DNA of 64,000 nucleotides from Mesorhizobium sp. NZP2298 (GTDB taxonomy: Bacteria; Pseudomonadota; Alphaproteobacteria; Rhizobiales; Rhizobiaceae), in assembly GCF_013170825.1 (NCBI RefSeq), contig NZ_CP033365.1, positions 4,724,001 to 4,788,000 on the forward strand. The letters run 5' to 3'. Below are positions 1-64,000 of the stretch, piece after piece. Numbering within the stretch: the stretch's first letter is position 1; every line of letters starts with the position of its first letter. The notes below the pieces were generated by a model. It had not been told where the DNA came from, ran no database searches, and saw nothing but the letters and a program-made list of their open reading frames with translations. Position numbers and translations under genes: made by a program.

Positions 1-77
1 TCAATCCGGCAAAGCTTTGTTAACCTTAATAATGTGTAGTCAGGCTGTCGTGATGTCGTAAACGAAAGCTTGGTCCC

Positions 78-1382
78 GTGAACGCAACCGGTCAGTCCGC
101 AGTCTTCGGCAGGCGCAAGGAACCTCACACGATCATCATCGCGCGCGGCAACGAGATCAGGCATTTCACGATCCGGCCCTGGCTCGCGGCATTCATCGGT
201 TCAGCACTCGCCGCTATTGCCATCGGCTACCTCCTCGCCACATCCTATCTCGTGCTGCGCGACGACCTGATCGGCGCCACCACCGCGCGCCAGGCGCGCA
301 TGCAGCAGGCCTATGAAGACCGCATCTCGGCACTTCGCGCCCAGGTCGACCGCATCACCAGCCGCCAGTTGCTCGACCAGCAACTGATGGAAACCAAGGT
401 CAGCGAACTGCTTGAACGCCAGACACAGCTCAGCCAGCGGCACGGCCGTCTCGGCCCGCTGCTCGAACGCGCTGAGAATGAGGCCGGGACGGAGCCCGCC
501 GAAGATCCCGCAGCAGCCGTCAAGCCGGACAAGCACGCACAGGTGACCGGCAGTATCAGCCAGCCTGCGCAGAACTACGCGGTCGCCAGCCTGGGCGTGG
601 ACCGGGGTGCCGCCGACACCAGACCGTTCTCCTTGTGGTCGACCCGAACCGATCCACTGCCCAGCGATTCCGCCGCGGATCGCGCGGACAAGCTGTTCGT
701 TTCAATCAACCAGTCGCTCAAGTCCATCGAAAACGAACAACTCACGCGCATCAGCACGCTCGCCGACAATGCCTACAAGAGCGCGGATGCCATTCAGCAG
801 GCGCTGGCGGCGGCAGGGCTGCCGGTCGACAGCGATTTCGGCAAGAACGAGAGCGATGTCGGCGGCCCGCTGATCCCACTCGACAGTTCGATGATCTTCG
901 ACAGCAAGGTCAAGGAACTGGACGAAGCCCTGGATACGCTTGACCAATTAAAGAAGGAAGCGCGCCGGCTGCCGCTTGCCAACCCCGCCCCTGGCCACTC
1001 CGTCACCAGTCCGTTCGGCGTGCGCACGGATCCTATTCTCGGCACCGCCGCGCTGCACTCGGGAATGGACTTCAGGGCTCCCATCGGCATGCCGGCCAAG
1101 GTCACGGCGCCCGGCATTGTCACGAAGGCCGGCTGGAACGGGGGCTATGGCCGGATGGTGGAGGTCGACCACGGCAATGGTTTTGCGACCCGCTACGGAC
1201 ATCTGAGCGAAATCGACGTGACCGTGGGCGAGAAACTGGACGCCGGCGCCATCGTCGGCAAGACCGGCAGCAGCGGCCGCTCGACCGGCCCGCATCTGCA
1301 CTACGAAGTGCGCCACAATGGCGAAGCGATCGATCCCCTGCGCTTCCTCACGGTCGGCAAGAAGGTCGCCCAGTATCTCTGA
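78..1382 (+). CDS. M23 family metallopeptidase, membrane-anchored (LytM-type)
   Basis: Predicted peptidoglycan endopeptidase or amidase activator acting in the periplasm. One membrane segment lies near residues 33-58, followed by a coiled-coil-prone stretch (about 70-125) and a C-terminal LytM/M23 domain (about 305-425). The zinc motifs are visible: HSGMD (H-x3-D) and HLHYE (H-x-H). The order membrane anchor, coiled coil, M23 is that of envelope proteins that guide septal or side-wall hydrolysis. The start is GTG at 78, with no strong ribosome site. The gene stands alone, tail to tail with the next hydrolase. Family confident; substrate and exact role not shown. Confidence 0.9.
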   Translation: MNATGQSAVFGRRKEPHTIIIARGNEIRHFTIRPWLAAFIGSALAAIAIGYLLATSYLVLRDDLIGATTARQARMQQAYEDRISALRAQVDRITSRQLLDQQLMETKVSELLERQTQLSQRHGRLGPLLERAENEAGTEPAEDPAAAVKPDKHAQVTGSISQPAQNYAVASLGVDRGAADTRPFSLWSTRTDPLPSDSAADRADKLFVSINQSLKSIENEQLTRISTLADNAYKSADAIQQALAAAGLPVDSDFGKNESDVGGPLIPLDSSMIFDSKVKELDEALDTLDQLKKEARRLPLANPAPGHSVTSPFGVRTDPILGTAALHSGMDFRAPIGMPAKVTAPGIVTKAGWNGGYGRMVEVDHGNGFATRYGHLSEIDVTVGEKLDAGAIVGKTGSSGRSTGPHLHYEVRHNGEAIDPLRFLTVGKKVAQYL

Positions 1383-1449
1383 GGCGCGCAAGCCCGGGTT
1401 GGTAGGGCTCTCGTGCAAACCATGCATGAACCGGTCTTGGATCGCCTGA

Positions 1450-2688
1450 TCAGTCTGTGCTTCCTGGCTGTATCGACAGAAATCGGGTTGCCGCCGAAAT
1501 CAGAGTGGTCGCACCAATCTTCAAGGCGGCCTCGTCGACCCGAAACCGGGGATGGTGCAGCGGAAAGACCGATCCGACCTGCTCGTTGCGAATCCCAAGC
1601 CGGAAATAGACCGACGGGCGCTTCTCGCTGTAGTAGCCAAAATCGTCGGCAATGGTCCATCCGGGCGTGTTGAGAACATTGTCGGCGCCGATGCAGGCCT
1701 TGCCGCTGGCGGCAATCAGTTCGGCCATTTCGCCGTCGTTGACGACCCCAGGCTCGCCCTTGTGTATGGCGAGTTCCACACTGGCGCCGTGGCTCGCCGC
1801 CATGCCCTCGAGGATTTCGCGAACACGCCGCCAGGCCCGCTCGCGGGTTGCATCGCTGCCGCTGCGGATGGTCCCTTTCAAGGTGACCTTGCCGGCGATC
1901 ACATTGTAGGCGCTGCCGCCGTTGATACCGGTGACGGAAATGACCAGGGGATCGTAGGGATCAATCTCGCGCGAGACGATCTTCTGCAATTCACTCACCA
2001 TGGAGCAGGCCACGGCAATCGCATCGATTCCCTCATAGGGCTTTGCCGCATGGGCCGCCTCCCCGATGACGTCGGCGTCGAACGTATCGCACGCCAGCGT
2101 GTAGGGACCCGAGCGGACCGCGATCTTGCCTGATGGCGTATACGGATCGACGTGAAGGCAGATCGCGGCGTCGATATCGTCGAGCAGCCCCTCCTCCACC
2201 ACACGTTTGCCGCCCGAGGGCGAGTCCTCCTCGGCCGGTTGGAAAATGAGACGCACGGTGCCGCCAAAATCGGCCCTTGATTTATGGAGGTGCGCGGCAA
2301 CCGCGAAGCCCATCGATGCGTGGGCGTCGTGGCCGCACGCATGCATCACGCCTGGATTTGTCGAGGCATAATCGACGCCGGACTCTTCTTCGATCGGCAA
2401 GGCATCGATGTCGGCGCGAATGGCAATCTTTCGATTTGACGGCTTGCCTGTGCCGACAATATCGACGGCCAGGCCAAAGCCCGCGACATCGCGAATATCG
2501 GTCATTCCCTCGCCGGCCAGCTTCTGCCTGAGATAACGCTGCGTGTCGGCCTCGCGGTTCGACAATTCGGGATTGCGGTGCAAATGGCGCCGTATCTCGA
2601 TCATGCGATCGAGAAGCCCGGCGTCGATATCAACCTCGCCGGGACCGGCAACATCGCCTGCCATGGTCGAACCCTCAGGATCTGACAT
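1450..2688 (-). CDS. M20 family amidohydrolase (hippurate hydrolase-like)
   Basis: Di-zinc aminoacylase/carboxypeptidase of the M20D group. Metal-site motifs include RADIDALPIEE, MHACGHDAHAS and QPAEED in the expected order, and the 412-residue length is normal. It would release an amino acid or amine from an N-acyl conjugate in the cytoplasm. Its start overlaps the end of the upstream M24 gene by 14 bp, so the two are probably co-translated and act on one substrate. Substrate unknown. Confidence 0.88.
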   Translation of the reverse strand: MSDPEGSTMAGDVAGPGEVDIDAGLLDRMIEIRRHLHRNPELSNREADTQRYLRQKLAGEGMTDIRDVAGFGLAVDIVGTGKPSNRKIAIRADIDALPIEEESGVDYASTNPGVMHACGHDAHASMGFAVAAHLHKSRADFGGTVRLIFQPAEEDSPSGGKRVVEEGLLDDIDAAICLHVDPYTPSGKIAVRSGPYTLACDTFDADVIGEAAHAAKPYEGIDAIAVACSMVSELQKIVSREIDPYDPLVISVTGINGGSAYNVIAGKVTLKGTIRSGSDATRERAWRRVREILEGMAASHGASVELAIHKGEPGVVNDGEMAELIAASGKACIGADNVLNTPGWTIADDFGYYSEKRPSVYFRLGIRNEQVGSVFPLHHPRFRVDEAALKIGATTLISAATRFLSIQPGSTD

Positions 2689-3853
2689 GGATCTCTCGCG
2701 GGAACTTCGTCAGGGTCTCATGGCCGGTTTCGGTCACCAGGATGGTCTCGGAGACCTCGATGCCCCAGCCATCCATCCACATGCCGAGGATGGAATGAAG
2801 GACGTTGCCGGGTTGAAGTACCGTCTTGTCGCCGGGCCTGAGGCTGATCGTGTGCTCGCCCCAATCCGGCGGATAGGCAACGCCGATGGAATAGCCGATA
2901 CGCGATTCCTTCTTCAGCCCGTAGCGCTGGATGACCTTGCGCCACGCACCCTCGACCGCTTCGGCAGATGTTCCCGGCCTGACCGCATCGAGAACCGCGT
3001 CCATGCCCTCGATCACCGCCTTCGCCGTGTCCGAGACACGCGTCGGCGTCTTGCCGAGTTGCATCGTTCTTGCCAGCCCGGCCGCATAGCGGCGGCAGAC
3101 GCCGGCCAGCTCCAGCGCAATCGTCTCGTTATCTCCAAACCGCCTGTCGCTCCACATGATGTGCGGGGCCGAGGCATTCTCGCCGCCGAGGATTGTCGGC
3201 GGAAGGGCGGTGATGTCGCCCGCGAAATCCGGGCTGCCGGCGATCTGCGCCGCCTGGATGGCAGCAATGGCATCGCATTCGCGCACACCAGGCGCGATCA
3301 CCTCGAAGGCCCGCGCGACGGCCGCCTCGGCCAGGGTCGATGCCTTGCGCAGATAGGCGATCTCGGGCGCCGATTTGACCGCGCGGATCCAGTTCACCAG
3401 AAGGTCGGCATCGTGCCATTTGGCGTTGGGAAGGCCGGCGACGAGCCTGGCATGTGCCTTTGGCGAGAAATAATAGGCTTCGAGTTCAACGCCGATATGT
3501 CTGACACCCCATCCCTTGGCGGCGATCCAGTTCGCGATCCAGTCCATGGGATGGCGATCGGCACGCTGAACATGATCTTCCGGGAAGCCAACCACGTTCT
3601 CGGGCTTCATCCATGCCGTCAGAAGACCACCAGCCGCATCCATGGCGCGGCCGATCCAGACCGGCTCGACCTCCTCCAAGGGAACCAGCACCACCTGCGG
3701 CGTGTAGAATGACCAGCCATCATAGCCGGTGATGTAATGCTGGTTGGCAACGTCGTTGACGACAAGAAGCTCGAGACCGCGCCTCGCCATCTCGGTGCGG
3801 ATCTTGCGAAGCCGCTGCTGGTACTCGTCGCGGGCAAACGGCAGTTCGATCAT
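2675..3853 (-). CDS. M24 family hydrolase, ectoine hydrolase/creatinase-like
   Basis: Pita-bread-fold metallohydrolase of the M24 superfamily (Xaa-Pro peptidase, creatinase, ectoine hydrolase DoeA/EutD). It starts MIELPFARDEYQQRL and keeps stretches I associate with DoeA-type proteins, such as GYDGWSFYTPQ, RHPMDW and YPPDWGEHT. Length (392 residues) fits. It is first in a two-gene unit with the M20 amidohydrolase, an arrangement that would suit sequential opening and deacylation of a cyclic or N-acyl amino acid. A DoeB-type deacetylase and an ectoine transporter are not next to it, so the ectoine assignment is tentative. Confidence 0.8.
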   Translation of the reverse strand: MIELPFARDEYQQRLRKIRTEMARRGLELLVVNDVANQHYITGYDGWSFYTPQVVLVPLEEVEPVWIGRAMDAAGGLLTAWMKPENVVGFPEDHVQRADRHPMDWIANWIAAKGWGVRHIGVELEAYYFSPKAHARLVAGLPNAKWHDADLLVNWIRAVKSAPEIAYLRKASTLAEAAVARAFEVIAPGVRECDAIAAIQAAQIAGSPDFAGDITALPPTILGGENASAPHIMWSDRRFGDNETIALELAGVCRRYAAGLARTMQLGKTPTRVSDTAKAVIEGMDAVLDAVRPGTSAEAVEGAWRKVIQRYGLKKESRIGYSIGVAYPPDWGEHTISLRPGDKTVLQPGNVLHSILGMWMDGWGIEVSETILVTETGHETLTKFPREIHVRS

Positions 3854-4068
3854 CTTTGCTCCATACTCTGTTCAACGGTTGCGAGGCTCCACCATTGAAG
3901 CGTTTTGCCGTGACGGCAATCGGCCAAGGGCGACAGGTGAACAGGTCCTAGGCCGATACGACCTACGTCCCCTCGGGAGCTTGGGATGCTGCTTCAATTT
4001 TATTTTTGAATTCCATTTGACTGAATAAATCTTTGGTGCGAACCTCGCGTCAACCGAGGGCGCAAGGC

Positions 4069-5235
4069 ATGGCATTGCGGGGGACCAATCAGGAGTTCGG
4101 GCGGCCGTACAACCGGCGCATCGTGCTTGAGTCCATCCGCCTTCATGGACCGATAGCCCGTGGCGAAATCGCCAACCGCGTCGGGCTTACGGTCCAAACG
4201 GTCTCGACCATCGTTCGTGAATTGGAAGAGCAGGGCTACATCCTCTCGGTGCGCGAAGAGCCGAAGGGGCGCGGCCTGCCCCCTGCGACGCTGCGGATCA
4301 ATCCCGAGGGCGGCTATGCCGTCGGCATCCACATCACCCCGCTCGGCATCAATGCGGCCTTGATCAATCTGCGTGGCGACGTGATCGAGAGCACCTATCG
4401 CGAGGCCCCGAACGCGACGCCGGACCATGCCTTCGACCTCATCGGCGCGATGGTGATCGAATTGATCAGGTTGCGGGCCGGAGGACGGGTGCTTGGGGTC
4501 GGCCTGGCCCTGCCCGGCCCATTCGGCGTCGAATCCATGAGTTTTGTCGGCCCGACCACCATGACCGGCTGGAAGGATGTGGCGCTACGCGAGCGGCTGG
4601 CGGCCTCGACCGGGCTGCCGGCCTTCTTCGAAACCGACATGGTGGCGGCGGCCATGGGCGAGCGGCTCTACGGCCTCGGCGCTCAATTCTCTGAATATTA
4701 CTACCTCTATTTCGGCGTCGGCCTTGGCGGCGTCATGGTTCACGACGGCAGCCCGCTGCGTGGCGCCTGGGGAAATGCCGGCGAGGTCGGGCACATTCCC
4801 GTCGTTCCCGGCGGCGAGGCCTGCCCCTGCGGCAACCGGGGCTGTCTCGAAAGATACCTCTCGCTCGAGGCGCTCCGGCGCTGGAACGGCGGCGAGGCCG
4901 ATTGGGTCGCGGAAGTCGCACCGATCTTTCACAATGCCATTGCCGTCATCGAGAATCTCTTCGACCCCGAAACGGTCATCCTCGGCGGGCTGGCATCCAC
5001 TGACCTGCTTGAACGGCTGGCTGGCTCGACCGACGGTCTCCACAATTCCGTCTCCGCGCGCAAGGACCGCACGACGCCCCGGGTCATGGTCGCACGCGGC
5101 GGGCAACATTCGGTATTGCGCGGTGCCGCCGCCCTCGCTGTTTCCGGAGTGCTGTCGCCCCGCTTCGGCCAGATGTTCACGGCCGAGCGCGAACGCGGCC
5201 GCGATCTCCTCGCGGCCAAGGAGATTGCCGCATGA
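4069..5235 (+). CDS. ROK family transcriptional regulator
   Basis: Sugar-responsive repressor. An N-terminal winged helix (about residues 15-65) precedes a ROK sugar-kinase-like domain with the zinc motif CPCGNRGCLE. I prefer ATG 4069 because a GAGGG ribosome site lies 8 bases upstream; an in-frame TTG at 4033 would add 12 residues. The stop overlaps the start of the ABC ATPase gene (ATGA), so regulator and transporter form one transcript. By analogy with FrcR-type ROK proteins it probably controls its own operon in response to the imported sugar or its phosphate. Confidence 0.9.
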   Translation: MALRGTNQEFGRPYNRRIVLESIRLHGPIARGEIANRVGLTVQTVSTIVRELEEQGYILSVREEPKGRGLPPATLRINPEGGYAVGIHITPLGINAALINLRGDVIESTYREAPNATPDHAFDLIGAMVIELIRLRAGGRVLGVGLALPGPFGVESMSFVGPTTMTGWKDVALRERLAASTGLPAFFETDMVAAAMGERLYGLGAQFSEYYYLYFGVGLGGVMVHDGSPLRGAWGNAGEVGHIPVVPGGEACPCGNRGCLERYLSLEALRRWNGGEADWVAEVAPIFHNAIAVIENLFDPETVILGGLASTDLLERLAGSTDGLHNSVSARKDRTTPRVMVARGGQHSVLRGAAALAVSGVLSPRFGQMFTAERERGRDLLAAKEIAA

Positions 5236-5996
5236 GCGAACCGCTGCTGGTACTCGACAACGTCACCAAGAACTACGGCGCGATCGAAGCGCTCAAGGGG
5301 ATCAGTTTCTCCATCGGCAAGGGCGAGGTCGTGGCGCTGCTCGGCGATAACGGCGCCGGCAAATCGACGCTCGTCAAGATCATCGCCGGCGGGCTGGAGC
5401 CGACCTCCGGCCGCATGCTGTTCGAGGGCAAGGAGTTTCTTGCCAGATCGCCGGCCGAGGCGAAGGCGGCGGGCATCGAAACCGTCTACCAGGACCTGTC
5501 GCTGTGCACCAATGTCGACGTGGTGGCGAATTTCTTCATGGGCCGTGAGATCACCAGGAAGGTCCTGGGCATTCCCGTGCTCGACGAGCGCGCCATGGAG
5601 GCCGTCGTCGCGAAGGCGCTGGCCAGCGCCGGCACCCGCATTCCATCACTGCGCACCAACGTCGAGCATCTCTCGGGCGGCCAGCGCCAGGCCATCGAAC
5701 TCAACCGGTTCGTGCATTGGGGCGGCAAGCTGGTGCTTCTCGACGAGCCGTTCGCCGCCCTTGGCGTCGAGCAGACGCGGCGCGGCCTCGACATGATCCG
5801 CCAGGTGGCGAGCCAGGGCATCGGCGTCGTCATCATCACCCATATCATGCAGCAGGCTTTTCAGGTCGCCGACCGAATCGTGGTGATCCGCCAAGGTATC
5901 GTGGCCGGCGATGTCGCCAGAAACAAAACAAGTCCCGATGCGGTGATCAACATGATCACCGGCGAGACGCTTGCCGGTGCCGGACCGGCTGGCTGA
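5232..5996 (+). CDS. Sugar ABC transporter ATP-binding protein (single domain, FrcA-like)
   Basis: Cytoplasmic ATPase of a CUT2-type monosaccharide importer. Visible motifs: Walker [10 protein letters not shown], signature LSGGQ, Walker B LVLLDEP and the switch histidine in IITH. At 254 residues it has one nucleotide-binding domain, unlike the fused two-domain RbsA/XylG proteins; single-domain forms such as rhizobial FrcA are known. It overlaps the ROK gene by 4 bp and is followed by the binding-protein gene. Confidence 0.92.
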
Positions 5997-6036
5997 GGGA
6001 CAAAAAGAGGGGTCCGGCTCAACAGGAGCGAACGAC

Positions 6037-7077
6037 ATGAAGCGAATACTTCTTGCTGTCTTCGGTATCCTGGCACTGGCCTTTGCCACGCTCACGCCGG
6101 CATTCGCCCAGTCCAAGGGGACCGTCTACTATATGGTGCCGACATTGCTGGACGAGTTCCAGACCGGCTCGGTGACCGCGCTGGAGCTGTTCCTGAAACA
6201 GGTCGGCTACGAGATAAAGACGCTGAACGCCGACAACAAGACCGACGCCCAGCAATCGCAGATGAACGACGTCATCGCGCTGAAGCCAAAGGCGATCATC
6301 CTGGCGGCGGTCGATTTCAACGCTCTGAAGCCGTCCATCGAGGCCGCACGCGCCGCCGGCATCCCGGTGGTCGAGTTCGACCGCCAGATCACGTCGACAC
6401 CTTCCGACTTCACCTCGGTGGCGGGTACCGTCGAGATCGGCCATATCGCCGCCGACCAGGCGCAGAAGCTGTTGAAGGCGAAGAACGGATCGGTGAAGGG
6501 CAAGGTGCTACAGGTACTCGGCGATCCTGGCGATCCCTACACGCTCGACATCCAGAAGGGTTTCGAGGAGAAGATGAAGGCATTCCCCGACGTCAAGATC
6601 ATCTCGCTGCCGGCCATGCAGTGGGAAGCCAGCAATGCCGGCACCATCGTCGCCGACCAGATGCTGGCCAACCCCGACATCGACCTGATCTTCAGCCATG
6701 CCGCGCATCTCTCGGTCGCCGCCGTCGCGTCGCTCGAAGCCGCCGGCAAAAAGCCGGGCGACGTCATGCTGATGAGTTCGAATGGCGCGCCGGTCGGCCT
6801 CGACCTGATCCGCAAGGGTTGGCTCAACGTCGAAGTCGAGCAGCCGCTCTACGCGCAGGCCGCGGCCGTCGCCATGTTCATGGACAAGGTCGCCAACAAG
6901 CAGGAGATCAAGCCCGGCGACTACGACGTGCTGGGCCTGAAATCGACCGTGACCAAAGAAGCGTGGGGGCCGAACATCAAGATCCCGGGTGCCGCCATCA
7001 CCAAGGAAAACGTCGACAATCCGGCCTTCTGGGGCAACCAGAAGGCGCCGACGGATACCGTCAAACCGGTCGAATAG
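6037..7077 (+). CDS. Sugar ABC transporter substrate-binding protein
   Basis: Periplasmic binding protein of the ribose/galactose type (Peripla_BP_4). A Sec signal peptide ends near TPAFA-QSK. The start at 6037 is set by an AGGAG site about 8 bases upstream (longer in-frame starts would run into the previous gene). Mature length of about 320 residues is normal. The ligand is not predictable from sequence alone; the neighbouring ROK and SDR genes suggest a monosaccharide or sugar alcohol. Confidence 0.92.
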
Positions 7078-7093
7078 GCCGGTCGCATAAGGT

Positions 7094-7118
7094 GCTCCGG
7101 ACCAAAGTGGTCCGGAGC
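7094..7118 (+). terminator. Intercistronic stem-loop after the binding-protein gene
   Basis: A perfect 10-bp stem (GCTCCGGACC/GGTCCGGAGC) with a 5-base loop, 17 bases after the stop of the binding-protein gene and upstream of the permease. There is no T-run, so it is more likely a 3'-end stabiliser or partial attenuator that keeps binding protein in excess over permease than a full terminator. Confidence 0.5.
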
Positions 7119-7130
7119 CGCTTCTCCGCA

Positions 7131-7182
7131 ACATCAATCCGCGCAAGATCGTCACCGAAATCGATTTTCGGGGTTCATGCGC
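7131..7182. repeat. Short palindromic intergenic repeat (rhizobial mosaic type)
   Basis: Contains CCGAAATCGATTTTCGG, a near-perfect palindrome, followed by TTCATGCGCC. The pattern of a CCGAAAA-type palindrome ending in CATGCGC resembles the larger repeat at 30563 and known rhizobial intergenic mosaic elements. Because the CATGCGC end belongs to the repeat, the ATG at 7177 is a doubtful start for the permease. Confidence 0.4.
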
Positions 7183-7197
7183 CAGCCGGATCAGCTC

Positions 7198-8193
7198 ATG
7201 AACCCCCGCACCCGCCAAGCCTTGGAGTTCGTTCTCGACAACCTTGTCTGGTTCATGCTGGTCTTCGTGCTGGTGGTCTTCTCCATCTTCATCCCGAACT
7301 ATTTCCAGCTCGGCATCTTCGCCAACATCATCGAGGCTTCGAGCGTGCTCGGCGTCATGTCGATCGGCCTGGCGCTGGTCATCATCGCCGGGCACATGGA
7401 CCTGTCGGTCGAATCCGTCGCGGCGCTCAGCGCCATGGCGGTGGGCATCCTGTTCTGCTCGTCCGGCATCGGCCTCGGCATCCAATTGCACCCCGAATGG
7501 CTGATGGTTCCGGTGTCGCTGCTGCTGGCTCTGGCCGTCGGCGGTCTGATCGGCGCCTTCAACGGGTTTCTGGTCGTCAAGGTCAAGATGAGCGCCTTCA
7601 TCATCACGCTGGCGTCCTACATCTGGGTGCGCGGCCTGGTGCTGGTTATTTCGGGCGGCCGCTCGGCTCAGGATTTGGCACCCGCCATCCGCTGGTTCGG
7701 CATCCAACGGCTGATCGGCCTGCCGCTGACGGCCTGGATCGCCATCGCTTGTTTCGTCGTCTTCTCGCTGATCATGGCCAAGACGCCGTTCGGCCGGCAC
7801 CTCGTGATGATCGGCGGCAACGAGACGGCGACCTTCCGCGCCGGCATCCGGGTCAACCGAAACCTCATCATCGCCTTCGTGCTTGCCGGCGCCATCGCTG
7901 GCCTTGCCGGCTGGCTGCTGGCGATCCGCACCTCGGGCGCCACCGCAAATCTCGGCGTCGGGCTGCTGTTCAACGCCTTTGCCGCGGTCGTCATCGGCGG
8001 CGTCAGCCTGAAAGGCGGCGTCGGCACCTTGCCCGGCGTCTATGCCGGCGTGCTCCTGCTCTCGGCCATCAACACGGCGATCAACCTGATGGGACTGCCG
8101 GCCAACTTCACCCAGGTCATCCACGGCCTGCTGGTGCTGGCCGCGGTGCTGCTCGACGCATTCAAGCAAACCATTCGCCAAAGACTCGCATGA
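7198..8193 (+). CDS. Sugar ABC transporter permease (CUT2/RbsC family)
   Basis: Integral membrane permease (BPD_transp_2 type) with about 8-10 hydrophobic segments over 331 residues. The EAA-like region GNETATFRAGIRVNR and the late glycine-rich segment GGVSLKGGVGTLPG are typical of RbsC relatives. The start was set at ATG 7198; ATG 7177 lies inside a palindromic repeat. It completes the importer with the preceding ATPase and binding protein. Confidence 0.9.
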   Translation: MNPRTRQALEFVLDNLVWFMLVFVLVVFSIFIPNYFQLGIFANIIEASSVLGVMSIGLALVIIAGHMDLSVESVAALSAMAVGILFCSSGIGLGIQLHPEWLMVPVSLLLALAVGGLIGAFNGFLVVKVKMSAFIITLASYIWVRGLVLVISGGRSAQDLAPAIRWFGIQRLIGLPLTAWIAIACFVVFSLIMAKTPFGRHLVMIGGNETATFRAGIRVNRNLIIAFVLAGAIAGLAGWLLAIRTSGATANLGVGLLFNAFAAVVIGGVSLKGGVGTLPGVYAGVLLLSAINTAINLMGLPANFTQVIHGLLVLAAVLLDAFKQTIRQRLA

Positions 8194-8206
8194 CAGGACG
8201 GCTCGC

Positions 8207-8977
8207 ATGACCGGAAGACTGAAGGACAAGGTGGCGCTGATCGTCGGCAGCGCGCGCGGCATCGGCAAGGGAATCGCGCTTCGCTTCGCCGAAGAAGGCG
8301 CAAGTCTGGTCCTCGCCGACACCGAGGCCGAGGCCGGGCAAGCGACAGCCGACGAACTGGGCGTGCCCTTCATCCGCACCGACATCTCGCAAATGGCCGA
8401 CGCGGAGGCCGCGGTGGCACTGGCGCTGAAGCGTCACGGCCGCCTCGATATCATCGTGCAGAATGCCGGTATCTATCCCTGGCAGTTGATCGAAAACACC
8501 AGCGCCGACGACTGGGACCGCGTGATGGCCGTCAATCTGCGCGGCACGTTCAATGCCAGCCGCGCGGCACTGGTGCCAATGAAGGCGCAGCGCTCCGGGC
8601 GCATGCTCTACACCTCCTCCATCACCGGCCCGCACGTGACCAGTCCCGGCCATGGCCATTATTCGGCCAGCAAGGCGGGCATCAACGGCTTCATCCGGGC
8701 GGCGGCGCTGGAATTCTCCGGCTACGGCATCACCGTCAACGGCGTCGAGCCCGGCAACATCCTCACAGAGGCCATCCAGCAGCATCGCGGCGCCGCCTAT
8801 ATCAAGAACATGGAGGATTCCATCCCGCTCGGCCGCCTCGGCAGCCCGCGCGACGTCGCCAATGCCTTCCTGTTCCTGGCCTCGGACGATGCCAGCTACA
8901 TCACCGGCACGACCATCGTCGTCGACGGCGGGCAGTTGCTGCCCGAGGGCAAGGATTTCCGGATGGCGCCGCCGTGA
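8207..8977 (+). CDS. SDR family oxidoreductase (sugar/polyol dehydrogenase-like)
   Basis: Classical short-chain dehydrogenase of 256 residues. NAD(P) site VGSARGIGKG, structural NAG motif, and active-site YSASK with upstream serine (SSITG) are all present, and the C-terminal segment TTIVVDGGQ is typical. It begins 13 bases after the permease stop, so it is the last gene of the ROK-ABC operon and probably oxidises the imported sugar or polyol. Annotation as a FabG-like reductase would be equally valid by similarity alone. Confidence 0.88.
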   Translation: MTGRLKDKVALIVGSARGIGKGIALRFAEEGASLVLADTEAEAGQATADELGVPFIRTDISQMADAEAAVALALKRHGRLDIIVQNAGIYPWQLIENTSADDWDRVMAVNLRGTFNASRAALVPMKAQRSGRMLYTSSITGPHVTSPGHGHYSASKAGINGFIRAAALEFSGYGITVNGVEPGNILTEAIQQHRGAAYIKNMEDSIPLGRLGSPRDVANAFLFLASDDASYITGTTIVVDGGQLLPEGKDFRMAPP

Positions 8978-9042
8978 TTCCGTAAACCTGCGAGGGAAAG
9001 TCGCCGCTCTTTCCGTCGCCGCTCCGCGGCTTCCTGCAAGGC

Positions 9043-9720
9043 TTACCGAAACCAGTTGAACAGTTGTTCGAGCATTCCGGGCGGTTCCAGCGAGAACACG
9101 GCACGAAATGTCGTCGGCCGATCGCTGGAAAATGCCGATGCAAGCGGGCGAGAATAGGATGCCGTCCGTCCGTCATCCGATATCGTGCCACTTGTCTCGA
9201 TGATGCGCGGAGCCGTCACCGTCCATGCAATATGCCTGCCTGACATCTTCGCCAATATGAGGGTCTGCAGCCCTTGCGCCATCGGATCGTCGGCATACTT
9301 GTCGGTTGGCTTGAGACTGGGGAAATTGACGACGAATTCGTAATTGTCCCCTACTCGATTGAGCTGCACGCCTTGCTTCTTGTCTCCTCCGACACTGGCG
9401 TTCGAAAGAGCCGCAACGAGATCGTCTGTCTTGCCGGAGAAAAACAGCGAGCAGACCTCATCGCGGCCCTCGGTTTTCTGCTCGGCGGTTCCGGTTATGC
9501 CCGGCGACGACAACAGCTTGTCGGAACTGCACCATTTGCCGTTCGCGTTCTTGGCCATCGCCAGTAGCGAAGCATCCACCGCTATCCGGATATTGGCCGT
9601 CGCGGTCCCATCGCGCCGGAATGCCAGATCCTGCTTCATGTCGAAGCAGCCCGCCACCAACAGACATCCGACCAGCGAGACCACGATGTTGCGACGAACA
9701 GGGAATATCCAAAAACGCAT
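9043..9720 (-). CDS. Putative lipoprotein, function unknown
   Basis: 225 residues with a lipoprotein signal: a basic N-terminus, hydrophobic core and lipobox LVAGC, then a soluble domain with two cysteines (WCSS, VCSLFF). I place the start at ATG 9720 because the longer frame would run into the tRNA-Val gene. The pattern GCFDMKQDLAFRRDGTA resembles small envelope lipoproteins seen in rhizobia, but I recognise no characterised family. Single gene. Confidence 0.7.
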   Translation of the reverse strand: MRFWIFPVRRNIVVSLVGCLLVAGCFDMKQDLAFRRDGTATANIRIAVDASLLAMAKNANGKWCSSDKLLSSPGITGTAEQKTEGRDEVCSLFFSGKTDDLVAALSNASVGGDKKQGVQLNRVGDNYEFVVNFPSLKPTDKYADDPMAQGLQTLILAKMSGRHIAWTVTAPRIIETSGTISDDGRTASYSRPLASAFSSDRPTTFRAVFSLEPPGMLEQLFNWFR

Positions 9721-9825
9721 CACATCTACGTTCAAAACTTGGCTCGGTGTCTCTTTTCGCGGCACCCTTCGCAAAAAGCGGCCAGCCGACGATGCGAAAT
9801 AACCTATAAAAACCATAAGACTATT

Positions 9826-9901
<76 letters not shown>

Positions 9902-10117
9902 GCTCCGGCGCGACCTTTAAGCGGTCGGGACCGGGTTCGCAAGGCCAAATGAACAGCCGACGCCGTGTTCGCACGCCGGATTTGTTCACAGAATGGGGGC
10001 TGTCAAAAAACCTTCTCCAGTTTGTGTTTATGATGGTTTGGTGCGCTTGACACCCGGAGGCGAACCCCTTATCCACCGCCCCAACGACGAACACGGCTGA
10101 CACGTGCTCGTCAATGC

Positions 10118-10194
10118 GCGGGTGTAGCTCAGTTGGTTAGAGTGCCGGCCTGTCACGCCGGAGGTCGCGGGTTCGAGCCCCGTCACTCGCGCCA
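10118..10194 (+). tRNA. tRNA-Asp (anticodon GTC), integration target
   Basis: Complete cloverleaf with acceptor GCGGGTG/CACTCGC, anticodon loop CTGTCAC (GTC at 10152-10154), T-arm GGTTCGAGCC and encoded CCA. Its last 50 bases (10145-10194) are repeated exactly at 19825-19874, so the gene is the attachment site of the element downstream and its 3' half is restored by the element copy. Confidence 0.97.
10145..10194 (+). repeat. attL: 50-bp direct repeat within tRNA-Asp
   Basis: Identical base for base to 19825-19874. It starts in the anticodon stem and ends at the encoded CCA; flanking bases differ (G at 10144 against C at 19824; C at 10195 against A at 19875). Confidence 0.95.
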
Positions 10195-10254
10195 CTCTCA
10201 ATCCCTTGTTATACAAGGCTTTAATGGGAGTGGCGCTGAAGTTGAGTTGGACGA

Positions 10255-10290
10255 GTTTCAACTTTTTTCGCCGCCTAGTTTCAACTTTTT
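10255..10290 (+). repeat. Arm-like repeats at the left end of the element
   Basis: Two copies of GTTTCAACTTTTT (10255-10267 and 10278-10290) separated by a short GC-rich spacer. Matching copies lie near the right end at 19746 and, inverted, at 19785. Paired short repeats near both att sites are typical of arm-type sites for tyrosine integrases or excision factors. The repeats overlap the end of a possible small minus-strand gene. Confidence 0.5.
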
Positions 10291-10377
10291 GAACTCCTTG
10301 TGTTCCTGGCCGAGTAGCTTGCGACCTTTACGGCGGTGTTCGTCAGCAGTGCGCACTGCAACGAGATTGACCGGCAT
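10258..10377 (-). CDS. Possible small basic protein (39 aa)
   Basis: Minus-strand frame starting MPVNLVAVRTADEHRRKGRK, rich in Lys/Arg, directly after the tail-chaperone gene. In GTA-like and HK97-like gene orders a second small tail-chaperone gene often sits here, but I see no family motif. The ribosome site is weak and the 3' end overlaps the arm-like repeats, so it may be non-coding. Confidence 0.25.
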   Translation of the reverse strand: MPVNLVAVRTADEHRRKGRKLLGQEHKEFKKLKLGGEKS

Positions 10378-10402
10378 ATACGTCCGCTGAAGCGATTTAT
10401 TC

Positions 10403-10579
10403 TCATCTATGGAATTGCCCATCTTGGCGAGCGCCGGCAACACCGGCCGCAAGCAACGCGCGGATAGTGGTCAACGATGCGCCATCGTCAGAGTTGAGTT
10501 CTGCAACGATGTCGACAAACGGCTTCCCTGCCGACCGCTCCGCGGCAACCAAGGTATTGGCGTTAAATTTTAGGTTCAT
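10403..10579 (-). CDS. Phage tail assembly chaperone-like protein (GTA-gp10/TAC_11-like)
   Basis: 58 residues, starting MNLKFNANTLVAAERSAGKP. The layout of a beta-strand 'L-x-F-N-x-N-x-L', a helix, a short acidic loop and a second helix ending in LTTIRALLAAGV fits the small GTA-gp10/tail-tube chaperone family. Its ATG overlaps the stop of the HK97-gp10-like gene (ATGA), so the two are translationally coupled, as in head-tail connector operons. No tail tube or tape-measure gene follows. Family call is by pattern only. Confidence 0.55.
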   Translation of the reverse strand: MNLKFNANTLVAAERSAGKPFVDIVAELNSDDGASLTTIRALLAAGVAGARQDGQFHR

Positions 10580-11091
10580 GTGGTGGTGCCTTTCTTCGCC
10601 GCACGCGCCGCAATGCGCTTGGCCGATTTGTCTATTTCAGTTGCTAGATCGCCCTTGATGCTGCGTAGAACCTTGTTGCGATTTCCGCGTAGGGCCGGGC
10701 CGAGATACGGCTGTGCTGGCGAATGCCGAGTTCCAAATTCAGCGAACAGGGCATGCGGTGCCGTAGCAGCCACCCGCACCAGAGCTGACGCACCGCGGCC
10801 TGCCGCAGCACGATTTGCGTCGCGAGCGGCCGATGATGCGTTCTCGTCCGATCCGCCACCCGCCTTGGATTTGGCATAGGCGGCCTTGCCGGCGTTAGTG
10901 CGAACGACAGTGGCCTTGATGGATTCCTTCAGGTCGCCGGTCAGCACAGGCGCACTGGCCTTGGCGTCGGCCACGATAGGGGCAGCGGCCTTTTTCAGGG
11001 CGCGTTCCATGATCCCGCGCTGGGTCGATTTCTTGAATTCCTCGAGGTTCTTTTTGAGGTCGGCCAGGCCGTCGACCTTAAAGTTGGCCAT
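10576..11091 (-). CDS. HK97-gp10-like head-tail connector protein
   Basis: 171 residues starting MANFKVDGLADLKKNLEEF. The motif order is that of the HK97 gp10/tail-completion family: 'L-K-x-L-x-x-L/F' N-terminus, KKAAAPIVADAKASAPVLTGDLKESI, then HALFAEFGTRHSPAQPYLGPAL near residues 115-140. It would join the neck or tail terminator in a siphovirus particle. A 40-residue low-complexity Ala/Ser/Asp insert (about 76-110) is unusual. The longer upstream frame was rejected because similarity begins at this Met. Without portal and capsid genes nearby its partner must come from elsewhere, if it is used. Confidence 0.75.
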   Translation of the reverse strand: MANFKVDGLADLKKNLEEFKKSTQRGIMERALKKAAAPIVADAKASAPVLTGDLKESIKATVVRTNAGKAAYAKSKAGGGSDENASSAARDANRAAAGRGASALVRVAATAPHALFAEFGTRHSPAQPYLGPALRGNRNKVLRSIKGDLATEIDKSAKRIAARAAKKGTTT

Positions 11092-11353
11092 GGCTGTGCG
11101 ACCGCGCCGGGAAGCGTTGGGTGGATTTGGGCATGGGGTGTCCTGTGGAAAGTGGGCGAACGCCTGTGGAAAGCGTGCATTAGTGACGAATTGCGGCGCG
11201 TCGACGCGTGAATCATCTATCTGTAATGGTGATTGCCGGCGGCAACCTCTTTTCTGACAGCTTAGGCTGCACTCACACGGATGGCGGCGCGGCAATAATG
11301 CTTCGCTGGAGTGGCGGACCTAATTCCGCTTTAGAAAAAAGGGAGACGTCAAC

Positions 11354-11476
11354 ATGTCGACGTTGAAGTCAAAAGTTGTGAAAGTTAGGGCGTATTTCCG
11401 TACGCGCCTGGGCCGTCTTGAGCATGTTTGTGCTCATTTTCGGTCCTGGCCTCGCCAGCTTTCATTCGACTTTTAA
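11354..11476 (+). CDS. Possible small basic protein (40 aa)
   Basis: ATG 11354 follows AGGGAG with 7 bases between, a good ribosome site. The product (starting MSTLKSKVVKVRAYFRTRLG) is Arg/Lys-rich with a net positive charge and no recognisable domain. It lies head to head with the gp10-like gene and upstream of the membrane-protein/R-X4-H pair, which share its strand. Could be a real small protein or a leader; evidence is only the frame and ribosome site. Confidence 0.35.
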   Translation: MSTLKSKVVKVRAYFRTRLGRLEHVCAHFRSWPRQLSFDF

Positions 11477-11537
11477 GCTCGGCCTCGTAAACTGAGCCAG
11501 CCGCCGGGAATCACCTAAGCCTCAGAGGGAGACTCGA

Positions 11538-11822
11538 TTGGCATCTGACATCCTAAATACCATCGGCCTGACAATGGGCATGCTAGGCGTGGTCTTGATT
11601 TTCATCTGGGGGCCTCCGCTCCCTGATTTTGAGGAGAGCGTCGGACTTGCCCTCGAAGACGCCACAGTGCTTGCGGACGGGACGAGAATATCCGACATAA
11701 TCGACTCAAACAGACGACGAAAGTCGCGCCATAAGATCATATCTAGCATCGGCTTGGGTCTGATTTTTGTAGGATTTGGCCTCCAACTAGCGGCCCTGTG
11801 GCTGCCAGCGTTCATGCACTAA
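11538..11822 (+). CDS. Small membrane protein, two transmembrane segments
   Basis: 94 residues from a TTG start with GAGGGAG just upstream. Hydrophobic segments at about residues 8-26 and 69-91 flank a 40-residue polar loop ending in a basic patch (RRRKSRHK), which predicts the loop in the cytoplasm. No family recognised. It is 16 bp upstream of the R-X4-H protein gene and probably co-transcribed. Base composition here is lower in GC than the flanking chromosome, consistent with acquired cargo. Confidence 0.6.
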   Translation: MASDILNTIGLTMGMLGVVLIFIWGPPLPDFEESVGLALEDATVLADGTRISDIIDSNRRRKSRHKIISSIGLGLIFVGFGLQLAALWLPAFMH

Positions 11823-11838
11823 GCGCCGTAGGGGCACG

Positions 11839-12447
11839 ATGAAGCCAATTGCTGTCGATTTAGCGAACAACAAATTACTTCTAGCCGAACAAAGTTGCGC
11901 TCGGTTGCAGCAAGCCAACAATTATGAAGCTGCAGAGCAGGCGTGGGCTGATTTCCTCGTCGCTGTCGCGGCTACCTACTCAAAGCTGGAACAAGGCGCC
12001 AAAGGCGTCGGCAGAAGCGAGGCATGGTTTGGCCGCAGGAAGCACCAGCGAAAGACGGATCCGTTGCTTAAGTATCTTCATTTCGCACGGAACAGCGATG
12101 TGCATGGTATTGAACACATCACACATAGAGACGTTCCGACTATCGACGGGAAACCAATGGGTTTTCTGCCTGAGCACTTCGGAAGAGAAATTCCACTAAA
12201 GGTTCAGAGAGCCGATCCAATTACACATGAACCGATTGGCGAACCTTCCGATGCAACGCTTCGCGGTCCCAATATTGTACTTCGGACGGTCACAAATGCG
12301 AAATTTGGCGATGAGTGTGCCGTGCCAACCCAACATGAAGGTCACGCTATCGACGTTCCGACCCCGCAGATTATCGCGGAACTCGGGCTCAAGTACCTAA
12401 CGGCTATGGTTGCCGAGGCTCGGAGTTTAATTGTTCAAGGCGCATAG
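11839..12447 (+). CDS. Hypothetical protein with R-X4-H motif (HEPN-like?)
   Basis: 202 residues, start ATG with GGGG just upstream. Helical N-terminal half, then LLKYLHFARNSDVHGIEH: Arg84-Asn85 and His89 form an R-N-x3-H motif like the catalytic motif of HEPN ribonucleases. The C-terminal half (about 100-202) looks beta-rich and then helical, without a recognised domain. Together with the adjacent small membrane protein this is a plausible defence or toxin cargo pair. The motif alone is weak evidence; a non-nuclease role is possible. The 3' end overlaps a convergent phage-type gene by 44 bp. Confidence 0.6.
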   Translation: MKPIAVDLANNKLLLAEQSCARLQQANNYEAAEQAWADFLVAVAATYSKLEQGAKGVGRSEAWFGRRKHQRKTDPLLKYLHFARNSDVHGIEHITHRDVPTIDGKPMGFLPEHFGREIPLKVQRADPITHEPIGEPSDATLRGPNIVLRTVTNAKFGDECAVPTQHEGHAIDVPTPQIIAELGLKYLTAMVAEARSLIVQGA

Positions 12448-12586
12448 CCAGGTAGACGCTTACGACTAGATCGCGCATCTGCTGGCCGAGCATGTGTTCC
12501 CTAGCCGAGTATATCCCAGCTTCGATCATTGCCGGGGTAATGACCGCGATGTCGGCAGGCAATTCGTAGTTGATAATGTTAGGCAT
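12404..12586 (-). CDS. Small phage-type protein (60 aa)
   Basis: Starts MPNIINYELPADIAVITPAM and is predicted mostly helical. It resembles small connector-region proteins of unknown role that occur between phage head genes, for example through its ITPAMIEAG-x(5)-REH stretch. Its ATG overlaps the TAA of the gene fragment at 12579-12716, so it was once coupled to that upstream gene. Convergent 44-bp overlap with the R-X4-H cargo gene suggests cargo was inserted immediately beside it. Confidence 0.55.
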   Translation of the reverse strand: MPNIINYELPADIAVITPAMIEAGIYSAREHMLGQQMRDLVVSVYLAMRLEQLNSEPRQP

Positions 12587-12716
12587 TTTCGATCTGACCC
12601 CTCAACTTTTCAATCGCGGCGTTGTGCGGAAACTCGTCCGCGCGGTCGCCAGGGAAGGTCGGACTAGGTCCACGATGACCCCTCCGGGGGTCTAGATGGA
12701 CTTGGTGGGCTCGGCC
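12579..12716 (-). pseudogene. 3' fragment of a small gene, start lost or frameshifted
   Basis: An open frame of 45 codons with coding character (ends FPHNAAIEKLRGQIENA) and a TAA that overlaps the ATG of the next gene. The frame has no usable start codon. A strong ribosome site (GGAGG) with a GTG 7 bases on lies within it at about 12671, but that GTG is in another frame that stops after 23 codons. A one-base indel in a short gene, or truncation by the cargo insertion, would explain this. Confidence 0.35.
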
Positions 12717-12761
12717 CTAGGACCGGCTGCCAAGCCTAGCGATAACGCTAATACAGATTCT

Positions 12762-12789
12762 GCCTCGCGTGCGCGCAAGCGCGCGAGGC
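12762..12789. other. Strong GC-rich hairpin upstream of a small secreted-protein gene
   Basis: Stem of 11 bp beginning GCCTCGCG and closing CGCGAGGC with a 6-base loop. No T-run on either strand. It lies about 65 bases before ATG 12855 and could be part of its leader or a boundary between cargo and phage genes. Confidence 0.35.
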
Positions 12790-12854
12790 ACAAACGTGAT
12801 TTTGTGAGTGGCAGCAGATCGGTTACCCTACGTCAGCAACGAAGGGTGAACGAA

Positions 12855-13040
12855 ATGAAGATATTAGTCGCAATCGCTGCCGCACTGGGACTGTCCGTGT
12901 CCGCCGCTTCGGCAGAATGCGCCTTCCACTCCAAGGTATCGGCATCAGTCGACGCGCAGACTAAGACAGCGAGCGTCGAGAAGGCTGACACCACAGCCGA
13001 CACTTCGATAAAAAAAGAAGTGCCGCCAAAGACCGAATAA
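12855..13040 (+). CDS. Small secreted protein (61 aa), unknown function
   Basis: Starts MKILVAIAAALGLSVSAASA with a clear Sec signal peptide (cleavage predicted after ASA), then about 40 residues rich in Lys, Thr and Asp with one cysteine. Ribosome site AAGGG about 10 bases upstream. Tail to tail with the prohead protease gene, 3 bp apart. Not a phage structural gene; looks like cargo acting in the periplasm. Confidence 0.5.
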   Translation: MKILVAIAAALGLSVSAASAECAFHSKVSASVDAQTKTASVEKADTTADTSIKKEVPPKTE

Positions 13041-13043
13041 ACG

Positions 13044-13565
13044 TCAGCGGATTCCGCGTAGCCGCTGAGCCGCCTCGGCCCTGCGTCTGATGCGCTCGGT
13101 CGCTGCGGTGGCGTTGTGTTCGGCGCGCGTGAGGGCGGCGGATGTGGACTCGTAAGCAGGGAACGCCGTAAGCGTGATCTCATACAGGTCAACATCAGTG
13201 ATGGTCCGGAGCGGTAGACGATTGCCGCCGTCCTGCCAGTCCTCGGCACGCACCTGAAAGCCGAAGCTGCAGCCCTTAACGTCCTGACGTCCTACCGTGC
13301 CGATAGCTGTCTGCCCTTCAGGCGTCGATGGGTCAGCGTCCAGCGAGAACCAAAGACCAATCCTGTCTTCGCGCAATGTGAGCGTACCAGCCGAGACGCG
13401 CCCAAGCACGCGCCCGCTGTCGTGACTGAGGATAGCGACAACATCGGGCATATCTTTTAGCGTGCGAGTGAATGCCCCTTGCGCGATACGTTCGCGGAAC
13501 TCCCCGGCAATGACGGTCTCGCTGTTGAACATCACCGCATAGCCGGAGATGACGTTGCCTGTCAT
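13044..13565 (-). CDS. HK97 family prohead protease (S78)
   Basis: 173 residues with the family pattern: N-terminal GYAVMFNSETVIAGEFRERI, His48 in AILSHD, Ser100 in KGCSFGF and the late segment LYEITLTAFPAYEST. In HK97-type phages this protease cleaves the scaffold region of the capsid protein during head maturation. The start overlaps the upstream small gene (ATGA), with GGAG five bases before ATG. The major capsid gene that normally follows is missing; after the stop come unrelated plus-strand genes. Confidence 0.9.
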   Translation of the reverse strand: MTGNVISGYAVMFNSETVIAGEFRERIAQGAFTRTLKDMPDVVAILSHDSGRVLGRVSAGTLTLREDRIGLWFSLDADPSTPEGQTAIGTVGRQDVKGCSFGFQVRAEDWQDGGNRLPLRTITDVDLYEITLTAFPAYESTSAALTRAEHNATAATERIRRRAEAAQRLRGIR

Positions 13566-13741
13566 TTGCGCTCCAACTTGGCTTCCGCCCGGCCCAGCGC
13601 CGACTTGGCGCGGAGTTCGCGGGCAATCTTGATAGGATCCGTATCGGTATACTCTAGCGGCTTGCCAGGCAACTTGATGCGCCGCGACTTGCTGGTGGTG
13701 CGGGTGCGGGCCGTGTCTGCCTTTTCGATGTTAGACTGCAT
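13562..13741 (-). CDS. Small hypothetical protein (59 aa) upstream of prohead protease
   Basis: Starts MQSNIEKADTARTRTTSKSR and ends AKSALGRAEAKLERK; basic, helical C-terminus. Start supported by GGAGG six bases upstream. It overlaps the preceding gene by 11 bp and the protease start by 4 bp, so it is part of one translationally coupled string. In phage operons this position is normally held by the portal gene. No family recognised. Confidence 0.6.
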   Translation of the reverse strand: MQSNIEKADTARTRTTSKSRRIKLPGKPLEYTDTDPIKIARELRAKSALGRAEAKLERK

Positions 13742-14363
13742 AGCCAGCCTCCGTTACGTCTTTCACATATGTTGCGACCCGGCGCTGCGCGTCCCGATGG
13801 TCGCCCATGAAGAACGGACGGATAGGCCCGAGCGACGCCCACGAAACGCCTTCCGCTTCGATGGCCATGATCAGTTCATTGAGTTCGCCGTGCGCCTCGT
13901 CGGCCGCCTGCAGGGCGGTTACGAGGGCTGCAACACGCTTGCCAACTTCCGGCCCAACCGCATCACAAACAGCTTTGCCTGCCTTGGTTTCCAGTGCCAT
14001 GCGACGTTTCTGGATCTCGGCTAGAGCGGTCTCGCCTACCGCAATGCGATGGCGAGCGTCGGCGATGGCTTTGCGCTTTGTTGCCTTCGGGGAAGGATTG
14101 TCTTGCAAAAGCGCGGCCACCTCAGGGTGAATTTCTGGCGAGTCATCAACCGCCAATTCACGCTCGAATAGTTTCTGTTCCGCGCGATCGGCGCGAACCG
14201 CGGCGCTGATCTCGTTTTCTCTTTCTAGAAGGCGCGCCAAGTCTGGCAGCACTTCCGCGGCAGAAGGCACGCGATAGGCTTCAGGGTCGACCTTCGGCAC
14301 AACGCGCGGCGGGCGAACATCGACAGGTGCGGACTTGCGCGGGCGGGGGAAAATCGCTGCCAT
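13731..14363 (-). CDS. Hypothetical coiled-coil protein in phage operon
   Basis: 210 residues, Pro/Arg-rich N-terminus (about 1-40), then long charged helices (about 45-170) with coiled-coil character. Ribosome site GGAAGGA 7 bases before ATG. It is coupled to the 59-residue gene downstream and begins directly after the upstream gene. No domain recognised. A scaffold-like or packaging-accessory role would fit its helicity and position but is only inference. Confidence 0.6.
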   Translation of the reverse strand: MAAIFPRPRKSAPVDVRPPRVVPKVDPEAYRVPSAAEVLPDLARLLERENEISAAVRADRAEQKLFERELAVDDSPEIHPEVAALLQDNPSPKATKRKAIADARHRIAVGETALAEIQKRRMALETKAGKAVCDAVGPEVGKRVAALVTALQAADEAHGELNELIMAIEAEGVSWASLGPIRPFFMGDHRDAQRRVATYVKDVTEAGYAV

Positions 14364-14900
14364 TTAGGATTCCTTCCTGAATAGGTCTTGGATGACGTCA
14401 ACGAAGGCGCTGGCGTTGATGGTGGTGGATTTGCGGTGGCCGTTAGCCTGCCAATTCGCAGCCAACGCCCCAACAGGCACGAAACGCTCCGTGTGACCGC
14501 TGGTGGCGTCGTAAATGGTTACCTCAGGCCAGTTGCCGACGACTTCGATCCGGTCGCGGCGCAGTAGGTCGGCTTCACCGTGGATGGCAACGTCGGCAAT
14601 GACGTCGAGCGCCCGACCGGCCGTGTCGATGCTGTCCGGAGCGCCAGTCAGGTCGACACCACCAGGTGTTAGCGAACGATAGCGCGCAACTGCGTCTGGT
14701 GCCTCGTGCAGGGCAGTGTCGGCGGCGAGCGCGATGATTAACGACACCACATCGTGCGCGTCGAGTTCGGGCGCAATGCCCGGTCCGCCTAGAGGGAGCA
14801 CACCGCGCTCCTGCAGACGGCGAGAAATGGTAATGCTGCGGGATTTCGGAAATCCCAAGTGGTGCTCGATTGATGTCAAGCAGGCTCTAAGAGCAGCCAT
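14364..14900 (-). CDS. Hypothetical protein with N-terminal HTH-like segment
   Basis: 178 residues. The N-terminal 50 (LGFPKSRSITISRRLQERGVLPLGGPG) resemble a helix-turn-helix with a winged tail; the rest has a helical part with ALAADTALHEAPDAV and an acidic C-terminus. Ribosome site AAAGGAA upstream. It is the first gene after the terminator at 14946-14980 and heads the protease operon, the position often held by a small terminase subunit or a regulator. No terminase large subunit is present to test that idea. Confidence 0.55.
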   Translation of the reverse strand: MAALRACLTSIEHHLGFPKSRSITISRRLQERGVLPLGGPGIAPELDAHDVVSLIIALAADTALHEAPDAVARYRSLTPGGVDLTGAPDSIDTAGRALDVIADVAIHGEADLLRRDRIEVVGNWPEVTIYDATSGHTERFVPVGALAANWQANGHRKSTTINASAFVDVIQDLFRKES

Positions 14901-14945
14901 GGCGTGGCGTTCCTTTCATAGTTCGAAATTGCGTATGTGATGGGC

Positions 14946-14980
14946 AAAAAAAGAGCCGCGCTCCCGAAGGAGCAGCGGCT
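14946..14980 (-). terminator. Rho-independent terminator (minus strand)
   Basis: Hairpin 14954-14980 with two stacked stems (AGCCGC/GCGGCT and GCTCC/GGAGC, loop CGAA), followed on the minus strand by seven T (14946-14952). It would end transcription coming from the gene at 15195-15977. Confidence 0.8.
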
Positions 14981-15122
14981 GATTGGTCCCGCCTGATCTC
15001 TAGACCAATGACGGGATGCCCACGCCTGTGAGGGCAGGCAGGGCGGCGACGACCTAGGGAGAACGCCGCGAATTGTCGCTGGGTACTGCCCGAAGGTGCG
15101 CCCAGCGTCACGGGCAAGCCGT

Positions 15123-15150
15123 GAAACGAAAGGGCAGCCGAAGCTGCCCT
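15123..15150 (-). terminator. Second hairpin terminator (minus strand)
   Basis: Perfect 8-bp stem AGGGCAGC/GCTGCCCT with CGAA loop (15131-15150), followed on the minus strand by an interrupted T-rich tract. Placed 45 bases after the stop of the 15195-15977 gene; together with the hairpin at 14954 it insulates the protease operon from the replication side. Confidence 0.6.
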
Positions 15151-15194
15151 GTATCTCTCACCTATACCCCTGTGGGAATTTGAATTGGGTATGC

Positions 15195-15977
15195 CTATGC
15201 GGCGCGACGGACGGGTTTACGCCAGAACTCATCAACCGCCTGCATGCCGAGCATGACAAGCGCCCGACCAGCACCCTTTGCCCCGGCTTGATTTCCCACG
15301 CCGTGCTCGCGCCCGATTTTCTCTAATGTATCTCCGAATACGACGGCCGCCTCGAACGCTTCCCGCAACCAGCCAAGCACAGACTGCAACTCGGCCAATT
15401 CCCTGCCGCAATCGATATGATGCAATAGCGGCCAATCGCCATTCCACTTTTTCGCAACAGGCTTTGCACGCTTCTTGGTCTTATCGGGATCCGCCATCAC
15501 GGCGCGGGTGGCCGGCGTATCGAGGCGAGCTTTCTTGCCCTTGACCGTCTTCAGCCCCTTATCGACCAGATTGCCCGTGGATTCGTCTAGCCTGATGTCG
15601 GCCATCAGATAGATGTTCTCGGCGAGGTCGCGCCCAACCAAGTCATGCGGCCCATTCGCGACGTTCCAGAGATCGCGATAGCGTTCGGCCAGCGCCAGAC
15701 ACTGATCGTTTCCTTCCGCCTTCAGAAGCTTCTGCAATGGCCAGTCCACATTATCGTTGGCAGCCTGGCCGCTGTAACGGTTGCTTGTGATGCGCACAGC
15801 CTGCGCGCACAGCCGCCACTCGACAGACGGGCCGTCTGTTCCGTATCGGAAGCAGGGCTTGCCGCGGCGAGAGCTAGTGCGCGCGGGCATCCAGTCGCCA
15901 TCTGCGTCGTCAATGATCCGAGGCAATGCTTTCAGGTCTTCGGCCACGTCGAAGACGGGCCGTTCTGTCGTGTTCAT
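15195..15977 (-). CDS. Hypothetical protein, element-associated (260 aa)
   Basis: Start at ATG 15977 with GGGGA upstream (MNTTERPVFDVAEDLKALP). Mostly helical, with a central basic stretch of Lys/Arg (about 165-190) and a C-terminal helical segment (LAELQSVLGWLREAFEAAVV then GREHGVGNQAGAKGAGRAL). I recognise no domain. It sits between replication and morphogenesis genes and ends before two terminators, so it belongs to the replication-side transcript. Function unknown. Confidence 0.6.
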   Translation of the reverse strand: MNTTERPVFDVAEDLKALPRIIDDADGDWMPARTSSRRGKPCFRYGTDGPSVEWRLCAQAVRITSNRYSGQAANDNVDWPLQKLLKAEGNDQCLALAERYRDLWNVANGPHDLVGRDLAENIYLMADIRLDESTGNLVDKGLKTVKGKKARLDTPATRAVMADPDKTKKRAKPVAKKWNGDWPLLHHIDCGRELAELQSVLGWLREAFEAAVVFGDTLEKIGREHGVGNQAGAKGAGRALVMLGMQAVDEFWRKPVRRAA

Positions 15978-16064
15978 GTGGTGGTTCCCCAGGTGGTGGC
16001 GGCCCGAAGGCCGTAAGTGCCGCTTCCTCAAGCGGGTGGTCAGTTTTTATACAGGTTCGGCGGG

Positions 16065-16373
16065 CTAGGACTTTCGTCCACCCTCCCCCTGCGCCGCCTT
16101 TCGGGCGTCAGGGTTTTTGGGCGTTCTGAGTTCCTTGATTTCCTCGAGGAGGTTTTTGACCAGAAGTCCATAAACCTGTGTTAGCTCAGCTGGTGTCAGT
16201 TCGACCCGGATATCGTACGCGCCGGCATAGTTCACCTGCAGGTTGGCCGTCCCAAACAGCGTTGTCGTTCCGTCTCTAATGTCGGTGCCTACAATCAGAT
16301 TTTCGATCTGCTGGTCGAGCAGGATTACGCCTGTCTCGCCCGGATGATTGTGTGTTGTGGTCCTGATCTTCAC
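16065..16373 (-). CDS. Hypothetical small protein (102 aa)
   Basis: I set the start at GTG 16373 (VKIRTTTHNHPGETG) because GGAGG lies 5 bases upstream; the longer frame from a GTG at 16394 has no site. The product is predicted beta-rich then helical (LTPAELTQVYGLLVKNLLEE). No recognised family. It lies 87 bp upstream of the 260-residue hypothetical gene on the same strand. Confidence 0.55.
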   Translation of the reverse strand: MKIRTTTHNHPGETGVILLDQQIENLIVGTDIRDGTTTLFGTANLQVNYAGAYDIRVELTPAELTQVYGLLVKNLLEEIKELRTPKNPDARKAAQGEGGRKS

Positions 16374-16441
16374 GTTGGCCTCCTGCTTGATCACTCAGGT
16401 CTCAACCAATAATAGCATGCGGAACAAACCTTCGGGTCGCG

Positions 16442-16471
16442 GGGTTTCTCTGGCCACACAGGGAGAAACCC
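16442..16471 (+). promoter_or_regulatory. Hairpin that hides the ribosome site of the 16473 gene
   Basis: Perfect 9-bp stem GGGTTTCTC/GAGAAACCC (16442-16450 and 16463-16471). The GGGAG ribosome site of the following small gene lies in and beside the 3' arm and the ATG follows two bases later. Folding would block initiation, so translation may need a factor, a partner RNA or coupling. Confidence 0.5.
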
Positions 16472-16472
16472 G

Positions 16473-16637
16473 ATGATCCATTGGCTACTCAGAATTGGCG
16501 CCCTCTACGCGGCTTACAAACTCGGCGAAGCAGGCGGCCGCGCCCAGGCTCGCGCCGACATGCGTCTTCAGCCGCCGCTCGACTACGAGCGCTTGCCATC
16601 TGACCGCAACGAGGCGGAATTCGGCGAGCTGACGTGA
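16473..16637 (+). CDS. Small hypothetical protein (54 aa)
   Basis: Starts MIHWLLRIGALYAAYKLGEA: a short hydrophobic helix followed by a polar tail ending NEAEFGELT. It resembles tiny membrane-associated proteins of phages. Ribosome site GGGAG, within a stable hairpin. One of few plus-strand genes in the element and opposite in direction to its neighbours. Confidence 0.5.
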   Translation: MIHWLLRIGALYAAYKLGEAGGRAQARADMRLQPPLDYERLPSDRNEAEFGELT

Positions 16638-16653
16638 GCGTTGTCGTTTGCCG

Positions 16654-16854
16654 CTATGCCGCCTCGTCCTCGCTTCTGTTGTCATTGGCGGCAAGCAGCG
16701 CGACGACAGTCTTGCGGCTCGGTTCCACAAACGTGTGTGGACGGCGACCGGCCGGATTGGTGCCGTTCAGCAAAATGCGGCGCTCGTTATGGTAGGGGAT
16801 GGCGGCGTCATGGGCGCGCCAGTCGCGGCGAAGGCGATTTGTGGGGGTGGTCAT
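16654..16854 (-). CDS. Small hypothetical protein (66 aa)
   Basis: Frame from ATG 16854 (MTTPTNRLRRDWRAHDAAIP) ending VVALLAANDNRSEDEAA. Arg-rich and polar, with a purine-rich but weak ribosome site. The ending AANDNR is common in alphaproteobacterial small proteins. No family recognised. Confidence 0.4.
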   Translation of the reverse strand: MTTPTNRLRRDWRAHDAAIPYHNERRILLNGTNPAGRRPHTFVEPSRKTVVALLAANDNRSEDEAA

Positions 16855-17082
16855 GGTTTCTTCGGAGATAGGCGCTCGTGGCGCGTTCCGGCCTGGCCGG
16901 TCTTCATCGTCGCCAACGCGGCGGCGGTCTTGGATATTGTCGATATAGGCGTCGAGTGCGTGAAAATTCAAGACGAGAACTAAATATAGTGTCTGAGTGG
17001 CCGGAATGTCACTAATGTAGGAGGGACGGAAAAGCGAGTGGGGCAACCTGCCGCCCTAGCTCTTCGACCCGCACCCTGGCCG

Positions 17083-17736
17083 TCACACTGGTTCGAGCAA
17101 GGATAGTAACTCATCAGACAACTCGCGGCGGGTGATCTGAGCCGTTGCCTTTGACTTGGTATCTATTGCGTGCCAGAGAACAGAGCCCGTCTGACCGCAG
17201 AGGACCGCTGGAAGAATATAAGTATGCTGCGGAGATAGGGTGATTTTGCTCTTATTGCCTGCGGTTGCAACATCCATTGGGGCCTTTATAAAATCGGCGT
17301 TAGCTACTCGCATCTTAGCCAGCGGGACTCTTATCAACCGGAACTTTCGATATATCAGATGCAGCCGCTCGTCAGCCTTTCCTATGGGGGTATCCCTGAC
17401 GGTGCGCAATGTCTCGTATGAGGACAAAACCCATAGACGACTAAGCGCTATTTGCATGGTCGCAGCGAGGATGGACGACTTGCGTGGCTTTGGCGACTCG
17501 GTGGCACCGGCAAGGTGCTCGTCTTCCATGCATCTGATCGCCAAGTCGAGCATGCAGTCGGCGTGGTTCAACACCGGTTGAATGGAGCCATACTTTTCAG
17601 TCATTCGATGGGTCATGAGTACCCAGCGATTGGCGAGATCGGGTTGCTTCGCCATCGCAGCTTCAATGGCGAAGCCTATTTCATCAGCAATCATTGCATA
17701 TGATGACATGGCCTGGAGGTGATCAGCAACGGGCAT
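17083..17736 (-). CDS. Hypothetical protein (217 aa), likely cargo
   Basis: Predicted helical in the first two thirds (helices around LSRLWVLSSYETLRTVRDTP and LIYRKFRLIRVPLAKMRV), with a beta-rich C-terminus. Base composition is lower in GC than the chromosome. No R-X4-6-H motif and no known domain. It follows the iteron array downstream of the helicase, so it could be a replication accessory or a cargo protein. The first ATG (17736) was used; ATG at residue 10 is possible. Confidence 0.5.
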   Translation of the reverse strand: MPVADHLQAMSSYAMIADEIGFAIEAAMAKQPDLANRWVLMTHRMTEKYGSIQPVLNHADCMLDLAIRCMEDEHLAGATESPKPRKSSILAATMQIALSRLWVLSSYETLRTVRDTPIGKADERLHLIYRKFRLIRVPLAKMRVANADFIKAPMDVATAGNKSKITLSPQHTYILPAVLCGQTGSVLWHAIDTKSKATAQITRRELSDELLSLLEPV

Positions 17737-17786
17737 CCCTCGGTCGGATTTCCAAACGTCCTACTCTCTACAGGCGTGGATAAACC

Positions 17787-17892
17787 GGAAGTGGTTTCCA
17801 GCCACTTCCAGGGTGTTCCACCCTGCCGGGGGTATAAGGGGTGGAAGAACAGGGGTGGAACGGGTGGTAGGTGGGTGGAATGTAAGGTGGAA
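17787..17892. other. Iteron-like array, candidate replication origin of the element
   Basis: Between the helicase stop (17895) and the next gene. Contains direct copies of GGGTGGAA at 17839, 17853 and 17873, variant GGTGGAA at 17886, a partial GGGTGG at 17862 and one inverted copy TTCCACCC at 17816. Two inverted repeats lie beside them: GGAAGTGG/CCACTTCC (17787-17809) and AGGGTG/CACCCT (17810-17824). Repeats next to a RepA-like helicase gene are typical of phage and plasmid origins. Confidence 0.6.
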
Positions 17893-17894
17893 CA

Positions 17895-19460
17895 TCACTC
17901 CTCCACCTCTGAATCCGGACCAAAATCCTCTGCCGACACTATAAGACGCTGCCTCTGCTTTGATGGCGGGCCTTCCCAAACAACCTTCACGATGCCATCG
18001 GCAAGGAGCCGTTGCATAGCCGCCTCGAACTGCTTCCTGGTAACACCCTCGGCATCTGGCCGCGCTGCTAAAACGTTCGGCGCGTAGTTGACTCCCCTGG
18101 TCGAGGCTACGCGTTGGCCGGTTCGATTGACTGCGGAGAGCAAGCTCCGGAACGCCTCATCATGGCGCCTGTTTAGTAGGCCACTGACGGCGGTTGGCTT
18201 GCCATCGTCCAACACGAACACGCCATCTTGCCATCGCATCCGAAGTTCATTGCCGACCTTCCCGTAATTGATCTTTTTTGTCGTCAGCACGCGGGCGTCA
18301 GGGTCAATGTCATCCTTACCCTCCGGCCGGGTCAAATAGAGACGCGAACGCACCGAATTATTCCATGCCGTTGAGCCTGACGAGCCTGTGCCCGTTTGCA
18401 TGCCGGCAACAGACGGGTGAGCCAGAAGCATGATTGCGCAATCGCTCTCCATGGCCACCTTCCGCAGCATGGCGATGAATTGGCGAACCTGTGCCCGTTT
18501 GATTTCATCGCCACCAAAAAGGTCGGCCGAGGTATCCAGCACGACAAGACCTGGCTTGAGATCCTGAATGGTTACGACGAGCCGCTTCCAAAGAACTGTC
18601 GGCTCCATAGCCCCAAGCCGGTTAGGAACACACAGGAGTGCATCCCGATCGGCCAGAGGCAAAAGTCGGAACCGCCACATGTCTGACATGGCCATCTTGT
18701 GGTGACCGACAATATCTGCAAGCCTTCGATGGAACTCGTCTGCGCTGTCCTCTGCGCCGACGTAGAGTGCCGGCCTAGCCAAAGGTTCTAGGCCAAGCGT
18801 GTCTACCGACAGCGCACTCGCGGCGGCGATTTGCAGGGCAAGTAGAGATTTACCCACGCCCCCATCACCGTTCAAAATTGTGACCTGGCGCATTGGGACC
18901 ATGCCTTCAATGAACCATTCCCGCTTAGGCACGGGCAGCCCGCTCCAGTCAGCAGGATTAACGAGGAAGATTTCTTGATTGTCGTTTCCCCCAACGGGCG
19001 GCTGTTTGGGCTTTACCGCTCTCACCTTCAGCGGCTCGTCGTCAATGAGCGCGTCAGTGACGAGGCAGTGGGCGGCCGGACAATATTGGCCGCCGATCTG
19101 GCGCACCTCGGGCGTCCCACCTCTCCACAACGTCACGACTGATACATCATCGCCATGACCTAAAAACCTGCCGAAGCTGTCTGTCAGAACGCCAAGCCGC
19201 GGAACGTCTTCTGGCTCAAGTTCAGACCAGCTACCGGAAAATTTTTCGATGCTATCGCGGGTGGTGTTCGTCCAATCAGGTTGGCCGTCCGAAAAAGGCA
19301 CTAGCACGACGTCGCCGAACAACATGTCAGCATAGTCGGCGACGGTTTCTAGAGCGTGTTCACGTTGGTCGATGCTGATCAAACCTACAGCAGGTTCAAC
19401 GCCATCACCGAAGCCGGACTGTAAGGTGAAGGGAGCCATCTCATAGGCGTTAGGATACAT
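17895..19460 (-). CDS. RepA-like AAA family ATPase/replicative helicase
   Basis: 521 residues. An N-terminal part (about 1-165) of unknown fold precedes a RecA-type ATPase core of the AAA_25/RepA group: Walker A GDGGVGKSLLALQ (about 198-210), Walker B LVVLDTSADLF and sensor IMLLAHPS. The C-terminal 100 residues look like a winged-helix DNA-binding domain (TRKQFEAAMQRLLADGIVKVVW). Probably a hexameric helicase for element replication. The start overlaps the SpoVG-like gene stop by 11 bp. No separate primase is visible; the N-terminus lacks an evident primase motif. Confidence 0.82.
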   Translation of the reverse strand: MYPNAYEMAPFTLQSGFGDGVEPAVGLISIDQREHALETVADYADMLFGDVVLVPFSDGQPDWTNTTRDSIEKFSGSWSELEPEDVPRLGVLTDSFGRFLGHGDDVSVVTLWRGGTPEVRQIGGQYCPAAHCLVTDALIDDEPLKVRAVKPKQPPVGGNDNQEIFLVNPADWSGLPVPKREWFIEGMVPMRQVTILNGDGGVGKSLLALQIAAASALSVDTLGLEPLARPALYVGAEDSADEFHRRLADIVGHHKMAMSDMWRFRLLPLADRDALLCVPNRLGAMEPTVLWKRLVVTIQDLKPGLVVLDTSADLFGGDEIKRAQVRQFIAMLRKVAMESDCAIMLLAHPSVAGMQTGTGSSGSTAWNNSVRSRLYLTRPEGKDDIDPDARVLTTKKINYGKVGNELRMRWQDGVFVLDDGKPTAVSGLLNRRHDEAFRSLLSAVNRTGQRVASTRGVNYAPNVLAARPDAEGVTRKQFEAAMQRLLADGIVKVVWEGPPSKQRQRLIVSAEDFGPDSEVEE

Positions 19461-19689
19461 TGGCTGCTGCCCCCAAAGCCGCGGCTGCTGCCTGGCTGAT
19501 TTGTTCGGCGAATGCTGGAAGAAAAGTCACGGCGTGCTTGCCACACGCCTGCGGCGCGACGGTTCGCAGTTGGCCGAGGCGATTTGTGCGGAGTGCGAGA
19601 TTGAAAATGCGGAGATGCCCATCGATCTCTAAATCAAAATAGGCAAGCGTTCTCGATCCGGCTGCTGGCCGGATGGCGATGATATTCAC
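19450..19689 (-). CDS. SpoVG-like small protein upstream of helicase
   Basis: 79 residues from GTG 19689, chosen because AAAGGA lies about 8 bases upstream. The pattern VNIIAIRPAAGSRTLAYFDL...LRIFNLALR...LRTVAPQ...FLPAFAEQI matches the shape of the SpoVG family: two beta strands, a variable loop and an amphipathic helix. It overlaps the helicase start, so they are co-translated. As the first gene of the long minus-strand transcript it may regulate the element. Family call by pattern only. Confidence 0.55.
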   Translation of the reverse strand: MNIIAIRPAAGSRTLAYFDLEIDGHLRIFNLALRTNRLGQLRTVAPQACGKHAVTFLPAFAEQISQAAAAALGAAANVS

Positions 19690-19745
19690 TTGGATCGTCC
19701 TTTGGATTGAGATTAGCCGCGGTTGGGTCCGCGGGACTTTTTTTG

Positions 19746-19797
19746 GTTTCAACTTTTGCCGTCTTTGCCGCCCGTTATCGCGAGAAAAAAGTTGAAC
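19746..19797. repeat. Arm-like repeats at the right end of the element
   Basis: GTTTCAACTTTT at 19746-19757 and an inverted copy (AAAAAAGTTGAAC) at 19785-19797, mirroring the pair at the left end. The spacing to attR (19825) is 28 bases. The region also has to hold the promoter for the SpoVG-helicase transcript. Confidence 0.5.
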
Positions 19798-19824
19798 TTT
19801 TCAGCGGCACATATGAACAATCCC

Positions 19825-19874
19825 CCGGCCTGTCACGCCGGAGGTCGCGGGTTCGAGCCCCGTCACTCGCGCCA
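19825..19874 (+). repeat. attR: 50-bp direct repeat (tRNA-Asp 3' part)
   Basis: Exact copy of 10145-10194. It lacks the 5' part of the tRNA, so it is not a functional tRNA gene. It is followed by a stem-loop (CAAGTC/GACTTG) that probably was the original tRNA-Asp terminator. Confidence 0.95.
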
Positions 19875-20243
19875 AGTCTTTTCAAGGACTTGGCCTTTGT
19901 CGCGCATAAGAAGTTTCAATTTTTCCTGCCGCCTGGCGTCCTCCTTTAGGGCCGGGGCCGAAGGTCGAGAGCGGAAGATTGAAGCCTCGTCGAGAGGCTC
20001 AACCGCAAGGCGGACCGAGGCACCCGAAGTCGATTGTCATTTGCAGCGGTGCGGCTCATAGCGTCTCCCCCAATTCGAAAAACTCCCGTCGTACCAGATA
20101 AGCATTGGGCTGATGGCCTGGACTCCAATCCATCTTTCCAAGACGTCCGGCGCCATTCCCTAAATTGCACACATTTACATTAGCAATCCCTCAACTAACT
20201 GGGACGACCATACTCCACGTTGGGTCGACAGTTGGGTGTTGCG
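19875..20243. other. Gene-free flank right of attR with a degenerate arm-like repeat
   Basis: After the tRNA terminator-like hairpin, 19913-19934 reads GTTTCAATTTTTCCTGCCGCCT, close to the left-end segment starting at 10255 (GTTTCAACTTTTTTCGCCGCCT). This may be the scar of an older integration at the same tRNA. No gene is supported in the rest. Confidence 0.4.
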
Positions 20244-20432
20244 ATGCAAAGTGACTTTGCAGCGGCGCGCGAGCTGCTCGAATGCGCGCAAAACCGCCTA
20301 TCCGGAAATGACGAAACAAGCCGGAGTGTCCGCGCGATGCTTGACGTCCTGATTGAAGAGATCGCAGCCGCGGAATTTCAGAAGGCGCCCTTGACGATCA
20401 TCCCATTTCCGCGAACGCGACCGCCGCGGTAG
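20244..20432 (+). CDS. Small hypothetical protein (62 aa)
   Basis: Starts MQSDFAAARELLECAQNRLS and ends TIIPFPRTRPPR; one long amphipathic helix pair with a proline-rich tail. A GTTGGG/GCGATG context precedes the ATG but no strong ribosome site is seen. Similar short helical proteins ending in IPFPR are common in rhizobia; function unknown. Confidence 0.55.
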   Translation: MQSDFAAARELLECAQNRLSGNDETSRSVRAMLDVLIEEIAAAEFQKAPLTIIPFPRTRPPR

Positions 20433-20779
20433 TCAGGAACCCAGATCCTTCCCTTCGAGGGATTGCCGGGATGCAGCCAAATCAGGAAGGCGGCGTTGGC
20501 TGCCACCCATTCCCGCGCCAGGAGGAATATAGCCCAGTTCGATCACCCTGTGTGCTGGCCTTGCCTCCATCAGGCAAAGCCAGCCAACAGGCCCTGCGGC
20601 GGTTCGTAATGTCAGAAATGTGCGCGATTGGTCGCTAAGCAGGCCGCCGACAATTTCTTAATCATGGACTTGCGGCGGTTGTGGTTGGCATCATGGGCCG
20701 CGCGAGCAGAAGGTGTTGGTCGGCGCTTCTCTCGCGCACGGCTGGCGGCAATGACAACGGTCGATCGGCGAAACCGATC
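20433..20779. other. Gene-free stretch
   Basis: 347 bases between the small helical protein and the convergent ribokinase gene. I see no supported gene, RNA or repeat. Confidence 0.5.
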
Positions 20780-21700
20780 CTAGCTTCCGGCCAGCAGCGC
20801 CTCGACCTCGCGCAGTGTCGGCATCGATGGCGCCGTCCCCGGCCGCGTCACCGAAATGCCGGCTACCGCGCAGGCAAAGCGCACCGCTTGTACCGGCTCC
20901 ACCCCTCGCGAAAGCGCTGCGGCGAAGCCGCCGTTGAAGGCATCTCCGGCTCCCGTGGTTTCGACCACCGGCCCGGCGCTGATGGCGGGGACATGCTCGG
21001 AGCGGTCCTTGGTGTGCAGCAGTGCGCCCTTGTCACCGAGCGTGACGATGACGGTGCCGACGCCCTTTTCGAGCAGCTTGCCGGCGGCGGCCCGGGCGTC
21101 ATCGACCGAGGAGACTTTCAGCCCTGTCAATTCCTCCGTCTCGGTCTCGTTCGGCGTGAGATAATCGCAGAGCGTGTAGATGCGGTCGGGGAGCGTGGCC
21201 GCGGGAGCGGGGTTGAGGATGGTCGTCACCCCTGCCCCGCGCGCGATCTCCAGCGCCCTCAGCGCCGCGTCGATGGGCTGTTCGAGCTGCGTGACAAAGA
21301 CGCCGGCCCCGCCGATCAGATCGGCATTGGCCTCGATATCGGCCGGCGAAATCAGCATGGCCGCACCAGGACTGACGATGATGGCGTTGTTGCCGCTTCC
21401 CTCCTCGACGAAGATGTAGGCGGCGCCGGTGTAGCTATCCGGCGTATCGATGACGGCGCTTTTCACGCCGGCATCCTTCCAGGTCCGCTTGGCCATGTCT
21501 GCGAAGGCATCGACGCCAAGCCGGGTCAGGAAGGTGATATCGGCACCGAGCTTGCCGGCGGCCACCGCCTGGTTCGAACCCTTGCCGCCCGGCCCGAGCT
21601 TGAAAGAATTGCCGAGGATCGTTTCGCCCATGCGCGGCTGGCGATCGGCGCGATAGGCGGTATCGGCGACGAAGACGCCCAGGACGACGACAGGTTTCAT
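20780..21700 (-). CDS. rbsK: Ribokinase (PfkB family)
   Basis: Phosphorylates ribose or a similar sugar at C5 using ATP. PfkB signatures are present: GGKGSNQAVAAGKLG near the N-terminus and the second signature TTGAGDAFNGGFAAAL with the catalytic Asp in GAGD. Start ATG 21700 gives a normal 306 residues; ATG 21724 is an alternative 1 base after the upstream stop. Pairs with the RbsD/FucU mutarotase gene, so both should act on the sugar brought in by the adjacent ABC system. Confidence 0.9.
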   Translation of the reverse strand: MKPVVVLGVFVADTAYRADRQPRMGETILGNSFKLGPGGKGSNQAVAAGKLGADITFLTRLGVDAFADMAKRTWKDAGVKSAVIDTPDSYTGAAYIFVEEGSGNNAIIVSPGAAMLISPADIEANADLIGGAGVFVTQLEQPIDAALRALEIARGAGVTTILNPAPAATLPDRIYTLCDYLTPNETETEELTGLKVSSVDDARAAAGKLLEKGVGTVIVTLGDKGALLHTKDRSEHVPAISAGPVVETTGAGDAFNGGFAAALSRGVEPVQAVRFACAVAGISVTRPGTAPSMPTLREVEALLAGS

Positions 21701-21725
21701 GACGACAGGCTTGCCGGAGGCCATG

Positions 21726-22178
21726 CTATGCCGCGTCCGGCGGCACGACGCCCTTGCGGAAGGCGAAGCAGCCGTAGAAGCGGCGCTCGCCGGTCTGGAT
21801 GACGCAATAGGCCCGTTTGGCGCGCTCATAGAAGGCGTAGCGCTCGACCGGGAGCATCGGCCAGGACTTGCCCTCGGCCGCGTCGATTTCCTTTTGCACT
21901 TCCTTCTGCACGGGCGGAATCTCGTCCGGCTTGCCGACGATCTCCATGCGTGCCGCGGAGTCGTCGACGAACGTATCCAGCGGGTAGAGCGACAGCACCG
22001 CCTTCACCACTTGCGCCGCCGGGGCATCGATGCGCAACAGCCGGCCGAGCGCCGTCTGGCGCGCCACCGAATCGGACGGGAAATTGGTGTCGGCGATGAT
22101 CAGGTCGTCGCCATGTCCCATCGCCCGCAATGCCTGCAGCACGTCGGCATTGAGCAACGGATGGATCCCTTTGAGCAT
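21726..22178 (-). CDS. RbsD/FucU family sugar mutarotase
   Basis: 150 residues. Interconverts sugar anomers (pyran/furan or alpha/beta). Motifs: MLKGIHPLLNADVLQALRAMGHGD at the N-terminus with the catalytic His in MGHGD, and late RAKRAYCVIQTGERRFYGCFAFRKG. The latter and the length fit FucU better than RbsD. Lies between the ATPase and ribokinase genes on one transcript. Confidence 0.88.
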   Translation of the reverse strand: MLKGIHPLLNADVLQALRAMGHGDDLIIADTNFPSDSVARQTALGRLLRIDAPAAQVVKAVLSLYPLDTFVDDSAARMEIVGKPDEIPPVQKEVQKEIDAAEGKSWPMLPVERYAFYERAKRAYCVIQTGERRFYGCFAFRKGVVPPDAA

Positions 22179-22220
22179 GATGGTCCTCGTGAAGTCCGTT
22201 TGAGATCAGAGACGTTGAGA

Positions 22221-23276
22221 TCAGAGACGCTGGCCGGTCTCGGCGTCGAACAGGTGGATATGGTCGAGCCTGGGCCGGAGCTTGAGCGTATCGCCAGGCT
22301 TGAAGTCGTGGCGCTCGCGAAACAATGCCACCATCTCGCCGTCGCCGAAGCGCAGGAACACCAGCGTTTCGGACCCGGTCGGCTCGACCACCGAAATCTT
22401 CGCCGGGACGCCATCGGGATGGATCTCGAGATGCTCCGGGCGCACGCCATAGACGACAGCCTGCCCGTCCCGCGCGGCATTGTCGCCAATCGGGAACAAT
22501 GTACCTGATATGTCGACACCGGGCTTGTCGCCCTTGCGCAAAACACCCTTGAGCAAGTTCATCGAAGGTGAGCCGATAAAACCGGCGACGAACAAATTGG
22601 CTGGCCGGTCGAACAGCTCCAGTGGCGCGCCGATCTGCTCGATGCGGCCGTCGCGCATGACGACGATCTTGTCGGCCATCGTCATCGCCTCGATCTGGTC
22701 GTGGGTGACGTAGATGGTGGTGGTTTTCAGCCGCTGGTGGAGTTCCTTGATCTCGGTGCGCATCTGCACGCGCAGCTTGGCATCGAGGTTCGAGAGCGGC
22801 TCATCGAAGAGGAACACTTGCGGATTGCGCACGATGGCACGCCCCATCGCCACGCGTTGACGCTGGCCGCCCGAGAGCTGCCGGGGATAGCGCTTGAGAT
22901 AGGGATTGAGATCCAGGATATCGGCGGCGCGCTTGACCCGCTCGGCGACCACGGCCGGATCGGTCTTCCGCAGCTTGAGGGCAAAGGCCATGTTCTGCTC
23001 CACCGTCTTGTGCGGATAGAGCGCGTAGTTCTGGAACACCATGGCGATGTCGCGTTTTGCGGGCGGCAGATGATTGACGACACGGTCACCGATGGCGATC
23101 GTGCCGCCGGAAACGGTCTCCAGCCCGGCCACCATTCTCAGCAGCGTGGACTTGCCGCAACCTGAAGGACCGACCAGCACGACGAACTGTCCGTCAGCGA
23201 TGTCGACGCTGACTTCGTGCAGAACCTTGACGGTTCCAAACGCCTTGGCCACCTTGCTGATCGCGACTTGAGCCAT
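22221..23276 (-). CDS. Sugar ABC transporter ATP-binding protein (UgpC/MalK type)
   Basis: 351 residues. Walker [10 protein letters not shown], signature LSGGQRQR, Walker [13 protein letters not shown] and switch His in YVTHD; a C-terminal TOBE domain (about 240-345) carries VYGVRPEH. This is the CUT1 ATPase that serves the divergent binding protein and two permeases at 23563-27377. It heads a minus-strand unit with the mutarotase and ribokinase. Confidence 0.93.
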
Positions 23277-23372
23277 ATCTCCCCCATCGGCTCCACTGGC
23301 CGTAGGCGCAGAAGCTAACCAACGCGACCTGCCAGGGCAAGTCGGTCTCTTATAGATAAAAACCTGTTCTCG

Positions 23373-23401
23373 TTGACACGGCGTTTGGTTGTGAGAATAG
23401 T
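23373..23401 (+). promoter_or_regulatory. Putative sigma-70 promoter of the binding-protein operon
   Basis: TTGACA at 23373-23378, a 17-base spacer and AATAGT at 23396-23401. The start codon of the binding-protein gene is 160 bases downstream. The 286-base divergent region between ATPase and binding-protein genes must hold the control sites for both; no regulator gene is nearby. Confidence 0.5.
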
Positions 23402-23562
23402 GGCAGGCGCTGGTCCAAATGTCGGTAACGATCCGCAGGGAATTTCAATCGACGCAGGGTGGGGGCCTGCCTAATTCGTTGCCCAGCCGGGAGCACAGTC
23501 GTGCTCCAGCGTCCGACAGGTGGCCACATCCATTCACACTGATATTCTGGGAGGAATAGTCG

Positions 23563-25230
23563 ATGAGAACAGGTCTTTACGACAAACTGGTCCGCGCTGG
23601 CGCCACAAGGCGCGACATATTGAAGGGTGCGGCCAGCATGGCCGCGATCGCGGCGGCATCCGGCGCCGGGCTCGGCGCGCTGACGCGTCCGGCCTCCGCT
23701 GCAAGCGAGCTTCGCTCGAAGATCCTGCAGATTCCCGGCGTTGGCAAAGGCCAGCCGACCGATGCCGATTTCCAGAAGGTCGGCGAGCTCTGCCTCGAGG
23801 CGACCAAGGCCAATGTCAAGGAAGGTGAATTCGCCGGCGTTGAGCTGACCTTCATGGGCCTCAACAACCAGAACCTGCACAATGTGCTGTTCCGCGGCTT
23901 CCTGAAGCCATGGGAAGCCTATACCGGCGCCAAGATCAGCTGGATCGACCTGGCGCAGGCCGACTACAACGCCCGCCTGCAGCAGTCGATCGCCACCGGC
24001 ACCGTCGACTTCGACATTATCGAGATGGGCGCCCCCTTCGAAGGCGACGTCTGCGGCAAGGGCCTGACCTCGGAAATGCCCGACTGGGTCAAGAAGCAGA
24101 TCGATTTCGACGATCTGGTCAATTATCTGAAGCCGCCGGTCGGCACCTGGGATGGCAAGCAGTATCGCGTGACCATCGACGGCGACACGCACAATTTCAA
24201 CTACCGCACCGACGTGTTCGCCGATGCCGACCTCGCCAAGCAGTGGAAGGACGGCGGCGGTGAAGGCGAATGGGGCGTGCCGAAGACCTGGCAACAGGTG
24301 CAGGCCGTGACCAAGTTCCTCAAGGGCAAGAAATTCAAGGGCCAGGACGTCTACGGCTACCTCGATGCGCCCAAGCCCTGGGGCGGTTTCGGCTTCTACT
24401 TCCTCGGCAGCCGCGCCACCGCCTATGCCAAGCATCCCGACGACAAGGCCTGGCTGTTCGACGCCGACACGATGAAGCCGCGCGTCAACAATCCGGCCTG
24501 GGTGCGCGCCATTCAGGACGTGATCGACGCCCTGCCCTCCGAACCGGCCGACCAGATCAATGCCGATCCGAACACCACCGCCTTCCAGCAGTTCCTGGCC
24601 GGCACCGGCTCGATGATCCCCTGGTGGGGCGATGTCGGCTCGAACGTGAAGACCAATGATTCCTCTGTCATCGGCGACGTCACCGGCTTCTCGATCCTGC
24701 CGGGCTCGGACGACGTCTACAACTCCAAGACCGGCAAATGGGAGAAGCTCGCCAGCGGGCCGAACTATTCGCCGAACTGCGCCTATCTCGGCTGGGGCGT
24801 CTACGTGATGGCCCGTGTCGACAGCGACGAGAAGAAGAAGAAAGCGGCATGGTCCGCCGCCGCCCATCTCGGCGGCAAGGACCTGTCGATCTGGACGGCG
24901 ATGTATCCGTCCGGCTTCCAGCCCTACCGCAATTCCCATTTCGACATTCCGGAATGGGTGGCGGCTGGCTACGACGAGGCCTTCATCACCTCGTACCTCA
25001 AGTCGGAAGGCGACAGCTACAACCATCCGAACGCGGCAATCGAGCCACGCATCCCCGGCATCTTCCAGTATTATTCCGCCGCCGAGGACATCCTGGCCAA
25101 CACCTTCGCGGGCAAGATGAAGGCGCAGGAAGGCGCCGACGCCATTGCCGCGGCCTGGGAAAAGCTGACCGACCAGATCGGCCGCGAAAAGCAGATCAAG
25201 CTCTACAAGGCCTCGCTCGGCATGGCCTGA
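23563..25230 (+). CDS. ABC transporter substrate-binding protein, Tat-exported
   Basis: 555 residues with a twin-arginine leader (TRRDILKGAASMAAI) and cleavage near RPASA-ASE. The body is a family-1 extracellular solute-binding protein, longer than the usual 420 residues. Ribosome site GGGAGG upstream of ATG 23563. Tat export suggests folding in the cytoplasm. Followed by two CUT1 permeases. Ligand unknown; the ribokinase, FucU and aldo/keto reductase suggest a pentose or deoxyhexose or a derivative. Confidence 0.88.
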   Translation: MRTGLYDKLVRAGATRRDILKGAASMAAIAAASGAGLGALTRPASAASELRSKILQIPGVGKGQPTDADFQKVGELCLEATKANVKEGEFAGVELTFMGLNNQNLHNVLFRGFLKPWEAYTGAKISWIDLAQADYNARLQQSIATGTVDFDIIEMGAPFEGDVCGKGLTSEMPDWVKKQIDFDDLVNYLKPPVGTWDGKQYRVTIDGDTHNFNYRTDVFADADLAKQWKDGGGEGEWGVPKTWQQVQAVTKFLKGKKFKGQDVYGYLDAPKPWGGFGFYFLGSRATAYAKHPDDKAWLFDADTMKPRVNNPAWVRAIQDVIDALPSEPADQINADPNTTAFQQFLAGTGSMIPWWGDVGSNVKTNDSSVIGDVTGFSILPGSDDVYNSKTGKWEKLASGPNYSPNCAYLGWGVYVMARVDSDEKKKKAAWSAAAHLGGKDLSIWTAMYPSGFQPYRNSHFDIPEWVAAGYDEAFITSYLKSEGDSYNHPNAAIEPRIPGIFQYYSAAEDILANTFAGKMKAQEGADAIAAAWEKLTDQIGREKQIKLYKASLGMA

Positions 25231-25326
25231 TCGGAGCCTGAAACCGGGTCCGGCGACGAGAGCCGCCGGACCCTGTCTTGACCGGTACGCCGGTCGCGAA
25301 GTGCCTTCTGCAACCGGACGAGACGC

Positions 25327-26448
25327 TTGGCTGACCAGATTTTGCCCACCAATGATTGGCCGGCAAACGCCGTCCCATCCGACCTGATCCCGCCAGGCCG
25401 CAAACGCCTTGGCTGGGCGCTGATGGCGCTGGCCACGCTTGGCCTCCTGGCAACGATCCTGGTACAGATCCTCTACAAGAGCGAAGTCGACACGATCGGT
25501 TTCGAGACGTGGCGACCGGTCGTCTATGCCTATGTGCTGTGGGGCGTGGCGCTCGGCATCGGCCAGGTGCTGACGCGCGGCGAGGACGGGCAGCGCGCGC
25601 TGTTCCTGTTGCCGGCGCTGCTGTTCACCATCGCCATGGTGATCTTCCCGACGCTGTTCGGCTTCTACATCGCACTCACCGACTGGAACCTCTCCTCCTT
25701 CAGTGGCCGCAGGTTCAACGGGCTCGACAATTTCTGGCAGATGCTTGGCGACCCCTACTACCGCAATGCACTGTTCAACATGGTGCTCTATGTGCTGGCG
25801 GTGCTGGTCGAATATGTCATCGCCTTCGGCCTGGCGCTGTTGCTCAACGCACAGATCCGGGCGCGAAAGTTCTTCCGCGTCGTCTTCCTGATGCCGCTGA
25901 TGCTGTCGCCGGTCGCGGTATCCTGGATGATCGGCAAATCGCTGATGGAATACCGGTTCGGGCCGGCGGCGACGCTGGCGCGCCATCTCGGCTGGGATAA
26001 TCCCGCCTTCTTCTCCGATCCGATCACCGCGCGCATCTCGATCATGCTGCTCGACGCCTGGACCTTCATTCCCTTCATGATGATCATGCTGCTGGCCGGC
26101 CTGCAGGCCATGTCGCGCGAGGTGCTGGAGGCGGCGCGCGTCGACGGCGCGACCGCATGGCAGACCTTCTGGCAGGTCACCTTCCCGCTGATGCTGCCGG
26201 TCTCGGTGACGGCGGTGATCCTGCGCATCATCTTCAAGCTGAAGCTCGCCGACATCATCATCACAGTGACATCAGGCGGCCCCGGCGGCGCGACCGATTC
26301 CGTGTCGAGCTTCATCTACCGGGAATACCGCGACCGCTCGAATGTCGGCTACGGCACCATGCTGGCAATGGCCTACCTCGTCATCATCGTGGTGTTCGTG
26401 ACCTGGCTGCTGAAGCTCGCCAACCGCTTCGTGCGCAACGTCAACTGA
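25327..26448 (+). CDS. Sugar ABC transporter permease (MalF-type)
   Basis: 373 residues from a TTG start with GGACGAG upstream. Two hydrophobic segments in the N-terminal 110 residues precede a six-helix MetI-like domain with the EAA loop EAARVDGATAWQTFWQVTFP. Forms the CUT1 channel with the next gene, which starts 11 bp later. Confidence 0.9.
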   Translation: MADQILPTNDWPANAVPSDLIPPGRKRLGWALMALATLGLLATILVQILYKSEVDTIGFETWRPVVYAYVLWGVALGIGQVLTRGEDGQRALFLLPALLFTIAMVIFPTLFGFYIALTDWNLSSFSGRRFNGLDNFWQMLGDPYYRNALFNMVLYVLAVLVEYVIAFGLALLLNAQIRARKFFRVVFLMPLMLSPVAVSWMIGKSLMEYRFGPAATLARHLGWDNPAFFSDPITARISIMLLDAWTFIPFMMIMLLAGLQAMSREVLEAARVDGATAWQTFWQVTFPLMLPVSVTAVILRIIFKLKLADIIITVTSGGPGGATDSVSSFIYREYRDRSNVGYGTMLAMAYLVIIVVFVTWLLKLANRFVRNVN

Positions 26449-26459
26449 GTGGCCGGATC

Positions 26460-27377
26460 ATGAGCGTTCAGACCACCGACTATACCGTCTCCGAAATCCG
26501 CTCTCCGGCGAGCTTCATCACCAGCCGCGTCTTCATCTATGGGGCTCTCGTCTTCTGGGCCTTCATCTGCCTGTTCCCGATCTACTGGACGATAACGACC
26601 TCGTTCAAATCGGCGGTCGACGTCACGCAAGGCCATCTCATCCCCTTCGTCGACTTCTGGCCGGACTGGAAGGGCTGGCGATCGCTCGGCCTGTCGCCGG
26701 ATTCGATCTTCCAGACCTCCACGGTGCGCGATGAGTTCTTCAAGCGATTCATGAACTCGGTCATCACTTCGGTCGGCGCATCGAGCCTCGCCATCGTCAT
26801 CGGCAGCCTCGCCGCCTATGGCCTGACGCGCTACCGCTACAAATTCGCCTGGTTCAGGAACGAGGATATCTCCTTCTTCTTCCTGTCGCAGCTGATCCTG
26901 CCGCCCGTGGTGCTCGCCCTGCCCTTCCTGGTGCTCTACCGGGAAGTCGGCCTGCTCGACACGCGCGTCGGGCTGATCTTGCTCTACACGCTGATGGTGC
27001 TGCCGATCGTCATCTGGATCATGCGCGACCAGTTCAACTCCATTCCCGTCGAGTTGGAGGAAGCGGCCCTCGTCGATGGCCTGTCGATCTGGGGCGCGTT
27101 TTTCCGCATCGTCATGCCGATCGCGCTGCCAGGCATGGTCGCCGCGTTCATCCTGGCGATGGTGCTATGCTGGAACGAATATTTTTTCGCCGCGCTGCTG
27201 ACCTCGACTGACGCCAAGACCATTCCGGTCATGGTGGCGAGCCAGACCGGCTCGCAAGGCATTAACTGGTGGTCGATGGCGGCCCTTGCCACCGCGGCCA
27301 TAGCGCCTCTCGCCGTCATCGGCATCGCTCTGGAGCGCTATCTGATCATGGGCATGACTGCGGGAGCGGTGAAATAA
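26460..27377 (+). CDS. Sugar ABC transporter permease (MalG-type)
   Basis: 305 residues, six membrane segments and EAA loop EEAALVDGLSIWGAFFRIVMP. Start ATG 26460 after GGCCGGATC; longer in-frame starts lie inside the previous gene. Partner of the MalF-type permease and the UgpC-type ATPase. Confidence 0.92.
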   Translation: MSVQTTDYTVSEIRSPASFITSRVFIYGALVFWAFICLFPIYWTITTSFKSAVDVTQGHLIPFVDFWPDWKGWRSLGLSPDSIFQTSTVRDEFFKRFMNSVITSVGASSLAIVIGSLAAYGLTRYRYKFAWFRNEDISFFFLSQLILPPVVLALPFLVLYREVGLLDTRVGLILLYTLMVLPIVIWIMRDQFNSIPVELEEAALVDGLSIWGAFFRIVMPIALPGMVAAFILAMVLCWNEYFFAALLTSTDAKTIPVMVASQTGSQGINWWSMAALATAAIAPLAVIGIALERYLIMGMTAGAVK

Positions 27378-27500
27378 GGCCGTACTGGTTCGTGCGCGAT
27401 ATCCGCGTTGGCCACAAAGGCCATGACCGCTACGGCAAGGGTGCATGCCAAGCGCCTGGCAAGGTCGGACTTACCGGGCGGAACGGCTGAAAAACCGCGG

Positions 27501-28244
27501 TTAAGTCTTCAGGATGGACCGCAGGTGATCCATGATCATGGCAACGCCTTTTTGCCCGAGTTCCGCCGATGCATCCTTGGCGCCCGCCGTATACCAGCCG
27601 GTATTGTCGGCGAAGCGGGCGACATCGACAGCTTCAGGGCATAGTGCCAGCATCAGCGATGTCTCGCCGACGCCGGCATGGTCGAACGGGTACTTGCCGT
27701 TCATGGCCGCCGGCATCAACGGATGCACCTGCACCCAGTTGAAGAAGTTTTCCCCCTCGGCATGTCCGGCATAATAGTCAGCCATCGTCTCGGAACCCCA
27801 CCAGCCCTCGCCGCGCTGCTTTTCGAGAAAACGGAAGATCGCCTGACGGCCGGCGGTCTTGAAGGCGAGATCGGTCGGCATGCCGGCGGCAAAGTTCTCG
27901 GTCTGGTGATGGACGATGGCGTGGATGTTGCGGAAGCCGATGCGCAGCAGGCTGTAGAACAGCTCCTCGCCGAATGGGGCCAGTTGATTGCCGCCGACCT
28001 GCACCGAACCAGTGCCTTCCGGCGGCGCCACCGCGTAACTCGCCGCGCCGTAGTAGAAGGGCGGCAGGATGACGACATCCCTCTCCTGCTCGAACAGTTC
28101 CAGCGTCTTGATGACGGCCAGAGTGTCCATGCCGACAGCCATGTGCTCGCCATGGTATTCAAGCACGCCCAGCGGCAGCGCGACCGGCCAATTCTGCGCG
28201 ATCGCCTTGCGGATCTGGTGCGGCAGCATCAATTCATAACGCAT
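27501..28244 (-). CDS. Creatininase family metal-dependent hydrolase
   Basis: 247 residues. Metal-ligand motifs EYHGEHMAVGMD near the N-terminus and DHAGVGETSLML near residue 190 match the creatininase/amidohydrolase fold. The usual GHGGN segment is replaced by VHHQTENF, an unusual change beside the active site. Members act on lactams and sugar-derived amides. It lies 3 bp downstream of the SIS-domain gene on the same strand, within a sugar locus, so a sugar-lactam or formamide substrate is plausible. Confidence 0.85.
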   Translation of the reverse strand: MRYELMLPHQIRKAIAQNWPVALPLGVLEYHGEHMAVGMDTLAVIKTLELFEQERDVVILPPFYYGAASYAVAPPEGTGSVQVGGNQLAPFGEELFYSLLRIGFRNIHAIVHHQTENFAAGMPTDLAFKTAGRQAIFRFLEKQRGEGWWGSETMADYYAGHAEGENFFNWVQVHPLMPAAMNGKYPFDHAGVGETSLMLALCPEAVDVARFADNTGWYTAGAKDASAELGQKGVAMIMDHLRSILKT

Positions 28245-28247
28245 GGT

Positions 28248-28874
28248 CTATTCCATGTTGGTGTGTCGCGCGCGCATGGCTTGCGGCGACGCACCGGTCA
28301 GGGATTTGAGTTTCAGCACCATCACCTCGAACAGCAGAAACAGGGCTCCTTCGAACACCGAGCCCATCGGCAGGACCGAAGTCTTTTGTGGACCCTGGTC
28401 ATCGGCCATGGTCTGGGCCGGGATGATCAGCGTGGTGTCGGCCAGCCCCGCGGCACTGCCACCGGCCTGGGCGGTCAGCAGCAGATTGGTCGCGCCGGCG
28501 TTGCGCGCAACCTGCATCAAGGTCAGCACTGTCGAGGTTTCTCCCGGCCCGGAACTGGACAGGAAAACATCGCCTGGGCCCAGCGGCGGCGTGGTCATGT
28601 CCCCGACCACCGAGACAGGCAGACCGAGATGGAAGAGCCGCATGGCGAAACCCTTGACCTGCAACGCCTCGCGGCCGCAGCCATAGACGACGATCTGTCT
28701 GGCTTCTGCCAACTGCTTGCAGGCGGCCTCGATGCTGCCTTCATCCACGCGTGCCAACACGCCGCCGAGTTCATCGAGCGCGGTCTTGAACAGGTTTTCG
28801 CTCGGGCCGCTCACTGCAAATCCACCCTCGAAATCGTCCGGGATTTTTTTCACGAACAGCTTGATCTGGTTCAT
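28248..28874 (-). CDS. SIS domain protein (hexulose phosphate isomerase-like)
   Basis: 208 residues with one SIS domain. Features: VYGCGREALQVKGFAMRLFH, then FLSSSGPGETSTVLTLMQVAR, as in 6-phospho-3-hexuloisomerase and sugar isomerase-type SIS proteins. Would isomerise a phosphosugar. Co-transcribed with the creatininase gene. Divergent from the aldo/keto reductase. Confidence 0.85.
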   Translation of the reverse strand: MNQIKLFVKKIPDDFEGGFAVSGPSENLFKTALDELGGVLARVDEGSIEAACKQLAEARQIVVYGCGREALQVKGFAMRLFHLGLPVSVVGDMTTPPLGPGDVFLSSSGPGETSTVLTLMQVARNAGATNLLLTAQAGGSAAGLADTTLIIPAQTMADDQGPQKTSVLPMGSVFEGALFLLFEVMVLKLKSLTGASPQAMRARHTNME

Positions 28875-28978
28875 GCTAGCAACCGCGAAAATGGGTGTCC
28901 AACGCCGCGCAACGCTTTTGCCTGATCACAGGCGTGATAGTGTCATGCCAGACAAATCAACCCGGGAAACTGCAGGAC

Positions 28979-30001
28979 ATGAAGACACGGCATTTCGACC
29001 GCATCGGCAATGGCGGCATCACCTTTACCGAGCTCGGCTTCGGCACGGCACCGCTCGGCAATCTCTACCGCACCGTTTCGGACGAGGATGCCAATGCCAC
29101 GCTGGATGCCGCCTGGGCGACCGGCTGCCGCTACTACGACACCGCGCCGCTCTATGGGCTCGGCCTGTCTGAAACGCGCCTCAATCCCTTCCTGCGCGGC
29201 AAGAAGCGCGATGACTATGTGCTGTCGAGCAAGGTCGGCCGCCTGATGCGCGCCTGCCCGCCCGAGCAGCGCACGGGCATCGGCAAGTTCTTCGACACGC
29301 CGTCGCGCCGCGAGGTGTACGATTACAGCTATGACGGCGTGATGCGCTCTTTCGAGGCCTCGCTCGAGCGGCTTGGCGTCGACCGGATAGACATACTGTT
29401 CGTGCATGATGTCGACATCTTCACCCATGGCAGCAAGGAGGCGTCCGACCTGCGCATCGAGGAATTCATGCGCTCGGGCTATTACGGGCTGCTGTCGCTG
29501 CGCGACCAGGGCGTCATCAAGGCGTTCGGCGGCGGCATCAACGAATGGCAGGTTGCTCAGACGCTGGCCGAGCGCGGCGATTTCGACCTGTTTCTGCTTG
29601 CCGGGCGCTACACGCTGCTCGAACAGGAAGCGCTGACATCCTTCCTGCCGCTCTGCCAAAAACGCGGCATCGGCATCGTTCTCGGCGGCCCCTACAATTC
29701 CGGGATCCTGGCGACGGGGCCAAAACCCGGCGCCTACTACAATTACTCCGAAGCGCCGAGGGACATTCTCGAACGGGTCGCCAGCATCGAGGCTGTCTGC
29801 AAACGCCATGGCGTCAGGCTGATCGAGGCGGCGCTGCAATTTCCGTTGCTGCATCCGTCGGTCGTCTCGGTGATCCCCGGCGGCCAGCGGCCGAGCGAAG
29901 TCGAAAGCAACCGGGCGCTGCTCGACGCGGAACTGCCAGCAACCCTTTGGGCCGACCTCAAGAAGGAAGGCCTGATGAGCGCCGATGCGCCGACCGCATA
30001 A
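28979..30001 (+). CDS. Aldo/keto reductase (L-fucose dehydrogenase-like)
   Basis: 340 residues, start ATG 28979. Catalytic tetrad context: DTAPLYGLG (Asp and Tyr), SSKVGRL (Lys) and FVHDVD (His). Length and the RTVSDEDANATLDAAW pattern resemble D-threo-aldose/L-fucose dehydrogenases. With the FucU-type mutarotase gene it suggests oxidation of fucose or a related aldose to its lactone. Nearest relatives also include pyridoxal dehydrogenases. Confidence 0.85.
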   Translation: MKTRHFDRIGNGGITFTELGFGTAPLGNLYRTVSDEDANATLDAAWATGCRYYDTAPLYGLGLSETRLNPFLRGKKRDDYVLSSKVGRLMRACPPEQRTGIGKFFDTPSRREVYDYSYDGVMRSFEASLERLGVDRIDILFVHDVDIFTHGSKEASDLRIEEFMRSGYYGLLSLRDQGVIKAFGGGINEWQVAQTLAERGDFDLFLLAGRYTLLEQEALTSFLPLCQKRGIGIVLGGPYNSGILATGPKPGAYYNYSEAPRDILERVASIEAVCKRHGVRLIEAALQFPLLHPSVVSVIPGGQRPSEVESNRALLDAELPATLWADLKKEGLMSADAPTA

Positions 30002-30038
30002 CCGGGGACCATCAGCGCCGGTGTCAGGCCCAAAAAAG

Positions 30039-30063
30039 AAAAGCCGAGGCAAGCCCGGCTTTT
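30039..30063. terminator. Bidirectional terminator between aldo/keto reductase and hupB
   Basis: Stem AAAAGCCG/CGGCTTTT with a 9-base loop, with A-rich and T-rich flanks, between two convergent genes. Confidence 0.75.
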
Positions 30064-30089
30064 CTGGTCTCTGAAAAAGAAAAACGCGT

Positions 30090-30362
30090 TTAGTTGACGG
30101 CGTCCTTGAGGCCTTTGCCGGCCGAAAACTTCGGCACGGTGCGTGCCGGGATCTTCACTTCAGCGCCGGTCTGGGGGTTGCGGCCAGTCGAGGCCGCACG
30201 CTTTGACACGGTAAAATTGCCAAAGCCGACAAGCCGGACATCGCCGCCCTTCTTCAGTTCGCCGGTGATGACGGAAAACACCGCATCGACCGCCGACTGC
30301 GCGTCACCCTTCGAAATGCTCGCGGCGTCGGCGACAGCGGACACCAGTTCGTTCTTGTTCAT
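30090..30362 (-). CDS. hupB: DNA-binding protein HU
   Basis: 90 residues starting MNKNELVSAVADAASISKGD. Nucleoid protein that bends DNA as a dimer. The beta-arm signature GFGNFTVSKRAASTGRNPQTG is complete. Start at 30362 is set by AAGGGAA upstream. It lies downstream of lon, a common order in alphaproteobacteria. Confidence 0.96.
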   Translation of the reverse strand: MNKNELVSAVADAASISKGDAQSAVDAVFSVITGELKKGGDVRLVGFGNFTVSKRAASTGRNPQTGAEVKIPARTVPKFSAGKGLKDAVN

Positions 30363-30502
30363 AAAAATTCCCTTCCATGAGAACACCGGAACTAACGACT
30401 CATCCGGCAGGAAACGGACTTTAGAAAGAAGCGTTCCCGCAACCAAGTCGAAAAGGCAGGAAAAAGTGGGAAAAAGCCCGGAAATCCGGGGTTTTTCACA
30501 TG

Positions 30503-30531
30503 AAAAAGCCGGGCGCGAGGCCCGGCTTTCT
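30503..30531 (-). terminator. Terminator downstream of lon
   Basis: Perfect 10-bp stem AAAGCCGGGC/GCCCGGCTTT with loop GCGAG, followed on the minus strand by five T. It separates lon from hupB. Confidence 0.8.
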
Positions 30532-30562
30532 GTTTGTGCGCTGCAACTTTAGAAATTTCTAA

Positions 30563-30661
30563 CGCATGACCCCGAAAACCGTAGCCGGTTTTCGGAAAGG
30601 ACCATGCGCAAGTCTATAGTGTTAGAGCGTCCTTTACGCGTCCAATCGGACGCGCGGCGCT

Positions 30662-30664
<3 letters not shown>
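30563..30664. repeat. Composite palindromic intergenic repeat (rhizobial mosaic type)
   Basis: First module: GCATGACCCCGAAAACCG, then the inverted arm CGGTTTTCGG ending in CATGC. Second module: TTAGAGCG/CGCTCTAA enclosing GCGTCC/GGACGC. Both modules resemble elements repeated many times in rhizobial genomes. The second arm overlaps the lon stop codon. Confidence 0.65.
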
Positions 30665-33073
<2,409 letters not shown>

Positions 33074-33293
33074 TGTCCAACCTTTCATGTCGCGGTCGCC
33101 ATCAGGCCAACCGCGAATCTCATATTAACGACCGGGGATCGTTCCGCCTACCACCGTTTGTGACGGGAGTTTTACAGCACAGAAATCGGGCACCTCGGCC
33201 TTCTGGTGTTAGGTGGATGCAGGCGGGGCAAAGATCAAGAGTTAACATCGTCCGCAATCCACTCCATCGCCGAAGTCGCGTGCCCTTCACAGC

Positions 33294-33317
33294 AAAACGG
33301 CGCCGCAACGGCGCCGT
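33294..33317 (-). terminator. Terminator of clpX
   Basis: Stem ACGGCGCC/GGCGCCGT with a 5-base loop, followed on the minus strand by four T. It lies 30 bases after the clpX stop. Confidence 0.75.
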
Positions 33318-33346
33318 TCCATAAAAATATAGGGTGGAGTGCCATG

Positions 33347-34621
33347 TCAGGCACTGACGTTGCCCTTCTTTTCCTTCTGTTCGGAATAGATATAGAGCGG
33401 CCGGGCGCTGCCGGTCACCACTTCCTCCGAAATCACCACTTCGCGCACGCCTTCCAGGGCGGGCAGTTCGAACATGGTGTCGAGCAGGATCGCTTCCATG
33501 ATCGAACGCAGGCCGCGCGCGCCGGTCTTGCGCTCGATGGCGCGCTTGGCGATCGCCGACAGGGCGTTTTCGTGGAAGGTCAGGTCGACGTTTTCCATCT
33601 CGAACAGCCGCTGATACTGCTTGACCAGCGCGTTCTTCGGCTCGGTCAGGATCTGGATCAGCGCCGGCTCGTCGAGATCCTCCAGCGTCGCCAGAACCGG
33701 CAGACGGCCGACGAACTCCGGAATGAGCCCGAACTTCAACAGATCCTCGGGCTCGACCAGGCGGAAGACATCGCCGGTGCGGCGATCCTCGGGCGAGGCA
33801 ACGATAGCGCCGAAGCCGATCGAGGTCTTGCGGCCGCGATCCGAGATGATCTTGTCCAGCCCAGCGAAGGCGCCGCCGCAGATGAACAGGATGTTGGCGG
33901 TGTCGACCTGCAGGAATTCCTGCTGCGGATGCTTCCTGCCGCCTTGCGGCGGCACGGAGGCGACCGTGCCTTCCATGATCTTCAACAGTGCCTGCTGCAC
34001 GCCCTCGCCCGACACGTCGCGGGTGATCGAGGGATTGTCGGACTTGCGCGAAATCTTGTCGATCTCGTCGATGTAGACGATACCGCGCTGGGCGCGCTCG
34101 ACATTGTAGTCGGCCGACTGCAGCAGCTTCAGGATGATGTTCTCGACGTCCTCGCCCACATAACCGGCTTCGGTCAGCGTCGTCGCGTCCGCCATGGTGA
34201 AGGGCACGTCGATGATGCGGGCCAGCGTCTGCGCAAGCAACGTCTTGCCGCAACCGGTCGGACCGATCAGCAGGATGTTGGACTTGGCCAGCTCGACATC
34301 GTTGTTCTTGCCGGCATGGGCGAGGCGCTTGTAGTGGTTGTGGACCGCCACCGACAGCACGCGCTTGGCGTAGGGCTGGCCGATGACATAGTCGTCGAGA
34401 ACCTTGAGGATCTCCTGCGGTGTCGGCACGCCCTCGCGCGACTTCACCATCGAGGTCTTGTTCTCCTCACGGATGATGTCCATGCAGAGCTCGACGCATT
34501 CGTCGCAGATGAAGACCGTCGGACCGGCGATCAGCTTGCGCACCTCATGCTGGCTTTTGCCGCAAAACGAGCAATAAAGCGTGTTCTTCGAGTCCCCGCT
34601 GTTGTTGCCGACCTTGCTCAT
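33347..34621 (-). CDS. clpX: ATP-dependent Clp protease ATP-binding subunit ClpX
   Basis: 424 residues. N-terminal four-cysteine zinc finger (CSFCGKS then CDECVELC), Walker A GPTGCGKT, Walker [10 protein letters not shown] and the ClpP-docking loop IGF (in SIGFGAIV). Unfolds substrates and feeds ClpP. Separate from clpP by 295 bp. Confidence 0.97.
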
Positions 34622-34916
34622 TTTCCTGTCCTTTCATGGCCGCCCGCCGATGGTCTGGCTGAAAGGGCGCATACCCTATTTATCGCGGGAATCCGCCGCC
34701 GCCAGTATCCCGGCTCCCGCAACGTATTCCGTACGAAACACAAATCAGAAAACGTGGCAATGATTCGCAGCAACCCCACACAAAGCTAAGCCGTCGAAAA
34801 TCAACATAGCCTTAACGTAGGCAATCCCGACCGTCGAGGGAACAGCCAATTGTGGCCGAAATGCCGCAAGAGGCACCAAAAGCGCGTGATGGTGCCATCC
34901 AACTGCCACCAAGTCC

Positions 34917-35546
34917 TTATGCCACAGCGCCTTCGGCCGGTTCGCGCGACGAAATGACCTTGTCGATGAGGCCGAAATCCTTGGCTTCGTCGGCGGTCAT
35001 GAAATGATCGCGGTCGAGCGTGCGTTCAATCTCTTCGTAGCTCTTGCCGGTGTGCTTGACGTAGACCTCGTTGAGACGGCGCTTCAGCTTGACGATATCC
35101 ATGGCATGGCGCTCGATGTCGGAGGCCTGCCCCTGGAAGCCGCCGGACGGCTGGTGAACCATGATGCGGGCGTTCGGCGTGGCGAAGCGCATGTCCTTGT
35201 GGCCGGCGGTCAGCAGCAGCGAGCCCATCGAGGCCGCCTGGCCGATGCAGAGCGTCGACACGGCCGGCTTGATGAACTGCATGGTGTCGTAGATCGCCAT
35301 GCCCGAGGTGACGACGCCGCCCGGCGAATTGATGTAAAGATTGATTTCCTTCTTCGGATTCTCGGCTTCAAGGAACAGAAGCTGCGCGCAAACCAGCGTC
35401 GCCATGCCGTCCTCGACCGGACCGGTGATGAAAATGATGCGCTCCTTGAGGAGGCGGGAGAAGATGTCGTAGGCCCGCTCGCCGCGATTGGTCTGTTCGA
35501 CCACCATCGGAACGAGGTTCATGTAGGTTTCGACGGGGTTCTTCAT
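34917..35546 (-). CDS. clpP: ATP-dependent Clp protease proteolytic subunit ClpP
   Basis: 209 residues with Ser-His-Asp triad: Ser in GQAASMGS, His in MVHQPSGG, Asp in the RTLDRDHFM region. Forms the tetradecameric chamber used with ClpX. Expressed first in the clpP-clpX-lon-hupB order. A heat-shock-type promoter may lie 85 bases upstream. Confidence 0.97.
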
Positions 35547-35887
35547 CTGATATCTCTTATCTCGCGGTGGGATTCCGGCGCCGGGAATGCCGGCAGATCG
35601 GGCAGAATCGGTTCTGGATCGTTGTTCCGTAGATAGGATGCCGGCTCATCCTTGTGCAAGGCCGACCCGTCCTAGCCATCTGGGTAAGTCGAATCAAGCT
35701 TTACGGCCAAGGATTCGTCACGGTGACGGCCTCCAACGCACCATGGCCGCACAACCAAGCCGCCGGCGCGTAGCAATTTCTTAACCGCGTCACTTAACGA
35801 AATGCGGCGAAACCGCTTTTCTCCGGGAGCGCTTCCCCTACAATTCAACGTTGAACTTGTGGCTGCGGTTCAAACAGGGGGAGTGTC
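35547..35887. other. Divergent intergenic region between clpP and a secreted-protein gene
   Basis: 341 bases without a gene. It holds the possible heat-shock promoter of clpP. A promoter for the plus-strand gene at 35888 should also lie here, but I cannot fix it. A GGGGGAG ribosome site precedes that ATG. Confidence 0.5.
35631..35660 (-). promoter_or_regulatory. Possible heat-shock (RpoH-type) promoter of clpP
   Basis: Minus strand: CTTGCAC (35654-35660), a 16-base spacer and CCTATCT (35631-35637), close to alphaproteobacterial RpoH sites (CTTG with a CYTAT-type -10). It lies about 85 bases from the clpP ATG. Confidence 0.4.
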
Positions 35888-36478
35888 ATGTACAGGAGAA
35901 GCGTATCCTTCGCCGTTGCCGGGCTGGCCATGCTCGGCATGACTTCGCAGACGGCAGCCGGCGGCCGCGCCGTGGAATGCTACGAACCGGTCCGCACGCC
36001 TGACCTCTACGACACTGTCTATGAAGACGTGATGGTCAGCCCACCTGGCCAGCAGGTCGACTACACCCCGCCCATCTACGGCACGCGCGAACGCGTGGTG
36101 ATGACCGTTCCGGCACGAGTGACCTACGAGGTCGTGCCCGCCGTCACGCGCACCGTCTATCACACGGTGAGGGTCGATGGCGGCGGCTATTCCTGGGAAT
36201 GGCGCGTCATCCATGGCCGCAGGGTGCTGTGCAAGATCTGGCACAAGGCACGCTACGAACGCGTCGCCGAGACCGTGGTGATCCAACCTGAACGCACGCG
36301 GCGGGTCGTCATTCCAGCGCAATACGACAGCATCGCCGAGGAAGTCCTGGTGCAGCCGGAGCAAAGACGCATCATCGACGTACCCGCGTCTTACCAGACC
36401 GTGGCGCGGCGTGTGCTGGTGCGTGAAGGGTCGTCAGGCTGGCGGCGCGTGCATATTCCCAGGCATTGCCAAGATTAG
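35888..36478 (+). CDS. Secreted repeat protein, function unknown
   Basis: 196 residues with a signal peptide (cleavage near QTAAG) and a row of imperfect repeats of about 28 residues built on 'Y-x2-V-x4-V-x-P-x2-R/T-x4-V-P-A-x-Y': for example VIQPERTRRVVIPAQYDSIA and VLVQPEQRRIIDVPASYQTV. Two cysteines. Ribosome site GGGGGAG. The repeats suggest an extended beta structure in the periplasm or envelope. No characterised family recognised. Confidence 0.7.
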   Translation: MYRRSVSFAVAGLAMLGMTSQTAAGGRAVECYEPVRTPDLYDTVYEDVMVSPPGQQVDYTPPIYGTRERVVMTVPARVTYEVVPAVTRTVYHTVRVDGGGYSWEWRVIHGRRVLCKIWHKARYERVAETVVIQPERTRRVVIPAQYDSIAEEVLVQPEQRRIIDVPASYQTVARRVLVREGSSGWRRVHIPRHCQD

Positions 36479-36527
36479 TGGGCATGGCATAGCCTGCGCC
36501 ACAGCGGGTCTCCGTTGGGCTGAGGAC

Positions 36528-37907
36528 ATGCGCGACCTGGAAATTTCCAATCAGGAACTATCGGATCTTGCGGAAGAAGCCTTGGATCTGGCCAAAAACT
36601 ATTGGGCGTCCGTCGAGGAACGTCGGGCGTACCCCTCGACCAGCGGCAAGAATACGACTGAACTCTTCTCGCGGCCTTGGGCGGAGAATGCGCGTGGCCG
36701 GGACGTCCTCCAGGACTTCAAGTCGATCGCAGAGCATGCGCGGCCTGCAACCGGCAGATTCTTTGGTTACGTCCTCGGCTCAGGCGAACCAATCGGCGTC
36801 CTGGGCGAATTGCTGGCCGCGGTGCTCAATCAGAATGTGACGTCGTGGCGGTCGGCGCCGGCGGCGACGTCGATCGAACGCACCGCTGTTGGATGGTTGG
36901 CGGAAGCCGTCGGCTGCGCGGGATTTACCGGCAGCCTGTGCGGTGGCGGCTCGATGGCCAACCTCATGGCGCTGGCGATGGCGCGGGAAGCGAAGCTGCC
37001 AGCCAACGAAACAGGCGCACGACCCTGCGTGATCTATGCTTCCGAACAAGTGCACATGTCGATTCCAAAGGCCGTCGCGCTCTTGGGCATAGGCAGAAAA
37101 AATCTTCGCCTGATCCCTGTCGACGATAAATTCAGGATGCGCCCGGATGCCCTCCAGGCGGCAATAGCCGCCGACCGCGAGGCCGGCAACACGCCAATCG
37201 CCATCGTGGCCACGGTCGGGACCATCGTCTCCGGCGCGATCGATCCCCTCCCCGAAATTGCCGACATCGCCCGAAGAGAGGCCCTGTGGATGCACGTCGA
37301 CGGTGCCTATGGGGGACTGGCGGCTCTGGCGGTTCCGGAAAAATTCCAGGGATTGTCCTTGGCGGATTCACTGTCGCTCGACGCACACAAATGGCTCTAT
37401 CAACCACTCGATTGCGGCTGCCTGCTCAATCGCCATCCAGACATCGCGCGCAGGACGTTCTCGCACAGCGACGATTACGTGAGGGTACTGAGCGAAGACC
37501 CCACGGAAGCATTTGCCTTCTTTGAGGAGTCGATCGAGCTCTCGCGACGCTTCCGCGCGCTGAAGCTCTGGATGTCGCTGCAATATCACGGACGCAGTGC
37601 CTATCGCGAAGCCATTGCGCGCGATCTCCACCATGCGCAAATGCTGGCTCAGACAATCGCAACGAGGCCTGAATTGGAACAGGTTGCGCCGGTATCGCTG
37701 AGCGCGGTCTGTTTTCGCCACCGCTCGAAGGACAATGAAGCGATCCTGCGCCGCGTGATTGCGCGCGGTCGCGTGTATCTGTCAAATGCCTCGATCAACG
37801 GCCAGTTCGCGCTGCGGGCGTGTTTCGTCAATCACCGAACGACGCCAGATGCCGTACGGGCCATTGTTTCCGAAGTCATTGCCGCCGCTGACGAGCTCAA
37901 TCACTGA
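36528..37907 (+). CDS. PLP-dependent group II decarboxylase
   Basis: 459 residues, start ATG 36528 after TGAGG. Aspartate-aminotransferase-fold decarboxylase of the aromatic/glutamate group: HVDGAYGGLAALA (cofactor Asp) and the Schiff-base Lys in SLDAHKWLYQPLDCG. Decarboxylates an aromatic or acidic amino acid to an amine. Its end overlaps the convergent FAD oxidase by 11 bp. The substrate cannot be told apart between aromatic amino acids and others. Confidence 0.88.
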   Translation: MRDLEISNQELSDLAEEALDLAKNYWASVEERRAYPSTSGKNTTELFSRPWAENARGRDVLQDFKSIAEHARPATGRFFGYVLGSGEPIGVLGELLAAVLNQNVTSWRSAPAATSIERTAVGWLAEAVGCAGFTGSLCGGGSMANLMALAMAREAKLPANETGARPCVIYASEQVHMSIPKAVALLGIGRKNLRLIPVDDKFRMRPDALQAAIAADREAGNTPIAIVATVGTIVSGAIDPLPEIADIARREALWMHVDGAYGGLAALAVPEKFQGLSLADSLSLDAHKWLYQPLDCGCLLNRHPDIARRTFSHSDDYVRVLSEDPTEAFAFFEESIELSRRFRALKLWMSLQYHGRSAYREAIARDLHHAQMLAQTIATRPELEQVAPVSLSAVCFRHRSKDNEAILRRVIARGRVYLSNASINGQFALRACFVNHRTTPDAVRAIVSEVIAAADELNH

Positions 37908-39033
37908 GCCGTCGCACGTCTTCGGCCTGGCTTGCCACCTCCGCCCGCAACCAGCGCTTCAGCCCCGCGACATCGCCATCCCCGACAGCAGCCGCAACGC
38001 GCCGACCGACCGCCGCCCCGAACTTATAGCCGTGACCTGAGCAAGCCGAGACGACAAGGCACCTGCCCTTCTCATGGGCGAGAAATTTCTCGTCCTCGGT
38101 GAAAGTGTAGGCGCAGGTGACGACCTCGGTCACCTCATACTCCTCGATGCGGGCGATCGGCGGCGAAAACAGGTTGCGGATCGCCTCGCCCTCGCCCGGC
38201 ACCGGCTCACGATTCCAGTCGGCGTCGCTGGTCGGTACCCGGTGCAGACCTGACCCGAATTTCATGCCGGCGCCGCCGGAGGGCGGGATTACGTAGCCAT
38301 CGACAGCGCCGCCGACGTCGAGGACGACGGGTGCCGCCTCCCAGGCTGCCTTCAGGTCGACCGGCGGTTCGACATAGGCAAGGGCTGTTCGATAGGTCTT
38401 CAGTTCGCCGCCCAGCTCCGGGAAAAGTTTCAGAACCCAAGCGCCGGCCGTAACGACGATGCGGTCGGCCTGCATGGTTTCGCGGCTTTCGAGCACGACA
38501 TGACCGGCCTCGGAGTCGATCGCGGTGACCTTGCTCTTCTCGTAGACATTGGCGCCGTTGGCACGCAACCAGCTTGCCAATTCCGCCGCGATCTTGCGGC
38601 AGTGGAGCGCGCCGCCTTCCGGCGAGTAGTAGGCATAACGGAACGAGCCTGGCTCAAGGAAAGGCCAACGCTTGACCGCGGCGTCGGGCTCGAACAGTTC
38701 GAAGGGAAAATTCCCTTCTTCCAGGCCCTGGCGGTATTCCTCGGCCTCGTCACCGGGCTCGCGCGAAAAGCAGACGAAGCCGCGCGCATCAAGATGACTT
38801 TCGCCGAGATCGGCCCACATCTCGTCCCAGGCTTCATAGGCCTCTGTGATCAGCCGGCCGTAGCCGGTTCCGGCCCGATAGGCGCGACGGATGATGCGGT
38901 GATGGTCGCCCGACGCGGCCAGCGGATTGGGGATCGGTCCCTGCTCGACGATCGACACGCTGTGGCCCGCCTTGACCAGGGACCACGCCGTGGAGAGACC
39001 GGCGATACCCGCACCAACGACAATCACATTCAT
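37897..39033 (-). CDS. FAD-dependent oxidoreductase (DAO/sarcosine oxidase-like)
   Basis: 378 residues. FAD site VVGAGIAGLSTAWSL at the N-terminus, a substrate domain in the middle and ACSGHGYKFGAAVG near the C-terminus, the site of covalent flavin or substrate binding in monomeric sarcosine oxidases. Oxidises an N-methyl or primary amine and makes H2O2. Convergent with the decarboxylase, so a shared amine pathway is possible but unproven. Confidence 0.88.
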   Translation of the reverse strand: MNVIVVGAGIAGLSTAWSLVKAGHSVSIVEQGPIPNPLAASGDHHRIIRRAYRAGTGYGRLITEAYEAWDEMWADLGESHLDARGFVCFSREPGDEAEEYRQGLEEGNFPFELFEPDAAVKRWPFLEPGSFRYAYYSPEGGALHCRKIAAELASWLRANGANVYEKSKVTAIDSEAGHVVLESRETMQADRIVVTAGAWVLKLFPELGGELKTYRTALAYVEPPVDLKAAWEAAPVVLDVGGAVDGYVIPPSGGAGMKFGSGLHRVPTSDADWNREPVPGEGEAIRNLFSPPIARIEEYEVTEVVTCAYTFTEDEKFLAHEKGRCLVVSACSGHGYKFGAAVGRRVAAAVGDGDVAGLKRWLRAEVASQAEDVRRLSD

Positions 39034-39137
39034 CCGCTCAGACCTTCCGCAGCCGCTTCGGCTGGCTCAATTCATGGGTTGTCGCGCGCCAACATACGGT
39101 CTGGAACGAGGCTGGCAAGCCGCGCTATGGGTCTGGC

Positions 39138-40388
39138 ATGACCAAATTGACGCTGCCCTACATCGCCTTTGATCCAGCCACACGCCAACTGAGGCTCGAC
39201 CCGCACGAGCCGGCTTTCTTCCTGAATCCGTACGAGGCCTATGCGTTCCTGCACGGCGGATCGAATGCGTTCTACTGGGAAGAGTTCGGCTTCAGGTGCT
39301 TCGGCGGCTTCGACGATGTCAACCGGCTGCTGCGCGATCGCCGTTTCGGCCGCAAGAACCCGGCCGGCATTCCCGACAGCCGCGGCGTCGGCCAGGACCG
39401 AAGCCATCTCACGGCATTCGACGGCATCGAAGCCAATTCGATGCTGGAGCTGGAACCGCCGGTGCACACGCGGCTGAGGACGCTGGTCAACCGGGCCTTT
39501 GTCTCGCGCCAGGTCGAACGGCTGCGACCGCGGGTCGAGGCACTTGCCAACGAGCTGATCGACCGTTTTGATCCGACTGGTCCAGTCGACCTTTTGCCCG
39601 CCTTCGCTTCGCCCCTGCCGATCACCATCATCGCCGAAATGCTCGGCGTGCCGGTCGAGATGGGACCGCAACTGCTCGACTGGTCGCATCAAATGGTCGC
39701 CATGTACATCCATGGCCGCACCCGCGAGACCGAGGAGACGGCCAACCGCGCCGCGCGCGAATTCGCCGATTTCCTGCGCGGCTACGTCACCGAACGACGC
39801 AAGAACCCTGGTGACGATCTGCTTTCGCTGCTGATTTCGGCGCAGGAAGACGGCCAGAGGCTGTCGGAGGACGAGATGGTGTCCTCGGCGATCCTGCTGC
39901 TCAATGCCGGCCACGAGGCGACCGTGCACCAGACCGGCAATGCGGTGCGCTCGATCCTGGCGCAAGGCGGTGACCCCAGCCGCTTCTTCACCTCGTCCGA
40001 AGCGACCGCTGCCACAGTCGAGGAATGCCTGCGCTTCGACGCACCGCTGCACATGTTCACGCGCTACGCCTACCAGGAGATCGAAGTGGCGCCCGGCATC
40101 GTCGTACAGCCGGGCCAGACCATCGGGCTCTTGCTGGGCATGGCCAATCATGACCCGCGCGCCTTTGCCGAACCGCAGGCCTTCCGGCCGGATCGTGCGG
40201 ACCAGAAGAACGTGTCCTTCGGCGCCGGCATTCATTTCTGCATCGGCGCGCCGCTGGCCCGGCTCGAATTGCAGGTGTCGCTGAAGACTTTGTTCGACCG
40301 GCACCCGCGACTGCATCTTGCCGAACAGCCCCGCTTCCGCGACACTTACCACTTCCATGGGCTGGAAACGCTCGCCGTCGGCTTCTGA
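39138..40388 (+). CDS. Cytochrome P450
   Basis: 416 residues, soluble bacterial type. I-helix AGHEATVHQ (an A-G-x-E/D-x-T variant), ExxR in VEECLRF, and heme loop FGAGIHFCIGAPLARLE with the axial Cys. Catalyses O2-dependent hydroxylation with electrons from ferredoxin or flavodoxin. No redox partner gene is adjacent; it starts 104 bp after the divergent FAD oxidase start. Substrate unknown. Confidence 0.93.
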   Translation: MTKLTLPYIAFDPATRQLRLDPHEPAFFLNPYEAYAFLHGGSNAFYWEEFGFRCFGGFDDVNRLLRDRRFGRKNPAGIPDSRGVGQDRSHLTAFDGIEANSMLELEPPVHTRLRTLVNRAFVSRQVERLRPRVEALANELIDRFDPTGPVDLLPAFASPLPITIIAEMLGVPVEMGPQLLDWSHQMVAMYIHGRTRETEETANRAAREFADFLRGYVTERRKNPGDDLLSLLISAQEDGQRLSEDEMVSSAILLLNAGHEATVHQTGNAVRSILAQGGDPSRFFTSSEATAATVEECLRFDAPLHMFTRYAYQEIEVAPGIVVQPGQTIGLLLGMANHDPRAFAEPQAFRPDRADQKNVSFGAGIHFCIGAPLARLELQVSLKTLFDRHPRLHLAEQPRFRDTYHFHGLETLAVGF

Positions 40389-40412
40389 CGATCGCGGGCC
40401 TGGGGCTGCGCG

Positions 40413-41471
40413 ATGAGACTGTTTTGGAGACCGGCGACAGCGTTCGCATTGGCGTTTCTATGCGCCTGCATGGGAGCGGCACGCACCCAGCAACAGCCGG
40501 AAAACATTCCCTGGGAAAACAGCATGGCCATTGCCCAGAAGATGGCGATGAGCCTACTGGAGCGGCAGACCGGGTCGAAGGGCCTGCCGCTGGCATCCTT
40601 CGCCATCGAGGTCGATCTCAACCTCGACGGCTTGCCTGAAATCTTCGCCTACCGCTACGCACCGGGCTGCGACGGCGTCAATTGCGGCAATTTCCTGTTC
40701 GTCCTGGAAGGCGACAGCTATCAGGAAGTTCTCGGCGGCGTTCCCGGAGCGCGGCTGGTGCCGCAAGACAAGATCGCACTCAGCCCCTTCAAACGAAACG
40801 GTTTCTTCGACATCCAGTCCGACAAGATGACGATCGGCTGGGATGGAACGCGCTATATCGATGCTTCGACTTTTCCGGCATCGTCGCTGGCTGGCGCTGC
40901 CTTTGTCGCAGCTTGTCAGAAGAACAAGCTGAGCCAGCAGTCGCAAGAGCAAGTGAGTGCCGCTTGCCAATGCCAGTTCAACCGATTTCAGACGCTCGGT
41001 TTCACACAGGCCGACCTTGATGCCTATACGGCCTCGATGGTTGGCCAGGATTTCAAGTACCCCACGGGCGACAAGGAGAATGCCTGGCTCACCCTCACGA
41101 GAGATGCCCAGGACATCGCCACGGGCTGCGATGTCGCGAGCGGCAAGAGCCAATGGCCGCCGGCCTATTTCAACCATGGCGACCAGCCGCAGCGGAAGCT
41201 GAACTTCAACGGCTTTCTCGACGCCTGCCCGGCTCAGGATTTCATCCTGACCAATCACAAGACCGGCTCGCCCGATCGTGCGCTCAGTCTCTGCGGCTGC
41301 CTTGCCCGCGAGATCCCGACCCATGGCGTCAGCCAGGAAGGGCTCGACCTCCTGGCGCAATATTATCGCGACGAGATATCGGATTCCGATCTCGAAGCGC
41401 AGGACGCCGATCTTCTGACGGCGCACGACAAGGCGTCGGAAGCCTGCCTCAGCCAGTTTCCGGCGAAGTAG
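40413..41471 (+). CDS. Secreted protein with Ca-loop-like motif, unknown
   Basis: 352 residues with an N-terminal hydrophobic signal (FALAFLCACMG; lipidation at a Cys is possible). Residues about 65-80 read EVDLNLDGLPEIF, a D-x-N-x-D-G-x-x-E calcium-loop pattern as in FG-GAP or dockerin repeats. Cysteine pairs AACQCQFNRF and LCGCLAREI suggest repeated small disulfide-stabilised domains. It starts 24 bp after the P450 gene on the same strand. No family assigned. Confidence 0.65.
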   Translation: MRLFWRPATAFALAFLCACMGAARTQQQPENIPWENSMAIAQKMAMSLLERQTGSKGLPLASFAIEVDLNLDGLPEIFAYRYAPGCDGVNCGNFLFVLEGDSYQEVLGGVPGARLVPQDKIALSPFKRNGFFDIQSDKMTIGWDGTRYIDASTFPASSLAGAAFVAACQKNKLSQQSQEQVSAACQCQFNRFQTLGFTQADLDAYTASMVGQDFKYPTGDKENAWLTLTRDAQDIATGCDVASGKSQWPPAYFNHGDQPQRKLNFNGFLDACPAQDFILTNHKTGSPDRALSLCGCLAREIPTHGVSQEGLDLLAQYYRDEISDSDLEAQDADLLTAHDKASEACLSQFPAK

Positions 41472-41505
41472 GTTGCCTTAACATGACATCTGACCGCCGG
41501 AACCG

Positions 41506-42222
41506 ATGACCGCAATGAAATTCGCCTTTCTGGAAGAGCCGCCATTTTGCTTTACCGACGGATCGTCCGAGGTTTCGGGCTGTGACGTCGAGCTTGCGCA
41601 AAGGGTCAGCGGCATGCTGGGTCTCAGGGATTTTACGGCGATCGGAACTGAATTCGCCGAATTGTTGCCAGGACTGGTGAACGGCCGCTGGACCATGACG
41701 ACCGGGCTGTTCGTCTCCGATGAGCGCAGGCAGATTGTCGACTTCACCCGGCCGATCTGGTCTTTGCAGGATGGGTTGCTGGTCATGCAAGGCAATCCGT
41801 GCGGCTTCGACGGCTATCAATCGATTGCGAAAAATCCCACCGCCTTGATCGGCGTCATCACCGATCAGGTCCAGCATCTCACGGCGTTGCGGAATGGCGT
41901 CTCGCCCAACCAGATCAGGCCGTTTGCGACACAGGCGGATGCAGCACGGGCTGTTGCCGACGGCGTGGTGCATGCCTATGCCAGCGTTGCCATGGCGCAC
42001 CGAGGTTATCTGGCGCGGCGACCCGAAATGCCGCTTGGACTTGTCGAGATTGCCGCGGCCGAAAAACAGCCATCGGCCGGTGCATTCGCGATCGCCAAGG
42101 AGAATGCTGGCCTGCTCCAACGCATCGATGATTGCCTCGATGAACTGCTCGGCGGCGACTGGCACCGGCGGATGATGGCCCGATACGAATTTTCAGACAG
42201 CGACATCGATCGCGTCGTCTGA
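41506..42222 (+). CDS. Family 3 solute-binding protein without signal peptide
   Basis: 238 residues with the amino-acid-binding fold of SBP_bac_3: MKFAFLEEPPFCF, GCDVELAQRV, TTGLFVSDERRQIVDFTRPI. The N-terminus begins directly with the first beta strand, with no export signal, so it may stay in the cytoplasm or have lost export. No permease or ATPase gene adjoins. It could be a sensor-like or enzyme-like relative, or a misplaced binding protein. Confidence 0.75.
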   Translation: MTAMKFAFLEEPPFCFTDGSSEVSGCDVELAQRVSGMLGLRDFTAIGTEFAELLPGLVNGRWTMTTGLFVSDERRQIVDFTRPIWSLQDGLLVMQGNPCGFDGYQSIAKNPTALIGVITDQVQHLTALRNGVSPNQIRPFATQADAARAVADGVVHAYASVAMAHRGYLARRPEMPLGLVEIAAAEKQPSAGAFAIAKENAGLLQRIDDCLDELLGGDWHRRMMARYEFSDSDIDRVV

Positions 42223-42232
42223 CCCGGAATGA

Positions 42233-42583
42233 TCACAGCTTGATCACATACTCCTTGCGGGTCGTTTCAAGCACTTCCCAGCTGCCCTTGAAGCCCGGCC
42301 TCAGCACGAAACTGTCGCCGGACTTGACGGTGCGCGCTTCGCCACCGTCTTCCGCGATCACCGAAACGCCGGACAAGATGTGGCAGAACTCCCATTCGTT
42401 ATAGACGATGCGCCATTTGCCCCGGGTCGACTCCCAGATGCCGGCATAGAGGCCATCGTCACGCTCCTCGACATTCCAGGTGCGGAATTTCGGATCGCCC
42501 GAGATCAGCCGATCCGGCGCCGGCGCGCCAGATTCGGGTTCGACGCCGTCAATAGATATTGTCAGGTAATGCGCGGACAGAAT
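42233..42583 (-). CDS. Cupin domain protein
   Basis: About 116 residues with a cupin barrel: EWEFCHILSGVSVIAEDGG and SGDSFVLRPGFKGSWEV. The first motif lacks the usual two-His pair. The start is uncertain: no ATG/GTG/TTG fits, and the longer frame runs into an intergenic repeat. I used an ATT at 42583 that follows GGAGG. Related proteins resemble ethanolamine/ureidoglycine cupins and small regulators; function unknown. Confidence 0.65.
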   Translation of the reverse strand: MLSAHYLTISIDGVEPESGAPAPDRLISGDPKFRTWNVEERDDGLYAGIWESTRGKWRIVYNEWEFCHILSGVSVIAEDGGEARTVKSGDSFVLRPGFKGSWEVLETTRKEYVIKL

Positions 42584-42597
42584 TTGCCTCCATGAAA

Positions 42598-42617
42598 GAG
42601 CCGGCGTATGCCGGCTC
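42598..42617 (-). terminator. Hairpin downstream of the metY-type gene
   Basis: Perfect 8-bp stem GAGCCGGC/GCCGGCTC with a 4-base loop and TTT on the minus strand. It belongs to an intergenic repeat that continues to about 42660 (CCCCTCCCCACAAGGGGGAG). Confidence 0.5.
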
Positions 42618-42672
42618 ACCCCAACCCAGGCGCTGCGCGCCGCCCCTCCCCACAAGGGGGAGGGTAAAAGAA

Positions 42673-43953
42673 TCAAACCTTGGCGAGCGCCTGTTCAAGG
42701 TCGGCGACGATGTCGGTGACGTCCTCGATGCCGATGGAAAGCCGCACCGTGTCCGGGCCGGCGCCGGCCTTGACCTTCTGCTCGTCGGAAAGCTGGCGGT
42801 GCGTGGTCGAAGCCGGATGGATGACCAGCGACTTGGTGTCGCCGACGTTGGCCAGATGCGAGAACAGCTCGAGCGCCTCGACGAATTTGACGCCGGCCTC
42901 ATAACCGCCCTTGAGGCCGAAGGTGAACACGGCGCCTGCGCCAAGCGGCGAGTATTTCTTCTGCAGCGCATTGTTCTTGTCGCTGGGCAGGCCGGGATAG
43001 TTCACCCAAGCGACCTTGGGGTGGTTGGACAGCCAGCCCGCGACCGTGACGGCATTGTCGCAGTGGCGCTGCATGCGTAGCGGCAAGGTTTCGAGGCCGG
43101 TCAGGATGAGGAAGGCGTTGAAAGGCGAGATCGCCGGGCCGAGGTCGCGCAGGCCGAGCACGCGCGCGGCTATGGCGAAAGCGAAATTGCCGAAGGTCTC
43201 GTGCAGGACGAGGCCGCCATATTCGGGGCGCGGTTCCGACAGCATCGGGTACTTGCCCGACTTCGACCAGTCGAAGGTGCCGCCGTCGACAATGACGCCG
43301 CCGATCGAATTGCCATGGCCGCCGATGAACTTGGTCAGCGAGTGGACGACGACGTCCGCGCCATGCTCGATCGGCCGGATCAAATAGGGCGAGGCCAGCG
43401 TGTTGTCGACGATCAGCGGCAGGCCGTGCTTGCGGGCGATGTCGCCGATCTTCTCGATATCGACGAAGGTGCCGCCCGGATTGGCAAGGCTCTCGATGAA
43501 GATCGCCTTGGTCCTGTTGTCGATCTGGCTTTCGAAGGTCGAGATGTCGTTGGTGTCGGCCCAGCGCACTTCCCAGCCATAATTCTTGAAGGCGTGACCG
43601 AACTGGTTGATCGAACCGCCATAAAGCTTGTTCGCGGCGACGAAATTGTCGCCCGGCTGCATCAGATTGTGGAACACGATCACCTGCGCGGCGTGACCGG
43701 ACGCGACCGCAAGGGCAGCCGTGCCGCCTTCGAGTGCGGCGACGCGCTCTTCGAGCACCGCCTGCGTCGGGTTCATGATGCGGGTGTAGATGTTGCCGAA
43801 CGCCTTCAGGCCGAACAGCGAGGCGGCGTGGTCGGCGTCATCGAAGACGAAGGAGGTCGTCTGGTAGATCGGCGTGGCGCGCGCGCCGGTGGCCGGATCG
43901 GGCTTGGCGCCGGCATGGACGGCGAGCGTGTTGAAACCGGGCGTACGGGTCAC
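42673..43953 (-). CDS. O-acetylhomoserine aminocarboxypropyltransferase (sulfhydrylase)
   Basis: 426 residues, Cys/Met-metabolism PLP family. Visible: Schiff-base Lys in VVVHSLTKFIGGHGNSIGG, early QTTSFVFDDADHAASLFGL and ERVAALEGGTAALAVASG. Converts O-acetylhomoserine and sulfide (or methanethiol) to homocysteine or methionine. Often labelled metY or metZ; I leave the symbol open. Single gene. Confidence 0.93.
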   Translation of the reverse strand: MTRTPGFNTLAVHAGAKPDPATGARATPIYQTTSFVFDDADHAASLFGLKAFGNIYTRIMNPTQAVLEERVAALEGGTAALAVASGHAAQVIVFHNLMQPGDNFVAANKLYGGSINQFGHAFKNYGWEVRWADTNDISTFESQIDNRTKAIFIESLANPGGTFVDIEKIGDIARKHGLPLIVDNTLASPYLIRPIEHGADVVVHSLTKFIGGHGNSIGGVIVDGGTFDWSKSGKYPMLSEPRPEYGGLVLHETFGNFAFAIAARVLGLRDLGPAISPFNAFLILTGLETLPLRMQRHCDNAVTVAGWLSNHPKVAWVNYPGLPSDKNNALQKKYSPLGAGAVFTFGLKGGYEAGVKFVEALELFSHLANVGDTKSLVIHPASTTHRQLSDEQKVKAGAGPDTVRLSIGIEDVTDIVADLEQALAKV

Positions 43954-44093
43954 TTAAACCTCCCTTTGAACTTCTCGAATTGGCCGCGCATTCTTGGCGA
44001 AGGCCGCGCATGAATGCAAAGAAGAAAATACCTTTCGGCAAACGATCTGCGATGAACGCGCCAGAAAATACTCTTTCTTCCCGGAAAAATTTT

Positions 44094-44200
44094 GCGCCTA
44101 AGGCACGTCGCGTTTGAAGGAATCCATGCGACGCGCCTTAGGCATCCTTTTTGTGCATGTCGTTATCCCAAAACCGCTGCGCACTTTTGGGCGACATGCA
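44094..44200. repeat. Composite palindromic intergenic repeat (rhizobial mosaic type)
   Basis: Two nested modules: GCCTAAGGCACGTCGC with an inverted near-copy ending GACGCGCCTTAGGC (44096-44143), then GCATGTCG...CCCAAAA against TTTTGGGCGACATGC (44156-44199). It ends one base before the stop of the CoA-binding protein gene and may act as that operon's terminator. I recognise it as a type repeated in Mesorhizobium genomes. Confidence 0.7.
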
Positions 44201-44722
44201 TCATTTCTGGCGCACGCCAAAGCTCTGGAAGCCCTGGCGCATCAGGGGCTTCTTTGATGACAGCACCCCCGAATTGACACCGGTCCAGCCGATCTCGCCG
44301 GACAGCTTGCCGTACTCGATCTTGGGGCAACGGTTCATCACCACCTTGATGCCGGCGGCTTCGGCGCGGGCGGCCGCCTCGTCATGGCGCACGCCAAGCT
44401 GCATCCAGACGACCTTCGGTAATGGATCGAGCTTTAGCACCTCATCGACAATGCCGGGCACCGCGGTTGCGGCGCGAAAAATGTCGACCATGTCGATCGG
44501 TCCCGGAAGGTCGGCCAGCCGGGCATAGGTCATCCGGCCAAGGATCTCCTTGCCTGCTTGGCCGGGATTGATCGGAAATACCGTAAACCCCTTGGCCAGC
44601 AGGTATTTCAGCACGAAATAGCTCGGTCTGACGTCATTGGCCGATGCGCCGACCATGGCGATCGTCTTCACCGAATTGAGGATGCCGCCGATATAGGTGT
44701 TGTCATAGCTATCGTGATTCAT
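44201..44722 (-). CDS. CoA-binding protein (YccU-like)
   Basis: 173 residues with a Rossmann-like CoA-binding domain: IAMVGASANDVRPSYFVLKYLL then VFPINPGQAGKEILG and the late CPKIEY. Binds CoA or a nucleotide; precise role unknown in the family. Last gene of a four-gene overlapping string (45920-46741, 45495, 44719, 44201), with a 4-bp ATGA overlap to the ATPase gene. Confidence 0.85.
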   Translation of the reverse strand: MNHDSYDNTYIGGILNSVKTIAMVGASANDVRPSYFVLKYLLAKGFTVFPINPGQAGKEILGRMTYARLADLPGPIDMVDIFRAATAVPGIVDEVLKLDPLPKVVWMQLGVRHDEAAARAEAAGIKVVMNRCPKIEYGKLSGEIGWTGVNSGVLSSKKPLMRQGFQSFGVRQK

Positions 44723-45498
44723 GCCTCGTCCTCATACAACGCCTCGGCGAGAAAACCATCCGGATCATTGCTGAAATCGCGCAACATGCGGAAGTGGTCG
44801 GTATCCCGGAAGTCGGCGGGCTCCAGCCCGAAACGGCTGATGCGGAACAGTCGCGCGCCGGGACATGCCATCAATAATGGCGAGTGCGTCGCCATGATCA
44901 CTTGCGCGGCGCCCGAGTGGTCCATGCGGCGCAGCATCTTCAGAAGTTCGATCTGGCGCGACGGCGAGAGCGCGCTTTCAGGCTCGTCGAGGATGTAGAT
45001 TCCTTGCCTGCGGCAACGCTCCTCGAAGAAACGGATGAAGCCTTCGCCATGCGACCAGGACAGGAAGTCAGGCGGCGTCCCGCCGGATTCCCTAGCCGCC
45101 TCGTCGAGGTAACGGGCAACGGAATAGAAGGATTCCGCGCGGAAGAACCAACCGGTGGTAACCTTCGGCAGCCAGTGGCAACGAAAATTGTCGGCTAACG
45201 CGGCACCGCTCTTGTCGATGGCGCTGGAGTGGTCGACCGGGCGATAGCCCTTGCCGCCGCCGGCCTCGTCGTAGCCGGCCAAAGCGCCGATCGCCTCGAG
45301 AAGCGTGGATTTGCCGGTGCCGTTCTCGCCGACGATGATTGTGATCGGGGTGTTGAATGCGAGTTCGAACTCGCGGCCGCGAAAGAGCGGCAGGTTCCAG
45401 GGATATCTTTCCCAGTCGGACACCCGCTCCGGATCGAGCAGTATACGCTTGAGATAGGGCGCCTTGAGCCGTGTCAGTTGTTTGCGGTAGGCCATCAA
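44719..45498 (-). CDS. AAA family ATPase, SMC/RecF-like
   Basis: 259 residues. Walker A GENGTGKSTLLE near residue 56, ABC-type signature region (SWSHGEGFIRFFEERCRRQ) and Walker B IYILDEPESALSP, with a following switch His in ATHSP. This is the small 'predicted ATPase' family that is often seen as a stand-alone cytoplasmic protein or paired with nucleases; no partner nuclease is seen. It overlaps both neighbours by 4 bp. Confidence 0.85.
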   Translation of the reverse strand: MMAYRKQLTRLKAPYLKRILLDPERVSDWERYPWNLPLFRGREFELAFNTPITIIVGENGTGKSTLLEAIGALAGYDEAGGGKGYRPVDHSSAIDKSGAALADNFRCHWLPKVTTGWFFRAESFYSVARYLDEAARESGGTPPDFLSWSHGEGFIRFFEERCRRQGIYILDEPESALSPSRQIELLKMLRRMDHSGAAQVIMATHSPLLMACPGARLFRISRFGLEPADFRDTDHFRMLRDFSNDPDGFLAEALYEDEA

Positions 45499-45935
45499 TC
45501 AGGCAGCGAAATCGTGCCGTCTTCGGCGATCGGAAAGGCCGGATTGTGTGCTACTTCCCAGACATGCCCGTCGGCATCGGCGAAATAGCCGTACCAGCCG
45601 CCCCAAAAGGCACGGCCTGCCGGCTTGACGATGCGGCCGCCGGCTTTTTCAGCCATGGCGAGCACTTCGTCGACTTCGGCGTCGGAGCGGGTGTTGTAGG
45701 CAAGGTAGACGGCGGAAGGCGCCTTGGCGAAGGTGATACCCGAATCCTCCTCGGCGCTGGCACGCGGAAACAGGCCGAGAATGGCGCCGCCCATCTGAAA
45801 GAAGGCGACACCGTCGGTGATGCCGCCATGCCGTCTCAGGCCCATCGTCTCGTAGAAACGCACGGCGCGGTCGAGATCGTCCGTAGCGATGGTGACGATG
45901 GAGATACGCGGTTCCACGGTTACTCGTCCGTCCAT
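45495..45935 (-). CDS. VOC family protein (glyoxalase-like)
   Basis: 146 residues with two paired beta-alpha-beta3 modules: ISIVTIATDDLDRAVRFYETMG and DEVLAMAEKAGGRIVKPAGR. Metal-dependent lyase, dioxygenase or resistance protein fold; no specific function shown. It overlaps the enoyl-CoA hydratase and ATPase genes. Confidence 0.85.
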   Translation of the reverse strand: MDGRVTVEPRISIVTIATDDLDRAVRFYETMGLRRHGGITDGVAFFQMGGAILGLFPRASAEEDSGITFAKAPSAVYLAYNTRSDAEVDEVLAMAEKAGGRIVKPAGRAFWGGWYGYFADADGHVWEVAHNPAFPIAEDGTISLPD

Positions 45936-46741
45936 TGCGGCTTGCGCTTGCCTATGAAGGCGCCGATGCCCTCCTCCGCGTCGCGCGCCAGCATGTTCTC
46001 GACCATGACGCGGCCGGTATAGGCATAGGCGTCCGCCAGCCCCATCTCGGCCTGCGCGTAAAAGGCCTCCTTGCCGGTCTTCACCACCAAAGATGATTTG
46101 GAAGCAATGGTCTGCGCGTATTTGGTAACGATCTGATTCAGGTATTCGCGCGGCACGACGCGGTTGACCAAGCCGAATTCCTTGGCGGTCGCCGCGTCGA
46201 TCGTCTCGCCGGTCAGCAGCATTTCCATCGCCTGCTTGCGCGACACGTTGCGCGACAGCGCCACCATCGGCGTCGAGCAGAACAGGCCGATGTTGACGCC
46301 CGGCGTGCAGAAGGTCGCCTCATGCGAGGCGATCGCCAGGTCGCAGCTGGCGACCAGTTGCAGGCCGGCGGCGGTGGCCAGACCGTCGACTTCGGCGATG
46401 ACAGGCAAGGGATGGCGCACGATCGCCTGCATCAGCGTCGCACAAGCGGCGAACGTCTCTTCGAAGAAGGTCTTGCCGCGGTCGGCGTCGGCGCGGCGCG
46501 CCGTCATTTCCTTGAGATCATGGCCGGCGCAGAACACTTTTCCCGCTGCCGACAGCACGATGACACGAACGGCCTTGTCGTCCTTGGCGCGGTCGAGTTC
46601 GGCAGTCAGCGCCGCCATCACCCCAAGCGACAGGGCGTTGGCAGGAGGATTGGCGAGGGTCAGGCGCAGCACGCCCTTGTCCAGCCTGGTCGTGACCGGA
46701 CCCTCGACAGCGACAGGCTTGATGGCAAGAATTTCGGCCAT
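45920..46741 (-). CDS. Enoyl-CoA hydratase/isomerase family protein
   Basis: 273 residues, start ATG 46741. Crotonase fold: the oxyanion hole segments VFCAGHDLKEM and DGLATAAGLQLVASCDLAI. The second catalytic Glu is not obvious in GVNIGLFCSTP, so hydratase activity is uncertain, as in the ECHDC3-like group it resembles. First gene of the overlapping string with VOC, ATPase and CoA-binding genes; divergent from a thioesterase gene. Confidence 0.88.
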   Translation of the reverse strand: MAEILAIKPVAVEGPVTTRLDKGVLRLTLANPPANALSLGVMAALTAELDRAKDDKAVRVIVLSAAGKVFCAGHDLKEMTARRADADRGKTFFEETFAACATLMQAIVRHPLPVIAEVDGLATAAGLQLVASCDLAIASHEATFCTPGVNIGLFCSTPMVALSRNVSRKQAMEMLLTGETIDAATAKEFGLVNRVVPREYLNQIVTKYAQTIASKSSLVVKTGKEAFYAQAEMGLADAYAYTGRVMVENMLARDAEEGIGAFIGKRKPQWTDE

Positions 46742-46894
46742 GGCTAAGGTCTCCGCGATTCCGAACGGGCTGGGAGAGTATCTAATATCGGATCGGGTTT
46801 CATCCAACACCCATCGCTTGCGCCAGAAGACTGAAGGTGTTGCCAGGAACGCCCGGCTGCGCCCATACAGGCCTGCGCAGAACGAGAGACCGAC

Positions 46895-47359
46895 ATGCCC
46901 GCCCAGACCAACCTCAAGCCGGTGCTGACCGCAGCACAGATCAATGCGCTGATGGAGACCGTCTTTCCGCAACTCAACGAGAATTCCGCCGCCTATGAGG
47001 CGATCGACGTGTTCCCCGGCGGCTGCATCGTGCGGCTCAACGCCGGCGAGCGGCATCTGCGTCCTGGCGGCACGGTGTCGGGCCCTGCCCTGTTCACACT
47101 GGCGGACATTGGCGGCTATGTCTGCGTGCTCAGCCACGCCGGGCCGGATGCGCTCTCGGTCACCACCAACCTCAATATCAACTTCGTGCGCAAGGCCGAG
47201 GCCGGGCCGATCGATGGCCATTGCCGTATCCTGAAGCTGGGAAAGAGCCTGATGGTGTTCGACATCGACATCGTCGCCGGCCCGGAAGGTCAGACGATCG
47301 CGCACGCGACGGGCACCTATTCGATCCCGCCGAAGCGGAGTAGTGATGTGGTAAAATAA
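46895..47359 (+). CDS. PaaI family hotdog thioesterase
   Basis: 154 residues. Hotdog fold with RPGGTVSGPALFTLADIGGY (the helix with the catalytic acidic residue) and LNINFVRKAEAGPI. Hydrolyses an acyl-CoA in the cytoplasm. Divergent from the enoyl-CoA hydratase gene, which suggests joint use in acyl-CoA metabolism. Confidence 0.88.
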   Translation: MPAQTNLKPVLTAAQINALMETVFPQLNENSAAYEAIDVFPGGCIVRLNAGERHLRPGGTVSGPALFTLADIGGYVCVLSHAGPDALSVTTNLNINFVRKAEAGPIDGHCRILKLGKSLMVFDIDIVAGPEGQTIAHATGTYSIPPKRSSDVVK

Positions 47360-47421
47360 TACCTTTTACCTAGGTCGTTGTTTTTGCTATTGTTTCTTCG
47401 CTAGGGAGCTTTTCGATCGGC

Positions 47422-47450
47422 TTGACGCGCGGTTCCCCCTCGCCTATAAG
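47422..47450 (+). promoter_or_regulatory. Strong sigma-70 promoter of rplM-rpsI
   Basis: TTGACG (47422-47427), exact 17-base spacer and TATAAG (47445-47450), 125 bases before rplM. Transcription should start near 47457. Confidence 0.75.
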
Positions 47451-47463
47451 CCCTCACGAAGCA

Positions 47464-47487
47464 GCGGCCCGCAAAGGCCGCCGTTTT
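47464..47487 (+). promoter_or_regulatory. Leader hairpin with T-run upstream of rplM
   Basis: Stem GCGGCC/GGCCGC (47464-47481) followed by CGTTTTGTT, just after the predicted transcription start. It could be an attenuator or a ribosomal-protein autoregulation site; a residual terminator of the upstream thioesterase gene is less likely because it lies after the promoter. Confidence 0.45.
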
Positions 47488-47574
47488 GTTATTGGCGGCG
47501 GGCAAGCGTCTCATCGCCAATCCAAGCAACAAGAAACGCCTTCCCCGTGAAGGTCAGAACCGAAAGCAGAAAAC

Positions 47575-48039
47575 ATGACAACCTTTTCGCAGAAGCCTGC
47601 GGATGTGGTGAAGAAGTGGATCCTGATCGACGCCGAAGGTCTCGTCGTTGGTCGTCTCGCCACTGTCATCGCCAATCATCTTCGCGGCAAGCACAAGCCG
47701 ACCTTCACCCCGCATGTCGACGACGGCGACAATGTCATCGTCATCAATGCCGACAAGGTGGTGTTCACCGGCAAGAAGTTCACCGACAAGGTCTATTACT
47801 GGCACACCGGCCACCCCGGCGGCATCAAGGAGCGCACCGCGCGCCAGCTGCTCGAGGGTCGTTTCCCCGAGCGTGTCGTCGAGAAGGCCGTCGAGCGCAT
47901 GGTGCCGCGTGGCCCGCTCGGCCGTCGCCAGATGAAGAACCTGCGCGTCTATGCAGGCGCGGAGCATCCGCATGTCGCCCAGCAGCCAGAAGTCCTCGAC
48001 GTGGCCAAGCTGAATTCCAAGAACAAGAAGGTCGCATAA
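47575..48039 (+). CDS. rplM: 50S ribosomal protein L13
   Basis: 154 residues; core motifs [33 protein letters not shown] and [20 protein letters not shown]. Binds 23S rRNA early in large-subunit assembly. One base from rpsI, the standard pair. Confidence 0.98.
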
Positions 48040-48040
48040 G

Positions 48041-48523
48041 ATGGCTGAGCTTTCCTCGCTCGCAGAACTGGGCGCCGCCACCGGCAACACGAACACGCAG
48101 GCCGCGGCCCCGGTCCACGTCCAGAAGCTCGACAAGTCGGGCCGCGCCTATGCCACCGGCAAGCGCAAGAACGCCATTGCGCGCGTCTGGGTGAAGCCGG
48201 GTTCCGGCAAGATCGTCGTCAACGACAAGGAATTCGCGACCTATTTCGCGCGTCCGGTCCTGCAGATGATCCTCAACCAGCCGATCATCGCCTCCAACCG
48301 TTCGGGCCAGTACGACATCGTCGCCACGGTCGTCGGCGGCGGCCTCTCCGGCCAGGCGGGTGCGGTTCGTCACGGCATCTCCAAGGCGCTGACCTACTAC
48401 GAGCCGGCGCTGCGCGCCGTGCTCAAGAAGGGCGGCTTCCTGACCCGCGACAGCCGCGTCGTCGAGCGCAAGAAGTACGGCAAGGCGAAAGCCCGCCGCA
48501 GCTTCCAGTTCTCGAAGCGCTAA
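48041..48523 (+). CDS. rpsI: 30S ribosomal protein S9
   Basis: 160 residues with a 35-residue N-terminal extension before [20 protein letters not shown], typical of alphaproteobacteria, and the C-terminal tail [11 protein letters not shown] whose last Lys-Arg contacts P-site tRNA. Confidence 0.98.
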
Positions 48524-48541
48524 GCTCTCCACGGACAATCG

Positions 48542-48567
48542 AAAGGCCGCCTCCGGGCGGCCTTTTT
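48542..48567 (+). terminator. Rho-independent terminator of rplM-rpsI
   Basis: Stem AAAGGCCGCC/GGCGGCCTTT with loop TCCG and five T. It lies 19 bases after the rpsI stop and 15 before the end of the convergent MFS gene. Confidence 0.9.
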
Positions 48568-48581
48568 GCGTTGCGCATCCC

Positions 48582-49964
48582 CTATCCGGCGAAATGGTCG
48601 GCGTCGCGGATGAACAGGAATGCGCAGACCGCCGAGAACGCCACGGCGAGCGCGGAGACGAGGAAAGCAATCCGCATGCCCTGGATCGTGCCCAGCGCCA
48701 AGGCCGAGCCGAACAGCGCGACCCCGATCGCCCCGCCCGACTGGCGCACTGTGTTCAGAACGCCCGAGGCTGTTCCCGACATCGCCGTCGGCACTGACGA
48801 CAACAGTGCCGTGGTCATGGCGGGCACCGCAAGACCGATGCCGACCGGCAGGAACAGCAGCCGCCAGAGCAGCGACAGGTAGGACGTGTCGGCCTGGATC
48901 AGTGCCATCAGCCCGAAACCGGTCGCCCCGATGAGCAGGCCGATCGCCATCGGCAAGCGTGGGCCGTAGGTGGCCGCGATGCGGCCGGCGGCAATGTTCG
49001 ACACGGTGACCGCCGCCATGAAGGGCAGGAAGGCGAGCCCGGTCATTTCGGGCGAAAAATGCCTTTCCTTCTGGAAGTAGAGGCTGAGCATAAAGATCGT
49101 GCCGTAGAGCGTCAAATTGACCGCCAGCCCGACGAGGCTGGTCACAGCCGGCACACGGCTGGCGAACAGCTTGAGCGGAAACATCGGTGCCGCTGTCCGG
49201 CTCTCAGCGAGCAGAAACAGGCTTCCGGCCGCCACCGCCACTATCAGTCCGCCGATGACCGCCATCGAAATCCAGCCCGACGAACCGGTTTCGATGAAGG
49301 CCCCGGTCAGCGAAAACAGTGCCAGCACGACAAGCCCCTGGCCGGCCCATTCGATAGGCGGCCGCTCGGCCTTGAGCGGCGTTTCCTCAAGAAACCGATA
49401 AGCCATCCAGATTGCGAGAGCGCCGATAGGCAGGTTGACCAGGAAGATGCTGGCCCAGCCAAACGATGCCACCATGAAGCCGCCGAGCACAGGTCCGGCC
49501 GACAGCGCAATGCCGCCAGCCGCCGTCCACAGCCCCACGGCGCGTGCCCGACGTGGCTTGTCGGAGGCATAGGCGCGATTGAGGAGCGCCAGCGAACACG
49601 GCATCAGCAAGGCCGCACCAGCGCCCTGCACGGCGCGCGCCGCGATCAGCACCCACGGGCTCTGCGCCAGCCCGCAAACCAGCGAAGCAACACTGAACAA
49701 TGCCATGCCGCCAACAAACACGCGGCGGGCGCCGATCCTGTCGCCGAGGGCGCCGCCGACGAGCAGCAGCGACGCGAAGGCGAGCGTATAGGCATCGACG
49801 ACCCATTGCAGGCCGCCTATGCCCATCGAAAGTGCGGCGCCGATCCTGTTCAGCGCAACATTGACGATTGAGACATCGAGTTGCACCACCACAAAGCCGA
49901 GACTGGTCGCGGCGACGATTGCGGCATAGGCGGCGCGGGGCTTGAGAACGATGGCTTCGGACAT
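48582..49964 (-). CDS. MFS transporter, DHA2 drug-efflux type
   Basis: 460 residues, about 14 hydrophobic segments. DHA2 signatures: LDVSIVNVALNRIG in TM1, WVVDAYTLAFASLLLVGGALGDRIGARR (motif A) and motif C-like GPVLGG after SAGP. Predicted proton-driven drug or metabolite exporter. Substrate unknown. Confidence 0.9.
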   Translation of the reverse strand: MSEAIVLKPRAAYAAIVAATSLGFVVVQLDVSIVNVALNRIGAALSMGIGGLQWVVDAYTLAFASLLLVGGALGDRIGARRVFVGGMALFSVASLVCGLAQSPWVLIAARAVQGAGAALLMPCSLALLNRAYASDKPRRARAVGLWTAAGGIALSAGPVLGGFMVASFGWASIFLVNLPIGALAIWMAYRFLEETPLKAERPPIEWAGQGLVVLALFSLTGAFIETGSSGWISMAVIGGLIVAVAAGSLFLLAESRTAAPMFPLKLFASRVPAVTSLVGLAVNLTLYGTIFMLSLYFQKERHFSPEMTGLAFLPFMAAVTVSNIAAGRIAATYGPRLPMAIGLLIGATGFGLMALIQADTSYLSLLWRLLFLPVGIGLAVPAMTTALLSSVPTAMSGTASGVLNTVRQSGGAIGVALFGSALALGTIQGMRIAFLVSALAVAFSAVCAFLFIRDADHFAG

Positions 49965-50040
49965 GCCTTGGGATAACGGATTTTCACTGACACCGTTCCG
50001 TCAGCAGAGGCCAGACTGCGACAACTTCAACTGCGGCAGA

Positions 50041-51099
50041 TCAGTTGATGCTGGCGGTCGCGGCGGGCTCGATACGTTCGCCGACCCCAGCATAAGGCAC
50101 GCGATAACCGTTCGCCGTCAGCCAGTCGATGGCCGCCTTCGGCTCGTCGGTCTGGATGATGGTGGCGCCACGATCGGCCCAGAAACCCCAGGCCTCGCGC
50201 GGCAGGCTGGCCTTGACCGCCAATTCGTCGCCACGGCCGCCGGCCAGGAAGCCGCCCGGCTTGTTGACGATGGCGTAGGTGTCGGCCCAGATGTGCCAGT
50301 TACCCCGCACCGCGGCGGCGCGCATGCGCGTGCTGAACAGCGGTCCGCCGGTCTCGGTCAGCGTCTCGGCACCCGCCCGCCAGTTGATCAGCTCGATCGC
50401 GCGCGGCGAGAAAGCGTGGTCGACCGTCTCGGCGAAACCGGCATCATGCACCGCGTCATCGGCGATGATCGGCATGAACTGGACACCGCCACCGATGGCA
50501 GCCATCGCGGCCTTGACCGTGGCGATCCTGTTCTGGTTCCAGAGGTTCTCCTTGACGATGACCTGATCGGCCATGCCGAGATCGCGTGCCACAGCGATCA
50601 TGCCCGGGAGATCACCGACCTCGAGCTTGTTGTCGAGATTGATGAGGATCCTGTCCCTGGTCGCCAGCAGCATCTCGTGCAGCGTCGAGACCCGCTCGTT
50701 GGTGACGACGCCGGTGCCCTCGACCAGCAGCCGGCAGGCCTTCAGTTCGGCCAGCGTATAGTTCACCACCTCGCCCTTGCAGGTCGTGGTGCGATCGAGC
50801 CAGCTGTCATGCATGACGACGAACGCGCCGTCCTTCGAGCGCCTGATGTCGACCTCGACGATTTCGGCACCCATGGCGATTGAACCTTCAACCGCGGCAA
50901 TCGAGTTTTCCGCATAGAGCGTCTTGCCGGCCTGCATGCTACCGGCGCGATGCGCGGCCACCATGACGTGGTCGCGCCACTGGTTGGCATGCTCGAAGCG
51001 GTCGAGGATCTGCCTGGCACGGCTTTCGCTGGCCAAAGCCTGACCGGATGCGACCGCGAAGGCCGTGGAAAGCAAAAGGCTCAGCCAGATTGTCCGCAT
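50041..51099 (-). CDS. Glycerophosphodiester phosphodiesterase, secreted
   Basis: 352 residues with a signal peptide (cleavage near ALASE). GDPD motifs: AAHRAGSM, AENSIAAVEGSIAMGAEIVEVDIRRSKDG split over residues about 60-90, and VVMHDSWLDRTT. Releases glycerol-3-phosphate from deacylated lipids in the periplasm. Start ATG 51099 was set by the signal peptide; longer frames have no coding character. Confidence 0.9.
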   Translation of the reverse strand: MRTIWLSLLLSTAFAVASGQALASESRARQILDRFEHANQWRDHVMVAAHRAGSMQAGKTLYAENSIAAVEGSIAMGAEIVEVDIRRSKDGAFVVMHDSWLDRTTTCKGEVVNYTLAELKACRLLVEGTGVVTNERVSTLHEMLLATRDRILINLDNKLEVGDLPGMIAVARDLGMADQVIVKENLWNQNRIATVKAAMAAIGGGVQFMPIIADDAVHDAGFAETVDHAFSPRAIELINWRAGAETLTETGGPLFSTRMRAAAVRGNWHIWADTYAIVNKPGGFLAGGRGDELAVKASLPREAWGFWADRGATIIQTDEPKAAIDWLTANGYRVPYAGVGERIEPAATASIN

Positions 51100-51184
51100 C
51101 GAGAATCGCTCCTTGCCGGATCGAAACCGGGATAGGCGATGCCCGTGACAGGCGGGTGAACGAAGCCGGCTAGCGGATGGTGCG

Positions 51185-52393
51185 TCAGATGCGCCTGGAC
51201 AGCCGACGGAACCATGCCATGGCCGGCATCTCGACCAGGCGCCAGGTAATCCAGGAGGCGGCGATGGTGGCGATGAGCATGATGACGATTGCCCCGGTCC
51301 CGGCCAAGCCGGCGCCGAAGCCGGTGGCGGGCTGTCCGCGCAGCACAAAGTCGCCGATCAGACCAAGGCCAAGCTTGCGCTCGACGAGCCCGGCAAAATT
51401 GATCAGACGCGCCTGGACGAAGATGTGGACCATGTAGATGGAGTAGGACAGCGCGCCAAGCGTCAGCATGAAGGGCGTTCTCAGCAAGGCGGAAATCCAG
51501 CCGCCCTCATGGGCGAAGAGGAACAGCGCCAGCGCGAACACCAGGGGTGCCGCGATACCAAAATCATTGCTGCCCGCCAACGAGACAAAAAGCACGATCA
51601 CCGCCACCATCACGATTTCGGCAAGGGTCCAGCTCAGCCGTGGGCCGCTCCTGGCGAGGAGCTGTCGCGCCCCTGCAATGGAATCATGCTGAAACCAGGC
51701 CAGCAGGGCGCCGAGCGAGAAGCCGTAGAGACAGCGGATGAAGCCGAAATCGTAGGACACATCCATATGATGCGTGGAGAAGCCGAGCAGGAACAGCGGC
51801 GCGGTGACGGCGGCGGCGACAAACCATATCCAGGCACGCGCGCCGGCGACGAAGACCACGCCCGCGAACAAGAGATAGGCGAAGAACTCGGCCGAAATGC
51901 TCCAGCTTGGCGCATTCCAGGTCAATTGATCCTCAAAGCCCATTCCCTGCAGGAGAAGCAGATTGGCAAGCAGGCTCGCAAGGTCGAAACCGCCGGTGAA
52001 GGGGGCTGCGCCGGTGCCATGAAGTTGCGGGAGCATCAGCCGCAGCAGTTCGAACCCCGCAAAAGCCGCAAGCATCAGCAGATGCAGCGGGTAGATGCGG
52101 CCGAAACGCACCAGCGCGAAGCGGGCTACCTCTTCCGGCCGGCTGAGCCGATTGGCGTAGCTGCTGGCGATGACGAAACCGGAAAGAACGAAGAAGAAGT
52201 CGACGAAAAGGTAGGACGAACCCACAAAGGCGCTTTGCGAGATCGACGAGGCGGTCGGGAAATGAAACAGGGCCACCAGAAGCGCGCAGATGCCGCGCCA
52301 CGAATCGAGAACCTGGAAGCGTTCTCCCGCTACCGTACCGGCATGGGTCGACACCACGGCATGGGACGGATTAAGAAACGCGGTCTGCGTCAT
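51185..52393 (-). CDS. Acyltransferase family 3 membrane protein
   Basis: 402 residues, about 10 membrane segments, starting MTQTAFLNPSHAVVSTHAG. Acyl_transf_3 (OafA/NodX-like) features: LDSWRGICALLVALFHF with the catalytic His, FFFVLSGFVIA and RFGRIYPLH. Would O-acetylate a polysaccharide, lipid or periplasmic glucan. Start is ATG 52393; the much longer upstream frame overlaps agmatinase and argC and is a shadow. Confidence 0.9.
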   Translation of the reverse strand: MTQTAFLNPSHAVVSTHAGTVAGERFQVLDSWRGICALLVALFHFPTASSISQSAFVGSSYLFVDFFFVLSGFVIASSYANRLSRPEEVARFALVRFGRIYPLHLLMLAAFAGFELLRLMLPQLHGTGAAPFTGGFDLASLLANLLLLQGMGFEDQLTWNAPSWSISAEFFAYLLFAGVVFVAGARAWIWFVAAAVTAPLFLLGFSTHHMDVSYDFGFIRCLYGFSLGALLAWFQHDSIAGARQLLARSGPRLSWTLAEIVMVAVIVLFVSLAGSNDFGIAAPLVFALALFLFAHEGGWISALLRTPFMLTLGALSYSIYMVHIFVQARLINFAGLVERKLGLGLIGDFVLRGQPATGFGAGLAGTGAIVIMLIATIAASWITWRLVEMPAMAWFRRLSRRI

Positions 52394-52516
52394 GATGGTA
52401 CAGATCCTGTCTTGCCGTGGCACCTGGGCGGCACCGTTTCGTCTCCCCAAGCTGTGACTGGCATCTTCCGTGCCGGTTTTGTAGTTGTTGCACCCCGATG
52501 AAAACGAGGACCAGTA

Positions 52517-53524
52517 ATGGCGACCAAGAACATCGACCATGCCTTCACCGCCCGTTCCAAGACGGGCGGCGCCCTTGAGCCGACCTATTCCGGCGCGCTG
52601 TCGTTCATGCGGCGCAAATACACCAAGGACGTGAAGGGCGCGGACGCGGTGGTGTGGGGCATTCCTTTCGACGCCGCCGTCACCAACCGGCCTGGCGCCC
52701 GCTTCGGGCCGCAGGCTATACGCCGCGCCTCGGCCATCCTCGACAATGACCCGCAGTACCCGTTCTCGCGCGATCTGTTCGAGCATCTGGCCGTGGTCGA
52801 TTATGGCGACTGCCTGCTCGACTCCGGCAACCACCAGAAGACGCCCGGCACGATCGAGCGCGAAGCGGCCAAGATCCTGAAGTCGGGCGCTTTCCTTTTG
52901 ACGCTCGGCGGCGACCATTTCGTTACCTGGCCGCTGCTCAAGGCGCATGCCGCCATCCACGGACCGCTCGCTCTGGTGCAGTTCGACGCGCATCAGGATA
53001 CGTGGGAAGATGACGGCAAGCGCATCGACCACGGATCCTTCGTCGGCCGTGCGGTCAAGGAAGGCATCATCGACCCCGACCGGTCGATCCAGATCGGCAT
53101 CCGGACGCACGCGCCCGACACGTTCGGCATCAAGATCCTCTACGGCCACGAAATCGAGGAGATGCGTGCATCCGACATCGCCTATGCGATCGTCGACCGC
53201 ACCGGCGGCAAGAAGACGTACCTCACCTTCGACATCGACTGCCTCGACCCGGCCTATGCGCCCGGCACCGGCACGCCGGTGGCCGGCGGGCCTTCGTCGG
53301 CGAAGATCCTGTCGACGCTGCGCCAGCTCAACCAGGTCGATATTGTCGGCGCCGATGTCGTGGAGGTTGCGCCGGCCTATGATCACGCCGATATAACGGC
53401 GATCGCCGGCTCGATGGTGGCCATGCAATATCTCGGCCTGCTGGCTGAACGAAAGGCACGACAGGTAGAGATGAACAACGGCAATCATAACGGTGCCGCG
53501 GTGAATCAAGGTCACGGCATATAG
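52517..53524 (+). CDS. speB: Agmatinase/ureohydrolase
   Basis: 335 residues. Mn2+ ligands in GGDHFVTW, FDAHQDTW and FDIDCLDPAYAPGTGTP; the latter is the family signature. Splits agmatine (or a guanidino acid) to putrescine and urea. Slightly longer than E. coli SpeB because of a C-terminal tail rich in Asn. Substrate specificity could be another guanidino compound. Confidence 0.9.
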   Translation: MATKNIDHAFTARSKTGGALEPTYSGALSFMRRKYTKDVKGADAVVWGIPFDAAVTNRPGARFGPQAIRRASAILDNDPQYPFSRDLFEHLAVVDYGDCLLDSGNHQKTPGTIEREAAKILKSGAFLLTLGGDHFVTWPLLKAHAAIHGPLALVQFDAHQDTWEDDGKRIDHGSFVGRAVKEGIIDPDRSIQIGIRTHAPDTFGIKILYGHEIEEMRASDIAYAIVDRTGGKKTYLTFDIDCLDPAYAPGTGTPVAGGPSSAKILSTLRQLNQVDIVGADVVEVAPAYDHADITAIAGSMVAMQYLGLLAERKARQVEMNNGNHNGAAVNQGHGI

Positions 53525-53554
53525 TGTTGAAGTATCAGGGAATTTGATCAGGTC

Positions 53555-54481
53555 ATGAAACCGAAAATCTTCATCGACGGCGAGCACGGCACCACCGGCC
53601 TCCAGATCCGGGCGCTGCTTGCCGAGCGTGGCGACCTGGAGATCATTTCCATTCCCGCCGAGCGCCGCAAGGAAACGGCGGCGCGCGCTGAATTCCTCAA
53701 TGCCGCCGATATCGCGATCCTGTGCCTGCCGGACGACGCGGCGAAGGAGAGCGTCTCGCTGATCGCCAACGACACCACCAAGATCATCGATGCGTCGACC
53801 GCGCATCGCGTCGCCGAAGGCTGGGCATATGGCTTCGCCGAGATGGACAAGGATCAGGCCAAGGCGATCGCCACCGCCAAGCGCGTCGCCAATCCCGGCT
53901 GCTGGCCGCAGGGACCGATCGCGACACTGCGGCCACTGGTTGCCGCCGGCCTGCTGCCAACCGATTTCCCCATCACCGTCAACGGCATTTCGGGCTATTC
54001 GGGCGGCGGTCGGCCGATGATCGAGGACTATGTCGCCAAGGGCGAGGACGCCTCGGAGTTCCTGCCCTATGGCCTGACCCTGCAGCACAAGCACGTGCCG
54101 GAGTTGAGGGCCTATGCGAAACTGTCGCATGATCCGATCATGCAGCCGGCGGTCGGCAATTTCGCCCAGGGCATGATCACCGTGGTGCCGCTGCAACTCG
54201 GCGGCCTGGACCATGTGCCGACAGGCGCGGAGCTCCATGCGGCCATTGCCGACCATTTCGCCGCGATCAAGGGCGGCGTGGTGGAAGTGGCGCCGTACGC
54301 CCATCTGGAGCGTGTGCCGGAGATCGATCCCGAGATCTACAACGGCACCAACCGCATGAAGGTCTATGTCTTTGCCAACGACAACAGAGCGCAGGCGCTG
54401 CTGCTGGCGGTCTATGACAATCTCGGCAAGGGTGCCTCGGGCGCGGCCGTCCAGAACATGGACCTGATGCTCGGCCTTTGA
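53555..54481 (+). CDS. argC: N-acetyl-gamma-glutamyl-phosphate reductase (type 2 ArgC)
   Basis: 308 residues, short type-2 form. N-terminal IDGEHGTTGLQIRALL (NADP site) and catalytic Cys in VANPGCWPQGP. Third step of arginine synthesis. Its TGA overlaps the ATG of the following kinase gene (TGATG). Confidence 0.95.
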   Translation: MKPKIFIDGEHGTTGLQIRALLAERGDLEIISIPAERRKETAARAEFLNAADIAILCLPDDAAKESVSLIANDTTKIIDASTAHRVAEGWAYGFAEMDKDQAKAIATAKRVANPGCWPQGPIATLRPLVAAGLLPTDFPITVNGISGYSGGGRPMIEDYVAKGEDASEFLPYGLTLQHKHVPELRAYAKLSHDPIMQPAVGNFAQGMITVVPLQLGGLDHVPTGAELHAAIADHFAAIKGGVVEVAPYAHLERVPEIDPEIYNGTNRMKVYVFANDNRAQALLLAVYDNLGKGASGAAVQNMDLMLGL

Positions 54482-55320
54482 TGGACGCACCAGTCTTCCC
54501 GGCGCGCTGGAAAATCAGCGCGCCCGAACTCATTGCCGAGACCTTTTCGAGCCGCATCTGGAAGGTTGTTCGCGAGGATGGCTCGCCGGCCGTCGTCAAG
54601 GCGCTCAAGCCTTTCGACGATGTCGCCGACGAGTTGCGCGGCGAGCATTTCCTCGCCTGGCGGCGCGGCGAAGGCGCGGTGCGCCTGCTTGGCCGCGACG
54701 GCCACAGAATGCTGCTCGAATATGCCGGCGACACGCTGCTTACGCGGGTTCTCGATGAACAGGGCGACAACGTCGCGACCGCAATCGCTGCTGAGGTAAT
54801 GGCAAAACTGCTCTCGCCATCAAAACACCGCTACCCGCCCGAGCTTCAGCCGCTCAGGGAGCGGTTTTCGAGCCTCTTCAAGAAGGCGAAAACCGACCGC
54901 CATGCCAGCGACGACAGCCTCTATGTCGAGGCTGCGGCCATCGCCGAACGGCTGCTGGAAAATCCGCACGATATCAGGCCCTTGCATGGCGATCTCCACC
55001 ACGACAACATCTTGCAGGGCCCGCGCGGTTGGCTGGCGATCGACCCGAAGGGCGTGCTTGGCGATCCCGGCTTCGACGCCGCCAACATGTTCTACAACCC
55101 GCTCGACCGCGACGCGCTTTGCCTCGATCCCTCGCGGATCGCACACATGGCCGAAGTCTTTGCCAGGACGCTGGGGCAGTCGCCGGCCGCGATACTGGAC
55201 CATGCCATCGCCTATGGCTGCCTGTCCGCGGCATGGCATCACGAGGACGACAATGCGGCCGAGGAGAACCGCGAGCTGTCGATCGCCAAGACGATCCGGG
55301 CCGTGCGGACGAATTTCTGA
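54481..55320 (+). CDS. Aminoglycoside phosphotransferase family kinase (APH(6)-like)
   Basis: 279 residues from ATG 54481, which overlaps the argC stop; a TTG at 54478 is also possible. Kinase motifs: VVKALKP (ATP-binding Lys), the catalytic loop PLHGDLHHDNIL and AIDPKGVLGDPGFDAANMF, the pattern of the hydroxyurea/streptomycin 6-phosphotransferase group. Phosphorylates a small hydroxyl compound. Resistance function is not implied; coupling to argC is probably incidental. Confidence 0.85.
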   Translation: MDAPVFPARWKISAPELIAETFSSRIWKVVREDGSPAVVKALKPFDDVADELRGEHFLAWRRGEGAVRLLGRDGHRMLLEYAGDTLLTRVLDEQGDNVATAIAAEVMAKLLSPSKHRYPPELQPLRERFSSLFKKAKTDRHASDDSLYVEAAAIAERLLENPHDIRPLHGDLHHDNILQGPRGWLAIDPKGVLGDPGFDAANMFYNPLDRDALCLDPSRIAHMAEVFARTLGQSPAAILDHAIAYGCLSAAWHHEDDNAAEENRELSIAKTIRAVRTNF

Positions 55321-55396
55321 CCCGGGAACGGCTGAAGTAATCGATTGTTCACCATGATCGGCTAGTGACATGTCCTGGCTTTCATAAGGATTTGCC

Positions 55397-55720
55397 ATGG
55401 TCAGCGCGATCTCGGGTTCGTCCTCGGCAACCCAGTATTCCTCGTCCAGTTCCTCGAGCAATGCAGCCCAGGAGGCAGCGCTCGAAAAGCAGATCCAGGA
55501 CCTGGAGGATCAGGCCAAGGCGATCACGGATGAAGTCAAGGCCGCCCAGGTGCGGCAGGATATAGCCGTGGCCCAAGCCAAGCTTGATGCGCTCAGGGCC
55601 GCCGACGCCGACAAGGCCGCCAAGGCCGCTCAGAGCCAGTCAACACCCTCCGCCGCCGCCTTGCGCCAAGCGGAATTCGACGGCGAGAAAACCACGCAGT
55701 CCAACGAATTCTGGATGTGA
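55397..55720 (+). CDS. Hypothetical coiled-coil protein (107 aa)
   Basis: Ser-rich N-terminus (SISGSSSATQYSSSSSSSN) followed by a coiled-coil region (about 25-70, KQIQDLEDQAKAITDEVKAA) and an Ala-rich tail. No signal peptide. Similar proteins of unknown role occur in rhizobia. Single gene. Confidence 0.65.
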   Translation: MVSAISGSSSATQYSSSSSSSNAAQEAALEKQIQDLEDQAKAITDEVKAAQVRQDIAVAQAKLDALRAADADKAAKAAQSQSTPSAAALRQAEFDGEKTTQSNEFWM

Positions 55721-55739
55721 CGATCTGATCGGCTCGGGA

Positions 55740-56834
55740 TCAATTCCGGAGCGCGATCTCTTGCGGCAAGGGGTAAGCTCCCTTGGTGCCGCGACAATGC
55801 GCGGCGGCAAAGCCCAGCACGATCAGTGCGAAACCCTGATGGGTGAGCGCCATATGCAGCGGCACTTGCATCAGCAGCGTGCCGATGCCGATCGACGCCT
55901 GCACCAGCACCAGCACGAACAATAGCGTCGCGCGGCGCGCATGGGTTGAGCCCGGCAAGCGGATCCGTGTCGCGATCATGTGCCAGAGCGCGACGGCGAA
56001 GACTGTATAGGCGCCGAGCCGATGAACGAACTGCACCGTCTTCGGGCTTTCGAAGAAATTGCGCCATGCCGGCTCGAGGATCAGCAGGTCACCCGGGATG
56101 ATCTTGCCATCCATCAGCGGCCAGGTGTTGTAGCTCAAACCGGCATTGAGCCCGGCGACAAGGCCGCCGAGATAGATCTGGATCAGCGCCAGAAGCACGA
56201 TGAAGCCGGCTAGGCGCTGCGTCGAGCGATCGGCGGCGGGCTCGGAGTGCGGCGCCAAGCCACGCGCGACGACCATGGTGGCGGTGAAGATCAGCGCCGC
56301 CAGCGTCAAATGCGTCGCCAGCCGGTACTGGCTCACCGAGACCCGGTCGACCAGGCCGGAGGCCACCATCCACCAGCCGATGGCGCCTTGCAGGCCACCG
56401 AGAAGCAGGATGCCGACCAGCTTCGGCCCAAGGCCGCGCTCGATGCGGCGCGTTACCCAGAAGACCAGCAGCGGCAAGGCGAAAACCAGGCCGACGCTGC
56501 GCGCCAGCAGACGATGCGCCCACTCCCACCAGAAGATCGACTTGAACGCCTCGATGCTCATGCCCTTGTTGAGCTCGGTGTATTGCGGGATCTGCTGGTA
56601 GCGCTGGAATTCCTCTTGCCACTCGGCGTCGTTGAGCGGCGGGATGACGCCATGGATCGGCTGCCATTCGGTGATCGACAGGCCCGACTCGGTAAGCCGC
56701 GTGGCGCCGCCGACCAGCACCAGTGCAAACAGCACCAGAAGCACGACATAAAGCCAGCCCCGAACCAGCGCCCGGTTGTGCAGGTAGCGGTCGCGGGCAG
56801 CGTATGGCGCAGCGGCGGCTGATGTGGCAGCCAT
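55740..56834 (-). CDS. ctaA: Heme A synthase (COX15/CtaA)
   Basis: 364 residues, about eight membrane segments. Motifs: [21 protein letters not shown] and [18 protein letters not shown] at the first periplasmic loop, [15 protein letters not shown] (heme His) and FVHRLGAYT. Oxidises heme O to heme A for cytochrome aa3 oxidase. Start at ATG 56834 ([14 protein letters not shown]); an earlier frame would add 14 residues. Confidence 0.95.
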
Positions 56835-56986
56835 GATCTTGTCCCGGCAGGTTGAAGTCGCGGATAGGTGAACCATCGCACCCCTGCTGGCAAGGCCATC
56901 CGGCGCGGCACGCCGTCGCGCCGCCCGCAGCGGGTTGCGCGCATCCTGCGTTCGGCTTAAGCGATAGCGATCAACGAGGCCAAGCC

Positions 56987-57202
56987 ATGCCTATTCGCCT
57001 GAAGAAGCTGATCGGAATGTTCCTGCTTGTGGCGCTGGTGATCATCTATGCGCTCGTCGCATCGATCTTCGCGGTCGCCCGTTTGTCCGAATCGGGTGCG
57101 TTGGTGCAATTCCTGTTCTTCCTGCTCAGCGGGCTGCTGTGGGTACTGCCGGCGATGGGCATCATCAAGTGGCTGATGCTGGAGCCGCGCTCGAAAGGCT
57201 GA
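56987..57202 (+). CDS. DUF2842 family membrane protein
   Basis: 71 residues, start ATG 56987. Two hydrophobic segments (about 9-31 and 39-62) with [13 protein letters not shown], as in the alphaproteobacterial DUF2842 family. Conserved near ctaA in rhizobia, function unknown. Confidence 0.85.
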
Positions 57203-57308
57203 AACAGGCCCGCGTCGGTTTACAGGGGTCACGCGTCAAGAACGCGAATGTGATCCATCGCCCCCGAACAAGGGGCTATCCTGACGGTGCCCACCTGGGG
57301 AGGCCGGC

Positions 57309-57713
57309 ATGCTGAAAGGGATGTTCGCAGGGCTGATCTTGTTGTTCACCCCGCTGGCCGCGTCGGCCGCGGCGGCCGAAACCATCAACGTCTCGGACAA
57401 CCATGGCGGCAGCGTCGCCACCTACAGCCAGCGCTGGAAAGCGTTGGCGGCGCGCGGCGTCAATGTGCGCATTGTCGGCAAATGCCGGTCCGCCTGCACG
57501 GTGCTGCTCGGCTATGTCCCCCGCAGCCGCATATGCGTCATGCCGGCGGCGAGTTTCGGCTTCCATCTCGCCCACCGCACCGACATGACCGGCGTGTTGT
57601 GGAAGGCTTATGCCTCCGACATCCACGGCTGGATCAACGCGCATGGCGGATTGACGGCCGACTTCAAATGGATGAGCGCGCCGGACACCTACCGCTATTT
57701 CCACAAATGCTGA
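57309..57713 (+). CDS. Secreted protein, ClpP/crotonase-like fragment, unknown
   Basis: 134 residues with a signal peptide (cleavage near ASAAAAE). The body has VNVRIVGKCRSACTVLLGYVPRS and ICVMPAASFGFHLAHRTD, which resemble the short 'periplasmic ClpP-fold' proteins with Ser in a SACT context and a following His. Three cysteines (two in GKCRSAC and RICV, one at the end) suggest disulfides. Protease activity not shown. Confidence 0.65.
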   Translation: MLKGMFAGLILLFTPLAASAAAAETINVSDNHGGSVATYSQRWKALAARGVNVRIVGKCRSACTVLLGYVPRSRICVMPAASFGFHLAHRTDMTGVLWKAYASDIHGWINAHGGLTADFKWMSAPDTYRYFHKC

Positions 57714-57760
57714 CACGTTGCGGATGTTCGCCGGCTCGGTCGCCTTGACAAGGCAGCCCG

Positions 57761-58819
57761 TCAGATGGTGACGACCATCTTGCCGGCATTGGCGAGCGGC
57801 GTGGTCACGCCCGACAGCATGGTGCGGATGTGGGCGAGGCTCTGGTAGCGGCCATTGATTGAAATCCGCGGCAAGGCATGCAGGAAGCCGGCATGTTCGG
57901 CGCGCAGCACGCCATGGCGGGTCGTCACGGCGGAGACATAGCCGGCGTCACGGGCAAAGCCCACCTCGCGGCAGCCGACGGCGCTCGCATAGCCATAGGG
58001 ATAGGCGAAATGGCGGGGCTCCCTGCCGAGCTCGGCGCGCAACTTCTCCTTTACAGCGCCGATCTCATACCGCGCATCGGTCTCGGACAACCGCTTCAGA
58101 TTGCTGTGGTTGATCGTATGGGCGCCAATCGTCACCAATGAATGTGCCGCGACAGTGCGAATCTCATCCCAGTTCATCAGTGTCCGCAGGCGCGGGGCGT
58201 CCGCGTCGACCCCGTTTGAATTGGCCAGATCGCGCAGCACGGTCCGCAAATCCTCCTCGCGAACCTCGGTAGCGAGATAGGCATGCAGCCGGGCTATCGC
58301 CTGGGTTTTCCTGGCGGGGGTCGTGCAATCGATCACCGCCGGACCGTTAGGGGTCGCGAGCGTCAGGCGATCGCACACATTGACGATGTCCTCGGCGACG
58401 TCCCACCAGAGATAGGCGGTGCCGTCGATCAGGCCGGGCGCGACATAGATGGTGATCGGCGCGCCGTGCTTTTCCAGCACCGGCAGGGCCTCGGTCATGT
58501 TGTCGCGATAGGCATCGTCGGCGGTGATGGTGGCGAACCGGCCGCCCCTGCCGCCTGCCTTGATGCGCTCCACGGCTTCGTCCATCGAGACGAAGGCATA
58601 GCCGTCCGCCTTCATGTCGCCGATCACCGCGTCGAGGAAGCTGGGCGCGATGTTGAGATGCCGGTTGACGCTGTCGGGTTTTTCCGGTGTCGCCGTCACG
58701 CGGTGCAGCATCAGGATGGCGCCGATGCCGCCGACAAATGGCCTGGCCAGCGGTGCAAGGCCGGTATAACGGGCGACGTTGAGCGCCAGTTTCCGGATTG
58801 CCTCCCCACCGTCGATCAT
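57761..58819 (-). CDS. Polysaccharide deacetylase family protein (NodB homology)
   Basis: 352 residues. NodB domain with ATITADDAYRD in place of the usual TFDDG motif and the metal pair in GAHTINHSNLKRL, plus HFAYPYG. It would remove N- or O-acetyl groups from a polysaccharide. No signal peptide; the N-terminus has the IRKLALNVARYTGL segment. Divergent from the CelD-like gene. Confidence 0.88.
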   Translation of the reverse strand: MIDGGEAIRKLALNVARYTGLAPLARPFVGGIGAILMLHRVTATPEKPDSVNRHLNIAPSFLDAVIGDMKADGYAFVSMDEAVERIKAGGRGGRFATITADDAYRDNMTEALPVLEKHGAPITIYVAPGLIDGTAYLWWDVAEDIVNVCDRLTLATPNGPAVIDCTTPARKTQAIARLHAYLATEVREEDLRTVLRDLANSNGVDADAPRLRTLMNWDEIRTVAAHSLVTIGAHTINHSNLKRLSETDARYEIGAVKEKLRAELGREPRHFAYPYGYASAVGCREVGFARDAGYVSAVTTRHGVLRAEHAGFLHALPRISINGRYQSLAHIRTMLSGVTTPLANAGKMVVTI

Positions 58820-58909
58820 TCATTCACCTTTTGCGCCTAGGCTGATCCAAGCACGGAATACGCCTGAGCGCCCCCCAAATCGGGATCAGTACGCCTTAAG
58901 GATTGAGGT

Positions 58910-60139
58910 ATGGTTGACGCAATGGCGTCATTTGACGGCAATCGGCTCGCGGCGACCGAGGCTTCGCCACGCGCCCAGCCGAAGGATGCCGAGGGGCTGT
59001 CGGTTTCCGTCGTGGGTGCGGACGGGCTAGCGGCCTATGCGGAGTTCTGCCGGTCGGCGCTTAGCGCGCCGGCACAGGGCGCGACATGGATCCTGAACTG
59101 GGCCGCTCAGGTCAAGCCGGATCTGCTCGTGGCAACGCTCACTCTCGAAGGCAAGCCGGTCTTCGCGCTGGCGCTGGAGATTGTCAGCCGCGGCCCGTTC
59201 CGAGTCGCCCGTTTCATGGGCGACCGCCACGCCAATGGAAATTTCGCGGCAGCCGACACCCTATGGCTGAACAGGGCGGATCGCGCAAACGTCGGCGCGA
59301 TGTTCGCAGCCATCGCCAAGGCTCGTCCCGACATCGATCTCATCGCGCTGGAAAGATTGCTGCCCGATCTCGAGGGCATCGCCAATCCGCTTGCGTCGCT
59401 CGACCATTTTGCCAGCCCCAATCTTTCGCTGGCCGTCGATCTTGCCGGTGGCTTCGATGCGCTGCTGCTGCGCGCCAGCGGCAAGCGCAAACGCAAGAAG
59501 CATCGTTCGCAGACGCGCAAATTCGAGGCCGTCGGCAGCCACCGGCGCATCGAGGCGCGAACTTCGGACGAAGTGGACAGGCTGCTCGACGCCTTCTTCG
59601 AGATGAAGGAACATCGCTTTCGCAAGATGGGCATTGCCAACGTCTTCGGCGACGCTCGGATACGTGCCTTCTTCCGGGGGCTGTTCACACAAGCCCTGGC
59701 CGAGGACAAGCCATCTTTCCTGCTGCATGGCCTGGAGGTCGCCGGCAAGCTGCGCGCCGTCACCGGGTCGAGCCGTTCGGGCAAGCGCCTGATCTGCGAG
59801 TTCGGCGCGATCGCGGAGGACGATCTCGCGCACAGCAGTCCCGGCGATTTCCTGTTCTTCGACAACATACAGGAAGCCTGCGACACCGGTTTTGCCGTCT
59901 ATGACTTCTCCGTCGGCGACGAGGCCTACAAACGGCAGTGGTGCGATATCGAAACCCGGCATTTCGAGGTGCTGGTCCCGCTGACACTGAAGGGCCGCGC
60001 CCTGGCGCAGTCGCTTCGCCAGGGCGCGCGGCTGAAGGCCTTCGTCAAGAACAGCCCGACGATCTGGAAACTGACCAAGATGCTGCGCCGCAAGGCAGCC
60101 GGACAGCCAGCGCCCGCGGCTGTCGAGGACGACAGTTAA
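58910..60139 (+). CDS. GNAT/FemAB-like acetyltransferase (CelD/BcsL type)
   Basis: 409 residues. Acetyltransf_6 pattern in the C-terminal half: KRKRKKHRSQTRKFEAVGS, FFEMKEHRFRKMGIANVFGD and the late VYDFSVGDEAYKRQW. Proteins of this group are linked to cellulose and capsule modification. First of two acyltransferase genes next to the export genes; starts 90 bp from the deacetylase. Confidence 0.85.
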   Translation: MVDAMASFDGNRLAATEASPRAQPKDAEGLSVSVVGADGLAAYAEFCRSALSAPAQGATWILNWAAQVKPDLLVATLTLEGKPVFALALEIVSRGPFRVARFMGDRHANGNFAAADTLWLNRADRANVGAMFAAIAKARPDIDLIALERLLPDLEGIANPLASLDHFASPNLSLAVDLAGGFDALLLRASGKRKRKKHRSQTRKFEAVGSHRRIEARTSDEVDRLLDAFFEMKEHRFRKMGIANVFGDARIRAFFRGLFTQALAEDKPSFLLHGLEVAGKLRAVTGSSRSGKRLICEFGAIAEDDLAHSSPGDFLFFDNIQEACDTGFAVYDFSVGDEAYKRQWCDIETRHFEVLVPLTLKGRALAQSLRQGARLKAFVKNSPTIWKLTKMLRRKAAGQPAPAAVEDDS

Positions 60140-60151
60140 GCTCGCTTCGAA

Positions 60152-60997
60152 ATGAGCGCCATGAAGCCGACCATCCGCACGCTATCCCTCAGGGAACTGA
60201 CTGACCTCATCGACTGGGCAGCCGCCGAGGGCTGGAACCCGGGCCTTGAAGACGCGGCGATGTTCCAGGCCGCGGATCCGGAGGGCTTCATCGGCGCTTT
60301 CGTCGGCGACGAGATGGTCGCCGCGATCTCGGCGGTGGCCTATGGGCACGATTTTGGTTTCATCGGCCTCTACATCAGCCGTCCGGACATGCGCGGCAAA
60401 GGCTATGGCAAGGCGGTGTGGACCGCTGGCATGGCCAGGTTGGCCGGGCGCACCATCGGGCTGGATGGCGTCGAAGAGCAGCGGGCCAACTACCAGAGAA
60501 AAGGGTTCAGGCCGGTCTACGAGACCATCCGCTACAGCGGGCGCCCTGCGGGCTCGCCCGTCGGCGCCGGGCGGCTGCGCATGGTGACAGCGCAACCGGG
60601 GCCCGACATCATCGGATATGACGCGCTTTGCTTTCCCGCGCCCCGGCCCTCTTTCCTGCAGCAATGGCTGCAGCCGCCTCACCGTGCCCTGGCCGCGATC
60701 CAATCGTGGGGAGCGGCCGGCTATGCGGTAGCCCGTTCCTGCCGCAGCGGCTTCAAGGTCGGCCCGCTCTTCGCCGACGACACGCAGACCGCGCTCGAAT
60801 TGCTCGCGGAGCTGGCAAGTGCGTGCAAAGGCGGCGAGCTGAACATCGACGTCCCAGCCACCCAAGTCGATTTCATCGCGGCGCTCGAGGCGGCGGGCTT
60901 CTCACCGACCTTCACCACCACCCGCATGTATCAAGGCCCACCCCCGAAGCTTGATGCCAACAGGATATTCGGCGTGACGACGCTGGAACTGGGATAG
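60152..60997 (+). CDS. GNAT family N-acetyltransferase
   Basis: 281 residues. N-terminal GNAT domain with CoA loop RPDMRGKGYGKAVW (R-x-x-G-x-G) and a C-terminal second GNAT-like domain (about 150-281, Acetyltransf_18 type). Starts 12 bp after the CelD-like gene, so they are co-transcribed. Substrate unknown. Confidence 0.87.
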   Translation: MSAMKPTIRTLSLRELTDLIDWAAAEGWNPGLEDAAMFQAADPEGFIGAFVGDEMVAAISAVAYGHDFGFIGLYISRPDMRGKGYGKAVWTAGMARLAGRTIGLDGVEEQRANYQRKGFRPVYETIRYSGRPAGSPVGAGRLRMVTAQPGPDIIGYDALCFPAPRPSFLQQWLQPPHRALAAIQSWGAAGYAVARSCRSGFKVGPLFADDTQTALELLAELASACKGGELNIDVPATQVDFIAALEAAGFSPTFTTTRMYQGPPPKLDANRIFGVTTLELG

Positions 60998-61024
60998 GTC
61001 AGGCGGTCTGTGGACAGCGGCTGT

Positions 61025-63346
61025 TCAGGCCGCGGAGCGCCGGCCCGGAGTGCCCGGCGGCTCGTGGCCAAGCGGCGTCACCAGCGTCAGGTCGGGGTAA
61101 CCGCTCTCGATCAGCTTGACCGCGGCTCGCGTCACCTCGTCGTCCGGCTCGAGCATGGATAGGAACACTTCGGTGGCGTCGCCGCCCAGGCGGCTGATGC
61201 CTTGCGCGTCGGCCGGCCCGCACTCGACCACCACCAGATCATAGGCCGTGGTCAGCGACTGCATGATGATCGGCAACCTGTCGGCGGCGCGCATGGCGCG
61301 GACCGGATCGGCGGTGCCGACCGGAATGACGTGGCAATCGGAATAGAGATCGGCATGGATGACGTCGCTGAACTGCGCCTGCGAGGCGAGCAGATCGGTG
61401 ATGCCCGGGAAAAGTCCGCTGTCCAGCATTGGCCGCGAAGCAGCACCCGAGGCGGTAAGATCGAGCAGCAAGACGCGCAGGCCGGCGTCGGACACCTCGC
61501 GCGCCACCAGGATCGCCGATGCGGCTGCCTCGTCGCCTTCGGGCGAAACGAATATCGCGCGTGCGGCCCCGCTGGCGATCAGCTTTTCCGCGGCCTTCTC
61601 GATGTCGATCTCACCGAGCACCGAGCGCGGCCGCTGGACCTCCACGACGGATTCCGGCTCGGTAGCTGATACGGCCTTGGCGACAGGCTCTGGCTGGGCG
61701 GCAGGCCCAGGCTCGGTGGCAGGCTCAGGCTCGGTAGCAGGCTCAGGCTCGGCAATGGGCTGGGGTCGCACCGTCATCTCGGAATCCGCGACCGTTTCGG
61801 ACCATGGCGCCTCAGCACCTGGATTGGCAAACTCGCTGGCGACAGCCGGCTCAAGGCGGCCAGCTGGTTCCAGGGGAGCGGCCGGCTCCTGGCGGGCAGT
61901 TGTCGGCATCGCCACTTCGTCGATCGGTGCAAAACGGGCTCCCGTGGCCGGGCGCATGGCACGGCCCGAGAAGAGCTCCCGCAGCAGCGTGAAGACCGCC
62001 GCCAGCAGAAGCGAAGCCGCGGCGGCGGCGCCAACGATCGGCCCGACCTTGGGGAAGTATGGCTCGGAGGGCACCGAAGCCGGCGAGGAGACACGAGCGT
62101 CGACCGGCGCATAGTTGCGGTCCTGACGCGAGGCTGCCTCGCGGTAGTTGGTGAGATAGAGTTCGAGCTGTTGGCGCTTGGCCGCCGCATCGCGCTGCAG
62201 CGCGTCGAGACCGACCTGCTGTTCGCCAGCCTGTGCCGAGGCCGCCTTCAGCGTGTTGACGTCGGCGACGAGCTGGTTTTCACGTGCCTTGGCGGCATCG
62301 GCCTGCATAACCAGGCCCTTCATGACCTTCTGCGCTTCACTGCGGATCTGCGCATCGAGATCGGCCAGCTGTGATTTCGCCGCGCGAACGCGCGGATGAT
62401 TGTCGAGCATCGTCGTCGACAGATCGGCGATGTTGGCGCGCAGCTCGACCTGGCGCTCCCGCAAACGCTGGATCAGGTCGGACGACAGCACTTCCGGCAG
62501 CGAATCCAGCGAGCCCCCATTCTGCAGCGCCTTGCGTACGCTGTCTGCGGTGCCTTCGGCCGCGGCGCGATTGGCCCGCACCCGCGACAATTCGGTCGAC
62601 AGCTCGGCCAGTTGCTGTGTGGCCAAGGTGGAATTGTTGCCGCCCATCAGGAGGTCCGACTGGCCGCGGTACGCCGCGACCTTGGCCTCGGCATCCCTGA
62701 CCTGCTTCGACAGGTCGGCGATCTCCGGCGCCAGAAAATCCGCGGCGGCGGTGTTCGATTCGCTCTTGGCCGCGCCCTGCCCGGCAATATAGGCAGCGGC
62801 AATGGCGTCTGGGATGGCTGCGGCGAGCTTGGGATCCTCCGAGGAGAACTCGATGGCAATGATGCGAGTCTTTTCAACGCCAAAGACGTTGAGCTTCTCG
62901 CGCATCTTCTTCAACACGCGTTCGTCGGCCGGAATATCCATCGGATCGTTCTTCAGCCCAAGCAGGATCAGCACGCGGCTGAGGGACGACATGTTGATCG
63001 TTTCGTCGAACTCAGGCAGTCGCGCCAAGCCGAGTTTCTGCGCCACCTGCTTGAGGATTTCGTTGGACGAAATGATCTGGACCTGGGTGGCGACGCCCTG
63101 CTCGTCGAGGATCGGCTTGTCGCCGTCATTGTTGCTGCCGGCCGGGCGGGTATAAACGGATTCGCGCGGGGCGATTTCCACCTGCGTCTGCGCCTTGTAG
63201 TGTCGTGTCGCGAACGAAGCGAACGCAAACGCCAAGCCTGTCACGAGCAGAACAAAGAGCAATATGCGCAGCCAGTTCCTCGCCAGGCTGGCGAAAAGCT
63301 GCCTGAGATCGACATCGACATCTGCGGCCGCGGACTGAACGGACAT
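61025..63346 (-). CDS. Wzc/ExoP-like exopolysaccharide chain-length protein, ATPase degenerate
   Basis: 773 residues. N-terminal Wzz domain with TM near 25-50, a long periplasmic coiled coil (about 200-420) and a second TM near 445. The cytoplasmic part has a Pro-Glu linker with repeats of 'EPATEPEP' and a MinD/BY-kinase-like domain. In it the Walker A is replaced by FVSPEGDEAAAS (no GKS/T) and no C-terminal tyrosine cluster is seen. Regulates polymer length together with the divergent outer-membrane exporter; ATP use is doubtful. Confidence 0.85.
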   Translation of the reverse strand: MSVQSAAADVDVDLRQLFASLARNWLRILLFVLLVTGLAFAFASFATRHYKAQTQVEIAPRESVYTRPAGSNNDGDKPILDEQGVATQVQIISSNEILKQVAQKLGLARLPEFDETINMSSLSRVLILLGLKNDPMDIPADERVLKKMREKLNVFGVEKTRIIAIEFSSEDPKLAAAIPDAIAAAYIAGQGAAKSESNTAAADFLAPEIADLSKQVRDAEAKVAAYRGQSDLLMGGNNSTLATQQLAELSTELSRVRANRAAAEGTADSVRKALQNGGSLDSLPEVLSSDLIQRLRERQVELRANIADLSTTMLDNHPRVRAAKSQLADLDAQIRSEAQKVMKGLVMQADAAKARENQLVADVNTLKAASAQAGEQQVGLDALQRDAAAKRQQLELYLTNYREAASRQDRNYAPVDARVSSPASVPSEPYFPKVGPIVGAAAAASLLLAAVFTLLRELFSGRAMRPATGARFAPIDEVAMPTTARQEPAAPLEPAGRLEPAVASEFANPGAEAPWSETVADSEMTVRPQPIAEPEPATEPEPATEPGPAAQPEPVAKAVSATEPESVVEVQRPRSVLGEIDIEKAAEKLIASGAARAIFVSPEGDEAAASAILVAREVSDAGLRVLLLDLTASGAASRPMLDSGLFPGITDLLASQAQFSDVIHADLYSDCHVIPVGTADPVRAMRAADRLPIIMQSLTTAYDLVVVECGPADAQGISRLGGDATEVFLSMLEPDDEVTRAAVKLIESGYPDLTLVTPLGHEPPGTPGRRSAA

Positions 63347-63602
63347 GCATCCCTACTCCGAAACTGGGTCAGGATGCACCGTAAACAACTATGGTAACTC
63401 AGCAGTTAAGATCGCGGTAATACTCCATTAGGGATTACTGGCGAGCGGCTAGAAAAAACGACAAAATGGCAAAATCCCTGCCGGCGCGAGCTCTATTGGC
63501 CGTAGCCTTTACCGGCCATTAACCCTAACAGGACGATAACGAACCCGATCCCAGATGTTTGCTGCGACGCCGCAGCGGCCAGTCGAAGGTACGTATCCGG
63601 TC

Positions 63603-64000
63603 ATGAAAAGCACTGCTTCCCTCGTTCGCGCGCTGCTTGCCGTATCGATGCTCGCCGGCTGCTCCAGCTACCGCCCGCCGCCGGCGGCCTTCCACGAGGT
63701 CCTCGACCAGCCTTATCGCCTCGGCGCCGGCGACCGCGTTCGCGTCACCGTGTTCGAACAGGACGGCCTGACCAACACCTACAGTGTCGACCAGTCCGGC
63801 TATCTCTCCTTCCCGCTTGTCGGTGCCGTACCCGCGCGTGGTCACACCGCGCAGCAGATGGAAAAGGAGATCGCCGACAAATTGCGGCAAGGCTATCTGC
63901 GCGACCCGGACGTTTCGGTCGAGATCGACCGCTACCGGCCGATCTTCGTCATGGGCGAAGTGGGTGCTGCCGGCCAGTATTCCTACGTGCCCGGCCTGAC
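63603..64000 (+). CDS. Polysaccharide export protein, Wza-like (partial, cut by window end)
   Basis: Starts MKSTASLVRALLAVSMLAGC, a lipoprotein signal with lipobox LAGC, then YRLGAGDRVRVTVFEQDGL and YLSFPLVGAV (Poly_export domain) and a SLBB-like segment beginning VFVMGEVG (here IFVMGEVGAAGQY). Frame is open to the window end (132 codons visible). It would form the outer-membrane channel for the polymer whose length is set by the Wzc-like protein divergent from it. Confidence 0.88.
   Translation, partial: MKSTASLVRALLAVSMLAGCSSYRPPPAAFHEVLDQPYRLGAGDRVRVTVFEQDGLTNTYSVDQSGYLSFPLVGAVPARGHTAQQMEKEIADKLRQGYLRDPDVSVEIDRYRPIFVMGEVGAAGQYSYVPGL

Follow-up and report, generated by a model that had tools for sequence, protein, structure and literature searches.

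The window, a 64,000-nucleotide stretch of the genome of Mesorhizobium sp. NZP2298, contains an intact tRNA-Asp (gtc) gene (10118-10194, + strand; ARAGORN), the last 50 bp of which form attL (10145-10194, +) and recur with 100% identity as attR (19825-19874, +). Repeat comparison indicated that these direct repeats bound a 9.7-kb insert, in agreement with the perfect repeats at tRNA-Asp reported in a first-pass annotation, and the host genome was found to hold two copies in all of the 50-bp sequence with up to 3 mismatches allowed. Comparison with the empty tRNA-Asp site, which the same annotation had recommended, gave a concordant result: in G012, G021 and G009, tRNA-Asp was followed by approximately 190-220 bp and then by sequence matching window position 20790 onwards, which we read as a ribokinase-like gene. 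The corresponding gap was approximately 0.9-1.1 kb in five other genomes (G039, G033, G025, G038 and G031) and amounted to the 9.7-kb insert plus 0.9 kb in the window. The 13 bases to the right of attR showed an imperfect likeness to the empty-site flank (a 63-bp match at 93.7%, which includes the 50 bp).

Near the 3' end of the tRNA lies the C-terminal remnant, 54 codons long, of an integrase-like gene (10258-10428, -), the product of which is 74% identical to residues 375-428 of a 428-aa protein encoded at tRNA-Asp in G132. The DNA match of the window to G016 and G132 ends at 10428. Next to the remnant, a small tail gene is represented by its 5' part (10429-10579, -; given with the adjoining bases as 10403-10579), which matched the phrog_2115 tail protein (5.5e-7), was 44% identical over 43 aa to L173 9670-9981 and is tail-assembly-chaperone-like by position. 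This tail-protein match breaks off at codon 45, and the two match ends place the junction between tail gene and remnant at approximately 10429-10444. With the tail gene cut short and joined to the last codons of an integrase-like gene beside the tRNA, this arrangement is the scar of an internal deletion. The first-pass annotation had listed neither a recombinase nor a tail gene; no intact recombinase was found in the element, but the stub and the tail gene part had escaped notice.

The parent gene of the stub, which occurs whole at tRNA-Asp in three genomes, is termed integrase-like from its position, from motifs that we take to point to an integrase and from the name integrase carried by 4 of the 120 homologues listed. 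Its product matched no integrase of Pfam or PHROGs and had no useful match in a PDB sequence search and no profile similarity to the integrases of the sister elements described below. Alternatively, the tRNA-Asp hotspot could have had an earlier occupant of which the stub is the remainder. Close relatives were noted under the tags E5Y79_28385 (C1 homologue, 76%) and E5Y79_28330 (integrase-like homologue, 74%), and since both are on a contig of 46,684 bp, we infer that they share one contig.

Two phage assembly genes, which the first-pass annotation had also recognized, were evident in the element. One encodes an HK97-gp10-like neck/tail completion protein (10576-11091, -; Pfam PF04883, 3.4e-10; phrog_5, 1.8e-24), 55% identical to gp10 of L173 and scanned as 10576-11163, the ATG at 11091 being the likelier start; the other encodes an S78 prohead protease unaccompanied by a capsid gene (13044-13565, -; Pfam Peptidase_S78, 3.5e-44). 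Beside the latter are genes for a small basic protein with homologues in the sisters (c13; 13562-13741, -), for C1 (13731-14363, -), which is all-helical by alignment and an AlphaFold model (mean pLDDT 82, long helices) and might be scaffold-like, and for the family marker C2 (14364-14900, -), which was likewise aligned and is present in 14 of 146 genomes of the genus. The left part also contains a 94-aa ORF without meaningful family match (11538-11822, +), orfP (11839-12447, +; phrog_23516, unknown; 77.5% to L064), a 60-aa ORF common to L064 (12404-12586, -; 67% to L064 6686-6847) and c9, a small protein common to the sisters (12696-13040, +). To the right of C2 are hypothetical proteins at 15195-15977 (-; 47% to IMG/VR contig L028) and 16065-16394 (-; unmatched in Pfam and PHROGs; 79% to G022, next to the tRNA-Asp there), a small ORF common to G001, G181 and G022 (16473-16637, +) and two further hypothetical proteins with no Pfam or PHROGs match (16654-17046, - and 17083-17736, -).

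A replication module follows. Rep (17895-19460, -) is an AAA_25 helicase-like initiator (Pfam, 1.1e-31) that was 72% and 90% identical to two pieces of Rep in G001, and a small protein, c5, is encoded upstream of it (19450-19752, -; profile match, 7e-26). Just 3' of rep is an iteron array and putative origin (17816-17892) with five copies of GGTGGAA in both orientations (GGTGGAA/TTCCACC), which are all the copies in the element, whereas 60 first-order Markov simulations gave no more than 3 copies of any heptamer per 130 bp. Both the RepA-like helicase and the iteron-like array of the first-pass annotation were thereby confirmed, and a heptamer cluster beside rep was noted at 8 of 11 loci. A tandem repeat search of the element found none, as the iterons are spaced and lie in both orientations. 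A tRNA-Gly call at 17762-17835 coincides in part with the iterons and hairpin and was for that reason not accepted as a gene.

Seven complete, repeat-flanked sister elements of 14.8-18.4 kb were found at different sites, 4 of them in tRNA genes; the named hosts are Mesorhizobium, and the flanking repeat of the G125 element is just 18 bp. Intact carriers include Mesorhizobium qingshengii Jales19, in which there are two C2 loci, and M. tianshanense CGMCC 1.2546. Each of the seven carried a replication gene, C1, C2, a solo S78 prohead protease, a small terminase (TerS) and an integrase, the last by profile in six and by a PHROGs integrase match (1.2e-27) in G117, the one element in which the AlpA profile was absent (6/7). 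Tail-gene matches were likewise noted in all seven: a tape measure in three and other tail genes in G183, G181, G101 and, weakly, G103. A TAC-like gene was detected by profile in L173 alone, apart from the 5' portion retained in the window. Neither profile nor tblastn searches detected S78 at the C2 loci in G019, G398 and G464, so the gene is not universal.

Capsid, portal and large terminase (TerL) genes were found in none of the seven complete sisters by Pfam and PHROGs matches, which an unrecognised capsid family may have escaped. The lack of capsid and portal reported by the first-pass annotation accordingly holds and is common to the sister loci searched rather than peculiar to the window copy. 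No match to PF05065 (11) or PF04860 (8; 14 genomes), nor to PF03354 (9) or PF03237 (26; 16 genomes), lay close to the window element or shared a contig with any sister locus, and none of the three genes appeared among the matches listed for 50 otherwise unassigned ORFs. In four ordinary loci used as a control (G006, G051, G019), portal and capsid genes lay no more than 1 kb from S78. Omega for S78 was 0.042-0.236 among the pairs with a value, well below 1, which counts against simple decay, and His48 and Ser100 were invariant in 11 aligned sequences.

Searches of 50,697 phage records found no match to C2 or TerS. The S78 protein is common in phages, with 500 matching records, all below 60% identity (best listed, 46%), that include two of 15-17 kb (bIL312 and vB_KppS-Ant), while the L173 tape measure gave partial matches in 780 records, the best listed being Sinorhizobium phage phi2LM21 (54% over 40%). 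Neither set of matches indicated a helper. A host region at 7.26 Mb with capsid, portal and TerL (Pfam), in which we also read the names of TerS, an S49-type protease and gp10, was considered as a helper, but nothing links it to the element.

These results bear on whether the elements are ordinary prophage remnants, i.e., members of a siphophage lineage with decayed head genes, among which the window copy is the most decayed. The structural genes do, in our reading, resemble siphophage genes, the window copy shows clear deletions, and core genes are interrupted in several relatives (C1 in G183 and G181, S78 in G181, G044 and one G094 locus, Rep in G001). Against this, the same core recurs in seven repeat-flanked elements at different sites, five of the six Mesorhizobium elements measure 17.1-17.8 kb and the sixth 18.4 kb, and capsid, portal and TerL were found in none of the seven; the constraint on S78 and the lack of phage matches for C2 and TerS also argue against it. 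Prophage decay is thus an unlikely explanation.

For the window copy itself, profile searches detected no TerS, AlpA or integrase, and compared with L064 it lacks the stretch that holds TerS, c11 and c12. To judge from the scar beside the tRNA, the window copy is a deletion derivative, which may still encode replication and head functions and probably cannot excise or direct its packaging by itself. The first-pass annotation had seen here a satellite-like element of an integrase-less type. What stands of its description is a bounded, satellite-like element that carries a rep gene and iterons of its own together with part of a phage gene set; the type does not stand: the end of an integrase-like gene persists by the tRNA, and sisters carrying an integrase, the observation named beforehand as telling against the proposal, were seen in 7 of 7 cases. 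In short, the window element is what a deletion left behind and does not represent a type of its own. The related proposal of the first-pass annotation, that an integrase-less element remains mobile through an integrase supplied in trans (cis-mobilisable), draws on the identical att copies, on the open rep, iterons and head genes and on homologous integrase-like genes at tRNA-Asp in other species. It is nevertheless most improbable, as nothing homologous to the cognate integrase-like gene is present in the host apart from the stub, none of the 13 further C2 loci retrieved for the genus shows the same trimmed element, and the tail gene is cut at the junction. At least two larger ORFs of G103 (302 and 438 aa) that match nothing in Pfam or PHROGs would fit another reading, in which the intact members are autonomous small phages, or resemble tailocins, and have a capsid of unrecognised family. 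This is very unlikely, since none of the other five mapped elements has an ORF similar to these two, and portal and large terminase are missing too.

The window element is therefore likely to be a defective copy from a family of integrative phage satellites in Mesorhizobium and relatives. In the best reading of their genes, the sisters are putative satellites that bring packaging choice, a head protease and tail parts and obtain the rest from a helper; possession of these genes and an integrase with no recognisable head shell suggests that particles are probably borrowed from a virus and refitted. In the presence of an active helper phage, such an element, if intact, would excise and replicate from its rep-iteron origin. 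Its TerS would bring the helper large terminase to element DNA, its protease would mature helper capsids, perhaps with C1 as scaffold, and tails would be fitted with the tape measure, chaperone and tip or fibre proteins of the element. It is quite possible, though short of probable, that this satellite family in Alphaproteobacteria refits both ends of the helper particle in this manner, with its own protease (and C1 as a possible scaffold), TerS and tail parts. If so, it would be the first with a solo head protease and a second, separate origin of satellites with chimeric tails. A head protease that is selected for where no capsid gene is present raises the questions of whose capsid it cuts and whether it sets head size or excludes the helper. 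Among the matches listed in a literature search at title and abstract level, no description was found of a satellite in Mesorhizobium or Rhizobium, nor of one that has a prohead protease on its own.

With respect to general features of satellites, the seven sisters all had an integrase, flanking repeats and an incomplete set of virion genes, while the window copy had att repeats and an integrase as a stub only. P4-like satellites combine integrase, AlpA, their own replication and dependence on helper particles, with P4 alpha primase, sid and psu as markers. The sister family resembles them in the first three respects and differs in having tail and protease genes instead; no P4-type Pfam match was noted among the window proteins scanned. 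To our knowledge, Gram-negative PICI carry no phage structural genes save those for packaging or redirection of capsids, whereas S78 (7/7) and tail genes were found in the sisters. Gram-negative PICI are described as combining an integrase, AlpA, a replication gene beside an origin and sometimes terS (one island; PMC6092414), to which the integrase (7/7), AlpA (6/7) and heptamer cluster beside rep (8/11 loci) correspond; they average 9.5 kb (PMC10803314), as opposed to 15-18 kb for the sisters with their head protease and tail genes. The cf-PICI, with a mean of 14 kb, are described as producing their own capsids (PMC10803314), and head-packaging genes of their own also mark this group; the sisters are of similar size and have a head-gene component, but searches of them found neither capsid nor portal nor TerL. 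The Streptomyces satellites Mulch and Flayer are described as encoding for encapsidation (PMC10690885). Like them, the sisters would supply part of the particle themselves, but they have tail parts and no capsid was found.

The nearest precedent is the PLE of Vibrio. According to a 2026 report, PLEs are the first family of satellites for which chimeric tails are known; the Vibrio cholerae PLE encodes a tape measure and a tail assembly chaperone of its own and relies on the helper for the capsid and the other parts of the tail (PMC12987554). PLE size is given elsewhere as approximately 18 kb (PMC10803314). If the Mesorhizobium elements build chimeric tails, tail refitting would not be peculiar to Vibrio but a strategy of satellites in general. 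Going by PLE descriptions and by the gene content of the sisters, the likeness lies in similar size and in tail genes of their own, which among the sisters include a tape measure in 3 of 7 and, by profile, a TAC-like gene in L173 alone, with its 5' portion in the window. In contrast with PLE, which have a Vibrio host and ICP1 as helper, the sisters occur in Alphaproteobacteria, usually carry AlpA, often occupy tRNA sites and, in addition, bring TerS and a protease for head maturation.

The 50-bp direct repeats that the first-pass annotation placed at the ends of the element (attL, 10145-10194; attR, 19825-19874) proved exact, with just these two copies in the 7.34-Mb genome, and insertion in tRNA-Asp was likewise evident, the left copy being the end of an intact tRNA-Asp gene. 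G+C was 0.52–0.62 in the insert, mostly 0.59–0.66 in the surroundings and about 0.57 just beyond both ends. In empty-site comparisons, tRNA-Asp was followed in genomes G012, G021 and G009 by about 190–220 bp and then by a region matching window 20790 onwards, and was separated from the like region by about 0.9–1.1 kb in G039, G033, G025, G038 and G031. These eight sites are empty or differently filled. The bases immediately right of attR matched them briefly and imperfectly, and the 0.9 kb between attR and 20790 was matched at none of the eight, so the right flank of the window element is itself variable. The tRNA-Asp site was also noted as a hotspot, with att-like copies flanking segments of about 1.7, 2.5 and 3.6 kb in G016 (locus L132), G020 (L133) and G014 (L134), integrase-like fragments adjoining tRNA-Asp among otherwise different genes in these genomes and G035 (L131), and a piece matching window 16089-16597 directly at tRNA-Asp in a rearranged neighbourhood of G022 (L125, 1828-2328).

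Read from its right end, the minus strand of the element encodes the small protein c5, Rep (AAA_25, Pfam 1.1e-31), four proteins without match in Pfam and PHROGs scans, the family marker C2, the all-helical C1, c13, an S78 prohead protease (Pfam 3.5e-44) and an HK97-gp10-like protein (Pfam 3.4e-10), while orfP, c9 and small ORFs occupy the plus strand. The proposed iteron-like array was borne out by five GGTGGAA/TTCCACC copies within 17816-17892, immediately 3' of rep; when the element was simulated 60 times under a Markov model, no heptamer occurred more than three times within 130 bp. In the same scan, with simulations confined to the window element, heptamer clusters were noted at the rep end of seven of ten other loci (GGTGGAA in L019 and L062, CGGAACA in L056, GCGGCAC in L063, the near-palindromic CCGTACG in L065, AAGAACG in L173 and TGCGCCA in L172), with no clear cluster in L192, L059 or L060. 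Inspection for GGTGGAA only indicated three copies in L058, two in L057 close to the contig end and no cluster in L061 or L067. Rep and its heptamer cluster plausibly form a rep-origin module. An ARAGORN tRNA-Gly call at 17762-17835 falls partly on the iterons and hairpin downstream of rep and is probably a false positive.

Direct repeats enclosed six of 11 related loci scanned, and no bounding repeats were found at the remaining five; in a second set of five loci, four were without direct repeats and L193 had one of 19 bp. The complete sister elements were those of G183 (17.1 kb, repeat-bounded), G103 (18.4 kb, tRNA-Thr), G125 contig 8 (17.2 kb, a weak case with an 18-bp repeat only), G117 (17.8 kb, tRNA-Pro), G101 (17.6 kb, 27-bp terminator-like repeat), G181 (17.7 kb, tRNA-Gln) and L173 (14.8 kb, 49-bp repeats at tRNA-Lys). 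By profiles built partly from these same sequences, c5, C2, C1, S78 and the small terminase TerS were present in all seven. The common integrase and AlpA profiles matched six, G117 carrying another integrase; with an integrase in every complete sister, the suggestion of an integrase-less type of element was not upheld. The common Rep profile matched four, other large proteins taking that place in the remainder, and the G117 layout resembles that of the window, with the integrase gene next to the tRNA and rep at the far end. The order in L173 was C2, C1, c13, S78, TerS, c12, a 263-aa ORF, gp10, a tail assembly chaperone-like gene, tape measure and integrase. Tape measure genes were found in three of the seven and DUF2460 tail proteins in G183 and, by similarity, G181, whereas G101 gave other tail matches, as did G103 weakly; twelve large tail ORFs matched tape measure, tail fibre and baseplate families among the best 25 of 69 families. 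Accessory matches in the six sisters and L173 included a TIR domain, DNA ligase, methyltransferase and ROS/MucR regulator, genes that may serve as cargo or in defence.

Profile searches of the window copy for TerS, the common integrase, AlpA, tape measure, fibre, c11 and c12 gave nothing significant. The window shares orfP, a 60-aa ORF, c9 and S78 with locus L064, where TerS, c11 and c12 lie between c9 and the 60-aa ORF; the window has only about 110 bp there. At least two losses thus separate the window copy, which we read as a deletion derivative of a phage-satellite family, from its sisters. The first-pass annotation reported no recombinase; a C-terminal integrase-like stub nevertheless lies at tRNA-Asp. 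Its 54 residues, encoded at 10258-10428 on the minus strand, form the C-terminal end of an integrase-like protein and share 74% identity with residues 375-428 of the G132 homologue, a 428-aa protein encoded at tRNA-Asp. The G016 copy of this gene matched 20 of 146 Mesorhizobium genomes; frames of 457–462 aa (84–89% identity) adjoined tRNA-Asp in G166, G132 and G163, partial copies lay there in G016, G014, G020 and G035, and the stub was its sole homologue in the host genome. Neither Pfam nor PHROGs gave an integrase match for the protein, and profile comparison with the integrases of the sisters showed no similarity. It is termed integrase-like from its position at the tRNA 3' end, from motifs presumed to be those of tyrosine recombinases and from homologue names, four of the 120 listed being named integrase and the majority hypothetical or unnamed. 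The DNA match to this gene ends at 10428. Upstream of about 10444 the frame corresponds to the opening 45 codons of a tail gene, with a match to phrog_2115 (5.5e-7) and 44% identity across 43 aa with the L173 gene that separates gp10 from tape measure. The integrase-like gene's end is thus joined to a tail gene. The stub might have belonged to an older guest of the site; that it is native to the window element is supported by homologues of C1 (76%, E5Y79_28385) and of the integrase-like protein (74%, E5Y79_28330), which appear to share one 46,684-bp Mesorhizobium contig.

Matches to PF05065 (capsid; 11 in 6 of 14 genomes), PF04860 (portal; 8 in 4 of 14), PF03354 (9 in 7 of 16) and PF03237 (26 in 14 of 16) were never on a contig with a C2 locus, some of these being short (G158, 5.5 kb), except on the window's chromosome, where capsid, portal and terminase matches lay at least 1.4 Mb from the element; the capsid and portal searches excluded G473 and G094. 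The search was able to detect such genes, since portal and capsid did adjoin ordinary S78 genes at four loci in G006, G051 and G019. Six elements held 85 ORFs of at least 120 aa, of which 44 otherwise unassigned were scanned with six from L173, the others having been assigned by similarity or scanned elsewhere and one across a stitch left out. Capsid, portal and large terminase were absent from these 50 ORFs among the best 25 of 31 PHROGs families and among 25 Pfam families. Elsewhere in the host, a prophage-like region (L181, G000:C1:7256000-7275900) carries capsid, portal and large terminase by Pfam with a protease read as S49-type, not S78, and is a possible helper phage unlinked to the element. 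A Terminase_6N match split across about 3 kb (G000:C1:3284301-3287293), with similar splits in several other Mesorhizobium genomes, is perhaps a gene-transfer-agent locus.

Selection on core genes was estimated for pairs with pN < 0.35, many distant pairs being saturated at synonymous sites. For S78, dN/dS was 0.042 between two G125 copies, 0.046 and 0.057 between G103 and these copies, 0.082 for G183-L172 and 0.097–0.236 for remaining pairs with a value, compared with 0.10–0.42 for C2, 0.15–0.30 for C1 and 0.05–0.10 for Rep (window versus two G001 pieces). His48 and Ser100, which we take to be the catalytic residues, were invariant across 11 S78 sequences. A protease so conserved in elements that lack a capsid gene presumably acts on another's capsid or serves some other purpose.

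C2 was present in 14 of 146 Mesorhizobium genomes, including M. qingshengii Jales19 (two loci), M. caraganae LMG 24397, M. tianshanense CGMCC 1.2546, M. hawassense AC99b and Mesorhizobium sp. Root157 and Root552. Apart from the window's own, 13 loci in 12 genomes were fetched, a weak G169 match (E 8.7e-4) being excluded; the C2 locus was accompanied by S78 in the window genome and in 11 of these 12 (interrupted in G181 and G044), the sole exception being G019. Across the order, 8 of 397 genomes matched, the window's own counted, and six places were examined after exclusion of three other weak matches. C2, C1 and S78 were found on both G473 contigs and at both G094 loci, in pieces at one of the latter, and two IMG/VR contigs likewise hold this module. 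Two loci in other genera, G398 (L196) and G464 (L197), matched C2 weakly and also matched Rep and tape measure, but no S78 was found there by profile; G398 in addition matched AlpA and integrase, and G464 matched TerS. They perhaps belong to a wider set of tail-carrying satellites.

Relatives of TerS abound in the protein database, where 3783 of 8000 scored candidates reached E ≤ 0.001 and the 120 listed included many from Rhizobiales genera, yet tblastn found none in 50,697 phage records. Related satellites may therefore be commoner than C2 indicates. PICIs, to our knowledge, are without tail genes. The integrase-AlpA-replication plan of PICIs and cf-PICIs is partly common to the Mesorhizobium elements (PMC6092414, PMC10803314), and cf-PICIs produce capsids (PMC10803314), whereas no capsid gene was found in the Mesorhizobium elements. 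A satellite with a prohead protease but no capsid gene did not appear in the literature listings searched. The protease itself is not new to satellites, because a marine-element preprint counts prohead proteases among the genes that typify tailed phages or known satellites, and it speculates that some satellites could supply tail parts while pirating capsids (PMC12324425). PLEs of Vibrio encode their own tape measure and chaperone, in PLE11 also hub proteins, and make chimeric tails, being described as the first satellites to do so (PMC12987554).
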